From the NCBI GenBank assembly GCA_902623195.1, contig CACNSV010000001.1, forward strand, positions 82,195-146,194: DNA of 64,000 bases, read 5' to 3'. The DNA comes from an uncultured Prochlorococcus sp. Its GTDB lineage: Bacteria > Cyanobacteriota > Cyanobacteriia > PCC-6307 > Cyanobiaceae. Under the pieces are notes generated by a model. It was not told the DNA's origin. It saw only the letters and a list, made by a program, of their open reading frames with translations, and searched no databases. Below, one piece after another: positions 1 to 64,000 of the stretch (position 1 is the first letter of the stretch; every line of letters starts with the position of its first letter). The position numbers and the translations under genes were made by a program.

Positions 1-917
1 CCACTTAAGCCTATTATTGCGGTCTTAAAGCCGCATTTTTTGGCATAATCTTTAACTCCTAATACTAAGGCATCAAAAATTGATTCAAGATCAGAAATAT
101 TCCTTACTTCCTGGGAGATATTTTTTTGTTTATTCATATTCCAACAATAAAAATCTTCCTTGCATGAACTTAATTGCTTTATTTTCTCTCCATCTTTATC
201 TAAGATAAAACTATTGCCATCAAAGATTAAGTCATCATTTCCCCCTATTTGATTCAAATAAATCATTTTTGTTTTAAGTTGATTAGTCGCATTATTTGCA
301 ATCTTTTGTCTACTTTTGAATTTACCGATAGTGAATGGGGAAGCAGATAAATTAATCAAACAATCTAATTTCTTTGATTCAAAATCATGAATTGGGTTTC
401 TTTTATGTATTCCTCTACCTTCTATATTTTGATTAACCCATAAATCCTCACATATTGTTATTCCTAATTTCCATATTCTTTTATTGATATTTTTTTCTAA
501 AATAGAAACTTTGTTGTCTGATCTAAAATATCTTTTTTCATCAAAGACCTCATAAGTTGGCAGGATATTTTTCCTTGCTATTATGGACCACTTACCTTGT
601 TCTATAAATGCAATTGAATTATATAAATTCGGAAAGAAATTATCATCTATTATCTCTGCTATACCAATAATTACACTTAAATTACCAAAATTATTTGCTA
701 GATCAATAGATAGCTTATTTAGGATTTTATCTTGTTTGTTAATTAAGCTTCTGTTCAAAAGTAGATCTTTGGGAGGATACCCCCATAAGGATAATTCAGG
801 AGTAAGAACTAGGTCTGCAGAACTTTTAAATGCATGGAGTGAAATTTCTAGGATTTTTTTTGCATTCCCTTCAAGATCTCCAACGATTGGATTGAATTGT
901 GCAAGATATATTTTCAT
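1..917 (-). CDS. nadE: Glutamine-dependent NAD+ synthetase (partial, C-terminal part runs off the window)
   Basis: Minus-strand frame open from the ATG complement at 915-917 to the window edge; reads MKIYLAQFNPIVGDLEGNAKKI...VLTPELSLWGYPPKDLLL...GITICEDLWVN...LINLSASPF, nitrilase domain of NadE. Not in the ORF track because its stop lies outside the window. Confidence 0.9.
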   Translation of the reverse strand, partial: MKIYLAQFNPIVGDLEGNAKKILEISLHAFKSSADLVLTPELSLWGYPPKDLLLNRSLINKQDKILNKLSIDLANNFGNLSVIIGIAEIIDDNFFPNLYNSIAFIEQGKWSIIARKNILPTYEVFDEKRYFRSDNKVSILEKNINKRIWKLGITICEDLWVNQNIEGRGIHKRNPIHDFESKKLDCLINLSASPFTIGKFKSRQKIANNATNQLKTKMIYLNQIGGNDDLIFDGNSFILDKDGEKIKQLSSCKEDFYCWNMNKQKNISQEVRNISDLESIFDALVLGVKDYAKKCGFKTAIIGLS

Positions 918-934
918 TATTTTATTTTCTTATA

Positions 935-1504
935 TCAACTATACAGATTATTTTTTTTAATTATAGGGATTAGGCATTCTGGTAATCCTGAATAATTTAT
1001 ATTATCCCTAATATTTGAACTAGATATTTTTGGGATTTTAAATAAAGATATTCTAAATTTCCCATTAAGTTCCTTTATTAATTTTAGACTTTTTTCACTT
1101 ATGGGATAATCAATTCTTGGGATGATAAGTAGATTAGCCTCTATAAATAATTCATTAATATTTTTCCAAAGTATTATTTCCTCTAATAGATCACTTCCAA
1201 TTACGAAATCTATATCTATAATTTTGTATTTTTTTTTGCACTTTCTGATTGATGATATTGCCCAAGGACTGCTTAAATCCTGATCAAAGGATATTTTTGG
1301 ATTATTAAAATCATTAATCAATGTTTTTAAAAGTAAGCTTCTGAAATACAAATTTTCTGAATGTTTTTTATATGGATTATCACTTGCGTAAGAGATCACA
1401 AAATTATAAATTTTTGATAATTCTTCAATAATTTTTTTATGACCATTAGAAGGAGGGTCTGCACTTGTTCCAAATAATGCGACTTTTTGAATATTTCTTT
1501 TCAA
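935..1504 (-). CDS. nadD: Nicotinate-nucleotide adenylyltransferase
   Basis: ORF with N-terminal ALFGTSADPPSNGHKKII nucleotidyltransferase motif and C-terminal SSSNIRDNI; adjacent to nadE. Confidence 0.85.
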   Translation of the reverse strand: MKRNIQKVALFGTSADPPSNGHKKIIEELSKIYNFVISYASDNPYKKHSENLYFRSLLLKTLINDFNNPKISFDQDLSSPWAISSIRKCKKKYKIIDIDFVIGSDLLEEIILWKNINELFIEANLLIIPRIDYPISEKSLKLIKELNGKFRISLFKIPKISSSNIRDNINYSGLPECLIPIIKKNNLYS

Positions 1505-2784
1505 GGTATAAAAATTGAATGATCTTTATAAAATTTTTGGCTATTTATAAAAAATTTACTAGAACATAATATTTCTGGTTCTTTAAAAATAATTTGTTGA
1601 ATATTTTTAAAAGGCTCTAAATTATTTATCATGCTTCTTTCAAGCATTTCCTTAGCCGCCAACTTTCCTATCCTTTTCGTTGTATGTAGAGCTATTGCGG
1701 CTTGAACTATTGCGACTGGGCCGTATGGTAGCAATGATAATCCATTCGTGAAAGGAGCTAATATTAAACTTATTTTTTTTATTAAATTAAAAGATGAATG
1801 AATACCAATTTGTGTAATTCCTAATAACATATTGTTCAAAGACAATGATTTAAGAAGTGAAATCGCTGATTTACTTTTTACTTTTAATCCATATATTTTG
1901 CTTAATTCATTTATTAAAAGGGTATCAAGAGTAGCACTACCTGCTATATCTAGTAAAATCATAGGATTAAATGCAACACTTGAGGCTTTTAAAGTTGCAA
2001 ATTTTCCAATTGCAGATTGAGCTTTATCCTTCCTTTTTATTAGTCTTTTTTCCTTTATACTATAAGCTAAATTATTAGCTAATTGATATGTATTATAAAT
2101 AATTAAACTATAACCAATTCTATTTAAAGTGATATTTAAGTAATTATAGATTTTATTTTTATCACATAAGTTTTTATCTTTTGTTGAATAAGTAATTATT
2201 GGAATCTTACAATTTATTGGTAATTTTTCTCTTATATTATCTTTTAAAATATCTGTTTCTTTACTTTCCCAAATATCAATTTTATTAAGAATTATTATTA
2301 TATTTTTTCCTTTTTTTATTAGCCATAATAATTTGTCTAGCTCTTGTCTATTTAAGTCTCCTGAAGTTACGAAAAGAATTAAATCAAGAGTTTTAAGATG
2401 TTCAATTTCTAACTTCTTATTATCAGTATTACAAATATCAAATCCTGGAAAGTCAAACAATTTAATAGATTTTATAAAATTATTTTTTAGAGGAAATTCT
2501 TTTGATTGTCTACTTTTTGTAGACCCATTTAAAATATCAGTGTGAAAAAAATTTTCTTGCAGTATTTTATTGGATACAGTTGATTTCCCTACGCCAGTTT
2601 TACCATAAACACCAATTCGGATTATTTTTTCTTTGAGCCTAAATAATTGTTGATTAAAAGTAATAATTTCATTATTTAATACGCATTTCTCATAATTTGT
2701 AAGTTCTGTAGATTTCCACCAGTTTTGGAAAAGTAAATAACTTTCATCCAACTTTATTTGATGTGAATTCATTCCTTCCACCAC
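1501..2784 (-). CDS. GTPase (Era/dynamin-like P-loop NTPase with C-terminal hydrophobic domain)
   Basis: GVYGKTGVGKST P-loop, DFPG G3 motif, NKID G4 motif; ATGA overlap with nadD. Confidence 0.8.
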   Translation of the reverse strand: MVEGMNSHQIKLDESYLLFQNWWKSTELTNYEKCVLNNEIITFNQQLFRLKEKIIRIGVYGKTGVGKSTVSNKILQENFFHTDILNGSTKSRQSKEFPLKNNFIKSIKLFDFPGFDICNTDNKKLEIEHLKTLDLILFVTSGDLNRQELDKLLWLIKKGKNIIIILNKIDIWESKETDILKDNIREKLPINCKIPIITYSTKDKNLCDKNKIYNYLNITLNRIGYSLIIYNTYQLANNLAYSIKEKRLIKRKDKAQSAIGKFATLKASSVAFNPMILLDIAGSATLDTLLINELSKIYGLKVKSKSAISLLKSLSLNNMLLGITQIGIHSSFNLIKKISLILAPFTNGLSLLPYGPVAIVQAAIALHTTKRIGKLAAKEMLERSMINNLEPFKNIQQIIFKEPEILCSSKFFINSQKFYKDHSIFIP

Positions 2785-3746
2785 CCGGCCAAGACAGAAA
2801 GGATCGCTTCAGCTCCAATTAATCCCACAAAACCGCCAAATTCATCTACTACTACTTTCACTCCTTTATTGTCATTGTCAAATGTAGTTAATAGCTTATC
2901 AATTTTTATCATTTCAGGTATGTATTCAACAGGCTCACATAATTCTGTAATTAAAGAAGATTTATTTTTTTTAATAATTTCAGTCAGTAATTTTTCTCTT
3001 TTTGCAATGCCTTGTATCTTGTCAACTTTGTCTCCAAGGACTACCCACCAAGGTGAATTATTTGAAACTATTAACTCAGAGATATTATCAAGAGTTTCGC
3101 AACCGTTGATACTTGGAGCTGAAACTCTTGGGATCATGAGATCTTTAGCTTTTAGATCATTAAGCTGGAAAACTTTTGAAATCATTGCAGCTTCATCAGC
3201 CTCTATTAATCCTTTTTGTGAACCTATCTTTGCCATTTGCCTAATATCCTCCTCGTCAGTTGATATTTCATTTTCCGCTGTTATGACAGGAAATAATTTT
3301 TCAATTAGAGTTAAAAAAGGTCTCATCAGACTATTTAACATTCTTAAAATAGGAACTGATAAAATTGCTACCTGCAAAGAAAATCTTGTTCCAATAGCTT
3401 TAGGCACTACTTCTCCAATTAAAACCACTATGACATAAAAACCTATTGAGAAGATAGTCAGGCCTAAGCGATTATTTATTAATAAAGCTCCATAAAAACC
3501 TAAAATTAGACTACCAATGATATTGAAACCATTATTAGTTATTGTTATGACAGTTAAGGTCCTTCCTAAATGTTTTCTCAATTTTAATAATTGATTAGCT
3601 GATCCTTTTGTTTTTTGTTTTGCTGCTAATTCGAATATTCTCATTGAATTTACAGCTAAAAATGCCGCTTCAGCCCCAGAGCAGCAAGCTGAACCTATTA
3701 AAATTATGAAAATAAGTGTGATTAGAATGAGAACGTTAGGTTCCAT
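2769..3746 (-). CDS. CNNM/DUF21 and CBS domain hemolysin-type transporter
   Basis: N-terminal DUF21-like TM region (SGAEAAFLAVNSMR) followed by CBS-like region (RQMAKIGSQKGLIEADEAAMISKVFQLNDLKAKDLMIPR). Confidence 0.85.
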   Translation of the reverse strand: MEPNVLILITLIFIILIGSACCSGAEAAFLAVNSMRIFELAAKQKTKGSANQLLKLRKHLGRTLTVITITNNGFNIIGSLILGFYGALLINNRLGLTIFSIGFYVIVVLIGEVVPKAIGTRFSLQVAILSVPILRMLNSLMRPFLTLIEKLFPVITAENEISTDEEDIRQMAKIGSQKGLIEADEAAMISKVFQLNDLKAKDLMIPRVSAPSINGCETLDNISELIVSNNSPWWVVLGDKVDKIQGIAKREKLLTEIIKKNKSSLITELCEPVEYIPEMIKIDKLLTTFDNDNKGVKVVVDEFGGFVGLIGAEAILSVLAGWWKE

Positions 3747-3818
3747 TAAATTGGGGCAAAATTAATATTTACAATTCATTCTTCCATTTTTTATCTAAAC
3801 ACGCCAACCCATTAAAAT

Positions 3819-5144
3819 ATGAAGAAAATAGATAATCAAATCTTCCAAGATAGAAGAAAAAGTTTCTTATCGAAACTTGATGGTAAAGCAGCAATAATTC
3901 CTGGAGCAAAACTTGTTCAGCATCATGCTGATTGCGAATATCCTTTTAGACAAGAAAGTAATTTCTGGTATTTAACTGGTTTTGACGAGCCAGATGCAAT
4001 AGCTTTATTCTTATCACATAAACCTAAGGGAGAAAGATATATATTATTTGTTCATCCAAAAAATATTGAAAGTGAAGTATGGAATGGATTTCGATGGGGT
4101 ACGAATGGAGCAGAAAAGGTATTTAAAGCTGATAAATCACATCCAATAAGTGAATTTAAGAAAGAGTTGCCCAATTATCTTATGGGGGCAGACGAAATAG
4201 TTTTTTCTGTTGGTAAATATCCGGAAATTGAATCTATTGTATTAAATCTTTGGGCAAAGCAAATTGATAATTATTCAAGGATAGGAAAAGCTCCTCGAGC
4301 AATTCAACCTCCAGGGACGTATTTAAATCAAATGAGATTGATAAAAAGTCAATATGAGATTCAAAGGATGAGAGAGGCTGTTCTGATCTCTGCAGAGGCT
4401 CATGAATTAGTTAGGGTTAATTTATGTAGGAAAAGTAATGAGAAACAAATACAGGGTCTTCTAGAGGGCTTTTTCCTGGAGAAAGGTACAAGAGGGCCCG
4501 CGTATAATTCAATCGTTGCTTCTGGAGATAATGCATGCGTTTTGCATTACACCTCTAATAATTCAGAATTAAAAAAAGGTGATTTACTTTTAGTTGATGC
4601 AGGATGTTCTCTTCAAGATTATTACAATGGAGATATTACTAGAACATTTCCTATAAGTGGAAAGTTTTCGGCTGAACAACGAGCTATTTATGAAATTGTC
4701 CTTGAGGCTCAAAAAAAAGCTCTACAATCTGTCATCACAGGGGTTAGTTCTAGTGATATTCATAATGAAGCTCTAAAGGTAATTGTAGATGGCTTATTGC
4801 AAATAAATTTGCTAAAAGGTGGTGTGGATGAAATTATTGAAAAAGGCTTATACAAACATTTTTATATGCATAAGACAGGACATTGGCTGGGCCTAGATGT
4901 ACATGATGTTGGGGCCTACAGATTGGGAGATTATGAAGTCTTATTAAAGAATGGAATGATTTTAACAGTAGAGCCTGGAATTTACATTAGTGATAGGATC
5001 CCAATTCCAGAAGGACAACCTGAGATACCGGATAGATGGAAAGGTATTGGTATTAGGATCGAAGATAATTTATTAGTAAATGATGAATGCCCTGAGATTT
5101 TAAGTTCTGCTGCCTGTAAAGAGATTGTTGATTTAGAGGTATGA
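3819..5144 (+). CDS. pepP: Xaa-Pro aminopeptidase (M24)
   Basis: M24 metal-binding segments LLVDAGCSLQDYYNGDITRTFP, HKTGHWLGLDVHDVG, GMILTVEPGIY, GIRIEDN. Confidence 0.92.
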   Translation: MKKIDNQIFQDRRKSFLSKLDGKAAIIPGAKLVQHHADCEYPFRQESNFWYLTGFDEPDAIALFLSHKPKGERYILFVHPKNIESEVWNGFRWGTNGAEKVFKADKSHPISEFKKELPNYLMGADEIVFSVGKYPEIESIVLNLWAKQIDNYSRIGKAPRAIQPPGTYLNQMRLIKSQYEIQRMREAVLISAEAHELVRVNLCRKSNEKQIQGLLEGFFLEKGTRGPAYNSIVASGDNACVLHYTSNNSELKKGDLLLVDAGCSLQDYYNGDITRTFPISGKFSAEQRAIYEIVLEAQKKALQSVITGVSSSDIHNEALKVIVDGLLQINLLKGGVDEIIEKGLYKHFYMHKTGHWLGLDVHDVGAYRLGDYEVLLKNGMILTVEPGIYISDRIPIPEGQPEIPDRWKGIGIRIEDNLLVNDECPEILSSAACKEIVDLEV

Positions 5145-5203
5145 ACTATTTGACTTATTAATATAAAAGGATTTATTTTCAGTATTATTATTTCAATTTA
5201 AAA

Positions 5204-5359
5204 ATGTCAGAAGAAAAATCCTATGATTTGAGATTATCTCAAGCTCGAGCTTTGTCAGGACAATTAGGATTGTTTGCTGAAGAGAATGAAATTCCAAAAG
5301 ATCTTTGGGATAGGCTAGAGTCTGAAATTTATAATTATTATGAAGTTAATCTAAATTGA
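5204..5359 (+). CDS. Small conserved-looking protein, 51 aa
   Basis: ATG-stop frame MSEEKSYDLRLSQARALSGQLGLFAEENEIPKDLWDRLESEIYNYYEVNLN; below the ORF-track size cut-off. Confidence 0.55.
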   Translation: MSEEKSYDLRLSQARALSGQLGLFAEENEIPKDLWDRLESEIYNYYEVNLN

Positions 5360-5492
5360 TTTAATTTGATGGATTGATAGCTCAGACTATAAAAATTTAT
5401 ATATAAAATATTTAAAACAATTTAAAGTTTTATTATCTTGCCAAAGTGCACCCTTTAACTGATAAATTATAAGAAATTAATTAATTTTTTAG

Positions 5493-5966
5493 ATGACATC
5501 CGAAAGTTCAAATGAGAATATTGCTTATCAACAACAACAAAAAGGTGAAGCTCAAAATTCAAAAAATTCAACACCAAATGCAGGAATGATGGGCGCTTCT
5601 GCTGTTCTTGCGGCAGCAACAATAGATGAAGATGGTGTACCTACTGGCTATACTCCAAAACCAGACGAAGGTAGATTTATTATCAAAATTTTATGGTTAC
5701 CAGATAATGTTGCATTAGCTGTTGATCAGATAGTGGGAGGTGGGGCAAGTCCATTAACTGCTTATTTCTTTTGGCCTAGAGAAGATGCTTGGGAAAAATT
5801 AAAAACAGAATTAGAAAATAAAGGATGGATTACAGATAATGAGAGAGTGGAAATTCTGAATAAAGCTACTGAAGTTATTAATTACTGGCAAGGTGAGGGA
5901 AAAACAAAAAAATTAGAAGAAGCAAAACTTAAGTTTCCTGAAGTCACATTTTGTGGAACTGCATAA
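5493..5966 (+). CDS. ycf65: Plastid/cyanobacterial-specific 30S ribosomal protein PSRP-3 (Ycf65-like)
   Basis: C-terminal half [72 protein letters not shown] matches the PSRP-3/Ycf65 family; the N-terminus is a low-complexity extension. Confidence 0.85.
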
Positions 5967-5969
5967 AGA

Positions 5970-6374
5970 CTAATTTTTTGATGCTTGTATTCTTGCTTGT
6001 GCTTTAGACACTTCGTTGATAACTTTTATTTTTTCAGAACTCTTTTCTGTATCTGATAACTTACTAAGTTCCTCATTAGCTTTATTCAAAGCTAATTCAG
6101 CACTTTGAGTATCAATTTCAGAACCTATCTCTGCATTATTAACTAACACAGTCACTTCATCAGACTCAATTTCTGCAAATCCACCCATTAAAGCTATAGA
6201 AACCCATTTGGAATTATTCCTAAGTCTCAATACTCCAATATCAATTGCCGTAACAAGAGATATATGACCCGGAAGGATACCTAATTGACCTGTAGTGCTT
6301 GGAAGTATAACTTCTTCAGCTTCTCCTTCATAAACATTTTTGTTAGGAGCTAAAACTTTTAACGAGATAGTCAT
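5970..6374 (-). CDS. atpC: ATP synthase F1 epsilon subunit
   Basis: [49 protein letters not shown]; downstream of the beta subunit. Confidence 0.95.
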
Positions 6375-6413
6375 ATGTTCTTTAATTGAATAGTTTTTTT
6401 AAATTAAGAATAG

Positions 6414-7877
<1,464 letters not shown>

Positions 7878-8094
7878 CTATTAACTTGGTGATGATAAGC
7901 TGATTTTTTACAGCTATTAATCCGAAAATAATACCATCCCGAGGGTATATCCGTTAACTGGGTTCGGCCAACCGCACAGTAAAAGAGTGGTTGAATTGCC
8001 GCTTAGCAGATTATCTTGTTGTTCATAAGGTTTGAGTATTGCTCTTACCATTTTTTTGACGCATAGCGTCCTATTTACATCCCTGCATTAATCT

Positions 8095-8406
8095 ATGGCA
8101 GCTGTTTCATTAACAGTCTCTACAGTAAAACCACTGGGAGATCGCATTTTTATCAAAGTTTCCGAATCTGAGGAAAAAACTGCTGGAGGCATACTTTTGC
8201 CCGATTCAGCTAAAGAAAAACCACAAGTTGGAGAGGTTGCTCAGGTAGGTCCTGGGAAACTTAATGATGATGGTTCACGTCAAACTCCTGAAGTGAGTAT
8301 TGGCGATAAAGTTCTTTACAGCAAATATGCTGGAACCGACATCAAATTGGGAGGAGATGAATACGTCTTACTTTCAGAAAAAGATATTTTGGCTGTTGTA
8401 AGCTAA
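8095..8406 (+). CDS. groS: Co-chaperonin GroES
   Basis: [38 protein letters not shown]...[33 protein letters not shown]. Confidence 0.98.
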
Positions 8407-8430
8407 ATTATTTGTTTCAAAAATTATTAA

Positions 8431-10095
<1,665 letters not shown>

Positions 10096-10121
10096 TTAAA
10101 TTTATTTCTTGAATTTATTTC

Positions 10122-10152
10122 AAAAAGGGAGTATCTTTACTCCCTTTTTTAT
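10122..10152 (+). terminator. Rho-independent-type terminator after groEL
   Basis: AAAAAGGGAGTA-tct-TACTCCCTTTTTT hairpin with U-tract, between convergent groEL and secG. Confidence 0.85.
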
Positions 10153-10158
10153 TGATAA

Positions 10159-10383
10159 TTAAAGCCAACCAGCACTTAAAATTACTGCAAGTGATAAAAA
10201 TGTTATTAATACTGTCCATGTGGCTTTATTAAGAGAAGCTTCTGCGCTGCTAGCACTAGTAAACATCGAGCTTCCACTTGCGGCGATTCCTCCCATTCCA
10301 TCTCCCTTTGGACTATGTAGTAAAACAAGAAGGATCAGAAGTATGCCGGATAATGCCCAAATCCAAGTAAGTATAGAACTCAT
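10159..10383 (-). CDS. secG: Preprotein translocase subunit SecG
   Basis: LLVLLHSPKGDGMGGIAASGSSMFTSASSAEASLNKATWTVLITFL, SecG family pattern. Confidence 0.92.
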   Translation of the reverse strand: MSSILTWIWALSGILLILLVLLHSPKGDGMGGIAASGSSMFTSASSAEASLNKATWTVLITFLSLAVILSAGWL

Positions 10384-10405
10384 GATTTTTTTATAATAGT
10401 TTTAT

Positions 10406-12061
10406 TTAAGCATGCTGAAAGACTTTATTCTTATCTTTCAACTCAATTTCTTTTATAAGTGATTTTCCAGTCATTTCTTTTGGGATAGGAAGATTTAATA
10501 ATTGTAATAATGTTGGAGCGATATCTGCTAGACCTGCATTTTCTCTTAAATAAATATCATTACCTTGATTAGGAATTTTTCTTTTTTCGCCCTCTATAAA
10601 GATAAGTGGGACAAGATTTGTAGTATGAGCTGTCCAAGGTTCACCATTGGCATCTTTCATCATTTCTGCATTACCGTGATCAGCAGTAATAAGGAGACTC
10701 CCTCCCATTTCTCCTGTAGCATTAACAATTTTACCAAGGCACTCATCAACAGTTTCGATAGCTTTTACTGCAGCATCCATATTACCCGTGTGACCAACCA
10801 TATCTGGGTTGGCAAAGTTTATCACTACAAAAGCATATTTGCCGCTTCTTATTGCATTAGAACAGCTTATAGTAAGCTCTTTTGCTGACATTTCAGGCGC
10901 TAAATCATAAGTAGCTACTCTTGGAGATGGTATTAGGTGTCTTTCTTCACCTTTTAATGGTATTTCAACCCCACCATTGAAAAAATAAGTTACATGTGGA
11001 TATTTTTCAGTTTCAGCTGTTCTATATTGCTTAAGGCCATTTTCGGAAACTATTTGGCCTATAAAATTATTAAGTGACTCAGGGGGGAATGCAACATTAA
11101 CAGATAAATTGGCTTCATATTGAGTAAAGGTTAGGATCTTTAATTGAGGAGTATGACGCCTTTTAAATGCAGAAAACTTTTCCTCTGACAATGCACTAAC
11201 TATTTGCCTAGCTCTATCAGGACGAAAATTAAAACATATTAAACTATCTCCATCTTTAAGATAATCATTTGTAAATCTTATAGGCTCAAGAAATTCATCT
11301 GTAATATTATTTTTATAGCTTCTTTTTAGGAAATCATCAGAATTAATTCCCTCAACATTAATACTAGGGTCAGTGAGATTTAAGAAAGCTTTTTCGGTTC
11401 TATCCCATAGTTGATTTCTATCCATTATCCAATATCTTCCACAAATAGAAGCGATTGTTCCAACTTTAAATTTAGAAATAGAAGATTGAATTTGATTTAA
11501 ATATTTTGAGGCACTTTGAGCAGGAGTATCTCTTCCATCAGTAATAACGTGTATAGCAAGCTTTTTTATCCCAACTTCAGAAGACCACTTTATTAAGCCT
11601 AGTAAATGATCAATATGACTATGAACTCCACCATCAGAACAAAGTCCAGTTATGTGAAGAGTACTATTATTTTTTTTAACATCATTAGCTATTTTCTCTA
11701 ACTCAATTACTTCATTAAGTTGATTATTTTTAACAACGTTTGAAATTCTTACTAACTCTTGTTGAATAATCCTTCCAGACCCAATAGTTAAATGACCAAC
11801 TTCTGAATTACCCATTTGTCCATCAGGCAGGCCTACATCAGCTCCGCTTGCGCTGATAAAAGTATGAGGATAAGCATGCCATAATGCATCCATGATAGGA
11901 GTATTTGCACTCTTAACGGCATTATCTTTAACTTCTTCTCTATGACCCCATCCATCAAGAATAGCAAGTACAACTGGACTCTCAGGAGTATTTTTTCTAT
12001 TTAAGTTAGCTTCTTTAATATTGTGCATACTTAATTTAATCTGCTGGTTTAATAGAACCAA
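10406..12061 (-). CDS. gpmI: 2,3-bisphosphoglycerate-independent phosphoglycerate mutase
   Basis: [44 protein letters not shown]. Confidence 0.96.
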
Positions 12062-12428
12062 TCTTTAACTTAGCTTTAAAAGTTTAATTTATACAAATAA
12101 TTGTTGTATTAGTTAGCTTTTGCTAATTTTACAACTATATTGGAATCTTATTTATTATTCCTATTTAATGTCAAATCAAGAGAAAAGAAATGAAATACTT
12201 AATAGGATTATTTGAATTTATGTTTGATAGATCTAGAAGAAATAATAAGTAAATAGAAATTGAATATAAAGACTTATGTAAAAATGTAAAACCATTCTTA
12301 ACTAAAGTTTCAAAGAAGCAAAATTTGAAAAAAAATTAAAAATACTGATAATAATGTTTATGCATATGCCTGAATAAATCAACCATAATTAAATAATTTA
12401 GAGAAAATATATCAATCCTTGAATTTAA

Positions 12429-13997
12429 TTAGTAAATTGATCCCAAATTAAATATTCCTAATTTTTTATCTGAAATATCTTTACATTCCACTAAAAGATT
12501 TGAATTATCATTAATATTAAAAATTAACTTTAGACAATCTTGCCCAAGGTTAACTGGATTATTTAACCTTAACATCAACGGTTTTCTATTCCATGGTTTA
12601 ATATTTTCTTCTTGTTGCATTTCTGCTAATTTTGGAATTCCATTTTCAAAAATTATGTCAAAATCATTATTTTCTATACTTTCGCCAATTATTATTTCAA
12701 ATTTGATTTGATCTTTATTACTGGGTTGCAAAATAAGCTCAAAAGGTTTCTCTGTAGGCCATGTTTGACCTTTATAAAAAATGGGATGCCAAAAATGTTT
12801 ATTTTCCCTTTTATTAAAAAGTCTTATTAAAAGACTTTTTGATAATATATCTTTTATTTTTACTCCTGGAGTTAAAGATAATGCTCCTAAAGAAATTGAT
12901 TCTATTGGAGGGGGATATTTAATTTTTACATCTGGCAACTTATAAGTAACCCAATTTCTAATTAATGGAATTTGAGTACCACCACCAACTAAAATTACAG
13001 ACCAAAGATCAATGATCTTACAATCTTTCCCTCTAGCATCGTTTAGTAAATTTTTTAAAAGAGAATTTAAAAGCTTAATTAGATTATTAGAAATTAATAT
13101 TTCCTCTAATAAACTCTTGCTTATTTTAAATTCCTCTCTTTTATCATTATTGATAAAAAATGATGCAATATATTGTTGATCAGACCTAATCCCCTCATCA
13201 CTTAACTTACACTTTATTTGTTCTGCAATTGCTAAATTTCTTCTATCTTTATTCAAAGGTAAAAAATATTCCACAATCCATCTATCAATATCTTTTCCCC
13301 CTAATTTACATGCAGATTTACTTATTATTTCTGCGCATCTTAGTTTTTGCTTTGAAAACTCACTAACATCTTTACCATTAAATTTTAACAATTCTGCAAT
13401 TGGTGCTGATTTACCTTCACCTCCTTCAATCTTTACAATATTCAAATCGATAGTGCTACCGCCAATATCAACAACCATTATTCTTGATCCAAAAGGTATA
13501 TTGATTCCAATTGCTGCCGCTGTTGGCTCATCAACCAATGCTATTTCTTTAATTGGTAAGTTATTGCAGATACTTATTAGCCATCTCCGATAACCTTTAT
13601 AAGTATCAATAGGAGCCGTTAAGACTAATCTTTTAATCTCAAATATTTCTGGAATATAATCCCATAGTCTTTTAAAAAAAATTTCTCCGGCTTCTTCAGG
13701 GCTTAAATATCTTTCCGTATATTTTTCATATGGATTACCAATTAGTCGTTTAAAATTAGAGTAAAAGTATTCTTGTTGGTTATTTTCATTAAAAATTTTT
13801 TGAGCTTCCTTACCTATAATTGCTTTTTCACCTTTGTTCCCCTCAAACCAAATTGCAGTTGGAACAACTCCAGGGGATTTTGTTATTGAAGGTATCTCTA
13901 AAAGTATCGGTATTGAACTTTTCTCACCTTGAAAAGCTAAAACTGTATTTGTATTTCCTAAATCAATGGAAAGGGTTCCAATTATCTTTTCAGCCAT
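12429..13997 (-). CDS. Divergent Hsp70/DnaK-like ATPase
   Basis: SIDLGNTNTVLAFQ, LVDEPTAAAIGINIPFGSRIMVVDIGGSTIDLNIVKIEGG, VILVGGGTQIPLIRNWV; diverged C-terminal region. Confidence 0.85.
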   Translation of the reverse strand: MAEKIIGTLSIDLGNTNTVLAFQGEKSSIPILLEIPSITKSPGVVPTAIWFEGNKGEKAIIGKEAQKIFNENNQQEYFYSNFKRLIGNPYEKYTERYLSPEEAGEIFFKRLWDYIPEIFEIKRLVLTAPIDTYKGYRRWLISICNNLPIKEIALVDEPTAAAIGINIPFGSRIMVVDIGGSTIDLNIVKIEGGEGKSAPIAELLKFNGKDVSEFSKQKLRCAEIISKSACKLGGKDIDRWIVEYFLPLNKDRRNLAIAEQIKCKLSDEGIRSDQQYIASFFINNDKREEFKISKSLLEEILISNNLIKLLNSLLKNLLNDARGKDCKIIDLWSVILVGGGTQIPLIRNWVTYKLPDVKIKYPPPIESISLGALSLTPGVKIKDILSKSLLIRLFNKRENKHFWHPIFYKGQTWPTEKPFELILQPSNKDQIKFEIIIGESIENNDFDIIFENGIPKLAEMQQEENIKPWNRKPLMLRLNNPVNLGQDCLKLIFNINDNSNLLVECKDISDKKLGIFNLGSIY

Positions 13998-14091
13998 AAA
14001 GAAATTTTAACTTCAATAAATTATTTAAAACTGAAATTTTAAGTCAAAGAATTTTCTTATTAATTTTAATGTATAATGAAAATAAAAACTT

Positions 14092-14328
14092 ATGAATATA
14101 TCAAATAATACCGGTATAGATTCAAATGATCTTGCCAAAAGAGGTGAAAGCTTAATAAGACAATCCAAAAATAGATATTTAACAACAGTAAAAATCGCCT
14201 TTAGAGCTAAACAAAGAAGATTTGACGACTTTGATGGCTTATTAGATGAGTCAACAATTAAACCTGTACAAAGATCTATTATTGAGTTAAGTGATGAACA
14301 AGATCAACCAGATTTATTACCTGGTTAG
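14092..14328 (+). CDS. rpoZ: RNA polymerase omega subunit
   Basis: [66 protein letters not shown], cyanobacterial RpoZ. Confidence 0.88.
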
Positions 14329-14702
14329 TGCCAAATAAAGAAGAAGATAATTGGAGATTAATTAGAAATCCAGATAAAGGTAAATATTGTTTTTTATTAA
14401 GTGTCAATCAATGGTCAATTGAATTACAAGAGCATGAATTTGTCTCTCTGTTCAAAATATTAGATTCATTAATTGATCAATTTCTAATATTAGAAAATCA
14501 ATTAATGGATGAAGAATTGATAAATTTAGAAATTGAAAGATTGCCTTGGTATGCAGAACTAGAAGGTACAAAAATTAAATGGAGTTTAAGAATTATTTTT
14601 GAAAGCAATGAACAAACTCGATCTTTTGAAATGTATTGGCCTTCATCAATTTCTAAAAAATTGTTTTTTGAAATGAGAAAAATGTGGGAATCCATGCATT
14701 AA
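14328..14702 (+). CDS. DUF1818-like cyanobacterial protein
   Basis: 124-aa ORF overlapping the rpoZ stop; overall pattern recalls DUF1818 proteins. Confidence 0.65.
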   Translation: MPNKEEDNWRLIRNPDKGKYCFLLSVNQWSIELQEHEFVSLFKILDSLIDQFLILENQLMDEELINLEIERLPWYAELEGTKIKWSLRIIFESNEQTRSFEMYWPSSISKKLFFEMRKMWESMH

Positions 14703-14954
14703 ACAATTAATAAAATTGGAAGTTTTATTTTTTAATTCCCCTTTTTGAATTTTTTAATTAACAACTTTTCCACAGTTTTTATAAAAAAAATCAAATAATT
14801 ATTAGACCTTGTGGAAAACTTGGTTTAATTTCAGAAATCTTTAAATTAATTAAAACTCTTTAGTTTTATTATTAATATTCCAAAAACGTATCTATAACTA
14901 TAATCTTAATTTAATACATAATGAGACTGGAATAATATAGGAAATTGACTTATT

Positions 14955-15260
14955 TTGATTTTTGATGAAAACTATCATTTAAGTGGATTATTTTTAAGTT
15001 GGCTCATGCAAGAAATTAATTTAAATTTCAAAGACGATCTTTTGAAAACTCAGAATGAAATTATAAGTTTTAATTGCGAATTGCATGAGCATCTACAAAA
15101 AGCGATGAAAGATTTTATTGATAAACATCCAAATTGGGATCAATATAGAATTATTCAAGCAGCGATTGCAGGATTTTTAATGCAAAATGGATTCCATAAT
15201 AGAAATTTAACTAGATTGTATGTTGGAAATATGTTTTCAATGAATTTTGAGGATAAATAA
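14955..15260 (+). CDS. DUF2811-like protein (TTG start in the track; true start uncertain)
   Basis: Frame ...LHEHLQKAMKDFIDKHPNWDQYRIIQAAIAGFLMQNGFHNRNLTRLYVGNMF. Confidence 0.65.
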   Translation: MIFDENYHLSGLFLSWLMQEINLNFKDDLLKTQNEIISFNCELHEHLQKAMKDFIDKHPNWDQYRIIQAAIAGFLMQNGFHNRNLTRLYVGNMFSMNFEDK

Positions 15261-15265
15261 AATGA

Positions 15266-15733
15266 TCAATAAAGCTTAGAAATAAGCAAATTAGCAGATT
15301 TCTTTTCTACTGGAAGTATTGATAATCTATTACCTTTTTTTACTACTAATAGTTCCTCCTCATTAAATAATGATCTTAATTCTTTTAATGAGATTATTTC
15401 TTTTGACTTAAATAAAAATCGTACTTTTACACAATCCCACCTAGGGTTCAATTTATCAGATTTTGAATCATAATATTTTGAATTCTTATCAAATTGAGTT
15501 GGATCTATAATATTTTTATTGACTATTTCCATTAAACCAACTATCCCTGGTGGTTTACAGTTTGAATGATAGAAAAATGCTTGATCACCTATTTCCATTT
15601 GTCTCATAAAGTTTCGGGCTTGATAATTCCTAATGCCATCCCAGATTGTCTCTTTTTCTTTTTCTAAAGTTTCAATACTATATGCATCTGGTTCACTCTT
15701 CATTAGCCAGTAGCTTGGTTCTTTTTTGACCAT
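15266..15733 (-). CDS. EVE-domain protein
   Basis: YWLMKSEPDAYSIETLEKEKETIWDGIRNYQARNFMRQMEIGDQAFFYHSNCKPPGIVGLMEI, classic EVE pattern. Confidence 0.92.
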   Translation of the reverse strand: MVKKEPSYWLMKSEPDAYSIETLEKEKETIWDGIRNYQARNFMRQMEIGDQAFFYHSNCKPPGIVGLMEIVNKNIIDPTQFDKNSKYYDSKSDKLNPRWDCVKVRFLFKSKEIISLKELRSLFNEEELLVVKKGNRLSILPVEKKSANLLISKLY

Positions 15734-15955
15734 AAAATTTAAGTGTAATTTTTTAATTAGAAATACTTCTTTGAATATAAATTATTATTTATTAAATTTA
15801 CAATTTGGTTAAGCCTAAGTTAAAAAAAGATCTATTGTTTTAGTGAAGATTTAAAATCCACTCTCAAATAAATTTTATTGATAATAATATTTACTGGCAA
15901 ATATTAAATTAATACTTTCATCATTATTTATTTTCAGAAATCATTAGAAAATGAA

Positions 15956-16252
15956 TTAATCAAAGTCAATGCCTACCTCATCTTTAGTGTCTCTATCTAA
16001 ATCAGGTAGTTTTGTTTCAATCCAATGATCTTTATTATCAATTCCTGAATTATTAGCATAACTCATTATATGCTTATCAACTTGCTTATAAATATCATGA
16101 AGATTTAAATCCATACGAATATCATGAGCTATTTCTGCAACCTGTTTTTCAGTTAAACAATGATCAGGATGCAAAATATCGCAACAAGGAATTCTTTTCT
16201 CTATCAATTCATTTAGATTGATTTCAATTTTGTAGTCTTGATAGACAGCCAT
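15956..16252 (-). CDS. Hypothetical protein, 98 aa
   Basis: Intact ATG-stop ORF with mixed, non-low-complexity sequence; no family recognised. Confidence 0.6.
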   Translation of the reverse strand: MAVYQDYKIEINLNELIEKRIPCCDILHPDHCLTEKQVAEIAHDIRMDLNLHDIYKQVDKHIMSYANNSGIDNKDHWIETKLPDLDRDTKDEVGIDFD

Positions 16253-16684
16253 CTTTTTAAAATTAATAGTGATATTCTAATTATTTTTGCCAACTTGTAT
16301 TACTAAAGTCAGAGAAACAAAATTCATTATTAATTTATAAAAATAAATATTATTTTTCTCTTTTTCCTATATATTAAATCAAATAGTCCTATCTATTTAA
16401 GTGAAAATGTGTTCACCCAATAATAGTTAATAAAATTTAAAATGATATTTTTTGTATTTTAAATATTGTCAAAAAATCTATATTTTGGAAGTTTTTAAAT
16501 TTAGATGATTTATTTAAAATATTGATCTGAGCAGCTATTTTTTTTAAATATCCAATTGATCTGATATGCCTTGTTTAGTAAATTTTATAAGTTAATTATG
16601 TAATTTCTGCTATTAAGTAAGTGATTATTTTTCTTGACTACAAGAACTTAAGTTTTTAACGTGTAATTTAAATAATATTCAATC

Positions 16685-16816
16685 ATGCATACTGTAGCTA
16701 TCTTAGGTTTTTTCTCTTTAGTAGTTGTATTTTTTTTTACAGGGAGGAATGATTTTGGTTTAAAACCTACCCCTAGAAAAAATAATTCTGAAAATCTTAA
16801 TAAAGTTAGTGAATAA
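16685..16816 (+). CDS. Small single-TM protein, 43 aa
   Basis: MHTVAILGFFSLVVVFFFTGRNDFGLKPTPRKNNSENLNKVSE: N-terminal hydrophobic helix, charged tail. Confidence 0.5.
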   Translation: MHTVAILGFFSLVVVFFFTGRNDFGLKPTPRKNNSENLNKVSE

Positions 16817-16871
16817 TATTTTACTTTAAAAATATTTTTAAAGTAGAGTAGTTTTAGGTTATTTATCTCAA

Positions 16872-17102
16872 ATGCATTTTGATATTAGTGAAAATGCCGA
16901 ATTAGATGATGTATGGCAAATGATTTTAGAAAAGCTTGGGAATGAGGCTAAAGAAATTTGTTCTAATTCATCAAGTTTTTATACTACTCAAGATGGATTA
17001 GAATGCTCACTTAGAAAAATAAATGGAGACTTGATTGGTGTATGTTATCGAGAAAAAAATAGAAATAATGGTTTTCGTTGGACTATTAATAAGCATAATT
17101 AA
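16872..17102 (+). CDS. Hypothetical protein, 76 aa
   Basis: Intact ORF MHFDISENAELDDVWQMILEKLGNEAKEICSNSSSFYTTQDGLECSLRKINGD... Confidence 0.55.
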   Translation: MHFDISENAELDDVWQMILEKLGNEAKEICSNSSSFYTTQDGLECSLRKINGDLIGVCYREKNRNNGFRWTINKHN

Positions 17103-17115
17103 TCATTCATATCAG

Positions 17116-17202
17116 TTATAAAGGATTCGCACCAGTTATAACCAAACCATAATAAATTATAATTCCCACTACAAGAAGGATAGCTAGAGATCGTCCAATC
17201 AT
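17116..17202 (-). CDS. Possible single-TM microprotein, 28 aa
   Basis: Minus-strand MIGRSLAILLVVGIIIYYGLVITGANPL; a hydrophobic helix with no other coding frame nearby. Confidence 0.4.
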   Translation of the reverse strand: MIGRSLAILLVVGIIIYYGLVITGANPL

Positions 17203-17278
17203 AATTGATTTAGATTTACTTTAATTTTACAGTTTTGCTAAAAATCAATCAAATAAATTAAATAAGTTTATGCATTTA

Positions 17279-17881
17279 TTATTTTTTGATTATTCTTTTG
17301 TTCAAAAAAGAGCTAAAAATACCAATAGAAAAAATCATTAGTGCACTAAAAATAAAAACTATTAGAAACTTTTGGTCAAGAGAAGGTAAATCCCCATCAA
17401 TTATTTGCTTTATTGTTATATTTTGATCTTTTAATTCTCTTATTCCGCTTCCTGTTGCAACGAAAGGTAAATCAGAAAGCAAAACACTTAAAAATAATGC
17501 TCCAAAAAATGTTTTCCATTTTAACTTTGTAAGACCAACGCCATAACTTACAAAATCAAACCAACCTGTCATAAGACAACCAGTAAGCAAGAAAAAATTT
17601 CTTTCAAGATAATTTTTTGATAATAATTCAAATTTATTTAGTAATCTTTTTGGCATGATTTTTTGAATTAATTTTCTTCCATAAATTCTTGAAATAGAAA
17701 AACTTAAAGAACATGCAATTAAGTCAGCAATACAACTAATTAATAGTCCATTAACCAACCCAAATAAATATCCTGAGATTAATAAACAATATGTACCTGG
17801 AAGTATTGGGATAATAATGCTTATTAGTCTTAAAAGTATTATTACCAGTATTCCCCATTCACTTGTAAGAGTCTGTACCAC
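17279..17881 (-). CDS. TVP38/TMEM64 (VTT/DedA-like) membrane protein
   Basis: Multi-TM; PILPGTYCLLISGYLFGLVNGLL...GRKLIQK...GVGLTKLKWKTFF pattern. Confidence 0.75.
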   Translation of the reverse strand: MVQTLTSEWGILVIILLRLISIIIPILPGTYCLLISGYLFGLVNGLLISCIADLIACSLSFSISRIYGRKLIQKIMPKRLLNKFELLSKNYLERNFFLLTGCLMTGWFDFVSYGVGLTKLKWKTFFGALFLSVLLSDLPFVATGSGIRELKDQNITIKQIIDGDLPSLDQKFLIVFIFSALMIFSIGIFSSFLNKRIIKK

Positions 17882-18191
17882 TTAAAATATTAGTAACTCT
17901 ATTAATATAAAAAACTAAAATCTTTTTTGAAAAAATTATTATTTATAAATACATCCAAAACTTAAGAATTATACTTTTGTAATGATTTAAATTCTCAATG
18001 CTTTCATTAAGAATTTATCTCTATAACCTTAAGTTAAATTATTATCTCGTAAAGATTAATTAAAAAAGATAACTACCTTTTTTTTAATAGATTAATAAAA
18101 TATACAAATCATAAAGTATTATTTTAAGACTTTAAATTCTTAGTAGAGCTTACAAAAATGATATTTCAGAATCCAAGAAGAGTTAAATAAA

Positions 18192-18323
18192 TTAATTTTT
18201 TAATAAATCATAAACTTTAAATAAGGTATTATTTTTACTGGATATTTTTTGAAGAATATTTTCTAAATCAATATATAAATTGGATCTATAATTATTGATT
18301 TTAATTTTTTTCTTTGTATCCAT
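18192..18323 (-). CDS. Possible small protein, 43 aa
   Basis: Minus-strand MDTKKKIKINNYRSNLYIDLENILQKISSKNNTLFKVYDLLKN; lysine/asparagine rich, could be chance. Confidence 0.25.
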   Translation of the reverse strand: MDTKKKIKINNYRSNLYIDLENILQKISSKNNTLFKVYDLLKN

Positions 18324-18553
18324 CCTTGAATCCTTATTAAAATAGAAAAAATTTTATGATTCGTTTTATATATAAAATGGAAATAAAATCTCTAAAAATC
18401 ATATTATTTTTTTGGGTCTGCTCCCTATTTCAAGAACTGCAACTTTATTAGATAATTTTTTAGTTCCTAAATAAAATTATCTCGATATCCTCATATCGAA
18501 GAAAAAGTAAATGTTTTTAAAATCAATAAAGTTTTTATATTATTTAGAAAATT

Positions 18554-19759
18554 CTATACGCTTGCCTTTTTTAAAAAATAACATCCACCTCCTAAAGAAA
18601 TTAATACTGGGAGCCAAGTTGCAATTACAGGTGTAATTAAACCTTTGACTCCAAAAGAACTAAATACAAATGACATAACATAATAGATAAGTATAAGAAT
18701 AACGCTTAATCCAAATCCTTGACTTCTGGAAGATCTAAGATTTGATTTTGATCCCAAGCTACTACCAATTAATCCAAAAACTATGCATGCAAACGGTAAT
18801 GTAAATTTTTCTTGAATTCTTACCTGTATTCTTCGAATTTCTTTAAGATTCCCAGTTTTTTTGTATATTTCTTCTGCCTTTAATGCTTGTATCAAAGTCA
18901 TGTCATTTGCATCTTTAGGAACTTGAGCCAATTCCATAGGCCCCTCTGAAAAGGGATAATTATATTTCTCAAAATTTATTGTTGTTGTACTGCCTTTGGG
19001 GTCAATTGATACTATATTTCCATCTATAAATGTCCAAATTGAATCATTTTTATTAAAAGATGCACTTTTGGCTTTTAATATCTGCTGAATACCTTGTCTA
19101 GAAAAATCAAGTACAGTCACACCATTCATTTTGTTATTTGAAAACCAAGATGCATAAAAAATGTGCGTTAAAAAAGTATTTGCTTTTGTAGGCTTATTTG
19201 TAACGGGGTTTATTCTTGAACCATACCTTGAAAACATTATATTACCTTTACCAACTTCACTAGTAAATGCGGTTCCCAATCCAGATCTTAAGGTGCTTTC
19301 GGCTAACTTATTACACATTGGTACCAAGCTATCATTAAAGTAAAAAGTTAAACCTGTCATTAATACTGAAATTGCAATGGCTGGAGCCACAATCCTTCTC
19401 ATTTTTATGCCCAGTGATCTTAGTGCTATTAATTCAGAATTTGAGGATAATTTCCCATAGGCTAATAAAGTTGAAAGTAGTACAGACATTGGAAATGATA
19501 AGACAAGAAAACTTGGTAGGCTATATAACAATACTTTTAATGCGAGAAATAATGGTAGGCCAAATTCCACAATCTTCCTGATAAGATCAAACATTACTCC
19601 AACTGATAATGAAATTACGGTGAATGCTGATATTGCAAAAAACATTGGTGGTAAAATTTGACCTATTAACCACCGGTCAATTAAGGGAATAAAATACCAT
19701 GGAGAAATTATTTTTCTAAGAACTTTTTGTATTAGCAATGATTGAATTGAAGATTTCAA
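18554..19759 (-). CDS. LptF/LptG (YjgP/YjgQ) family LPS export permease
   Basis: WLIGQILPPMFFAISAFTVISLSVGVMFDLIRKIVEFGLPL; multi-TM ends with a periplasmic middle domain. Confidence 0.88.
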   Translation of the reverse strand: MKSSIQSLLIQKVLRKIISPWYFIPLIDRWLIGQILPPMFFAISAFTVISLSVGVMFDLIRKIVEFGLPLFLALKVLLYSLPSFLVLSFPMSVLLSTLLAYGKLSSNSELIALRSLGIKMRRIVAPAIAISVLMTGLTFYFNDSLVPMCNKLAESTLRSGLGTAFTSEVGKGNIMFSRYGSRINPVTNKPTKANTFLTHIFYASWFSNNKMNGVTVLDFSRQGIQQILKAKSASFNKNDSIWTFIDGNIVSIDPKGSTTTINFEKYNYPFSEGPMELAQVPKDANDMTLIQALKAEEIYKKTGNLKEIRRIQVRIQEKFTLPFACIVFGLIGSSLGSKSNLRSSRSQGFGLSVILILIYYVMSFVFSSFGVKGLITPVIATWLPVLISLGGGCYFLKKASV

Positions 19760-19991
19760 AATAGATATCTTAAGGAAAAGAATTTTTTCAATTAACTGAA
19801 TTATAAAACTTTAAACATTTTTATATCAACTTAAAAAGTTTTAACTTATTAGATTAGAATCAACAGTTGGAAAATCTTTATTTAGTGTTACTTTTAATTT
19901 TTACAAAATTCAAATCTAAATAAATTATTATAAATTATTAAGTTAGTTAGTTTTTTAGATATAAAAATAATTACGTTCTAAAAAATAATTA

Positions 19992-20141
19992 ATGGATCCA
20001 AAACTAAGTTTCTTTTCAAAAAATGTAGCAATTTCAAAAAAAGATTTTAATGAAAACTGCGATAAATTAAATTATCAGAGGAAGTTAATAAGAGATATTG
20101 AAAAAAAACATAAAGAGTGGGCAAATAATATTGATGATTAA
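19992..20141 (+). CDS. Small hypothetical protein, 49 aa
   Basis: MDPKLSFFSKNVAISKKDFNENCDKLNYQRKLIRDIEKKHKEWANNIDD. Confidence 0.4.
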   Translation: MDPKLSFFSKNVAISKKDFNENCDKLNYQRKLIRDIEKKHKEWANNIDD

Positions 20142-20363
20142 AAAAAATTTTACGTTTAAGTGATTTATAAAAGATTTCTAGTTACTTACTTAATAGTAAT
20201 TTTTTATAAAAATTTCAATATTTAATTTGTTCTTAAAATTTTTAATATTAAAAAAATAATAAAAGAAGCATTTCTTAAGATATTAATCTTTGAGTAATTT
20301 TACAGGTGCCAAAATATAAATATTCATTAACTATTAATATTAAGAATTATTTTTTATTGAAAT

Positions 20364-20681
20364 ATGAATGGCGTCGCTAAAGGGAATTCAAAGGATATTG
20401 TTGAATGGTTCAACTGGTTAAATAATAAGTGGAATAGTTATGAAGCTTTTATTCAATATGAAGATGGGATTAATCCAAAAGAAGTTGCTGAGAATTTCTT
20501 AGATTTGAACAAAGGAGAGTTATTAAAATTTTTAGAGGTTCTTGACAATGATGATATAGACGCTTTGGATCAAATGCAAAAACTAACTGAATCAGAGTTT
20601 CATGTCTTTAAAATCATTAGAGATCATATACGTTTCCGCAAAAAGGTAAGATTTGTGGATTTCAAAAAAAATAGCAATTAA
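20364..20681 (+). CDS. Hypothetical protein, paralogous to 30972..31241
   Basis: ORF alignable by eye to 30972..31241 over about 80 aa (see findings). Confidence 0.7.
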   Translation: MNGVAKGNSKDIVEWFNWLNNKWNSYEAFIQYEDGINPKEVAENFLDLNKGELLKFLEVLDNDDIDALDQMQKLTESEFHVFKIIRDHIRFRKKVRFVDFKKNSN

Positions 20682-20830
20682 AATTTAACAGAAAATACTT
20701 ATTTAATCTGATTATTTGTTCTGTGTTAAGGTACTTAACCCTTTTAATAGATACATTAATATAAATAATTTTTTTATTTTGATTAGATTTAATAAAAATC
20801 TCATAATCAGAGATTTATTATTAATTTTTT

Positions 20831-20992
20831 TTAAATAGGATCAAAAATATTTATATTTTCATTACTGATAGTTTTGTTTTCTTTTAAATTCGGAATAAAA
20901 CAATAGCCATCTTTGCAAGTGATATTTTTATTTTCTTGTTTTACATTTTCAGATAAGTTATATTCTGGATCATTTGATGTTTTATTTTGCAT
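20831..20992 (-). CDS. Small cysteine-containing protein, 53 aa
   Basis: Minus-strand MQNKTSNDPEYNLSENVKQENKNITCKDGYCFIPNLKENKTISNENINIFDPI. Confidence 0.4.
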   Translation of the reverse strand: MQNKTSNDPEYNLSENVKQENKNITCKDGYCFIPNLKENKTISNENINIFDPI

Positions 20993-21126
20993 TTTTAGAA
21001 TTTTTAAAGTCCTTACATTAATTATTAACTAAAAGTTATTGGTAAAGCAATAATTAAATAAGAATTTTCACCGATTTACTTTTTTTTGAATTTGGAGCAA
21101 AATTTATATTACATAAGAAGTTCATT

Positions 21127-21279
21127 ATGAAATCTTTAAGAAAATGGCTTTCTAATCTTTTTGAAGGGATGGCTTTTGCTTTCGTTCATCCAATAGATAA
21201 TTCCTTGCCTCCTGAAATTGGTACTCATTCTTATAGAGATAAACCTTATAAGGGTCATAGGAGTTTGTGGTATAGCTAA
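21127..21279 (+). CDS. Small protein, 50 aa
   Basis: MKSLRKWLSNLFEGMAFAFVHPIDNSLPPEIGTHSYRDKPYKGHRSLWYS; composition typical of a real gene. Confidence 0.55.
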   Translation: MKSLRKWLSNLFEGMAFAFVHPIDNSLPPEIGTHSYRDKPYKGHRSLWYS

Positions 21280-21323
21280 AAATTTTTTCGAAATAATCAG
21301 ATGATTTTTTTGTAAGATTTATA

Positions 21324-21422
21324 TTATCTTTTTTGGTTAGGAATATCTCTCCAAAATAGCGCCAAAATGTAAATAAATAGAGCTATTGAAGAAATGTACA
21401 GAATGGAATTTAAATGCATCAT
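21324..21422 (-). CDS. Possible single-TM microprotein, 32 aa
   Basis: Minus-strand MMHLNSILYISSIALFIYILALFWRDIPNQKR; one TM helix with a positively charged tail. Confidence 0.4.
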   Translation of the reverse strand: MMHLNSILYISSIALFIYILALFWRDIPNQKR

Positions 21423-21616
21423 TGTTTATTTCTGTCGTTAAGCAAAGAAAAAAAGATTTAATTAATTAATCTTTTTAATAAATGTTAAATGATATTGTAA
21501 CTTAGTGTTAGATCAATAAATCTATTGATTAAACTTATATTTATTTTAAACGAGTTTTTAAATCAGATAAATAATTTAATAAATAGAATATGTAAATTTT
21601 TGTCTAGATCTTATAT

Positions 21617-22030
21617 CTACCCAAAAGGCACTGTGTTATTGAAAGGTGCTACAAAAAGTATTTCCATAAATATTCCTGTCGCGGCAAAAGGTACAACCCA
21701 AATGCCGATAAACCTATGATCAAAGAATCTTAGTTGATCTTTACCTTGGAAAACTAACTTTAATGAAGTAAATAATGTTTCAGGTTGTTTATATGATGGT
21801 GCATTTGTTGAAGGTGTGTAAGGTTTAACAAAAACTGAAGAATTTGCAATTTTATTTAGTTTCTTTATTAAATAGATCGGGATAACCCAAAGGGCAAAAA
21901 ATCTAGCACCAAGCCATTGCCTTGCGTTTGGTAACGCATATTGCTTAATAGATTTATTTTCTTGAAAACCAGATTCAATGATCTTATAAATATTTTCAAC
22001 TTCAGAAGATTTTTTTAAATCGTTAGTCAT
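21617..22030 (-). CDS. Hypothetical protein with two hydrophobic segments, 137 aa
   Basis: Intact ORF with non-low-complexity sequence (NARQWLGARFFALWVIPIYLI; FIGIWVVPFAATGIFMEILFVAPF). Confidence 0.65.
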   Translation of the reverse strand: MTNDLKKSSEVENIYKIIESGFQENKSIKQYALPNARQWLGARFFALWVIPIYLIKKLNKIANSSVFVKPYTPSTNAPSYKQPETLFTSLKLVFQGKDQLRFFDHRFIGIWVVPFAATGIFMEILFVAPFNNTVPFG

Positions 22031-22120
22031 TTTTATCTCTATTTTGTATATTTTAATATTATTATTCTTTTATTTGAAAAAAAAATTATCAATAAATACT
22101 TAATTTAATAATTGGTAATA

Positions 22121-22220
22121 AATAATCCTAACTACTGAAATAACAAAAAAGTAGTTAGGATTATTTGATTGGGCAGGTTATCAAAGACCTCAATCGGTTG
22201 CAGATTTGCCCAAGACCCAC
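22121..22220. ncRNA. Candidate structured RNA unit A (hairpin and pseudoknot)
   Basis: 15-bp perfect inverted repeat AATAATCCTAACTAC (22121-22135)/GTAGTTAGGATTATT (22151-22165); TTGGGCA (22169-22175) is the exact reverse complement of TGCCCAA (22207-22213). Confidence 0.5.
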
Positions 22221-22324
22221 AATTAATTTATAAATAGTTTTTTTTATATCGCAAAGTAAAAAAGTTACAAATAAATAGATAATTTTAATCTATATATTTA
22301 TTAATCTAATTATCTGAATTTTTA

Positions 22325-22430
22325 ACCTCACTCCTTAATACTTATTAAAAAGAATTGGAGTGAGGTATGGGAGGTTCTAAAAAAACCGTAGTTATCAAAG
22401 CTGACGGCGAGTAGATTTCCCAAGATCTAC
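22325..22430. ncRNA. Candidate structured RNA unit B (hairpin and pseudoknot)
   Basis: 10-bp perfect stem ACCTCACTCC (22325-22334)/GGAGTGAGGT (22357-22366); GGGA (22369-22372) can pair TCCC (22418-22421) in the loop of GTAGAT/ATCTAC (22411-22430). Confidence 0.5.
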
Positions 22431-22531
22431 ATTTTATATATATCTCCGCTTTTAATCCTATGACAAGCAAAATTTATACAATTCTAAGTTTTTCTTACCA
22501 TATATGGATGGAAATATAAAAAAAATTTAAA

Positions 22532-22633
22532 AACCTCCTTTATCTATGCCAAGTAAAGGAGGTTAAAAGGGATATTCTCATTAATAACCACGAAATTTGA
22601 CTCTTGTGGCTTGTAGATTTCCCAGTTTCTACA
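22532..22633. ncRNA. Candidate structured RNA unit C (hairpin and pseudoknot)
   Basis: 11-bp perfect stem AACCTCCTTTA (22532-22542)/TAAAGGAGGTT (22554-22564); CCACGA/TTGTGG inner hairpin (22588-22609); GGGA (22569-22572) can pair TCCC (22620-22623) in the loop of TGTAGA/TCTACA (22612-22633). Confidence 0.5.
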
Positions 22634-22741
22634 CATATATATATATTGTGAATAGAAAAATATATCAAGCAAAACTTATACAATAATTTAAAACAGTTTT
22701 TAACCGTTTTAGTAACCTATTTTCAGAAAATAAGTATAAGA

Positions 22742-22921
22742 TTAATTTCTTGAAGCAGCGTATGCGGGTATAAACATTCCACCATCTTGATCATCATTAT
22801 CATCGTCAACTCCATCTCTTAATAAAAGTTCAAATAAAACGAGAATTCCAATTGGATAAAAACACCAAAGAATCGCTATAAAAGGTGAAATAGAGTTAGA
22901 ACTATCTATAAAATTTTCCAT
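22742..22921 (-). CDS. Small membrane protein with acidic tail, 59 aa
   Basis: Minus-strand MENFIDSSNSISPFIAILWCFYPIGILVLFELLLRDGVDDDNDDQDGGMFIPAYAASRN. Confidence 0.55.
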   Translation of the reverse strand: MENFIDSSNSISPFIAILWCFYPIGILVLFELLLRDGVDDDNDDQDGGMFIPAYAASRN

Positions 22922-23258
22922 GGATTCATATTAAGTAAAAATTTTTAAATATGTGGAAAGTTCTTTTAGCAGGAATTTCTTATTATTTAGATATTTTCAA
23001 AGCCAAAGTTTTTTGTAGATAATTAAACCATTTAAATAGACCTGATGAAATTTTTATTATGAGTATCAGTAGAAATTTAAATTATTTAAAAATTATTGAT
23101 TAGTTTTTATTTATAAAATGGAGATATTTGATAGTAAATCATACCCATAAATTCTTCTAATAGACATAATGAAAGTCTTAAGTGTGATTTATGTTACTTA
23201 ACAATAATTGTGAAATTTAGAATCAAAAACTATTATTTATTCTGGTTTTATTAATTTT

Positions 23259-23429
23259 ATGTTCTCATTATTCTCTACATTTTCTTTCTCATTTGAACCC
23301 CTTGCTGCGATCTTTGGTATTGGAGGTTTGGTAGGATTTATTTTCTTTGTAAAAGCGGCTAATGGAGAGTCTAGTATTAATACTGGTCCAAAAAAAGATT
23401 GGGATGCTACAAAAATGGAAAAAGAGTAA
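23259..23429 (+). CDS. Small single-TM protein, 56 aa
   Basis: MFSLFSTFSFSFEPLAAIFGIGGLVGFIFFVKAANGESSINTGPKKDWDATKMEKE. Confidence 0.55.
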   Translation: MFSLFSTFSFSFEPLAAIFGIGGLVGFIFFVKAANGESSINTGPKKDWDATKMEKE

Positions 23430-23600
23430 CTAATTTTTCCATTTACCTACAATAAATTTTAAAAAATAATCAATATCATCTTCTGGACAAGAAGTCTTTT
23501 CATATAATTGATTACAAATTTCTTTTATCGAATTAAAGGCTTCTTTAACTTCATTATTCTTTTGAATAACTTCGAAATATTCATCATCGGAAAAAGACAT
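23430..23600 (-). CDS. Small acidic protein, 56 aa
   Basis: Minus-strand MSFSDDEYFEVIQKNNEVKEAFNSIKEICNQLYEKTSCPEDDIDYFLKFIVGKWKN; stop abuts the 23259..23429 stop. Confidence 0.5.
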   Translation of the reverse strand: MSFSDDEYFEVIQKNNEVKEAFNSIKEICNQLYEKTSCPEDDIDYFLKFIVGKWKN

Positions 23601-23961
23601 TGATCTAACATAACTTCTAAAAGAATACTATTAAAACAAGAAATAATATTAAAATGCAGGATTTTTAAATTTTCCTTTTTTTAATATTTTTGTTAATAAT
23701 TATGATTAATGTCCATACAGTATTAAAAATACGTGACTATGTAGGTTTAGATTTAGCACCTTTTTTTATATTTTCTTGAAAAAGTTTTATTATTAACTTG
23801 TAATGTAGCTTTTAAATCATGGTTATCTGAATAAAATTTTTAAAATCTAAATAAATTTTTATCTTGAACATATTTTATAAACTTAATAATTATTTCTAAA
23901 ATTCTCATTAAACTTTAAAAACTATTAAATTTAAATGGTTTGATATTTAGTTAAAAAAATT

Positions 23962-24093
23962 ATGCATGAGCTCTCTACTATATCAATATCGCTAAGTGCT
24001 GCTTCCTTAGGTATTTATCTTATATTCTTTTATTCAAATGATGATGATGATCAAAATGGAGGTCGTTTAATTAAGAGCAGTCAGAAGATTTAA
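23962..24093 (+). CDS. Small single-TM protein, 43 aa
   Basis: MHELSTISISLSAASLGIYLIFFYSNDDDDQNGGRLIKSSQKI. Confidence 0.5.
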   Translation: MHELSTISISLSAASLGIYLIFFYSNDDDDQNGGRLIKSSQKI

Positions 24094-24206
24094 AAAATAA
24101 ATTTATTAATAAGAGTTAAGTAGCTTATATAACCAATAAACATACAAGCAGTAAATACTATATAAACTTCAACTGTACTTAATGATTTTTTCTTAAGAAT
24201 TCTCAT
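24090..24206 (-). CDS. Possible single-TM microprotein, 38 aa
   Basis: Minus-strand MRILKKKSLSTVEVYIVFTACMFIGYISYLTLINKFIF; stops overlap convergently with 23962..24093. Confidence 0.4.
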   Translation of the reverse strand: MRILKKKSLSTVEVYIVFTACMFIGYISYLTLINKFIF

Positions 24207-24277
24207 AATTACCTATTAATAATAAATTTTACTTGTTTTTTATTTATTGCTACATGAGTATTTATTACTTTACTTAT

Positions 24278-25153
24278 TTATAGAAGTATTAAACAAATTC
24301 CAAAAAATAGTAAAAATGTAGTAAAAATAATTTCACTAGTTAGTAATCCTTCTTCTTTCCTAGTATAAAAAAGAGAAATAATTGGAGATGTGCTTAAAAG
24401 TGTCCATCCTATGCCTAAGGGAAGAGATTGAAAAACTATTTGTTGTAGGTATATACCAATATTTGTTCCCATTATGACTGATATTATAAACTTATTTTTT
24501 TCTTTAATATCAAATTTATTAATGAAGAAATTCAGCTTCATTTTTGTGATTATGGACAGAAACATAATAGACCCAAATAATCTGATCTCAGTTGTAAAAA
24601 TAGGAGTTAGATCGCTTTCTAATAAAACAAAACGTGATAAAAGAGCTGCAATAACTGCACATAATACTGATAGGAATGCATATACATATTTGTCTAATGA
24701 ATTATTATTTATAACCAATTTAGAATCTTTGTCTAGAAGATAACTTTTTTTTCTAATTATTTTTATTAACGCTCCAGTAACTATTGCTATCCCCAACCAA
24801 TCATTAATATTTAGATGGTCATTAATAAATAGAGTTCCTGCGATGGCAGCAATTAAAGGAGATAAGGCTTCTATCGATAGAGTTTTTCTTGTTCCTATAA
24901 GGTTTAATGATTTTAAATAAAAAGTATCACCTACACCAATTCCTATAACCCCGCTTAAAAGTAAAATTAGAATGTATTTATAATGAATGGAATAATTAAA
25001 AAATAAAATAACGGGACTAAAAATTATAAAGGCAATGACATTTTTTAAAAAATTTATTTCAATAGGTTTGTAAATATTAGTTTGCGTTCTCCATATGGAA
25101 CATGCATATGTCCATGATAATGTTGCTCCAAATGCTGAAAATATTCCAATCAA
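24278..25153 (-). CDS. EamA/DMT-family transporter
   Basis: Multi-TM ORF with GVGDTFYLKSLNLIGTRKTLSIEALSPLIAAIAGTLFINDHLNINDWLGIAIVTGALI, EamA repeat pattern. Confidence 0.88.
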   Translation of the reverse strand: MIGIFSAFGATLSWTYACSIWRTQTNIYKPIEINFLKNVIAFIIFSPVILFFNYSIHYKYILILLLSGVIGIGVGDTFYLKSLNLIGTRKTLSIEALSPLIAAIAGTLFINDHLNINDWLGIAIVTGALIKIIRKKSYLLDKDSKLVINNNSLDKYVYAFLSVLCAVIAALLSRFVLLESDLTPIFTTEIRLFGSIMFLSIITKMKLNFFINKFDIKEKNKFIISVIMGTNIGIYLQQIVFQSLPLGIGWTLLSTSPIISLFYTRKEEGLLTSEIIFTTFLLFFGICLILL

Positions 25154-25172
25154 AATGAAAATTTATATATTT

Positions 25173-25271
25173 TTAATTAGTGGTTTGGGAGATAATAACA
25201 AGTATTACGTATAGGATTACAATGCAACCAGGTAGGTACTGAAGATAATTTTTGATGTCTTTTAATTTCAT
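25173..25271 (-). CDS. Possible single-TM microprotein, 32 aa
   Basis: Minus-strand MKLKDIKNYLQYLPGCIVILYVILVIISQTTN. Confidence 0.4.
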   Translation of the reverse strand: MKLKDIKNYLQYLPGCIVILYVILVIISQTTN

Positions 25272-25654
25272 TACTTTATTAATTTTTATTCGTAAAAGAA
25301 AATTTTCAATTATCTAAATATTAGGTAAAAAATATAAAATGTATTCTAGTTTTTAATACAATTGAACACTTTCAAAAAAATTTATGAAAAAACAATTAAA
25401 AAAAATTTCAAAACTACATTTTAAAAATTGAATATTTATTCAATGATAAGATCAATATTAATAATTTCACTTTACTTTTGGACAAATATCAAAGTAATAA
25501 TATATATTTTTTTAAGCTTTCTTTTCTTCTTAATGATGCAATTGGTAAACATATAATGCATTTCTAAAAAATAGATAATGAATTAGTTGTTTTAATAATT
25601 TAATTTAATCGAAAAAACCGATAAAGATAATTAAATTTAAGAAAAAATTTTTTT

Positions 25655-25888
25655 TTATTTATTTTTACTTGGATATAAACTTTCTAATTTTCTTCTCCTA
25701 TCAGTTTTTGCCCTAATGCGAGCTTGTTTTTCTTTCATCTTTTTCTCATCATTTATTTTATTTTTTCTATAACCAAGCCATAACAAGGTCCAGATACTTG
25801 AAGTGATAACTAGTAAGGCAAAGTATTCATTACCCATTTGAAAGCTTGCCTCAGAATATTTGACGTAAGAAAATAAGTTTGTCATCAC
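25655..25888 (-). CDS. Small single-TM protein with basic C-terminus, 77 aa
   Basis: TM segment YFALLVITSSIWTLLWLGY followed by a basic tail ending KTDRRRKLESLYPSKNK. Confidence 0.6.
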   Translation of the reverse strand: MMTNLFSYVKYSEASFQMGNEYFALLVITSSIWTLLWLGYRKNKINDEKKMKEKQARIRAKTDRRRKLESLYPSKNK

Positions 25889-26030
25889 AATAAGTTAATC
25901 CAAAAAAAGTAATAATGGGTATTGAATGGAATTACAAAAAATATTTCAAAAAAAAATCATCAAAAAATTTGTTATCAATATTCCATGTAATTGCTAATAT
26001 TTATTTTGAAGTTAAATGTAAATAATTACT

Positions 26031-27257
26031 TTGGATGTTTTTGATTTAATAGTTGTGGGAGGGGGAGCCTCCGGTTTTATGTCTTCAATAACTGCAGCAG
26101 AAAATGATGTTAGTAAAATAAACATACTTGAATCAACTACAAAATTATTAGAAAAAGTCAGGATTAGTGGTGGTGGAAGATGCAACGTTACTAATGCTTC
26201 TTGGGTTCCAAGTGAATTTATTGATAATTATCCTAGAGGTAGAAAAAAACTAATTGAGTCTTTTAGTCGCTTCGCAGCAGGAGATGTATTCGAATGGTTT
26301 CAAGAGAAAGGCGTGAAATTAAAAATAGAGGATGATCATAGGATTTTTCCTATATCAGATTCATCTTTAGATATTGTAAATTGTCTGAAAAATACAGCCC
26401 AAAATATGGGAATAGAAATTTCTACTAAAAAATTTGTTAAGAGAATTGAGAGAGACGGCAAGGATGGCCTGTTTAAAGTATTTATATCTAAAAATGAATT
26501 CTTATTAACTAAAAAGTTGTTAATCTCTACAGGTGGTCATTCCAGTGGACATAGATTAGCTGAATCGCTTGGACATCGAATTATTAAGCCAGTTCCATCA
26601 CTTTTTTCTTTTTCTTGTAGGGACGAAAAACTTAAGGAATGTAGAGGAGTAGCAGTAAAGAATGTTTATTTAGAAATTTCTCTGAATAATAAAAACTTCA
26701 AGAGTCAGGGTGACTTACTAATAACGCATTGGGGTTTTAGCGGACCAGGTATCTTAAGATTATCCTCTTTTGCAGCAAGAGATCTTTATGAGAAACAATA
26801 TAAGTTTAAATTATGTATTAAATGGACAAATTTAGATCTCTCTGAATTAAGCAATAAGATGAATATGCTAAGAGAGGTCAATGGGACCTCCAATCTTTGT
26901 AATTTAAGGCCAATCCCATCATTGACTAAAAGATTGTGGGTTTATCTATTAAATAAATTGGAAATAGATAATACTAAAACTTGGTCTGAACTATTTTCGA
27001 AGGAAAGACATAAGATCATTAATATTTTGTTGAATGATGAGTATCAAATCTCTGGCAAGGGACCTTTCTCAGATGAATTTGTGACATCAGGAGGAGTCTC
27101 TTTAGATGAGGTAAACTTCAAAACTATGGAAAGTTTTATCTGCAAAGATTTATATTTTACTGGAGAAATATTAGATGTTGATGGTATTACAGGGGGATTT
27201 AATTTTCAACATTGTTGGACAAGTGGTTGGCTAGCTGGAAAGGCAATTGCTAATTAA
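26031..27257 (+). CDS. NAD(P)/FAD-dependent oxidoreductase, HI0933/YhiN family
   Basis: DLIVVGGGASGFMSSITAAEN dinucleotide fold, LEKVRISGGGRCNVTNA, C-terminal LYFTGEILDVDGITGGFNFQHCWTSGWLAGKAIA. TTG start in the track. Confidence 0.92.
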   Translation: MDVFDLIVVGGGASGFMSSITAAENDVSKINILESTTKLLEKVRISGGGRCNVTNASWVPSEFIDNYPRGRKKLIESFSRFAAGDVFEWFQEKGVKLKIEDDHRIFPISDSSLDIVNCLKNTAQNMGIEISTKKFVKRIERDGKDGLFKVFISKNEFLLTKKLLISTGGHSSGHRLAESLGHRIIKPVPSLFSFSCRDEKLKECRGVAVKNVYLEISLNNKNFKSQGDLLITHWGFSGPGILRLSSFAARDLYEKQYKFKLCIKWTNLDLSELSNKMNMLREVNGTSNLCNLRPIPSLTKRLWVYLLNKLEIDNTKTWSELFSKERHKIINILLNDEYQISGKGPFSDEFVTSGGVSLDEVNFKTMESFICKDLYFTGEILDVDGITGGFNFQHCWTSGWLAGKAIAN

Positions 27258-27363
27258 TAACGTAACAAAACACTAAGTTTCATCTTAATTTATTAAGTAT
27301 TGAACAAAAAAGAATATATATATTTACTCCAATCGTAAAGTCTTAAGATATTAGATAATAAAA

Positions 27364-28089
27364 ATGACTAAACTTATTACTGATAAAGATGAAGAAGAGA
27401 GAAGATTAAAAGCTTTAGCTGAATATAGAATCCTTGGCACGGAGCCTGAATCTTGTTATGACGATATAACTCAAATAGCTGCAAGAACATGCCATGTTCC
27501 GATATCTTTAATGACACTTGTTGATAAGGATAGGCAATGGTTTAAATCTAAGGTAGGATTTCAAACAAATGAAACTAGAAGAGATTGGTCATTTTGCACT
27601 CATGCTATAAAAGAAAATTATCCATTAGTTGTAAATGATGCCTACTTAGATAAAAGGTTCGTTAATAATCCTTTAGTCACTGGAGATCCAAAAATTCGTT
27701 TTTATGCTGGTTTCCCTTTGAAGAATAATGATGGGAATAAATTAGGAACTTTATGCGTTATTGACAGAAAACCTGGGAGCTTGGATGAAGAACAATGCTC
27801 TATCATGGAATTATTGGCTAAACAGATTGTATCTTTCTTAGAGTTAAGAAAACGCTCTCTTAATTTACTAGATGCATTATCTCATTTGCATCATCAAGAA
27901 GGGATATTATCTGTTTGCTCTTATTGCAGAGAAGTAAGGAATAAAGATGGAGATTGGCAGCATATCGAAAAATATCTATCTAATGTAAGTGATATTAAAT
28001 TTAGTCATGGAGTTTGTGATAGTTGTATGGAAAGACATTTCCCAGATGTTGTAGAGGCTTGGAGTAAGAATGAGTATATGCCTACATAA
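27364..28089 (+). CDS. GAF-domain protein with C-terminal Cys-rich motif
   Basis: GAF-like PISLMTLVDKDRQWFKSKVGFQTNETRRDWSFCTHAI...FYAGFPLKNNDGNKLGTLCVIDRKPG; CSYCREVRN...FSHGVCDSCMERH. Confidence 0.85.
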   Translation: MTKLITDKDEEERRLKALAEYRILGTEPESCYDDITQIAARTCHVPISLMTLVDKDRQWFKSKVGFQTNETRRDWSFCTHAIKENYPLVVNDAYLDKRFVNNPLVTGDPKIRFYAGFPLKNNDGNKLGTLCVIDRKPGSLDEEQCSIMELLAKQIVSFLELRKRSLNLLDALSHLHHQEGILSVCSYCREVRNKDGDWQHIEKYLSNVSDIKFSHGVCDSCMERHFPDVVEAWSKNEYMPT

Positions 28090-28190
28090 ATTACAATCAA
28101 AATATTGTAAATAAAATATAAAATATCAAAATTTAAGTGACAACAATTCCCCTACTAAACGGTTAGTATTGCATAAAATTTTACTTATAA

Positions 28191-28682
28191 ATGTTATCCA
28201 AGCTGTTAACTCTTGATTATGTTTCTACGAGTGCCCTAGTCGCTTATGTCCACTACCTTGGAATTATTCTTTGCTTTGGAGCATTAATCTTTGAAAGGAT
28301 TATTCTAAAAATAAACCTCAGTAAAAATGAAACTATATCTATAATAATTGCCGATGTGATTTATGGAGTTGCTGGGCTAGCTATATTATTAACAGGAATT
28401 TTAAGAGTTAAATATTATGGTCAAGGTGGCGAATTTTATACTAGTAATCCTATATTTTGGTTCAAAGTTTCACTATATATCGTAATTGGTTTGATATCTC
28501 TTTATCCTACAACTACCTATATATTATGGGCCATCCCTTTAAGTAAGAATAAATTGCCGGTTATTTCGGAAAATCTTGTAAGGAGATTTAAGCTAATAAT
28601 AATGACAGAGTTAGTTGGTTTCACAGTAATTCCTTTTTTTGCGACATTAATGTCTAGAGGAATCGGTCTGGTTCAAACCTAA
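28191..28682 (+). CDS. DUF2214-like integral membrane protein
   Basis: Four hydrophobic segments with the VAYVHYLGIILCFGALIFER...YGVAGLAILLTGILRVKYYGQG pattern. Confidence 0.75.
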   Translation: MLSKLLTLDYVSTSALVAYVHYLGIILCFGALIFERIILKINLSKNETISIIIADVIYGVAGLAILLTGILRVKYYGQGGEFYTSNPIFWFKVSLYIVIGLISLYPTTTYILWAIPLSKNKLPVISENLVRRFKLIIMTELVGFTVIPFFATLMSRGIGLVQT

Positions 28683-28845
28683 TAATTTAATAATTATTTA
28701 TAAAATTGAATTTAAAAAATAAAAAATTCAAAAGAATCAATATTGGCCTTCAATTATAGTAGTTTATAACAATCAATAATTCTTATATATATACTTCAAT
28801 ATATAAAAAATTTTTATTATGCTATTATTCTAATAAAAATATTTT

Positions 28846-28974
28846 ATGAAAAATTCTAAACATCATTTAAAACTAAATAATCTTCAAGTAAAGGCTGAAA
28901 AATGTGCCAATAGAAAAGAGGCAAAAAAAATAATACTTAAAGCAGATAAAGCTCAAAATAAGATAAATAAATAA
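28846..28974 (+). CDS. Small basic protein, 42 aa
   Basis: MKNSKHHLKLNNLQVKAEKCANRKEAKKIILKADKAQNKINK. Confidence 0.4.
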   Translation: MKNSKHHLKLNNLQVKAEKCANRKEAKKIILKADKAQNKINK

Positions 28975-29015
28975 ACCAAATCTAAATTATACAAATATTT
29001 TCAAATCTAATTTTA

Positions 29016-29324
29016 TCAGAAATCTTTATTAAAAGCCTGTAATGCTTGTAAAGCCATATTAAGATGAACTTCCATTGCGCCAAGTGCCATAAGTGAATCT
29101 GTTGATTTACCTTGTAAAAATTTCTTATTCCTACTAGAAATTTTCTTTAGTAATGATTTAGTAGATAATGCCCAATTATCTAACTCCTCAACTAATTCAT
29201 CTTGTAATTTAGTATTTTGTTCATTATCTTCTGAACTTGCAAATTTATCTTTTTGAGCATTAATAAGTAAAAAAGATAATTTCTTGTGACTAATTGCTTG
29301 TGGTAATTTATTTGATTCGTTCAT
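29016..29324 (-). CDS. Hypothetical protein, 102 aa
   Basis: Intact ORF upstream of a short intergenic region; no family recognised. Confidence 0.6.
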   Translation of the reverse strand: MNESNKLPQAISHKKLSFLLINAQKDKFASSEDNEQNTKLQDELVEELDNWALSTKSLLKKISSRNKKFLQGKSTDSLMALGAMEVHLNMALQALQAFNKDF

Positions 29325-29438
29325 TTAAAAAAACTTGTCTAATTTTAATGTAACTTTTTTTACTAAGGTTATGCCAGTTCGGTTTAGGTTGTGATGACCG
29401 ACCTCAAGAGCTTTATTGAAATTTTTTCAAAGAATAAT

Positions 29439-30830
29439 TTATTTTTGTAAATATTTTTTTACTAAGTATTTAAAGTAATTCCCTCTTTCTTCATAATCTG
29501 TAAATTGATCGAAACTTGAACATGCAGGTGAAAATAATAATATCTTTAATTTTCTTTTCATTAAATATTTTATGGCTATTGGGATTAAATCCTTGAGTTC
29601 ATTATGTATGAAGATATCCTCCGTAAAACCAGCCCTTAATAAAATTCTCTTTAATTCTTTTGAACTCTCTCCATAAAGAAATACACCTTTGCATTTTTCT
29701 AAAATAATACTTGACCATAATTTAGAGTCTCCTTTTTTAATTCGACCTCCAATAATAATTATCTGTCCTTTATCCAACGAATTTATACCAGAAAATGACG
29801 AATCAAAGTTGGTTGCTTTACTATCATTTATTACTTCTAGATTTTTTGAACTATAAATTGTTTCTAATCTATGAGGTAGTTGTTTATAAGTTTTTAAAGA
29901 ATTTTTTATTTTTTTGCCTGTGAGGCCTATCTTTCTTGCTGCTGCTGTTGCAAGTATTAAATTTAAAATATTATGTTTGCCTTTTAGTTTCAGAATATCT
30001 GAATGAAATAGTGCTGTTCCTTTCTCGACTATGTATCCTTTTTCATCTAACCAGTAATCACAATCTTCGATATTTTTATTTTTATAATCTAATGTTACCC
30101 ATATCCCCCTAGCAAGTTTTTTAGAAGATGACTTTAAATAAAAATCATCATAATTATAAATTCTAATTTCAGAGCTTTTTAAAAGATGATTTTTAATTTT
30201 AAAATAATTCTCTAGTGTTTTATGCCTTTCGAGGTGATCAGGAGTGAAAGTTGTCCAAATACCAATTTTAGGTTTTATTTCACAAGCTATTTCAATTTGG
30301 TAACTACTTAATTCAGCAATAATCCAATCAAGCTTTTTATTTGAATTGTAATCATAAGCATATTTGCAAAATGGTGTTCCAATATTCCCAGCGGGTGGGG
30401 CTTCCAACTTATTTTGGCTAAGAATATGACTTAATAAATGTGTTACGGTTGTTTTCCCATTGGTGCCTGTAATTCCAACCCAATTAAGATCTTTTAAATA
30501 ATTCCAACCTATATTTGCTTCGCCTAAAACCTTGATGCCTGAATCTTTTAATTTCAAAACAGTTTTATTATTAATATCTATAGCGGGACTTAAAATAACG
30601 CAATTTATATTATTCATCCACGGTGAGATTTTTTCGAATTTGAATGGAAATTCTAAAAAAACTTCTACACCAATATTTTCTAAATCTTTTTTATAAACAG
30701 TTAGTTGATCATTTATTTTTTCTTCTATGACTATTACTCTTTCACCTATACTATCTAAAAATTTTGCAGTCCAGTATCCTGATCTTCCTAAACCAATTAC
30801 TAGATTAATTTTTTTTGTAATTATTGGCAT
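29439..30830 (-). CDS. murD: UDP-N-acetylmuramoylalanine--D-glutamate ligase
   Basis: WVGITGTNGKTTVTHLLSHIL, APPAGNIGTPF, LPHRLETIYSSKNLEVINDSKATNFDSSFSGI. Confidence 0.95.
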   Translation of the reverse strand: MPIITKKINLVIGLGRSGYWTAKFLDSIGERVIVIEEKINDQLTVYKKDLENIGVEVFLEFPFKFEKISPWMNNINCVILSPAIDINNKTVLKLKDSGIKVLGEANIGWNYLKDLNWVGITGTNGKTTVTHLLSHILSQNKLEAPPAGNIGTPFCKYAYDYNSNKKLDWIIAELSSYQIEIACEIKPKIGIWTTFTPDHLERHKTLENYFKIKNHLLKSSEIRIYNYDDFYLKSSSKKLARGIWVTLDYKNKNIEDCDYWLDEKGYIVEKGTALFHSDILKLKGKHNILNLILATAAARKIGLTGKKIKNSLKTYKQLPHRLETIYSSKNLEVINDSKATNFDSSFSGINSLDKGQIIIIGGRIKKGDSKLWSSIILEKCKGVFLYGESSKELKRILLRAGFTEDIFIHNELKDLIPIAIKYLMKRKLKILLFSPACSSFDQFTDYEERGNYFKYLVKKYLQK

Positions 30831-30971
30831 ATTTATATTTCTTAAAATTAAATATTTAATATTATATTTAAATTTATATATTCAGCACGTTTGAAAATTT
30901 TAACTTTTATTTAGTAAATTGTTAATTGTGGATAATTAAGATGATTGTAGGAATTATTTTGTACATATTTT

Positions 30972-31241
30972 ATGAAAGATAATTTAACTAAGATATGGTT
31001 TAAATGGTTTTATAAAAGTTGGGAGAAATTTTCTCCAGGAAAACTAATAGAAAATGGTCTATTCCCATCACAAATTGCCGAAAGGTTCGTAAATGAACAT
31101 CAGGATAATTTAATTGAATTAGCAAATAAATTTGATGATACGAATGAAGATGCTTTAGAGGAATTTATGAAACTTTCAGAGAGTGAATTACACGTAACAA
31201 AGTATTTTTTAAAACTTGTTCAATTAAGAAAAATTAAATAA
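30972..31241 (+). CDS. Hypothetical protein, paralog of 20364..20681
   Basis: Alignable to 20364..20681 (FPSQIAERFVNEHQDNLIELANKFDDTNEDALEEFMKLSESELHVTK). Confidence 0.7.
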   Translation: MKDNLTKIWFKWFYKSWEKFSPGKLIENGLFPSQIAERFVNEHQDNLIELANKFDDTNEDALEEFMKLSESELHVTKYFLKLVQLRKIK

Positions 31242-32163
31242 ATTCTTTTATTATTTCAAGACTTTTATTCCATAAACTTTTTCTTTCAATAGTATTAAGC
31301 GCTGCAGGAGAAGTCTTAGATAATTTCGGGTGACCTCTAAAATTAAATTTAGGTCCATAATGATCTCCACTTTTTACTGAATCAGAGGTAGCAGCATAAA
31401 GTTGAGGCAAGGCACCCATTTCCGCAGACTGAAAAATAGGACTAAATAAATCTAATGATATCTTTTCAATTCTACTTGGATTGGGTCTTTGAGCATTAAA
31501 AAGATTTGTTTTTGCTATACCAGGATGCGCAGCTAGGGATAAAATATTTTTTTCTTTAAGTTTTTGACTTAATTCTAATGCGAACATAATGTTAGCTAAC
31601 TTACTATTTGCATAAGATTCTTGCTTGTTGTAATAATTTTCAGCTCTAAGATTATTCCAACTTATCTTTCCAAAAAATTGCGCTAGTGAAGTAACGGTGA
31701 CTATTCTTGAATGTTTAATTTTTTCTAATAAGGGTATTAATTTTAAAGTCAACAGCATATGGGATAAATGATTGACTGCAAATTGAATCTCATATCCTTG
31801 TGAATTTAAAGTTTTAGGGGGATGCATAATCCCAGCGTTATTTATTAATAAATCGAGATTGTCAAATTCATTAGATATTTGATCACATTTATTAGAAACC
31901 TTATTAAAATCAGACATTTCAATTTCTATGGTACTTAATTGAGCTTGCGGGATTAATTTTTGTAATTTATTTTTAGTAGCAATTGATTTCTCTGGAGTTC
32001 TACATGAAAGTATTACATGGCAATTTTTTTCAGCAAGCGCTTTTGCTGTGTAATAGCCTAAACCACTATTAGAACCAGTAATTAAAGCTGTTTTGCCTTC
32101 TAAATCAGGTATATTATTTGTGTCCCAATTTTTTTGTATATTTCTTGAAAGAGAACTAGTCAT
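31234..32163 (-). CDS. Short-chain dehydrogenase/reductase (retinol dehydrogenase/POR-like)
   Basis: GKTALITGSNSGLGYYTAKALAEKNCHVILSCRTPEK, LLINNAGIMHPP, SYANSKLANIMFALEL. Confidence 0.92.
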   Translation of the reverse strand: MTSSLSRNIQKNWDTNNIPDLEGKTALITGSNSGLGYYTAKALAEKNCHVILSCRTPEKSIATKNKLQKLIPQAQLSTIEIEMSDFNKVSNKCDQISNEFDNLDLLINNAGIMHPPKTLNSQGYEIQFAVNHLSHMLLTLKLIPLLEKIKHSRIVTVTSLAQFFGKISWNNLRAENYYNKQESYANSKLANIMFALELSQKLKEKNILSLAAHPGIAKTNLFNAQRPNPSRIEKISLDLFSPIFQSAEMGALPQLYAATSDSVKSGDHYGPKFNFRGHPKLSKTSPAALNTIERKSLWNKSLEIIKEFI

Positions 32164-32309
32164 TTATAGCTTTGCTAAGTGTAATTTATATATTAAAAAG
32201 CTTAAATTAAATAATTTAATAACGTGAATAAGATGAATTCATTAATTCATCTTTGTTATTGCTATTCATCAAAATAAAATTTTTTATTTAGTATTGGATT
32301 AAAAAAGAG

Positions 32310-33461
32310 ATGTCACTTTTTATTGAAGCAGAAAAAAAATGGAAAAATTTTCTTGCTACGAAAATTAAAGATTATGGTTCACTCAGGAATTACGATTATG
32401 GACCTGAAGAGATAAATTATGTCTCAAAAATTTCTCCTTTTATTTCTCATAGAGTACTTTTTGAATATCAAATAATCAAAGATATAAAACTTAAATTTAA
32501 AGGAAACCAAGTAAATAAATTTATTGAGGAAGTGTACTGGAGAATATATTGGAAAGGTGTCTTAGAAAATAAGCCTTGTATATGGGAAAATTTTATAAAT
32601 AAAAAAGTAGATAATTATGATTTTAATAAGTACAAAATGGCTGTAAATGGAGAAACAAATATTCCATACTTTAATTCATGGGTCAAAGAATTAAAGACTT
32701 ATAATTATTTACATAATCACACGAGAATGTGGTTTGCTAGCACGTGGATATTTGTATTGGGTCTACCTTGGGAGTTAGGCGCTAGATTCTTTTTTAAATA
32801 TCTTTATGATGGTGATGCAGCTTCAAATTTATTAAGTTGGAGGTGGGTAGCAGGTCTACAGACGAAGGGAAAAAGATATTTGTTTAGTCCTCAAAATCTA
32901 AAGAAATTTTCCAATGGAAGATTTTGCGTTAAGAATATAACCAATCAAGATATTGTTCTGGAAGATGATTTTGAAGTAATTATTTCAAATGACATATATC
33001 ATTCAAATATGCAAAAATCATCTAATAATTTGATCATGTTCGAAAATGATTTGCATGAAAATTCACAAAAAAAAATAATTTCGAAATATCAAAATGTCTT
33101 TTTAGTAAAATTAGATAAAAAGCATAGACAGATTGAAATTTCAGATTCTGTAATTCAATTCAAGCAAAATTTAATTGATGAATTTTCATTGAAATTTTCA
33201 AATATAGAAATAATTTCTTCACTTGAATTGAAAGATAGATTAAAAGGCAATTCATCTGTAGATTTAATCTATCCATCTATCGGAGATAATTATGACTTTA
33301 TAAAGAGTTTGCAAAAAAATAATAAATTAATAGTAAAAAATTTGGTTAGACCAGAGGATTTATATGCTTGGAAATTTGCTAAAAGAGGCTTTTTTAAATT
33401 TAAAGAAAATATTCCATCTATTAATAAATTTATAAATGAACCATATTTGATCTGGAAATGA
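32310..33461 (+). CDS. Photolyase/cryptochrome-like FAD-binding protein with unusual domain order
   Basis: NKFIEEVYWRIYWKGVLE, HNHTRMWFASTWIFVLGLPWELGARFFFKYLYDGDAASNLLSWRWVAGLQTKGKRYLFSPQNLKKFS = photolyase FAD domain, near the N-terminus. Confidence 0.85.
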   Translation: MSLFIEAEKKWKNFLATKIKDYGSLRNYDYGPEEINYVSKISPFISHRVLFEYQIIKDIKLKFKGNQVNKFIEEVYWRIYWKGVLENKPCIWENFINKKVDNYDFNKYKMAVNGETNIPYFNSWVKELKTYNYLHNHTRMWFASTWIFVLGLPWELGARFFFKYLYDGDAASNLLSWRWVAGLQTKGKRYLFSPQNLKKFSNGRFCVKNITNQDIVLEDDFEVIISNDIYHSNMQKSSNNLIMFENDLHENSQKKIISKYQNVFLVKLDKKHRQIEISDSVIQFKQNLIDEFSLKFSNIEIISSLELKDRLKGNSSVDLIYPSIGDNYDFIKSLQKNNKLIVKNLVRPEDLYAWKFAKRGFFKFKENIPSINKFINEPYLIWK

Positions 33462-33632
33462 ATTAATATTTTGCAAACCTAAATTTGTAATTTGCAATAC
33501 TTCAATATCTATAAATTTAACATTACTCGCTATTTTAAGTAAGTATAAATACTTATTCTGAGATTAGTTTTTGATTTTTATCCACGAAGCAGAATATGAC
33601 TAGTTATTTTTACTTAAGAAATAAATTAAATA

Positions 33633-34193
33633 GTGCTATCAACCATCCTCACCAAATCATTTAGTAAAGATACAGCTTTATTAATATTAAGAGTAATTAC
33701 TGGAGTTGTTCTAATCCATCATGGGTTTGAAAAGACTGCTAATATTGAAAATTTTGCGGATGCATTTGTAAGGCCACTTCATTTACCATTTCCTATCTTT
33801 TTATCTTGGGTAGCTGCAATTTCAGAAATAGCAGGTAGTTGGTTAATAATTATTGGATTGGCTACTAGATTTGGAGCTTTAGCCATAGTTGGTACAATAA
33901 GTGTTGCTATATATCATGCACTTGTTACTGCAGGGTTTAACATATACTTATTAGAATTATTGCTTTTATACTTTGCATCTGCTACTTGTATTACTTTAAC
34001 TGGTCCAGGAATATTTTCACTTGATGAAGTAATTATAAGAATACTAAAGTCAGAATCAGAGGAAATTGAAGTTGCAACACTCACTATAAACAAAAAGTCT
34101 GGGAACCTAAGTGTTGAGGAATTGAAAGAAGTTAAAAAAGAAGGTTTTTTCCAATTCTTGCAATCAAATCTACTATCAGAATCATCAAGCTAA
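33633..34193 (+). CDS. DoxX-family membrane protein
   Basis: LLILRVITGVVLIHHGFEKTANIENFADAFVRPLHLPFPIFLSWVAAISEIAGSWLIIIGLATRFGAL. GTG start. Confidence 0.87.
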   Translation: MLSTILTKSFSKDTALLILRVITGVVLIHHGFEKTANIENFADAFVRPLHLPFPIFLSWVAAISEIAGSWLIIIGLATRFGALAIVGTISVAIYHALVTAGFNIYLLELLLLYFASATCITLTGPGIFSLDEVIIRILKSESEEIEVATLTINKKSGNLSVEELKEVKKEGFFQFLQSNLLSESSS

Positions 34194-34358
34194 TTTCTTA
34201 GGATAAAGACTTCTTATTAAACGTTCTCTCCTTTTTATATTATTGTAGTTTTCAAATTTAATTCTTAGAGTAGCTTCAATTAAACTTAAGATCATTCCAA
34301 TCGCTGTAATCCAAGTTAATAAAACTATAGGGTTTTCATGAATTGACGAGAAATTCAT
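34185..34358 (-). CDS. Small single-TM protein, 57 aa
   Basis: Minus-strand MNFSSIHENPIVLLTWITAIGMILSLIEATLRIKFENYNNIKRRERLIRSLYPKKLA; stop overlaps the doxX end by 9 bp. Confidence 0.5.
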   Translation of the reverse strand: MNFSSIHENPIVLLTWITAIGMILSLIEATLRIKFENYNNIKRRERLIRSLYPKKLA

Positions 34359-34433
34359 TTAATAATTGTTTCTTCTTTAAAGTTGACTGATTAACAAAGA
34401 TATTTCAACTAATTAGATACAATTTAGAAATAT

Positions 34434-34982
34434 TTAAGGATTTACTTCAACACATTTCCAGTTATCAATTTTCTTCCATACATATCTTTTATGAAAAGGT
34501 TTTTCTAACTTTAAAAGATCTACTTCATCAATTTTGATTTTCAATACTGAAAAATTATTCGGTTTTGAAAGTGCATTATTTCTGGAAGATATTATATTTT
34601 CTTGATCAATTTTTTTCCCAGGAGAAGGCCAATACCATTGATCTTTTGATTTATCGAATAAATTATTCCAATATTTATCATTCTCTTCTAACTCAGAAAC
34701 TTTACCTTTAAATCTATACTGAGTTTTAGTTTTAAAAAAAAGCCATAAAACTTCAATATTTTTATTGTTTTCTAAATCTGCATACTTCTCACTTCTTTTA
34801 TCAGTGTAGATAAGCATAGTGGTATTATCTAGCCATCCTCTAAATACAACAGTCCTTACTCGTGGTTGATTAGTTCTTGAAACATTTGCAATTTGTATCC
34901 ATCTATTTGATGGGAGTTTACCTTCTTTAGATTGAGATGCTTTTAATCTTTGCCTCCACAAGGGAAGATCCTTATTATTCAT
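34434..34982 (-). CDS. Pyridoxamine 5'-phosphate oxidase-like FMN-binding protein
   Basis: PLWRQRLKASQSKEGKLPSNRWIQIANVSRTNQPRVRTVVFRGW...MLIYTDKRSEKYADL, PNPOx-like pattern. Confidence 0.87.
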   Translation of the reverse strand: MNNKDLPLWRQRLKASQSKEGKLPSNRWIQIANVSRTNQPRVRTVVFRGWLDNTTMLIYTDKRSEKYADLENNKNIEVLWLFFKTKTQYRFKGKVSELEENDKYWNNLFDKSKDQWYWPSPGKKIDQENIISSRNNALSKPNNFSVLKIKIDEVDLLKLEKPFHKRYVWKKIDNWKCVEVNP

Positions 34983-35592
34983 TAAATTTAGGAAGGATTA
35001 AACCACTATTTGCTTTATATTCATCAAAACCTTCATATTTTTCAAGTGATTTATCCTTTTTAATCATTCTTGGGTAGAAGACTATAATGAAAAATATTAA
35101 AAGTATAATAAATGGAATTAGGTTCATAGATAATATCGCAAAAGATAAATATATAAGTATTTCACCTAGATAATTTGTATTCCTTGAATATTTAAAGAAA
35201 CCTTCAGTTATAAGTTCTTTTTTTAATTTTAAAGTGAAATATTTTTGTGAATCACTTGCAAAATGAAGAAAAACTCCAATTATATAAATTGAAACACATC
35301 CAGCTATTATGAAATTTGGAATCAATTTTTGGGAGGATATAAGAATAAATGGAGCTACCCAATAACTTCCTAAAAATATGAATCCTATTATTGAGGTTAA
35401 GAATCCCATTTCATCTTTAAAATATGGATCTGGAAATAATTTTTCTTTTAAAAGCCATAAGATTCCATATGTTCCATGTAGGGACAAGTAAATCCAAGCT
35501 GGAATAGAAAAATTGTCGTAGGTTGCCATTAAACTAAGTACAACAAATGGAGTCAAACCTTTGTGTAAATTTATTATTTGATTAAGTTTCAT
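34975..35592 (-). CDS. DUF1295/isoprenylcysteine methyltransferase-like membrane protein
   Basis: Multi-TM with LITEGFFKYSRNTNYLGEILIYLSFAI pattern. Confidence 0.75.
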   Translation of the reverse strand: MKLNQIINLHKGLTPFVVLSLMATYDNFSIPAWIYLSLHGTYGILWLLKEKLFPDPYFKDEMGFLTSIIGFIFLGSYWVAPFILISSQKLIPNFIIAGCVSIYIIGVFLHFASDSQKYFTLKLKKELITEGFFKYSRNTNYLGEILIYLSFAILSMNLIPFIILLIFFIIVFYPRMIKKDKSLEKYEGFDEYKANSGLILPKFNE

Positions 35593-35677
35593 ATCTATAA
35601 TTTAAAAAAAGGTTTAATTATTTGTGGATAAATTAAATCTATAACCTTAGATGTGATTTTACAAAAAAATTAATAAA

Positions 35678-35749
35678 TGGGCGATACTGGATTTGAACCA
35701 GTGACTCCTACCATGTCAAGGTAGTGCTCTACCCCTGAGCTAATCGCCC
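35678..35749 (-). tRNA. trnV: tRNA-Val(GAC)
   Basis: GGGCGATTAGCTCAGGGGTAGAGCACTACCTTGACATGGTAGGAGTCACTGGTTCAAATCCAGTATCGCCCA: complete cloverleaf, anticodon GAC, GGTTCAAATCC T-arm. Confidence 0.96.
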
Positions 35750-35801
35750 TAATTAAAATTTATTATAAACCCCTAAATGAGTTGATATTAACTTCAACTC
35801 T

Positions 35802-36590
35802 TTATTTCTTTAGTAATTTAATTTTCCACCTTTCTCTTTTAGTCTTTTCAATTTCTAATATTTCAATGATACCTTTATTTTCAAATCTTATTTTATCTCC
35901 TACTTTTAAATTAATTGTTGATTTGTTGACTTTTAAACCATTAAGGTAAAGCAATCCATTTTTAATTTTATCAATAATTTTACTTCTTGATATCCTAAAA
36001 CCTGCTGAAGCTATCGCATCAATTCTTATAGATGCTTCTACAGAGTTAATTAATTTTGCAACTCTTTCGATAGGAGTTCTAAGTTCTGTTAAATTTACAA
36101 ATTCAATATTGACTTCTACATCTCTCAGTAAATATCTATTTTGTTTTTGAATATCTTGATTAAGATCAATAATCCCTTGCGCACCTCTTTCACCTAAGGT
36201 CCAAAAATCTCCAATCATATTTTCTTTGATTCCATGATTTATTAAAAAATTCCTGAAATCATCTTGTGATGGGTTATCAAATAAAAAATTACCTGAAATA
36301 TTAACTCCTTTTCCTGTAAAACTTGAAATTAGATCTTTTTCACTAGGTTGAATTGATTTCCTAAAACAAGCTATCTTTGCTCTATCTGCATTTACATAAC
36401 CACCATATACGAAATATGATAAATCAATTAAATTATGAAATTCTTTTAAGATTTCTTCCTGTATATAAGATGGAAAAAAGTTAGTCCAACATATTTCCCA
36501 AGTTTTATAAGCTAAATTTGATATTTCTATTAGATGTCTAATCTCTGACTTGTATAAACAATCCTTTTCAAAGTCTTTTAAATCAATCAT
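35802..36590 (-). CDS. S4-domain RNA-binding protein (PSII S4/YlmH-like)
   Basis: C-terminal S4 motif RIDAIASAGFRISRSKIIDKIKNGLLYLNGLKVNKSTINLKVGDKIRFENKG. Confidence 0.87.
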   Translation of the reverse strand: MIDLKDFEKDCLYKSEIRHLIEISNLAYKTWEICWTNFFPSYIQEEILKEFHNLIDLSYFVYGGYVNADRAKIACFRKSIQPSEKDLISSFTGKGVNISGNFLFDNPSQDDFRNFLINHGIKENMIGDFWTLGERGAQGIIDLNQDIQKQNRYLLRDVEVNIEFVNLTELRTPIERVAKLINSVEASIRIDAIASAGFRISRSKIIDKIKNGLLYLNGLKVNKSTINLKVGDKIRFENKGIIEILEIEKTKRERWKIKLLKK

Positions 36591-37156
36591 TATCCTTCTA
36601 AAAAAATAATATCTAATGGTTCAGATTCTTTTATTAGATTCCATGGTAATTCATATCCATTTTGATCTTCCAGAATAAAAAGCCATTTCCCATTTTTATT
36701 TGCATTTAATAAGGGTCTAATCTCTTTATTTCTATTAATATTTATACTCCCTGCAGCAAAAAAGCTACCTATATATCCAGAACTTAATCCTAAAAGACCT
36801 CCTAAAAATGATTCTCCAAAAGCATTTAGGTTAAGGAAAGAAAAAGTCGTTAAATTTGTCATATTTGAAAAACCTAAACCTGCTAAAAATCCAAATGGCA
36901 TTAACCATTTCTTCATATTTTTTTGCCTTATTTGTCTATCTAATTTTGGATTAAGAATTCTATTATTCTCAATGTTTTCTATTTTTAAAAGATAACTTTT
37001 AAAATTTTGAAGGATTTGTTCTTGGTCGCCTTTTATTTTGTCATTAGTTGGTTCTATTAAAATAGCTTGGGAAATAAATATAGATTTTTCTTCAAAAGTT
37101 TTAAGAAGATTAATACATTTTTCTATTTCTTTAAAAATCAAGATGCATTTAGTCAA
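36590..37156 (-). CDS. Hypothetical membrane protein
   Basis: 188-aa ORF overlapping the S4 gene; two Gly-rich hydrophobic segments. Confidence 0.65.
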   Translation of the reverse strand: MTKCILIFKEIEKCINLLKTFEEKSIFISQAILIEPTNDKIKGDQEQILQNFKSYLLKIENIENNRILNPKLDRQIRQKNMKKWLMPFGFLAGLGFSNMTNLTTFSFLNLNAFGESFLGGLLGLSSGYIGSFFAAGSININRNKEIRPLLNANKNGKWLFILEDQNGYELPWNLIKESEPLDIIFLEG

Positions 37157-37254
37157 TTTTTATTCCTCAAATGTTGATTTCTTGATCCAATTTAATAAAA
37201 CAAGACCTATTCACTATAGATAAGTAAAGTAGATAATTAAAGAACCAATCTTAA

Positions 37255-38841
37255 ATGAACAAAGTTCTAATTACAGATCCAATCGATCAATCAGGGATTG
37301 ATATTCTTTCCCAAGTGGCTCAAGTTGATCAAAAGATTGGCATTTCAGAATCAGATTTAGCCTCTATTATTCAAAATTATGATGCTTTAATGATACGATC
37401 TGGAACACAAGTTACCGGACAAATCATAAATTCTTCAAAAAATTTAAGAATAATTGGAAGGGCTGGAGTGGGAGTTGATAATGTTGATGTAAAGGCAGCA
37501 ACCCAGAAGGGAGTATTAGTAGTAAATTCCCCTGGAGGAAATACTATCGCGGCAGCTGAGCATACAATAGCAATGATGCTTGCTTTAAGTAGAAATATTC
37601 CAATTGCTAATAGTAGTATGTTTAAAGGGAAGTGGGAAAGAAAAAAATTTGTTGGTAATGAACTTTTTAAGAAAAAATTAGGTGTAGTTGGGTTAGGGAA
37701 AATTGGTACCCATGTCGCTAAAGTAGCTAATGCAATGGGAATGAAAGTTCTTGGTTATGATCCTTTTGTCTCTAATGAAAGAGCTCAACAACTTCAAGTA
37801 AAATTATCAGAATTAGATATATTATTTCAAGAATCTGATTACGTCACTCTACATTTACCTCGGACAGCTGAAACAGAGAACTTGGTTGATATTAATGTTT
37901 TAAAATCTATGAAAGATACATCAAAGTTAATTAATTGTGCAAGAGGTGGAATAATTGACGAAGAGGCCTTAGCAGAGGCGCTAAATAATTCTTTGATTGG
38001 TGGTGCAGCAATAGATGTTTATTCTGAGGAGCCTCTAAATTCTAATTCACCATTATTAAAAGTTGAAAAAAATCTTATTCTGACCCCACACTTAGGTGCC
38101 TCTACCAAGGAAGCTCAAGAGAATGTAGCAATTGATGTCGCAGAACAAATAAGAGATGTCCTTTTAGGACTTTCAGCAAGAACAGCAGTAAATATCCCTG
38201 GGCTAAGTCCAGATATCATGGATAGTCTTAAACCTCATCTTCAGCTTGCTGAAACTTTAGGCCTACTTATTAGTCAGCTTTCAGGGGGGCCAATTCAAAA
38301 GTTAGAGCTTAAATTGCAGGGAGAATTTGTACAGCATCCTTCCAAGCCTTTAATAATAGCTAGTTTAAAAGGTCTTTTGTCAAAAGCTTTAGGTGATCGC
38401 ATTAATTATGTTAATGCTTCTTTAGAAGCTGAGACAAGGGGTATCAATGTTATTGAAAATAAGGATGAATCACGACCTGAATTTGCAAGTGGACTACTTC
38501 AGCTCACTACCTATGGAAATAATGGAGAAAATAGCGTTGCTGGAAGTATATTTGCTGATGGTGAATTAAGAATAATTAGTATTGATCAATATCCTGTCAA
38601 TGTTTCACCAAGTAGGTACATGCTTTTAGCTAGGCATAGAGATATGCCCGGTATTATTGGTAAGCTAGGTTCACTTTTAGGTGACCACAATGTTAATATT
38701 GCTTCCATGCAAGTAGGAAGAAAAATTGTTAGGGGTGAGGCAGTGATGGTTTTGAGTATTGATGATCCAGTACCAGATAGTTTACTGAAATCAATTCTTG
38801 AAGTTGAAGGCATTAATAGTGCAAATCCAGTAACCTTATAA
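37255..38841 (+). CDS. serA: D-3-phosphoglycerate dehydrogenase
   Basis: RAGVGVDNVDVKAATQKGVLVVNSPGGNTIAAAEHTIAMMLALSR, LGVVGLGKIGTHVA, C-terminal ACT domain. Confidence 0.97.
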   Translation: MNKVLITDPIDQSGIDILSQVAQVDQKIGISESDLASIIQNYDALMIRSGTQVTGQIINSSKNLRIIGRAGVGVDNVDVKAATQKGVLVVNSPGGNTIAAAEHTIAMMLALSRNIPIANSSMFKGKWERKKFVGNELFKKKLGVVGLGKIGTHVAKVANAMGMKVLGYDPFVSNERAQQLQVKLSELDILFQESDYVTLHLPRTAETENLVDINVLKSMKDTSKLINCARGGIIDEEALAEALNNSLIGGAAIDVYSEEPLNSNSPLLKVEKNLILTPHLGASTKEAQENVAIDVAEQIRDVLLGLSARTAVNIPGLSPDIMDSLKPHLQLAETLGLLISQLSGGPIQKLELKLQGEFVQHPSKPLIIASLKGLLSKALGDRINYVNASLEAETRGINVIENKDESRPEFASGLLQLTTYGNNGENSVAGSIFADGELRIISIDQYPVNVSPSRYMLLARHRDMPGIIGKLGSLLGDHNVNIASMQVGRKIVRGEAVMVLSIDDPVPDSLLKSILEVEGINSANPVTL

Positions 38842-38857
38842 GTTAAATTTTAAACTT

Positions 38858-39775
38858 ATGAAGGATAAAGGCTGGTGGAGGTTTTTTATAGAAATTAATA
38901 AGAATATTGAAGATTTAATAATTTGGAAATTAAATCAATTAGAAATATTTAGTTATGCATTTGATTGTTCAAATAAAGATACAAATACAATTAACTTAGT
39001 CATATGGTTGCCCGAATTTTATTGGAAAGAAAAGAAAAGAGAACAACTTGAAGAAATTTTAAAGAATCTTCTTAGCGAGAATGATCAAAATATTAATCTC
39101 TTTGGTTGGGATTTTGTTGAAGAAGCCGATTGGCTAAATACATGGAAAAAATTTTGGGAATTTCAATTGATAGGGAAGAATTTTCTTGTTCTCCCTTGCT
39201 GGATGGATTTACCTTCCCAATATATTAATAAAGTTGTTTTAAAGATTGATCCCGGAGCGGCATTTGGGACAGGAGATCATCCATCAACTTCTCTTTGTTT
39301 AGAAATGTTGGAAAAAACAATTGTTGAAAAAAAAACTTTTTTAGATGTAGGTTGTGGTAGCGGAATCTTATCAATAGCTGCTCAAAAACTTGGTGCGAGA
39401 GAATTACACGTAATTGATAATGATTATCTAGCTATAAATTCAACGAGAGAAAATCTTAAATTAAATTTTGGTCAAACAAGTTTATTCACCATTCATCAAG
39501 GTTCTTTTTTAGAAATAAAAAGAGACAATTTATTGAATAATTATGATTTAATTTGTTGCAACATAATTGCATCGGTAATTAAAACATTAATTCCTCATTT
39601 TTATGAGGTTTTAAATTCTCAAGGTTCTTTGATCCTTAGCGGGATTTTAGAGTCTCAAAAAAAACAAATTATCAAATTATTAAATTTTTATCATTTCAAA
39701 ATAGATAATGTATTATCAAAAAAAGATTGGATTTGCATTAAATCATCCAAAGCATCCAAAGAGTTAAAATTATGA
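38858..39775 (+). CDS. prmA: Ribosomal protein L11 methyltransferase
   Basis: LKIDPGAAFGTGDHPSTSLCLEMLE, FLDVGCGSGILSIAAQKLGA, DLICCNIIASVI. Confidence 0.93.
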   Translation: MKDKGWWRFFIEINKNIEDLIIWKLNQLEIFSYAFDCSNKDTNTINLVIWLPEFYWKEKKREQLEEILKNLLSENDQNINLFGWDFVEEADWLNTWKKFWEFQLIGKNFLVLPCWMDLPSQYINKVVLKIDPGAAFGTGDHPSTSLCLEMLEKTIVEKKTFLDVGCGSGILSIAAQKLGARELHVIDNDYLAINSTRENLKLNFGQTSLFTIHQGSFLEIKRDNLLNNYDLICCNIIASVIKTLIPHFYEVLNSQGSLILSGILESQKKQIIKLLNFYHFKIDNVLSKKDWICIKSSKASKELKL

Positions 39776-39891
39776 CTTAATAGAAAGCTTTAACATCTAT
39801 GCATTTCTACTTTTAATGAGATATAAATCTCAATTCTTCAATTAAATAAGTATTAATTAAATTAATTTATTCAATAAAGCTTTTTAATTTT

Positions 39892-40191
39892 ATGGCAACT
39901 TACAAAGTAACAATTATAAGTAAAAGTGAAGGTATTAATTCAACTATTGAGGTTCCGGATGATGAATATATCTTAGATGCTGCAGAAGATCAAGGAATAG
40001 ATGTCCCATATTCCTGCAGAACAGGAGCATGTTCTACATGTGTAGGAAAAATTTCTTGTGGAAGAGTTGCTCAACCTGATCAAAGTTTTTTAGATGATAA
40101 GCAATTAGAAGAGGGTTATTTTCTTCCTTGCGTAGCTTATCCAACATCGGATCTAATAATTATTACTAATGCTGAGGAAGAACTTTACTAA
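39892..40191 (+). CDS. petF: Plant-type [2Fe-2S] ferredoxin
   Basis: [65 protein letters not shown]. Confidence 0.97.
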
Positions 40192-40282
40192 TTTGTCTCT
40201 TTATATAAAAAATTACTTCTTTATTGTTGTAAAAAAAATTATATCTGCCATTCTCTAAACATATATATGTTTTGCAAAATAC

Positions 40283-40648
40283 ATGAGAAGTTCAAATTTT
40301 TTTGAATATGGTTCAATACACTCTAGTCTAGGAGGACAATATAGTTATAAAATAATAGGCCCGTGTTGTAGGTTATATGATAGAGAAGAATTACCATGGC
40401 CTTGTTGCAGGATAGCTTGGAGGAGTAAAGAGCCTTATTGGATACGTATAGGTGCAAGATTTGTTGCAGATATCGCTTCAAGAAAATGTCCTTCTTATTC
40501 TGTAGAGATTTTAGAACCAGGATCGAAACCTTTTCAAACAGTAATCACTTTATTTGCTGAGAGTTTCTCAAATGACTTACAAGAATGGTGGTATAGCAAA
40601 AAACCAGGTTCGAGGGAACCTGGGAATGTTTTTCCTGCAAAGATTTAA
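40283..40648 (+). CDS. Hypothetical protein, Cys/Trp-containing, 121 aa
   Basis: Intact ORF with GPCCRLYDREELPWPCCRIAWRSKEPYWIRIGARF; no family recognised. Confidence 0.7.
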   Translation: MRSSNFFEYGSIHSSLGGQYSYKIIGPCCRLYDREELPWPCCRIAWRSKEPYWIRIGARFVADIASRKCPSYSVEILEPGSKPFQTVITLFAESFSNDLQEWWYSKKPGSREPGNVFPAKI

Positions 40649-40655
40649 TAAGATG

Positions 40656-41204
40656 TTAAGCTTTTGGCTTAGGAGGTGTGTATCCTTTTATACCCGCACA
40701 TTCTAGACTGTCAAATGTATTAATTCCAGTTTTTGAGTTTGTACCAGAAGCTCTTGAACAAAGTGCTTTCCTTTGAGATAGATCTAAGTTAGCGTTTGTG
40801 AAATCTGTACCTTCAATTGCAGCTCCGTCAAAAACACTTTTCATAAGCTCACCGTTTGTTAAGTCAGCATCAGAAAGATCAGCATTATCAAATCTGGTGG
40901 CATATGCGATTAAATCCTTCATGTTGGCACCCTTAAAACTAGAGTTTTTTGCTGTTGTTACACTCATGTAAGCACCCTGCAAATTTACTTCTGAGAGATC
41001 TTGGCTAGATAAATCATATTTAACATATTCAGTATTTTGAAGGTCTTTCCCGCGATAATCCTCTTTCAAAACATCTACAGATGAAGGATCACTTGGGTAA
41101 AGGGCATTAGCAGTAATAGGACTTATGAGTAATCCAACTACTAATGGGAGAAAAATCAATAGTCTAGTGTAAGACTTTTTAAGGGAAGCAATAAATGAAA
41201 ACAT
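40656..41204 (-). CDS. Pentapeptide-repeat protein with N-terminal signal/TM
   Basis: Repeats such as NLQGAYMSVTTAKNSSFKGANMKDLIAYATRFDNADLSDADLTNGEL; hydrophobic N-terminus. Confidence 0.87.
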   Translation of the reverse strand: MFSFIASLKKSYTRLLIFLPLVVGLLISPITANALYPSDPSSVDVLKEDYRGKDLQNTEYVKYDLSSQDLSEVNLQGAYMSVTTAKNSSFKGANMKDLIAYATRFDNADLSDADLTNGELMKSVFDGAAIEGTDFTNANLDLSQRKALCSRASGTNSKTGINTFDSLECAGIKGYTPPKPKA

Positions 41205-41291
41205 TTCGAACTAAATCAATTAATAAAACCATAAGACTATTATTTCATGGGTTGGTCATATAAGAGACTTCTTCTAACGAACTGTTGCAGT

Positions 41292-42230
41292 TCATCTAAT
41301 TTTTGTAGTTAAAAAGTCTTTTGCGAGAAATGTATTAGGAAATATTTGTTTAGCTTCATTAAGTAGATCTATTGGCTTTACTGGGCTTTTAGGAGTATAT
41401 CTTGGACTTAGATGAGTTAAAACCAATTTTTTTGCATTTGATAATAAAGCAGTTTTTGCAGCCATAGTAGTTGTTGAATGTAACTTTTCAAATGCCATTT
41501 CTTCATCTTTCTCTGAAAACGTTGACTCATGAACTAATAAATCAACATTTTTTGAAAGCTCGACAGCGCTTTGGCTAAAAATTGTGTCTGTGCAATAAAC
41601 AAAACTTTCGCCTTTTCTTGGTTCCCCACAGAAATCACTCCCATCCAAAATCCGTCCATCTTCTAATTCCACTCTCTGTCCAGAATGTAATTTTCCGTAA
41701 ATTGGCCCTGCAGGGATATTTAAGTTTTTGGCTTTTTCAAGATTGAATTCTCCTGGTTTATCTTTTTCATTAACTCTATATCCGTAAGCAGGAAGTCTAT
41801 GCTTCAAAGATGCACATTTAACCTCTATAAGCTCATCTTCAAATAGATTGATATTACTTTGTGCATAATTTTCCACCTCAAAAAATTTTAGAGGAAAAGA
41901 TATTTTACAGTAGCTGTTTTTTAAGGCAGAAGAAATAAAATTCTTTAGATTTGAAGGACCATAGATATCGATACCTTTGCTATTTCCTGAGAGTCCTAGT
42001 GTTGCTAGTAAACCTGGTAATCCATAAATATGGTCACCATGCATATGTGTAATAAAAATTTTTCTTATTTGAGAGGATTTTATTGAACTTTTAATTAATT
42101 GATGTTGGGTCCCTTCTCCGCAGTCAAAAAGCCAAACCTCAGCTTTTTGTGAAAGCTTGAGAGCAAGAGAAGATACATTTCTAGCTAATGTTGGGACTCC
42201 TGAACTAGTTCCTAGGAAGGTAATGTTCAC
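41292..42230 (-). CDS. rnz: Ribonuclease Z
   Basis: [46 protein letters not shown]. Confidence 0.94.
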
Positions 42231-42319
42231 TTATGAAAATATTTTTTTATGTAATGTCTAGATTAAATTTAAACTTTTAGGCAAACTAAGGCAAATGCAA
42301 AATTTGTTTCTAAAACAAA

Positions 42320-43504
42320 GTGCTTATTACACCTTTAAAATTTCCCAATAAATATTTTGCTATTTGCTTTATATGTTTATCATTTTTTTGTAATCAAAAT
42401 TTAAATGCTTCAAATGAACCAATAATTCGAGTTCTTATATCTAAAGAAAAAAATTTGAGAATAAGGGCTGATAGTAGTATCCCATTGATGTTTAAGTATA
42501 AAAATCTCATAAAAAAAAATGTAAAAGGAATAACATTAAAAAAAGAGATGAATTCAATAAAATTATTTTTTGATAAAAACAAATCAAAAGTTTATGAAAT
42601 TGAAGAGGATAAAGAATTAGTTATCAAATCCTATGATAAGAGAGGAATTTGGGTAGGAGGTAAAAGATATACTGGGTTGATTTATATCAAAAATTTAAAA
42701 AATGAAATGTTTGTCGTAAATAAACTTGGAATTGAAAAATATCTTACAAGTGTAGTTGGTTCAGAGATGCCATATAGATGGCCTTTAGAGGCTTTAAAAG
42801 CACAAGCTATAGCTTCTAGAACTTATGCTTTGAAAAAAACTGGAAATGATTTGTACGATATTGACTCAACTCAAAGAGATCAGGTTTACAATGGTCTAGA
42901 ATCGAAAACTTATAAAACATATAAGGCAGTAAAATTTACAAGATCATTAATTATTACTCACGAAAATAAACTTATAAATGCTTTATTTCATAGTAGTTCT
43001 GCAGGTATGACAGAAAATAGTGAGGATGTTTGGAAGAATAAATATCCTTATCTGATAAGCGTTAAAGATTTTGATCAAAATAATCCAAATTTATATTGGA
43101 AGAAAAATTTTTCTAATAAAGAATTGCAAATACTCTTTCCTAAAATTGGGGGTATTAAAAAGATTGAGATATTAGATATTACTAAAACTGGGCGTCTCAA
43201 AAATATTAAATTAATTGGTAATTATGGTTCGCTTGATATCTCAGGGATAAATCTAAGAAAAAAAATGGGATTAAAAAGTACTTTATTCAGATTTAAATTT
43301 ATTACGGTTAATAAAAAAGAAAAAAATAAAATTAAAAATCATAATAACTTATTAATGATTTCTGGAATGGGGGCTGGCCATGGAGTCGGTATGAGTCAAT
43401 GGGGAGCTAAACATTTAGCAATGCGTGGATATAAAGCTAAAGATATTTTGGAATATTACTATAAGGGAATTCAAATTAAACCATTTAAAAAAATATATAA
43501 GTAG
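42320..43504 (+). CDS. SpoIID/LytB-domain protein
   Basis: VVGSEMPYRWPLEALKAQAIASRTYALKK, FHSSSAGMTENSEDVW, GHGVGMSQWGAKHLAMRGYKAKDILEYYY. Confidence 0.9.
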   Translation: MLITPLKFPNKYFAICFICLSFFCNQNLNASNEPIIRVLISKEKNLRIRADSSIPLMFKYKNLIKKNVKGITLKKEMNSIKLFFDKNKSKVYEIEEDKELVIKSYDKRGIWVGGKRYTGLIYIKNLKNEMFVVNKLGIEKYLTSVVGSEMPYRWPLEALKAQAIASRTYALKKTGNDLYDIDSTQRDQVYNGLESKTYKTYKAVKFTRSLIITHENKLINALFHSSSAGMTENSEDVWKNKYPYLISVKDFDQNNPNLYWKKNFSNKELQILFPKIGGIKKIEILDITKTGRLKNIKLIGNYGSLDISGINLRKKMGLKSTLFRFKFITVNKKEKNKIKNHNNLLMISGMGAGHGVGMSQWGAKHLAMRGYKAKDILEYYYKGIQIKPFKKIYK

Positions 43505-43508
43505 TAAT

Positions 43509-44429
43509 TTATCTAGCATTAAGAACTAGTTTTGGTAGTAAAAGATCAAAATCTTTATGGTCATAAATTCCTATTCCTAAAAGTTTATTTTTATTATCGA
43601 ATACAAGAAATTTATTTTTCTGAGATTGATTATCGTTTTTATTGGGTTTTATTGATTTAATTTTAATTTGCCTGCCTGTCCTCCAATAGAGAATATCTGA
43701 TTCATTAGTTAAATGAATTTTGGGCAAATGATTTAGTGCATCTTCTATTGGGATAATAAAATTATTTTTATAATTTTGTTTGTCATTAAGATAATCTAAT
43801 TCGATTGATTTATCTTCACTAAAACCTGATGCTTCAGTTCTTCTTAGATCATATAAGCATCCCTCAGATTTTAAGAAAATACCTAAATCTCTTGCAATTG
43901 ATCTTATATAAGTTCCTGATGAACAATTTATTTCTATTCTTAATTGACCATTCGCTTGATCCCAATCTTTCAATATCAATGATTCTACTTTTACTTCTTT
44001 TGAAGGCAAAATAAAATTTTCTTTTCTCCAAGATTTTTTATATGCCCTTTCACCATTTACATGAACGCTTGAAACTTGCGGTGGGATTTGTTGAAATGTT
44101 CCTCTGAATGTATTTAGAATATTATCTAAATCATCAAGGGTTAATTTAGGAATATCTTTTTGTTTCAGAATTTCCCCATGAATATCATCAGTTGTTGTCT
44201 TTATACCAAGTTGAATTATTCCTATGTATGATTTTTTTTGTGGTAAATACTGAATAAATCTCGTCGCTGAACCAAGAGCTATAGGTAGAACACCGGTTAC
44301 TTGAGGATCTAAAGTTCCAGTGTGTCCAACTTTCTTGATGTTATAAATTCTTTTTATTCTTTTTACACAATCATGAGATGTGCAATTTTTACCTTTATTA
44401 AGAATTAAAAATCCATCATTTACTTCCAT
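43509..44429 (-). CDS. truB: tRNA pseudouridine(55) synthase
   Basis: GFLILNKGKNCTSHDCV, KKVGHTGTLDPQVTGVLPIALGSATRF. Confidence 0.95.
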   Translation of the reverse strand: MEVNDGFLILNKGKNCTSHDCVKRIKRIYNIKKVGHTGTLDPQVTGVLPIALGSATRFIQYLPQKKSYIGIIQLGIKTTTDDIHGEILKQKDIPKLTLDDLDNILNTFRGTFQQIPPQVSSVHVNGERAYKKSWRKENFILPSKEVKVESLILKDWDQANGQLRIEINCSSGTYIRSIARDLGIFLKSEGCLYDLRRTEASGFSEDKSIELDYLNDKQNYKNNFIIPIEDALNHLPKIHLTNESDILYWRTGRQIKIKSIKPNKNDNQSQKNKFLVFDNKNKLLGIGIYDHKDFDLLLPKLVLNAR

Positions 44430-44499
44430 TTGATATTAAGATTTTATGAAAATATTATTCTTTATTTTATTATTTTAAATAACTAACAATTTATAAAAA

Positions 44500-45240
44500 T
44501 TGAAAAAGAATAAAACCATATTAAATGATTTCTTTAAAGATGCATTTGAACTAAAGTCACATTTAATAGAATTCTTACCAATTAATGAGGATAATTTTAA
44601 TTATTTTCTAGATAATGCAAAAATAGAGTTGGCTAGAATTCATCCTGGCGATAGTTCATTTGACAATTCGGCATTCTATGAAGATATTGTTGGAGATAAG
44701 CACCTGGCAGATCTATCTGCTTGGCATTTGACGAGTAAAGAATATATCGGTAGTACATTGAAATTACAACAAAATTTTTCTAAAAATTTAGTCTTAGATT
44801 TTGGAGGTGGAATCGGGACACACGCATTGGCTAATGCTATGTCAGAGAATGTAGAACATGTCTTTTTCGTTGATATAAACAAAACAAACAGAGAATTTGC
44901 AGAGTTTAGAGCTAAAAAATTGGGATTAGAACAAAAAATTTCTTTCCATAAATCTATTGAAGATACAAATGTCAAAAACTTTGATTCTATTGTATGTCTA
45001 GATGTATTAGAACATTTAGAAGATCCTGCTTCGCAACTTGATAAGTTTCATGAAATCATGGCAGGAGATTCAGTTTCTATATTTAATTGGTATTTTTACA
45101 AGGGTGACAATAACGAGTACCCATTTCATCTTGATGATGATAGGTTGGTATCGAAATTTTTTGAAACCTTACAGTATAAATTTATTGAAATTTTCCATCC
45201 AATGTTAATAACAACAAGAGCTTATAAGAAAAGAGTTTGA
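44500..45240 (+). CDS. Class I SAM-dependent methyltransferase
   Basis: LVLDFGGGIGTHALANAMSENVEHVFFVDINK, FDSIVCLDVLEHLEDP. TTG start. Confidence 0.8.
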   Translation: MKKNKTILNDFFKDAFELKSHLIEFLPINEDNFNYFLDNAKIELARIHPGDSSFDNSAFYEDIVGDKHLADLSAWHLTSKEYIGSTLKLQQNFSKNLVLDFGGGIGTHALANAMSENVEHVFFVDINKTNREFAEFRAKKLGLEQKISFHKSIEDTNVKNFDSIVCLDVLEHLEDPASQLDKFHEIMAGDSVSIFNWYFYKGDNNEYPFHLDDDRLVSKFFETLQYKFIEIFHPMLITTRAYKKRV

Positions 45241-45241
45241 G

Positions 45242-45502
45242 TTAGATAACTATATTTACTCTTTTTCTTTTTCTTAAATTTCTTTTGATACTTTCGTAAC
45301 TTACAATTCCATCTTTTAAAGCAAATAAAGTATCATCTTTTCCTCTTCCTATATTTAAGCCTGGTAAAAATGACGTGCCTCTCTGTCTTATAATTATTGA
45401 ACCTGCAGAGACTTTTTCTCCTCCATAAGCTTTAACTCCCAAACGCTTGGAATTTGAATCTCTACCATTTCTTGTGGAGCCAGTTCCTTTTTTGTGTGCC
45501 AT
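45242..45502 (-). CDS. rpmA: 50S ribosomal protein L27
   Basis: [62 protein letters not shown]. Confidence 0.98.
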
Positions 45503-45516
45503 AATTACTTTTTAAA

Positions 45517-45948
45517 TTAAGATTCCTCTTTTTGGGGACTTGTTGATTTCTTAGAACTTTGTGTTTTTGTTGAGCTCTTAGATTCACCCTTTTCTATTGT
45601 AATAGATTTTACCATAACTCTCGTAAGTTCTTGTCTATGACCCATTTTTCTTCTAGTTTTCTTTTTTGGCCTCATTTTATAAACAATTATTTTCTTATCT
45701 CTTAAATGAGACATAACCTCTAATTCAATTTTTGCATTTTTTATAAAAGGTTTTCCAATAGATATATTTTTATTGTCCTTGATGAGAAGAATATTATTTA
45801 AGGTTATCTTTTCTTTTTCTTTGGCATCTATTCTATCTAAGTCATAATATTTATTAACTTTAAAAAGAAATTGTCTACCTGAAGTTTCTGCTATAGCAAA
45901 AAGATTATCTTTTGCCTCTGCAGTTTTTGAGTTTTTTGTTGTTGTCAT
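45517..45948 (-). CDS. rplU: 50S ribosomal protein L21
   Basis: FAIAETSGRQFLFKVNKYYDLDRID...VYKMRPKKKTRRKMGHRQELTRVMVKSI; paired with rpmA. Confidence 0.95.
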   Translation of the reverse strand: MTTTKNSKTAEAKDNLFAIAETSGRQFLFKVNKYYDLDRIDAKEKEKITLNNILLIKDNKNISIGKPFIKNAKIELEVMSHLRDKKIIVYKMRPKKKTRRKMGHRQELTRVMVKSITIEKGESKSSTKTQSSKKSTSPQKEES

Positions 45949-46094
45949 GTTGTTAGGGACGCAATAAGGCTTAACATTAAAGTTAGATTATGCCTTAAAT
46001 CGCAATCATATAGATATTCTTATTTTCTTATTATTTAGTGTATTTAGTCAAGATATATCTAAAATAAATTTATGCATATGATTTGAGGTGTTAA

Positions 46095-46409
46095 ATGGCA
46101 GCCAGAAAAACTTATATTCTAAAATTATATGTAGCGGGAAATACTCCTAACTCTATGAGGGCTTTAAATACTTTGAAAGGAATATTAGAGACTGAATTTA
46201 AAGGAGTTTATGCTTTGAAAGTGATAGATGTTTTAAAAAGTCCGCAATTGGCTGAGGAAGACAAGATTTTAGCCACACCTACATTAGCTAAAATCCTCCC
46301 TCCTCCAGTCAGAAAAATCATTGGTGATTTATCAGATAGAGAAAAAGTCTTGATTGGGTTAGACCTACTTTTCGATGAACTACATGAATCCGAAGTAAAA
46401 GGCAATTAA
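46095..46409 (+). CDS. kaiB: Circadian clock protein KaiB
   Basis: [87 protein letters not shown]. Confidence 0.97.
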
Positions 46410-46478
46410 AATAATAAGTATAAAAATCTTTAGAGTTATACTTAATTACAGATATTCAAAATTAAAATATTAAAAAAG

Positions 46479-48008
46479 ATGAAAGAAACAGATCACAATA
46501 AATCAATTAAAATGCAAGTCCAGAAATTACCTACTGGAATAGAGGGCTTTGATGATGTTTGCAGGGGTGGTTTGCCAACATCTAGAAGCACTCTTGTAAG
46601 TGGTACATCTGGAACAGGTAAAACAGTATTTTCTTTGCAATATCTACATCATGGGATAGATAATTTTGATGAACCGGGTATTTTTGTAACTTTCGAAGAA
46701 TCACCATTAGACATTATTAGAAATGCTGCAAGTTTTGGTTGGGATCTACAAGATCTTATTGATCAAAATAAATTATTTATTCTAGATGCCTCTCCTGATC
46801 CTGATGGCCAGGATGTAGCTGGAAACTTTGATTTGTCAGGCTTAATTGAAAGGATAAGTTATGCAATAAGAAAATATAAAGCAAAAAGAGTAGCTATAGA
46901 TTCTATAACTGCTGTATTTCAACAATATGATGCGATATATGTTGTTAGAAGAGAGATTTTTCGATTAATTGCAAGATTAAAAGAAATAGGAGTTACTACA
47001 GTAATGACAACTGAAAGGGTAGATGATTATGGCCCCATTGCACGTTATGGCGTTGAAGAATTTGTCTCTGATAATGTTGTACTGCTCAGAAATGTTCTTG
47101 AGTCTGAAAAAAGAAGAAGAACACTAGAGGTCTTAAAGTTGAGAGGTACTACTCATATGAAAGGCGAATTCCCATTCACAATGGGAGATAACGGGATAAG
47201 CGTTTTCCCTTTAGGAGCGATGAGATTGACTCAAAGATCATCAAATATAAGAATAAGTTCTGGTGTAAAAGATCTTGATGAAATGTGTGGTGGTGGTTAC
47301 TTTCAAGATTCTATTATTCTTGCAACTGGTGCTACGGGCACTGGAAAAACGATGCTTGTCTCCAAATTCATAGAAGATGCATACAGAAATAATGAAAGAG
47401 CAATCCTTTTCGCATATGAAGAATCAAGGGCTCAACTCTTAAGAAATGCAACCAGTTGGGGGATTGATTTTGAGAAAATGGAAAGTGATGGATTACTTAA
47501 AATTATATGTGCTTACCCAGAGTCAACAGGACTTGAGGATCATCTACAAATTATTAAGACTCAAATAAATCAATTTAAACCAACCAGAATGGCTATAGAT
47601 TCCTTATCCGCTTTAGCTAGAGGAGTTAGTTTAAATGCCTTTAGACAATTTGTTATTGGTGTCACAGGCTATGCTAAACAAGAGGAAATAGCCGGTTTCT
47701 TCACAAATACAGCAGAAGAATTTATGGGAAGTCATTCAATCACAGATTCTCATATATCTACAATTACAGATACTATATTATTACTGCAGTATGTAGAAAT
47801 TAAGGGAGAAATGGCTAGAGCTTTAAATGTTTTTAAAATGCGAGGTTCGTGGCACGATAAAAGGATAAGGGAGTTCATTATCACAAGTAGTGGCCCCGAA
47901 ATTAAAGATTCATTTTCTAATTTTGAACAGATATTTAGTGGTGCTCCTCATAGAATAATTCCTGATGAAAATTTGCCTAATGTATTTAAAGGAATAGATA
48001 AAGGTTAA
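46479..48008 (+). CDS. kaiC: Circadian clock ATPase/kinase KaiC
   Basis: Two RecA-like domains (SGTSGTGKTVFSLQYL; TGATGTGKTMLVSKFI), IYVVRREIFRLIARLKEIGVTTVMTTERVDDYG. Confidence 0.98.
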   Translation: MKETDHNKSIKMQVQKLPTGIEGFDDVCRGGLPTSRSTLVSGTSGTGKTVFSLQYLHHGIDNFDEPGIFVTFEESPLDIIRNAASFGWDLQDLIDQNKLFILDASPDPDGQDVAGNFDLSGLIERISYAIRKYKAKRVAIDSITAVFQQYDAIYVVRREIFRLIARLKEIGVTTVMTTERVDDYGPIARYGVEEFVSDNVVLLRNVLESEKRRRTLEVLKLRGTTHMKGEFPFTMGDNGISVFPLGAMRLTQRSSNIRISSGVKDLDEMCGGGYFQDSIILATGATGTGKTMLVSKFIEDAYRNNERAILFAYEESRAQLLRNATSWGIDFEKMESDGLLKIICAYPESTGLEDHLQIIKTQINQFKPTRMAIDSLSALARGVSLNAFRQFVIGVTGYAKQEEIAGFFTNTAEEFMGSHSITDSHISTITDTILLLQYVEIKGEMARALNVFKMRGSWHDKRIREFIITSSGPEIKDSFSNFEQIFSGAPHRIIPDENLPNVFKGIDKG

Positions 48009-50074
48009 ATTAATTCTTCTATTTGGTTACCTGAAAGATTCTTTTCATTATTAATTGAATTTAAAAGTATTTCATCTTTGTCTGATTGCTCTAAGGGGAG
48101 GTCAAACCAAAAAGTAGTACCAGTGCCTAATTCACTTGCCATTCTTACCTCTCCTCCATGCTTTTCAATAATTCCTCTAACAATAGATAGTCCCAAACCA
48201 GTTCCTTGTTCAGTATGAACAGCATTTTCTACTCTGAAAAAACGATCGAATATTTTTTCTTGATCAGATTGGGATATACCACATCCAGTATCTGCGATCT
48301 CAATTCTGATTTTTGGTAAAGGAGAAACAAGCTCACATTGCGGAGCTGCTAGGGACTCGTTTGGAGGGAAAGCTGGACATGAATCAGGCCAAGTATATGC
48401 TCTGATAATTAAGGTGCTATCTTTGGAACTAAATTTCAGTCCATTACCTAATAAATTGTCAAATACCTGTAGCAATAAATCCCAATTGCCTAATATAGAA
48501 GGGATATTTTCTTCTATATCACTAGCTAGAGAGACATTTTTTTCTGTTGCATTAAGTTTATAATTTCTCAGAGTTTGTTCGATTGCAGGTTTTACATCCA
48601 TTGGCTCAAGTTGAATTAATTTACCCGACTCTAATCTTGATAAATCTAGAACATCATTAACTAAACGAGTAAGCCTATCAGTTTCTGAGTTTGCAATACT
48701 AAGAAAATCTAATTGTTCTTCGTTAGATAATTGATCTTTTAAATCATATAAAGTCTCAACGTAGCTTTTGATATTGAAAAGAGGTGTACGTAATTCATGA
48801 GAAACGTTACTTATAAATCTATTTTGTGCAGCATTGAGTTCAACTTCCCTTGTAAGATCTTGAACTGTTACTGCTATACCTTTTAATTGAACTTTATTTG
48901 TATCAAGCACTGACTGTAAAACTATTCTTAAAGTTCGTGGAGGTTCTCCAACACTACATCTTATATCATCACTTTCTTTATCCTTTTCAAGAATAGATTC
49001 AATTGAAGCATGAAGATCGTTTGAAAGGATTTCAGGTATTTCATTTAATAAATCTTTGCCCTCTAAATATCTACCTTCCCATCTAAAAAGTCTCTTTGCT
49101 GTAGGGTTAGCTAAGACAATTTTACCTTTAGAATCTAATAATATTGCCCCATCAGCCATGGTAGAAATTAAAGATTGTTGTTTTATTTGTGCGGCCTTTA
49201 ATTCTTCAATATTTGCTTCATCATAGTCTTCTAATTGAGAGGCCATTCTATTAAATGATGTTAATAACTCTCCTAATTCTCCTGTCATTGGGAAAGATAT
49301 TCTTGACTTGAAATTACCTTGAGAAATTTCCCTAACACCTCTAACTAATTCTCTTACTGGTCTTGTGATTGTAAGTGCGTTAAATACTGCTCCAAGTATA
49401 ACTAAAACCCAAATTGAAATGAAAACTGCTACTGTTACTTCTCTTGTTAGAGCTGCACTAGCTAATGCTTTTTTATTTGGAGTAACTCCTAAGGCTAATG
49501 TTCCCAGATATTGGCCTTTCCATAGCATTGGAACAAAAACATCTGTAACTTGACCTTGTGGAGTTGAATGTTGCTTTACAACCGGAAACTGTGGCCTTTT
49601 CTTTAATTCGGAGGGTAATTTAAGTTTTCTTGTAAGTTGGAATTGACTATTAGAACTTGCTTGGCTAGCACTTATAGGAATTCCAAGTTGCACTATATCT
49701 TGTTCATTAGTAAAAAATATATATCTTAAATTTCTACTTGATCGCCAAAATTTTTCTGCAACATTAGAAATTTCTTTTTTCTGGTTATTGGCAACTAGTT
49801 CAGTTACATTCCCGGAAAGTAATAAACCTAAATCTCTTGCATATCTGGTATCATTCATACCTGCATCTCTTTGGATGCTATTGAGGGCAAAGAAAGTTAT
49901 TCCTGTCATTAATAAACTGACTACTAGAGTTGCGATGGCAAGTAACTTTGTTCTTAGACTAAAACCGCTCCACCATTTAATTAAGCTTTGCCACCAATAT
50001 TTATTTTCTGGATTATTTTCTTTATTATCTGTTAAGAAAATTTTATCTTTGTTGAAACTATTTTGATTATCCAT
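48005..50074 (-). CDS. nblS: Two-component sensor histidine kinase, NblS/Hik33-like
   Basis: HAMP-like region, PAS, FISNVSHELRTPLFNIKSYVETLYDL H-box, TGLGLSIVRGIIEKHGGEVRMASELGTGTTFWFDLPL. Confidence 0.85.
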   Translation of the reverse strand: MDNQNSFNKDKIFLTDNKENNPENKYWWQSLIKWWSGFSLRTKLLAIATLVVSLLMTGITFFALNSIQRDAGMNDTRYARDLGLLLSGNVTELVANNQKKEISNVAEKFWRSSRNLRYIFFTNEQDIVQLGIPISASQASSNSQFQLTRKLKLPSELKKRPQFPVVKQHSTPQGQVTDVFVPMLWKGQYLGTLALGVTPNKKALASAALTREVTVAVFISIWVLVILGAVFNALTITRPVRELVRGVREISQGNFKSRISFPMTGELGELLTSFNRMASQLEDYDEANIEELKAAQIKQQSLISTMADGAILLDSKGKIVLANPTAKRLFRWEGRYLEGKDLLNEIPEILSNDLHASIESILEKDKESDDIRCSVGEPPRTLRIVLQSVLDTNKVQLKGIAVTVQDLTREVELNAAQNRFISNVSHELRTPLFNIKSYVETLYDLKDQLSNEEQLDFLSIANSETDRLTRLVNDVLDLSRLESGKLIQLEPMDVKPAIEQTLRNYKLNATEKNVSLASDIEENIPSILGNWDLLLQVFDNLLGNGLKFSSKDSTLIIRAYTWPDSCPAFPPNESLAAPQCELVSPLPKIRIEIADTGCGISQSDQEKIFDRFFRVENAVHTEQGTGLGLSIVRGIIEKHGGEVRMASELGTGTTFWFDLPLEQSDKDEILLNSINNEKNLSGNQIEELI

Positions 50075-51405
50075 CAGAGGTCCTTACAATAATTTTTTCT
50101 TACTTGATGTCCAATATCCCTCCTGTAATAAATTCCATCAAAATTTATATTTTTTAGGACTTTATAAGCCATATTGAAAGCACTATCGAAATCTTTACCT
50201 TGACATACGATACTCAAGACTCTGCCCCCATCTGTGATAACTTTACCTCCTTTATCTTTTGATGTTCCCGAATGAAAAATTTGTACGTCTTCACATTCTT
50301 TATGATTAAAAGATATTGGAAAACCTATATCATAATTCTCTGGATAACCTTCAGATGCAGCTATTACACATCCACTAACCTTAGAAGAACTTAGTAATTC
50401 TTCATCTCCATTAAGATTACCTATTGCACATTTATAAAGAATGTTTACAAAATTAATATCCATTAAAGGCATAATTGTTTGACATTCAGGATCACCAAAC
50501 CTGCAGTTATATTCTATTACTTTTGGTCCGGATTTGGTGATCATTAATCCGAAATACAAAACTCCCTTATATTCAATATTTCTTTTAATTAATTCATTTA
50601 TAGTTGGTTCGATTATTTCTTTACAAATTTTTGACAACTCTGACTTAGTTAATATAGGAGTTGGTGAATATGCCCCCATCCCTCCTGTATTTAATCCTTT
50701 ATCATTTTCTTCAATTCTTTTATGATCTTGAGCTGATGGTAAAAGAATATATTTCTTACCATCACAAAGAGCAAAAATTGATATTTCTGGGCCTTCTATT
50801 TTTTCTTCGAGGAGAACTACTTTACCAGACTCACCAAACTTACCGTTGATAATTTCTTTTGTAATCTGTTGAGTCTCTTCTTTTGTTTCTGGTATAAAAA
50901 CTCCTTTCCCAGAAGCTAAACCGTCTGCCTTAACGACAAGAGGAAATGGTGATGCTGAGATTATCTGTTCAGATTCTTTAACTGAAGAAACCTTCCAAAA
51001 TTTTGAAGTAGGAATGTTAGCCTTTCTCATAAAACTTTTTGCCCATGATTTGCTGGATTCTAATTTTGCTCCATCTGAATCAGGTCCAAAGACTTGAAAA
51101 TTTTTACTTCTTAGAAAATTTCCAAGACCATTTGCCAGAGGGATTTCTGGCCCAATTATTATTAAATCAATTTCAAGTGAATTTAAAGTTTGAAGCAATA
51201 AATTTTTATTTTCATAATCAAGATTAAGCGTTTGACATTTTTTAATTTTCTCAGAACCTCCATTACCAGGAATTAAGTAAATTTTCTGGACTTGTTTATT
51301 CTTTTGTATCGCCCATGCTAAAGAATTTTCTCTACCACCATTTCCAATAATTACAATATTTTCTAATTTTTCATAAACTTTCTTTGTCATTAGTTTTGTA
51401 TCCAT
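50074..51405 (-). CDS. purD: Phosphoribosylamine--glycine ligase
   Basis: IIGNGGRENSLAWAIQKN, FPLVVKADGLASGKGV, GLNTGGMGAYSPTP, YNCRFGDPECQTIMPLM. Confidence 0.96.
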   Translation of the reverse strand: MDTKLMTKKVYEKLENIVIIGNGGRENSLAWAIQKNKQVQKIYLIPGNGGSEKIKKCQTLNLDYENKNLLLQTLNSLEIDLIIIGPEIPLANGLGNFLRSKNFQVFGPDSDGAKLESSKSWAKSFMRKANIPTSKFWKVSSVKESEQIISASPFPLVVKADGLASGKGVFIPETKEETQQITKEIINGKFGESGKVVLLEEKIEGPEISIFALCDGKKYILLPSAQDHKRIEENDKGLNTGGMGAYSPTPILTKSELSKICKEIIEPTINELIKRNIEYKGVLYFGLMITKSGPKVIEYNCRFGDPECQTIMPLMDINFVNILYKCAIGNLNGDEELLSSSKVSGCVIAASEGYPENYDIGFPISFNHKECEDVQIFHSGTSKDKGGKVITDGGRVLSIVCQGKDFDSAFNMAYKVLKNINFDGIYYRRDIGHQVRKNYCKDL

Positions 51406-51525
51406 AAATTGTTCAAAATAGCTATTTATTTTGTTTATTAATCAGTTAAAGTGAAATTGTTTAATTTCTTAATGTATTAATTACTAAAATTATATTGTAT
51501 TTCTTACTATTGAAAGTCAATTCTT

Positions 51526-52266
51526 ATGAATATAGAAAACAAATTAATTTATGAAGGGAAAGCAAAGAAAATTTTTGCAAATAATAATCCCGCTGAAGTT
51601 ATTGTTGAATTTAAAGATGACGCTACAGCATTTAATGCTGCAAAAAAATCATCATTTGAGGGTAAAGGAGAATTAAACTGTTTCATAAGTGAAACTATTT
51701 TTAAATATTTGACAAATCAAAATATTCCAACTCATTATATAAACTCAAATTCTAAATCTTCTTTTATAGCTCAAAAAGTTGATATAATTCCACTTGAAGT
51801 TGTTGTACGAAACACTGCTTATGGTTCAATATGTAAACAGACAAATATAAAGCCTGGGACAGTATTTAAAGAACCGTTAATAGATTTTTATTTTAAGGAT
51901 GATGATTTAAATGATCCACTTTTAACTATAGATAGGATTAAATTAATGGGTATAATTGAGCAAGAAGAATTAATTGTTATTAGAGAATTAACAAATAAAA
52001 TTAACTTAATTCTTACGGAATTCTTTTCAACTATTCAAATAAATTTGGTTGATTTCAAAGTAGAGTATGGCCGGAACCATAATGGGCAAATAGTTTTAGC
52101 AGATGAATTTAGCCCTGATAATTGCAGATTGTGGGATCTTCAAGCAAATAATGGTAATATTAAAAGTCTAGATAAAGATCGTTTTAGGCATGATTTAGGA
52201 GACTTAATTGAGGCGTACAGTGAAATTAGTAATCGAATAAAAAAAATTTTTATTAGTTCCACTTAA
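51526..52266 (+). CDS. purC: Phosphoribosylaminoimidazole-succinocarboxamide synthase
   Basis: LIYEGKAKKIFA, DDATAFNAAKKSSFEGKGELNC, LADEFSPDNCRLWD. Confidence 0.96.
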   Translation: MNIENKLIYEGKAKKIFANNNPAEVIVEFKDDATAFNAAKKSSFEGKGELNCFISETIFKYLTNQNIPTHYINSNSKSSFIAQKVDIIPLEVVVRNTAYGSICKQTNIKPGTVFKEPLIDFYFKDDDLNDPLLTIDRIKLMGIIEQEELIVIRELTNKINLILTEFFSTIQINLVDFKVEYGRNHNGQIVLADEFSPDNCRLWDLQANNGNIKSLDKDRFRHDLGDLIEAYSEISNRIKKIFISST

Positions 52267-52293
52267 AACTAAATTTTTTTTACATTAATACCT

Positions 52294-54408
52294 ATGAAGA
52301 ATCATCAATTAAAAATAAGAAAATTATTAACTGGTTTTGGAGTGTTTTCATTACTTTTAGGATTAAGCAATAATGATGCGTATTCTCGATATTTATCGAA
52401 AAATCACTCATTGATAAATAAAAAAAGTTCTGCATTTGATAATCTTTCCAGTAATTCTTTTCGAAAAAACTTTGAATTTACTTATTTAGTTGATAATTCA
52501 CGAGAAGCTAATTCTGAGTCAGATGCAAACGTACTGATTTCAGAAATTGTTATTAAAGGCTGGGAAGATCATCCTGAGGGAAGAAAATTAGAGTTAGCCG
52601 CTTATGACTCTATGAGCATAAAACCAGGTAGCATCGTTAATAATAAAATATTAAAACAAGACTTAGATTCTATATACGCAAGTGGATGGTTTTCTGGTGT
52701 TAAGTTTAAAGCGGAAGATGGTGCATTGGGAGTAAAGTTAATCGTAAAAATTGTACCTAATCCAATCCTTAAACAAATTACAATTCAACCAAGTAATACA
52801 ATAATTACTCAAAAATTAGTAAATAATATTTTTGATAAATATTATGGTTCAACATTAAATTTAAATGAACTTCAAGATGGAATTAGCTTGATAAAAAAAT
52901 GGTATGAGGATCGCGGATATTCTCTTGCCAGGATCGCTGGGCCTGAAAGGATATCTGATAATGGCTCTATTCAATTAAATGTTGATGAGGGAATTGTCTC
53001 TAAAATCCAAATAAGATTTATTGGTATAGATGAAAAAGTTAGAAAAGGTAAGACAAAAGAATGGGTGATAAGGCGAGAACTTAAAACAAATTCAGGTGTA
53101 GTTTTTAACAGAAAAACATTAGAAAGGGATATAAAAAGACTTTATGCTACTTCTTTATTTAATGATATTAAGGTATCCCTTAAACCAGATGACCAAAATA
53201 GTAAAAGAGTAATCATAACTTTAGATATTAGTGAGCAAAGGACAGGTTCTCTAACTGGAGGTGTTGGTTTTAGTAATTCGGCAGGTATTTTTGCGCAACT
53301 TGGATTTAAAGAAAGTAATACTTTTGGTAGAGCGTGGAGTACTGATTTAAACTTCAACTTTGGTAACTATTCGACTACTTATAATTTCTCCTTATATGAT
53401 CCTTGGATCAAAGGAGATAAATATAGAACTTCTTTTAAAACAAATATATTTTTAAGTAGGGATTATCCTCAAGAATTTAGTAGTAATAATAATGGTAGAT
53501 TGTTCGCGGTAAATGATAAAGATAGTAATATTTCAGATTCCTTCTCTTCAATCGTTTTGGAAAATGTAGGAGGAGGATTTACATTTTTAAGGCCTTTAAA
53601 TGGAGGAGATCCTTTTAGAGAAACCCCATGGAGAATCTCAACTGGCATGAATTTTAAAAAAGTAAGTATGATTGATAGTGTTGGTAATAAAAAACCGTAT
53701 GCAACTAAAAAACCAACAACTGCAAATGTAAGCGAAATTATTTGTATAGGATATTCACCTAAAGATGGCAGTTGTCCTTCTGAAAATACCTTGATAAGTA
53801 TTGTAGCTGGAGGAGTTTTTAATAAATTAAATAATAATGTTAACCCTAGCTCGGGAAGCTTATTAAGATTTGGTTCTGAACAATTTTTACCTATAGGAGA
53901 CAATGCTCCTACATTTAATAGATTAAGAGCTGCTTATTCGTATTTTATTCCAGTAAGGTTAATTAATCTTACAAAGGAATGTAAATCTAATGACTCTATT
54001 AATGATGAGTGTTTTCAAACTATTGGATTTCAATTCAAAACAGGTACTGTTTTTGGGGAATTACCTCCATATGAAGCATTTTGTATGGGTGGCTCTTCTT
54101 CTGTAAGAGGCTGGGGTTCTTGTGAATTGTCAGTTAGTAAAAGTTTCGCAGAAATATCAGCAGAATATCGCGTCCCTTTATGGAGGATGATATCAGGTTC
54201 CTTATTTGTAGATGCAGGATCTGATTTAGGAACTCAAAAGGATGTTCCTGGTAAACCTGGAAAACTACTAAATAAAGCAGGATCTGGTTTTTCTCTAGGT
54301 GGAGGAATTGGGATTAAGACTCCTCTTGGCCCTTTAAGATTAGATATCGCATCGCAAGATCTAAGTGGAAACACAAGATATACACTTGGCGTCGGTTGGA
54401 AATTTTAA
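52294..54408 (+). CDS. bamA: Omp85/BamA outer-membrane assembly protein with POTRA domains
   Basis: Signal-like N-terminus, POTRA-like repeats, SSSVRGWGSCELSVSKSFAEISAEYRVPLW, C-terminal GLGVGWKF-type end (YTLGVGWKF). Confidence 0.9.
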   Translation: MKNHQLKIRKLLTGFGVFSLLLGLSNNDAYSRYLSKNHSLINKKSSAFDNLSSNSFRKNFEFTYLVDNSREANSESDANVLISEIVIKGWEDHPEGRKLELAAYDSMSIKPGSIVNNKILKQDLDSIYASGWFSGVKFKAEDGALGVKLIVKIVPNPILKQITIQPSNTIITQKLVNNIFDKYYGSTLNLNELQDGISLIKKWYEDRGYSLARIAGPERISDNGSIQLNVDEGIVSKIQIRFIGIDEKVRKGKTKEWVIRRELKTNSGVVFNRKTLERDIKRLYATSLFNDIKVSLKPDDQNSKRVIITLDISEQRTGSLTGGVGFSNSAGIFAQLGFKESNTFGRAWSTDLNFNFGNYSTTYNFSLYDPWIKGDKYRTSFKTNIFLSRDYPQEFSSNNNGRLFAVNDKDSNISDSFSSIVLENVGGGFTFLRPLNGGDPFRETPWRISTGMNFKKVSMIDSVGNKKPYATKKPTTANVSEIICIGYSPKDGSCPSENTLISIVAGGVFNKLNNNVNPSSGSLLRFGSEQFLPIGDNAPTFNRLRAAYSYFIPVRLINLTKECKSNDSINDECFQTIGFQFKTGTVFGELPPYEAFCMGGSSSVRGWGSCELSVSKSFAEISAEYRVPLWRMISGSLFVDAGSDLGTQKDVPGKPGKLLNKAGSGFSLGGGIGIKTPLGPLRLDIASQDLSGNTRYTLGVGWKF

Positions 54409-55245
54409 GTGTACCCTTGGCCTACTCACTATGATGATTGCTTTACTATTTCTAGTTCAATAACTAGAGATGGGGTAGGACTTCATAGTGGAGAAAAAAC
54501 TAAAATCACAATTAATCCATATGAGCATGAGGGTTATTATGTATCTTTTTCTGATACTCCAAATAAAATTTATCGACTAGATCAAAGCTTAATTGGAAAT
54601 ACAATGCTTTGTACAGCAGTTAAGTTAGGTAAAAGAAATTTATATACAATTGAACATCTTTTATCTTCTTTCGCAGGATGCGGCATTAACTATATCCATA
54701 TAGAAGTAGATGGTAAAGAGGTTCCTCTTTTGGATGGCTCAGCAATTCAATGGGTTAAAGCTTTTGAAGAGGTCGGAATAAAAAAAGTGCCCAAACCATC
54801 AAATTTTATGAAAGGAATAAATCAATCTAAAATTTTAAATCAAAATGATTCAGTAATATCTCTCATACCATCGAAGCAAATAACTATTATTTCAACGATT
54901 GATTTTAAATATGAAGCCATTGGAGTACAGACATTTACAATCGAATTAAATCCAAAAGCTTATGTGGAATTGATAGCTCCAGCCAGAACTTTTGGATTTA
55001 AAGATCAATTTGATGAACTAAATGAACTAGGTTTAATTAAAGGCGGTAATTTGGAAAATGCACTTGTTTGTGATGGGGATAAATGGGTTAATCCCCCATT
55101 AAGATTTGCTAATGAACCGATAAGACACAAGATTTTAGACTTAATAGGGGACCTCGCTTTGGTAGGGTTACCTAAGGCGCAAATTATGGTATACAAAGGT
55201 TCCCACTCTTTAAATGCTTTATTAGCGTCATATCTTAATAGTTAA
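54409..55245 (+). CDS. lpxC: UDP-3-O-acyl-N-acetylglucosamine deacetylase
   Basis: [73 protein letters not shown] start. Confidence 0.95.
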
Positions 55246-55256
55246 TTTTTTGTATT

Positions 55257-55715
55257 TTGGAACATCAAATGCCCTCCAATGGGAAGCAAATAACTACCCA
55301 AGAGATTCTAGGTCTTTTGCCTCATCGATACCCTTTCGCATTAGTAGATAAAGTAATTGACTATATACCAGGTGAAAAGGCAGTTGCAATTAAAAATATC
55401 ACTATTAATGAGCCGCAGTTTCAAGGACATTTCCCTGATAGACCATTGATGCCTGGTGTATTAATAGTTGAGTCAATGGCACAAGTTGGTGGTTTGATTG
55501 TTGCAAAGATGCCCGAACTACCTAAGGGATTATTTGTATTTGCAGGTATCAATAATGTCAAATTCCGCAAACCAGTTTTCCCAGGGGATCAATTATTAAT
55601 ATCTTGTGAATTAGTTAGTTTAAAAAGAAAAAGATTTGGAAAAATTAAAGGGGAAGTACAAGTCGAAGGGCAATTAGTTTGTTCAGGTGAATTAATGTTT
55701 TCTTTGGTTGATTAA
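55257..55715 (+). CDS. fabZ: (3R)-hydroxyacyl-ACP dehydratase FabZ (TTG in track; ATG at 55269 possible)
   Basis: [63 protein letters not shown]. Confidence 0.96.
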
Positions 55716-55718
55716 AAG

Positions 55719-56561
55719 ATGGATAATATCAAGAAAATTGAAAGTTCTAAATCAAAAAAATTGGAAATACACCCTAGTGCTTCTATACATCCCAAAGCAC
55801 AATTACATGATGGAGTCATTGTTGGTAAGGGAGCTATCATAGGACCTGAAGTTATAATCGGATCTGGCACATCAGTTGGACCGAATTCTATAATTGATGG
55901 GAAGACGATTCTGGGTAAAAATAATAAAATTTTTCCCAATGTATTTTTGGGGCTTGAACCTCAGGATTTAAAATATAAAGGCGCTAACACAGAGCTCATT
56001 ATTGGAGATCATAATACTTTTAGAGAATGTGTAACTATTAACAAAGCTACTGATGAGGGAGAAAAAACAATTATTGGAAATAATAATTTGATGATGGCTT
56101 ACTCCCACATAGGACATAACTGTCAAATAGGTAATAAAGTTATACTATCAAATAGTGTCCAAGTGGCTGGTCATGTAATAATTGAAGATCGTGCAATTGT
56201 TGGAGGTTGTTTAGGTATTCATCAGTTTGTCCAAATTGGCTATCTATCAATGATTGGAGGAATGACTAGAGTAGTACGCGATGTACCCCCTTTCTGCCTA
56301 GCGGAAGGTAGTCCAGGTAGACTTAGAGGATTAAATAAAGTTGGGATCAAAAGAAGTGGATTAATTGAAAAAAATGATCTTGATTTTAAATTACTCTTAA
56401 AAACTTGGCTTTTGCTCTTTAAGTCTGATTATGTTATTTCAGAGGCAGTCGAGGTAGCAATGAGTCAAGAACTTGACTTTTCATCAAAAAGATTATGCCA
56501 ATTTGTAAAAGATTCGATATTAACTAATAGAAGAGGTCCAATGCCAATTGAGAATTCATGA
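55719..56561 (+). CDS. lpxA: UDP-N-acetylglucosamine acyltransferase
   Basis: Hexapeptide-repeat left-handed beta-helix; HNTFRECVTINKAT, MAYSHIGHNCQIGNKVILSNSVQVAGHV. Confidence 0.95.
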   Translation: MDNIKKIESSKSKKLEIHPSASIHPKAQLHDGVIVGKGAIIGPEVIIGSGTSVGPNSIIDGKTILGKNNKIFPNVFLGLEPQDLKYKGANTELIIGDHNTFRECVTINKATDEGEKTIIGNNNLMMAYSHIGHNCQIGNKVILSNSVQVAGHVIIEDRAIVGGCLGIHQFVQIGYLSMIGGMTRVVRDVPPFCLAEGSPGRLRGLNKVGIKRSGLIEKNDLDFKLLLKTWLLLFKSDYVISEAVEVAMSQELDFSSKRLCQFVKDSILTNRRGPMPIENS

Positions 56562-57736
56562 AGAAAAAAATATTTATTAGTACAGGAGAAGTATCCGGTG
56601 ATTTACACGGTAGCTTATTAGCTAAAGAATTATTTGATGAGAGTAGGAAACGAGCTATTAATTTAGAGATCTATGGCTTAGGCGGTGACAAGATGCGAGA
56701 AGCAGGAGTTCAAATTATAAATGATACCACTCCTATTAGCGCTATTGGGATTTGGGAAGCTATCCCATTAGTATTACCCATGATGAAAATACAAAAAAAA
56801 TTTCTGAAGGTACTAATATCAAAATCACCTAATTGCTTGATTTTAATTGACTACATGGGGCCTAATATTAGTATCGGAAGAAAATTAAAGAAAAAAAAGA
56901 TAAATATGCCAATTTATTATTACATTGCACCACAAGAATGGGCCTGGAGGGTAGGCAATAATTCAACAACAGATCTTATTGGTTTCTCTGATAAGATTTT
57001 TGCAATTTTTCAACAAGAGGCAAGTTTCTATAGGAAAAGAGGAGGAAGAGTATCTTGGATTGGTCATCCAATGATTGATCTTACAAAAAAACTGCCTACT
57101 AAAAAAGAATCTAGAAAATATTTAGGCCTTGCAAGTAATCAAAATATACTTTTAATAATGCCAGCTTCAAGACCACAAGAATTAAGATATATCTTGCCTA
57201 CGTTTATAAAGGTCGCACAAAAATTACAAAGAAAATACCCTGATCTTGTAGTATTTATTCCTTCTTGTAGAAGAGTATTTGATCAAACTTTTCAAAAAGC
57301 ATTAGATAAAAATAACATTAATGGAAGAGTAATATCAACATCAGAAGTAGAGGAAACTAAAGTTTATATATACTCACTATCAAAATTAGCTCTGTGTAAA
57401 TCTGGAACAGTAAACATGGAGTTGGCTTTATATGGCATTCCCCAAGTTGTTGGTTATAAAGTTAGTAGAGTGACAGCATTTATTGCAAAAAATCTTCTTA
57501 ATTTTAAATTAAGGTTTATTTCTCCCATAAATCTTTTGATGAAGAGGCTTATCGTTCCAGAATTTGTACAGAAGAAGTTTAATGTAAATTCAGTATTTAG
57601 AAAATCATGTAAATTATTAGATAAGAATAATGAAAAGATAAAAATTAAGCAAGGATATAAATTACTAAAAAAAAATTTAGGTGATGAAGGAGTTGCTAAA
57701 AGAGCTGCACTAGAAATCATTAATTCAATTATCTAG
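56558..57736 (+). CDS. lpxB: Lipid-A-disaccharide synthase
   Basis: IFISTGEVSGDLHGSLLAKEL, YYIAPQEWAWRVGN, LCKSGTVNMELALYGIPQVVGYKVS. Confidence 0.95.
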   Translation: MKKKIFISTGEVSGDLHGSLLAKELFDESRKRAINLEIYGLGGDKMREAGVQIINDTTPISAIGIWEAIPLVLPMMKIQKKFLKVLISKSPNCLILIDYMGPNISIGRKLKKKKINMPIYYYIAPQEWAWRVGNNSTTDLIGFSDKIFAIFQQEASFYRKRGGRVSWIGHPMIDLTKKLPTKKESRKYLGLASNQNILLIMPASRPQELRYILPTFIKVAQKLQRKYPDLVVFIPSCRRVFDQTFQKALDKNNINGRVISTSEVEETKVYIYSLSKLALCKSGTVNMELALYGIPQVVGYKVSRVTAFIAKNLLNFKLRFISPINLLMKRLIVPEFVQKKFNVNSVFRKSCKLLDKNNEKIKIKQGYKLLKKNLGDEGVAKRAALEIINSII

Positions 57737-57752
57737 CATTTATAATAAATCT

Positions 57753-58355
57753 ATGAAATTTTTATTACCATTACTAATCATCTTTTCAATAATAATTAAT
57801 CCAATTGAAGCGTATTCTGATGAAATTATTCTTGCAGGGGGTTGTTTTTGGTGCTTAGAACATGATCTTGAATATTTGGATGGGGTGGATTTTGTTAAAA
57901 GTGGTTATTCAGGCGGAGATTTAAATAATCCTAATTATGAGAATCATAAAGGTCATCAAGAGGTTGTATTAGTAAATTATGATCCCTCCTTAGTTTCTCT
58001 AAATCAAATATTGAGAGTTTATTTAAGAAATATTGATCCTCTCGATGGCAAAGGCCAATTTTGTGATCGAGGAGATTCATATAGACCAGTTATCTTTTAT
58101 CAAAATTCTATTGAAGAAAATCAATCTAAAGATGCATTAATATCTGCATCTAAGGAACTTAAGGTTCCTATTGAAAAAATTAAAGTAGAAGTTAAATCTA
58201 AAAATAAATTTTGGGTAGCGGAAGATTACCATCAGAATTTCGCTGATAATAATGAGTTTAAATATAAATTTTATAGATACTCTTGCGGAAGAGACAAGAG
58301 GTTAGATCAATTATGGGGTGACAACTCTAAAACAGGTAATGAGTGGTCTGAATAA
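57753..58355 (+). CDS. msrA: Peptide-methionine (S)-S-oxide reductase with N-terminal signal-like segment
   Basis: IILAGGCFWCLEHDLEYLDGVDFVKSGYSGG, HQEVVLVNYDP, EDYHQNF. Confidence 0.93.
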   Translation: MKFLLPLLIIFSIIINPIEAYSDEIILAGGCFWCLEHDLEYLDGVDFVKSGYSGGDLNNPNYENHKGHQEVVLVNYDPSLVSLNQILRVYLRNIDPLDGKGQFCDRGDSYRPVIFYQNSIEENQSKDALISASKELKVPIEKIKVEVKSKNKFWVAEDYHQNFADNNEFKYKFYRYSCGRDKRLDQLWGDNSKTGNEWSE

Positions 58356-58358
58356 TTT

Positions 58359-59837
58359 CTATATTTTTTCCTTACTTTTGATCCAATCTATTAAAGTCCT
58401 TACTCCATAACCCGTTGCCCCGCTCGGATTTAATCCTTTATTCTTATCCGTCCAGCATGTTCCAGCGATGTCGATATGAGCCCAATTAATATTTTTGTCA
58501 AGAAATTCTTCTAGAAATAAAGCAGCAGTAATTGATCCTCCAGCTCTTGGTCCAGTATTTTTCATATCTGCAATGTGAGATTTTAATCCATCTTTGTATG
58601 ATTTTTGTAAAGGCATTCGCCATAAACCTTCTCCCTTTTTGAGGGCAGCGCCCAACAATTCTTTAGCTAATTCATCATTATTACTCCACATTCCTGCGAC
58701 ATCATTTCCTAAAGCGATAAGGCATGCTCCAGTTAAAGTTGCTAAGTCAATTATTGTATTGGGTTTTAAATTAGAGGCATATGTTAAAGCATCCGCAAGT
58801 GTAAGTCTTCCCTCCGCATCAGTATTATTAACTTCGATAGTTTTCCCATTAGATGCTGTTATTACATCTCCAGGATGCATCGCTAAACCATTTATCATGT
58901 TTTCACAGGCGGCAACTATAAAATGTATTTCAACTCCTTTTGGCTTCAAAGACCCAATCGCTTTTGCTGCACCCAAGACAGCTGCACTTCCACCCATGTC
59001 ATATTTCATCATTTCTATTTGAGAGGCTCCAACCTTAAGGTTATATCCACCAGAATCAAAAGTTAGACCTTTCCCAACTAATGCGACCTTATATGATACT
59101 GAATTTTCAGGTCTATAAGTTATGTGTATAAATTTAGGTTTTAAATTAGAACCCTTTGCTACTGCTAAATAAGCTCCCATTCCAAGCTTTTGGCAATCGT
59201 TCTCTTCTAAAATCTTAATTTCAAGATTGTAATCATTTGCTATCTCAATAGCTTTCTTTGACATCTCAAGTGGTGTTAGATCATTTGGTGGAGCAGCAAC
59301 AAGTTTTCTAGCGAACTCGACCCCTTGACAAATATCTTCTACTTCTTTAAAGGAAATATTTTCAAGATTTTCAAGGTTTAGAAATTCAATTTCTTTAAGA
59401 TTTATTTTTTCATCTCTATGTTTATTAAATCTATTATCCTTATAAGTTGATAATCTAAGCGTTTCGGCGATGTCATGAATAGCGTTATTTTCTAATGAAT
59501 CCCAAGGCATTAAAATTCCAATTTTTTCTTCCTTATTGATAACTTTTCTTATACATTCTGATAGAGAATTTCTAAGGGTATTAGAATTCATTTCATTTTT
59601 CTCCCCAAGACCAATAATGGTTAGAGAGTCAAGATTATCTCCAAAAATTTCTAAACTTATTAAGTTACCTATCTCTCCTTTGAAATTATTGTTATTAAGC
59701 TTCTTTATAAGTTTTTTTAAATCAATGATGAAATTAATTGTTTCTAACTGAGAATCGATATGGCCTTTGTTTAATCCAATTATAAGTGACCCGCCTTGCC
59801 ATGTACTTAATTGATTTTTGAAAATTGAGAATTGCAT
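58359..59837 (-). CDS. pepA: Leucyl aminopeptidase (M17)
   Basis: [55 protein letters not shown]. Confidence 0.95.
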
Positions 59838-59862
59838 TTTTATAAGAAATTTAATAAATTTG

Positions 59863-60474
59863 TTAATTATTTGTGAAAGTTGTAGTCCATCTTTCTCTAG
59901 TTTCTTTATTGAATGGAGGTAACCATAAATAGATTAGACGCTTTTCTAATTTACGTCTTAATTTGACATCTTTGGGGACATCTAGAAAAAAACGTATATC
60001 TAAATTGCTTTCTAATTTATTATTTGACATTGTTTCTTTATAATTAGATATATAATTTTTGCAGTCATGATCACCTTTCCATCTTTTATCTGCAGAGTTT
60101 GTTTCCCCTATGTAAAGAATAATTTTAGAAGTTTTTATTGTGTCTATAACAAAATACATTGCAGGTCCTTTATCTACAGATTTATTTGAACGCCAAAAAT
60201 TAATTGAAAAACTTGTAAGTAAAAAGGGATTAATTTTTATTAAATCTAAACTATCATCGATTTTGAATAATGACTTTTGTGAACTTTGATTTTGAAGATT
60301 TTTAATAACTTTGTTTTGATATTCGTAAATATTTTTTCTCCATTCAATTAAAGAGGATCTAGATTGATTTAACTCATTGTTGTCTAAAGGTGAAATAGCA
60401 AAGAAATTATTAGATTCAAATATTTCAAATTGAAGACTTTTGTTAGAACTATTTCTTTTAGGTGGAATTGACAA
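59863..60474 (-). CDS. GIY-YIG nuclease-like protein
   Basis: [40 protein letters not shown]...[24 protein letters not shown] resembles the GIY-YIG core (residues vary). Confidence 0.6.
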
Positions 60475-60894
60475 AGTTTTGAATTTTTTAGAAAATTTAG
60501 TAATCTAATATAAAATTATCAATCAGGTGAAAATTAAAAATAGTTTTTTTACACTAAATTTAATATTTTAATTTTCTAGATGATAATAATTAAAAAAATT
60601 TTTTTTGATCATTAAACATAAATTAGTCATTGGTAAATAGTAATACACTTGAAATTTAAATTTGTTTAAAAAATCTTAGTATTTAAAAATTTTAGGTAGT
60701 ATTTTCTACCTTTCAATACTTGGTAAGATAGATTAGTTTAGTAAGATAAGATTTTAACTTCAATTCACATCCAAGGGTGACTAGAAATGAAGAATATCTA
60801 AGTTTGTACAATTGCAATTACTTATCTAAAATATGCAAATTATGCAAAACAACTACCGTAACAAATCTAAGAAATTAGAGGGAGGAATATAATT

Positions 60895-61218
60895 ATGGGA
60901 TTCTTCGAATCTGATATTGTACAAGAAGAGGCTAAGCAGCTTTTTACTGATTATCAGGAATTAATGAAGCTTGGTTCTGAATATGGAAAGTTTGATAGAG
61001 AAGGTAAAAAGATGTTCATAAAGAAAATGGAATCTCTAATGGATCGATATAAAGTATTTATGAAAAGATTTGAATTGTCTGAGGATTTTCAGGCGAAAAT
61101 GACAGTAGAACAATTAAAAACACAATTAAATCAGTTTGGTATAACTCCTGAACAAATGTTTGATCAAATGAATAAAACTTTAATGAGAATGAAAGATGAT
61201 CTCGAAAAAAATTACTAA
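60895..61218 (+). CDS. DUF1825-like protein
   Basis: MGFFESDIVQEEAKQLFTDYQELMKLGSEYGKFDREGKKMFIKKMESLMDRYKVFMKRFELSEDFQAKMTVEQL, cyanobacterial DUF1825 pattern. Confidence 0.8.
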   Translation: MGFFESDIVQEEAKQLFTDYQELMKLGSEYGKFDREGKKMFIKKMESLMDRYKVFMKRFELSEDFQAKMTVEQLKTQLNQFGITPEQMFDQMNKTLMRMKDDLEKNY

Positions 61219-61231
61219 TAATTAAATTCTT

Positions 61232-62470
61232 ATGGTTAAAACGTTTGATTTACCAGAGTGGGTTGGTAGAGGAATATCAGAATTATTTCCATCGCAAAAT
61301 CCAGAACAAAACTTAGCAAATAAGTTGGATGAAACTAATAAAGGACATAGAAAATTAAGAGTAAAGCTTGGGATTGATCCAACTGGTACTGATATACATA
61401 TTGGGCATAGTATCCTTTTTAAAAAACTTAGATCTTTTCAGGATCATGGTCATGTAGCTGTTTTAATTATCGGGGATTTTACCGCTCAAATTGGTGATCC
61501 AACCGGTAAGAATAAAACTAGAGTACAACTTTCAAAGCAAGAGGTAGAAGAAAACTCAAAAACTTACTTGCAACAATTAGGTATGGGTAAGCCTGCTAAT
61601 CAATCTATTCTAGATTTTGAAACCAAAGGAAGACTTGAAATTAGAAAGAATAGCGAATGGTTGGAAAATTTAAACTTAAACTCAATTATCGAACTAATGG
61701 GTAGTAGTACGGTAAGCCAGATGTTGGCTAAAGAAGAATTTAATAAAAGATTTAATTCTCAAATACCGATTGCACTACATGAATTTTTATATCCGTTGCT
61801 TCAAGGCTATGATTCAGTGGCTATTAACGCAGATATAGAACTTGGAGGAACTGATCAAAAATTTAATATTGCCATAGGAAGAGATTTACAAAGATATTTT
61901 AAAAGAGAACCTCAATTTGGTATCTTACTTCCAATTTTAACTGGTTTAGATGGGGTAAAGAAAATGAGTAAATCGGAAATGAATACGGTTTCATTGAATG
62001 AAGAACCTTTATCAATGTATTCAAAATTAGAAAAGGTAAAGGATGAAATTATTCCATCTTATATTGAATTACTTACTAGTTTTGATTTGTCAATTCTCAA
62101 AAGTAAGTCTCCAAGAGAACTGCAAAGATTTATGGCTCTTGAGGTAACTGCTAATTTTCATGGAAGAAAAAATGCGCTTGAAGCGCAATCAAATTGTGAA
62201 AAAATTTATTTAGGAGATAATGAAAAAGTTGGAAATATTCCAATAGTAGATTTAGATGGTATAAATTTCCCAATCAAATTCTTTTATTTATTAAGTTACG
62301 TAAAACTTTTTAATTCTAGTAGTGAGGCTAAAAGATCAATAAAAGGAGGAGGGGTTAGGATTGACAATTTAAAGATAACAAATCCAGATTTAGTTTTTAA
62401 TTCAATCGAAGAACTTAACGGCAAAATTATTCAAATTGGGAAGAAAATTACAAAAAGATTTACAAATTAA
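61232..62470 (+). CDS. tyrS: Tyrosyl-tRNA synthetase
   Basis: [51 protein letters not shown]-terminal S4 domain. Confidence 0.96.
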
Positions 62471-62476
62471 GAGAAC

Positions 62477-63193
62477 ATGAATATCAAAAGTTCTGAAAAA
62501 ATAATACTCGCTTTAGATGGTTTAAATAAAAATGAAATTATAAATTTTCTAAAAAATTGTCCTCAAATTAGATGGGTTAAGGTTGGTTTGGAATTATTTT
62601 GCAAAGAAGGTCCTGAAGTTATACAAATATTGAAAAAAATGGAAAAAAAGATTTTCTTAGATCTTAAACTTTATGATATCCCGAATACAATGTATGCAAC
62701 TTGTTATCAGATCTCAAAGTTAGGTGTTGATATGGTTTCATTACATGCTTCTGCGGGTTCAAGAGCATTAAAAATTTCAAAAAAAGCATCTTTAATTGGA
62801 TCTAGTGAAAATAATTTAAAGCCTCCCACTCTTTTAGGCGTTACAGTTTTAACAAGCTTTTCTTCAGAGGATTTAAAGATTGACTTCAATATTCAAACCT
62901 CAATAGAAAAGAATGTAGAAAAACTTGCAGAGTTATCTTTTAAATCTGGATTAGATGGTTGTGTTTGTTCTCCAATGGAACTGAAAACATTGCGATTAAC
63001 TTATGATAAGAATTTTCAACTAATAACTCCTGGTATAAGATTAGAAGAGACAACTAGACATGATCAAAAAAGAGTGATGACACCTAAGAAAGCAATATTG
63101 AGTGGAGCTTCTAAATTAGTAATTGGAAGGTCTATAACACAATCAAAAAACCCTACTAGAGTATTTTTAAATATTTGTGAGAGTATTATTTAA
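62477..63193 (+). CDS. pyrF: Orotidine 5'-phosphate decarboxylase
   Basis: ILALDGLNKNE, IFLDLKLYDIPNTMYATCYQISKLGVDMVSLHASAG, LITPGIRL, LVIGRSITQSKNP. Confidence 0.95.
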   Translation: MNIKSSEKIILALDGLNKNEIINFLKNCPQIRWVKVGLELFCKEGPEVIQILKKMEKKIFLDLKLYDIPNTMYATCYQISKLGVDMVSLHASAGSRALKISKKASLIGSSENNLKPPTLLGVTVLTSFSSEDLKIDFNIQTSIEKNVEKLAELSFKSGLDGCVCSPMELKTLRLTYDKNFQLITPGIRLEETTRHDQKRVMTPKKAILSGASKLVIGRSITQSKNPTRVFLNICESII

Positions 63194-63205
63194 ATATTTT
63201 TTTTA

Positions 63206-63793
63206 CTAAATTTTTGGTTCTACACCTTTAATTATTCTATTCAAGTTGGATCTATGTTTCCATATCACGATAACCGTTACTATACAACTAAAGATAGTAA
63301 AGGGATGGTTAAAAATTCCTATATGGCGCAACATATATATTGGAAGAAGAAGAGCAGCAGTGATACTAGAAAGAGATACCATTTTGGTCAAACTAATCAC
63401 TATTAAAAATGTTCCAAAAGATGCTAGACCAACTTTCCAAGATAGTGCAATAAACATTCCTAATCCAGTTGCAACAGCTTTTCCCCCTTTCCCTTTTAAC
63501 CATATTGGCCAAATGTGTCCTGTAATTGCGAATAGCCCCGCAATAACTTGAAAAATGTTATCAGACAGCATTAAGTAAGCAATCTTTACTGCAATAAAAC
63601 CTTTTAAGACATCAATTATAAATACAATAAGGGCTGGCCATTTACCAACGTTTCTTAAAACATTTGTAGCACCAGTTGAACCTGATCCAGCATTTCTTAA
63701 ATCTATGCCCTTTAAATTTTTGGCTAAAAGAAATCCACTAGGAAAAGATCCTAATAAATAACTTACCAAAAAAATGAAAAATGCTAATGCCAT
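63206..63793 (-). CDS. plsY: Glycerol-3-phosphate acyltransferase PlsY
   Basis: [67 protein letters not shown]. Confidence 0.96.
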
Positions 63794-64000
63794 TATTCTA
63801 ATTCTAGATCATCATAAATTTCTTCTGAACTACCAACAAAAGCAAGCCATAATGGGAATTGTAAAATAGGAACATTGATACTCGTCTCTGAAGCATCAAC
63901 TATTATAAGTGGAACTTCTTCATTCTCTTCAAGTCTATCAGCTCTCTCTATGACACCTTCAGCCCTTTCAAAAAGTACTATTCCGCTGTTCGGTCCAAAA
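63793..64000 (-). CDS. Partial conserved protein (possibly DUF3727-like), N-terminus outside the window
   Basis: Minus-strand frame ...[68 protein letters not shown], stop overlapping the plsY start (TAATG). Confidence 0.55.

Follow-up and report, generated by a model that had tools for sequence, protein, structure and literature searches.

A 64,000-nt stretch of DNA from an uncultured Prochlorococcus sp. (the window) contains three repeated, potentially structured units, and the question that they raise is what they encode and how their products might act. No photosynthetic organism is more abundant than Prochlorococcus, which has few protein regulators and is thought to rely on RNA control. 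An original prediction had described the three units as a structured family with a conserved pseudoknot; this part held, but the strand that it implied and the roles that it gave to the first stem and to a shared downstream block did not. The sequences that it quoted were all found in place, i.e., stems at 22120-22166 (17 bp), 22325-22366 (10 bp) and 22532-22564 (11 bp), AGATTT/CCC blocks at 22200, 22411 and 22613, and the repeat CAAGCAAAAYTTATACAAT at 22464-22481 and 22666-22683, a spacing of exactly 202 bp. An ORF check of the window agreed that no protein ORF explains the region.

Strand and layout of the three units

Three lines of evidence, the excess of G-U pairs, the pairing of the A-unit P1 and the order of promoter and terminator signals, place the RNA on the minus strand. 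The hand-written B/C structure gave 10 G-U versus 3 A-C cells on this strand, and the A-unit alignment gave 52 versus 0, a biased count as that structure was predicted from the minus strand itself. P1 of the HNLC A units (GUGGGU/AUCUGC) forms six pairs as minus-strand RNA, as opposed to three A-C mismatches on the plus strand. Moreover, the -10 boxes, the -43 element and the hairpins with their U tracts stand in minus-strand order. A plus-strand RNA, as first implied, was ruled out by the G-U and A-C counts and by the order of promoters and terminators.

The units span 22112-22632 on the minus strand (as do all features given below for them), in the transcription order C, B, A, followed by a gene for a 137-aa protein with two predicted membrane helices (21617..22030, minus strand) directly downstream of unit A. 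All share a common plan: a -43 element (consensus TTGTATA..TTTT.CTT), an A/T-rich -10 box of the TATAAA type, a GTAGA start, the hairpins P1 and P2, a CCC strand, a terminator hairpin and a T run. The P1 loop carries GGG (or GGC, GAG), and the strand complementary to it after P2 carries CCC (GCC, CUC). Counted to the end of the hairpin, the three units in the window are 101, 106 and 101 nt long, from which RNAs of approximately 105-110 nt are predicted. In this layout, the long "first stems", originally read as compensatory versions of one stem, are each the terminator of their own unit, and they are largely conserved in sequence among the orthologs of that unit. Likewise, the block shared by B and C is a promoter element at about -43 rather than a downstream part of the RNA.

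Unit C, a predicted ncRNA at 22522..22632, would have its 5' end at about 22632 and its 3' end in the U tract at about 22522-22531. Upstream of it lie the element TTGTATAAGTTTTGCTTG (22666..22683), centred near -43, and an A/T-rich -10 region (22634-22646). Its P1 hairpin, GUAGAAACUGGGAAAUCUAC (22613..22632), is supported by covariation; the loop sequence GGGA (22620-22623) forms the predicted pseudoknot with UCCC (22569-22572); and the P2 hairpin CCAC...GUGG (22588..22609) appears in relatives as UCAC...GUGA, a compensatory change. The terminator hairpin, AACCUCCUUUA/UAAAGGAGGUU (22532..22564), is followed by a U-rich tract; its arms correspond to an anti-Shine-Dalgarno/Shine-Dalgarno pair (ACCUCCUUUA/UAAAGGAGGU), and all 7 HNLC-type loci that were aligned have the same loop, CUUGGCAUAGA. 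Unit C was found only in HNLC-type loci and matched the B/C covariance model (R2), in which its own sequence was included, with 72 bits. A 13-codon frame within it (MRISLLTSFTWHR) was considered as a conserved small ORF and rejected; indels or stops shorten it in relatives, leaving five codons in L029, L032 and L033, and the frame is therefore not conserved.

Unit B (22317..22430; predicted 5' end at about 22430) has its upstream element, TTGTATAAATTTTGCTTG (22464..22481), as far from the 5' end as in unit C, and a -10 region at 22430-22443. The P1 hairpin GUAGAUCUUGGGAAAUCUAC (22411..22430) again shows covariation, and the predicted pseudoknot joins UGGGA in its loop (22418-22422) to UCCCA (22368-22372). 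The P2 hairpin, CCGU...ACGG (22386..22407), carries a conserved loop, AGCUUUGAUAA, and the terminator-like hairpin ACCUCACUCC/GGAGUGAGGU (22325..22366) has a weak U tract in the window. Unit A (22112..22220; predicted 5' end at about 22220) is preceded by the upstream element TTTGTAACTTTTTTACTTT (22253..22271) and the -10 box TTTATAAAT (22226-22234); its P1 hairpin (22200..22220) contains three G-U pairs in the window, its predicted pseudoknot has 7 bp, formed by loop UUGGGCA (22207-22213) and UGCCCAA (22169-22175), and its terminator hairpin lies at 22120-22166. This unit matched model R1, which includes its own sequence, with 108 bits.

Among the loci of relatives, the -10 box and the -43 element were found at a fixed distance in every unit separately, and the DNA between varies. 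The terminators of B and C are conserved although neither unit directly precedes an ORF. Simple terminator and sigma-70 scans flagged none of the unit sites; the terminator scan accepts loops of at most 8 nt and missed the unit hairpins for this reason. An NtcA site was rejected since every unit has 7 nt between the GTA...TAC half-sites, compared to the spacing of 8 in the NtcA consensus.

Covariation, paralogy and known RNA families

Each unit was found to fold better than all 200 of its dinucleotide shuffles (z -3.6 to -7.6). In a set of 33 distinct B and C cores, standard pairs made up 91.7% of cells, compared to 39-47% when the partners were slid, and 32 cells showed double changes; none of 500 shuffles scored as high. 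P1, P2 and the pseudoknot all covary in these cores, and the covariation of the GGG/CCC pairs among relatives shows that the pseudoknot proposed originally is genuine. One series of changes leads from AGGG/CCCU over AGGGA/UCUCU, a G-U step seen in MIT9515-like loci, to AGAG/CUCU (L062, L066, L086 and L099); UGGGA/UCCCA also switches to AGGGC/GCCCU among B/C units, and in A units UUUGGC/GCCAAA alternates with UUGGGCA/UGCCCAA. With loops of 2-3 nt and 0-2 nt, P1 and the GGG/CCC helix would be well sized for an H-type pseudoknot. In the minimum-energy fold of single sequences, by contrast, the GGG/CCC helix is nested over another inner helix, which, on inspection, is not conserved in the HL loci.

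The units are paralogs, since a model built from A units only detects HL B units (E about 1e-5 to 3e-3) and, only weakly, HNLC B/C units; together with the covariation, this bears out the proposed duplicated family. Covariance models built from the units found homologs in the genus, in which the stems and the GGG/CCC pairing are conserved. We consider it very probable that the units represent a functional ncRNA family. The intergenic region is AT-rich, and the repeats could in principle be a structural by-product, i.e., a duplicated terminator/promoter cassette or a DNA repeat with no RNA function; we regard this as highly improbable, given that three helices, one of them the pseudoknot, show compensatory changes and that the units are conserved in different HL clades.

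In an Rfam search of the whole window, only a tRNA reached the gathering threshold, and a permissive search of 22000-22800 gave only chance-level matches. The units stayed below that threshold for every Rfam family, Yfr13, Cyano-1/2, PhotoRC and glutamine riboswitches among them, in line with the new family suggested by the original prediction. A separate Glutamine-II match is present in L034 at 6402-6464, away from the RNA units. No published description of the cluster was found in a literature search that covered few subscription papers, so an earlier mention is possible. From the sequence comparisons made here, the structured RNA family appears to be real and, as far as tested, previously uncatalogued.

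Among RNAs described in the genus, Yfr1-29 and Yfr101-108 are short intergenic Prochlorococcus ncRNAs with their own promoters, some of them multi-copy and located in genomic islands (PMC2518516, PMC7368042), and the units resemble them in genus, short intergenic location, individual promoters and, for some, copy number. Published Prochlorococcus sRNAs come mainly from MED4, NATL2A and MIT9313 (PMC2518516, PMC7368042, PMC5069720). Identity with a MED4 Yfr RNA, including Yfr11, Yfr13 and Yfr16, was ruled out as MED4 has no copy of the units, and Yfr13 (RF02364) is unrelated to them in both sequence and structure. In the presumed MIT9515 genome, Yfr13 itself (L202:2321-2419, minus strand) shares its strand with the 137-aa gene and is located about 600 bp downstream of it. 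The Yfr103 paralogs of marine Synechococcus and LL Prochlorococcus are also multi-copy and strongly structured, with a conserved imperfect palindrome at -29 to -58 (PMC5069720). They share copy number, structure and a conserved upstream element with the units, but, judged by their description, are set apart by their length of 290-328 nt, compared to about 110 nt here, and by their occurrence in LL/Synechococcus genomes, where the unit model finds nothing.

The nearest architectural analogues are the tandem glnA candidates and the STAXI pseudoknots. The glnA and Downstream-peptide RNAs (RF01739, RF01704) are structured RNAs of marine cyanobacteria, some of them in tandem (PMC2864571), as are the units, which differ in having no Rfam match and a predicted promoter and terminator each. 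The STAXI motif is a pseudoknot that occurs in two or three tandem copies and is linked to DNA-handling genes (PMC2864571); by comparison, the units are about 200 bp apart, with promoters and terminators, and have no Rfam match.

Co-inheritance with the 137-aa gene

The original prediction overlooked the tight link between the RNAs and the adjacent 137-aa gene. The arrangement was seen to be kept in about 15 relatives at first look and then in nearly all of 80 further named loci, which had been gathered via the downstream 137-aa protein. The six nearest loci (L028-L033; 86-96% protein identity), which include HNLC1 and HNLC2, carry the three units C, B and A, and the window can therefore be placed in the HNLC group. 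Other HL loci generally carry two units, B and A; in L045, the terminator of unit A is lost.

Across 121 genomes of the genus, the B/C model matched 57 and the 137-aa gene was found in 59, with both present in 56, only the gene in 3, only the RNA in 1 and neither in 61 (Fisher p = 1.3e-29, treating genomes as independent and ignoring shared ancestry). The four discordant genomes consist of three with gene fragments (G032, G099 and G123) and one (G013) with an RNA near a contig end. Orthologs of the units were found only upstream of the 137-aa gene, and G073, which carries two gene copies about 360 kb apart, has an RNA cluster at each. Among 201 genomes across the family, convincing RNA matches were confined to the same genus, and no RNA homolog was found in LL Prochlorococcus or Synechococcus. 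Phage origin or spread was rejected, as neither protein nor RNA relatives were found in viral contigs and phage records.

Both gene and RNA are present in G131, G022, G064 and G258, which we take to be AS9601, MIT9515, MIT9215 and MIT9312, respectively. MED4 (G015, with Yfr13 exactly at 621601-621701) has neither; model R2 gave no match there, and R1 gave matches at chance level only. In G236, presumably MIT9301, the RNA is absent and the gene is a broken remnant, which is truncated and frameshifted (L195, about 1990-2155, minus strand); the DNA beside it resembles a tRNA fragment, suggesting island recombination. The absence of the RNAs from MED4, the best-studied strain and the one in which most Yfr sRNAs were defined, probably explains why they went unnoticed. 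With no LL homolog found and MED4 lacking the family, an RNA family that most other HL lineages possess would have escaped notice.

The flanks of the module differ between clades. In the HNLC window, it comes after a gene for a small acidic protein of 59 aa (22742-22921, minus strand), with a DDDNDDQDGG motif and a match to phrog_7843 (E 1e-20), which places it in a family that is also present in phages; a second ORF, with DDDDQNGG, is found at 23962-24093 (plus strand). In other HL genomes, the module comes after a gene for a long form of cytochrome b559 beta and a shorter relative, represented in L034 by 2893-3189 (NF002720, E 1e-62) and 3202-3387 (a 61-aa relative of the N-terminal part), both on the plus strand. 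This cytochrome block is present twice in G073, and a psbA-like ORF is situated just past the cytochrome b559 genes in the presumed AS9601 genome. As RNA and gene stay adjacent in spite of the different flanks, a functional link rather than mere neighbourhood is indicated. Downstream of the gene, two small divergent ORFs (50 and 53 aa) form a pair that is duplicated in tandem in HNLC1 (L030, 4759-5207 and 6008-6455) and single in the window (20831-21279).

The 137-aa protein had no family match, including in Pfam and PADLOC, and its low-confidence fold model (mean pLDDT 63) gave no PDB match and no recognised RNA-binding fold. Its LL Prochlorococcus homologs are 39-47% identical and have no such RNA upstream; most of those at L182-L194, also without an upstream RNA cluster, carry an acidic N-terminal extension. 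Co-inheritance, duplication and loss included, and the location of the pseudoknot RNAs, in tandem and upstream of a single gene for a small protein, would fit RNAs that physically partner the neighbouring protein, in the manner of OLE RNA or of a type III toxin-antitoxin inhibitor. We consider such a partnership improbable, given that the LL protein evidently does not need the RNA, that no toxin or defence family was matched and that the model of this two-helix membrane protein suggests no RNA-binding fold. In addition, ToxIN has repeats of about 35-45 nt in one precursor, compared to units of about 110 nt at about 200 bp spacing with their own terminators here, and no match in Pfam or PADLOC pointed to a ToxN-like endoribonuclease gene.

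Possible modes of action

The cluster is, in our judgement, probably a set of three paralogous ncRNA genes that are separately transcribed and act in trans as sRNAs. Each unit would be transcribed from its own TATAAA-type -10 box and the shared element at about -43, and a regulator binding this element would turn on the whole cluster together. Each RNA would begin at about GTAGA with a 6-bp hairpin, whose loop would pair with a strand beyond the second hairpin to form an H-type pseudoknot, and would end in an intrinsic terminator. The stable RNAs could then act as small regulatory RNAs, with the copies providing dosage or slightly different targets, with RNAs and membrane-protein gene inherited as one module. 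Separately transcribed, similarly regulated sRNAs in tandem or multiple copies are represented by NsiR1, Qrr and PrrF; the cluster resembles these, by its predicted features, in its paralogous units, each with a promoter and a terminator and no ORF. Among such sRNAs, we know of none that has a 5' H-type pseudoknot or is strictly linked to a gene for a membrane protein, nor do we know of a sequence relation to the units. PrrF and Qrr are mentioned in PMC2518516.

Alternatively, the units could be cis attenuators, in which a leader pseudoknot, perhaps ligand-bound, chooses between termination and read-through, with the copies sharpening the response as has been proposed for tandem riboswitches. 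Strict linkage to a single downstream gene, the order of pseudoknot and terminator, and a possible antiterminator in several HL B units, formed by AAUGAG and the CUCAUU of the terminator, would be consistent with this, as would the position of the ATG, which follows terminator A after only 32-89 nt across strains. In many strains, this gap is hardly long enough for a separate gene promoter, which favours a leader role for unit A. On the other hand, each unit has its own conserved promoter, which one long leader would not need, no ORF directly follows B or C, no antiterminator is common to A, B and C, and, beyond P1 and the pseudoknot, all units share no invariant core resembling a ligand pocket. 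Since B and C cannot directly lead an ORF and B is well conserved, at least these two are unlikely to be leaders. Overall, we hold attenuation by the units to be rather unlikely. In the trans-acting reading, unit A may in addition be the leader of the 137-aa gene, which, given the short gap, may be transcribed via some read-through of terminator A.

A further, tentative possibility, to which we would assign a minor chance, is a new gain-and-loss module in which two to three pseudoknot RNAs control or bind the adjacent membrane protein and are copied or lost with it as a unit in most HL lineages, perhaps tuning photosynthetic membranes; an extra photosystem II cytochrome b559 gene adjoins the module in many HL strains. 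The combination of a covarying 5' pseudoknot, tandem dosage and co-inheritance with one gene offers a system that can be tested directly in strains amenable to culture, with MED4 and MIT9301 as natural knock-outs for comparison.

With regard to regulation and targets, the -43 element showed no visible regulon, its matches beyond its two exact own copies being at chance level. Predicted pairing of the RNAs with the adjacent 137-aa mRNA was inconsistent and no better than with shuffles. In the genomes searched, exact complements of the C loop were confined to its own locus, and a search for seed complements of the conserved B loop gave no clear excess. In four HL strains (L226, L227, L233 and L237), a 281-aa ORF that resembles prephenate dehydratase contains, 63 nt from its start, a site to which the B loop is complementary over 11 nt, and this shared site may represent a target or simple conservation of the protein.
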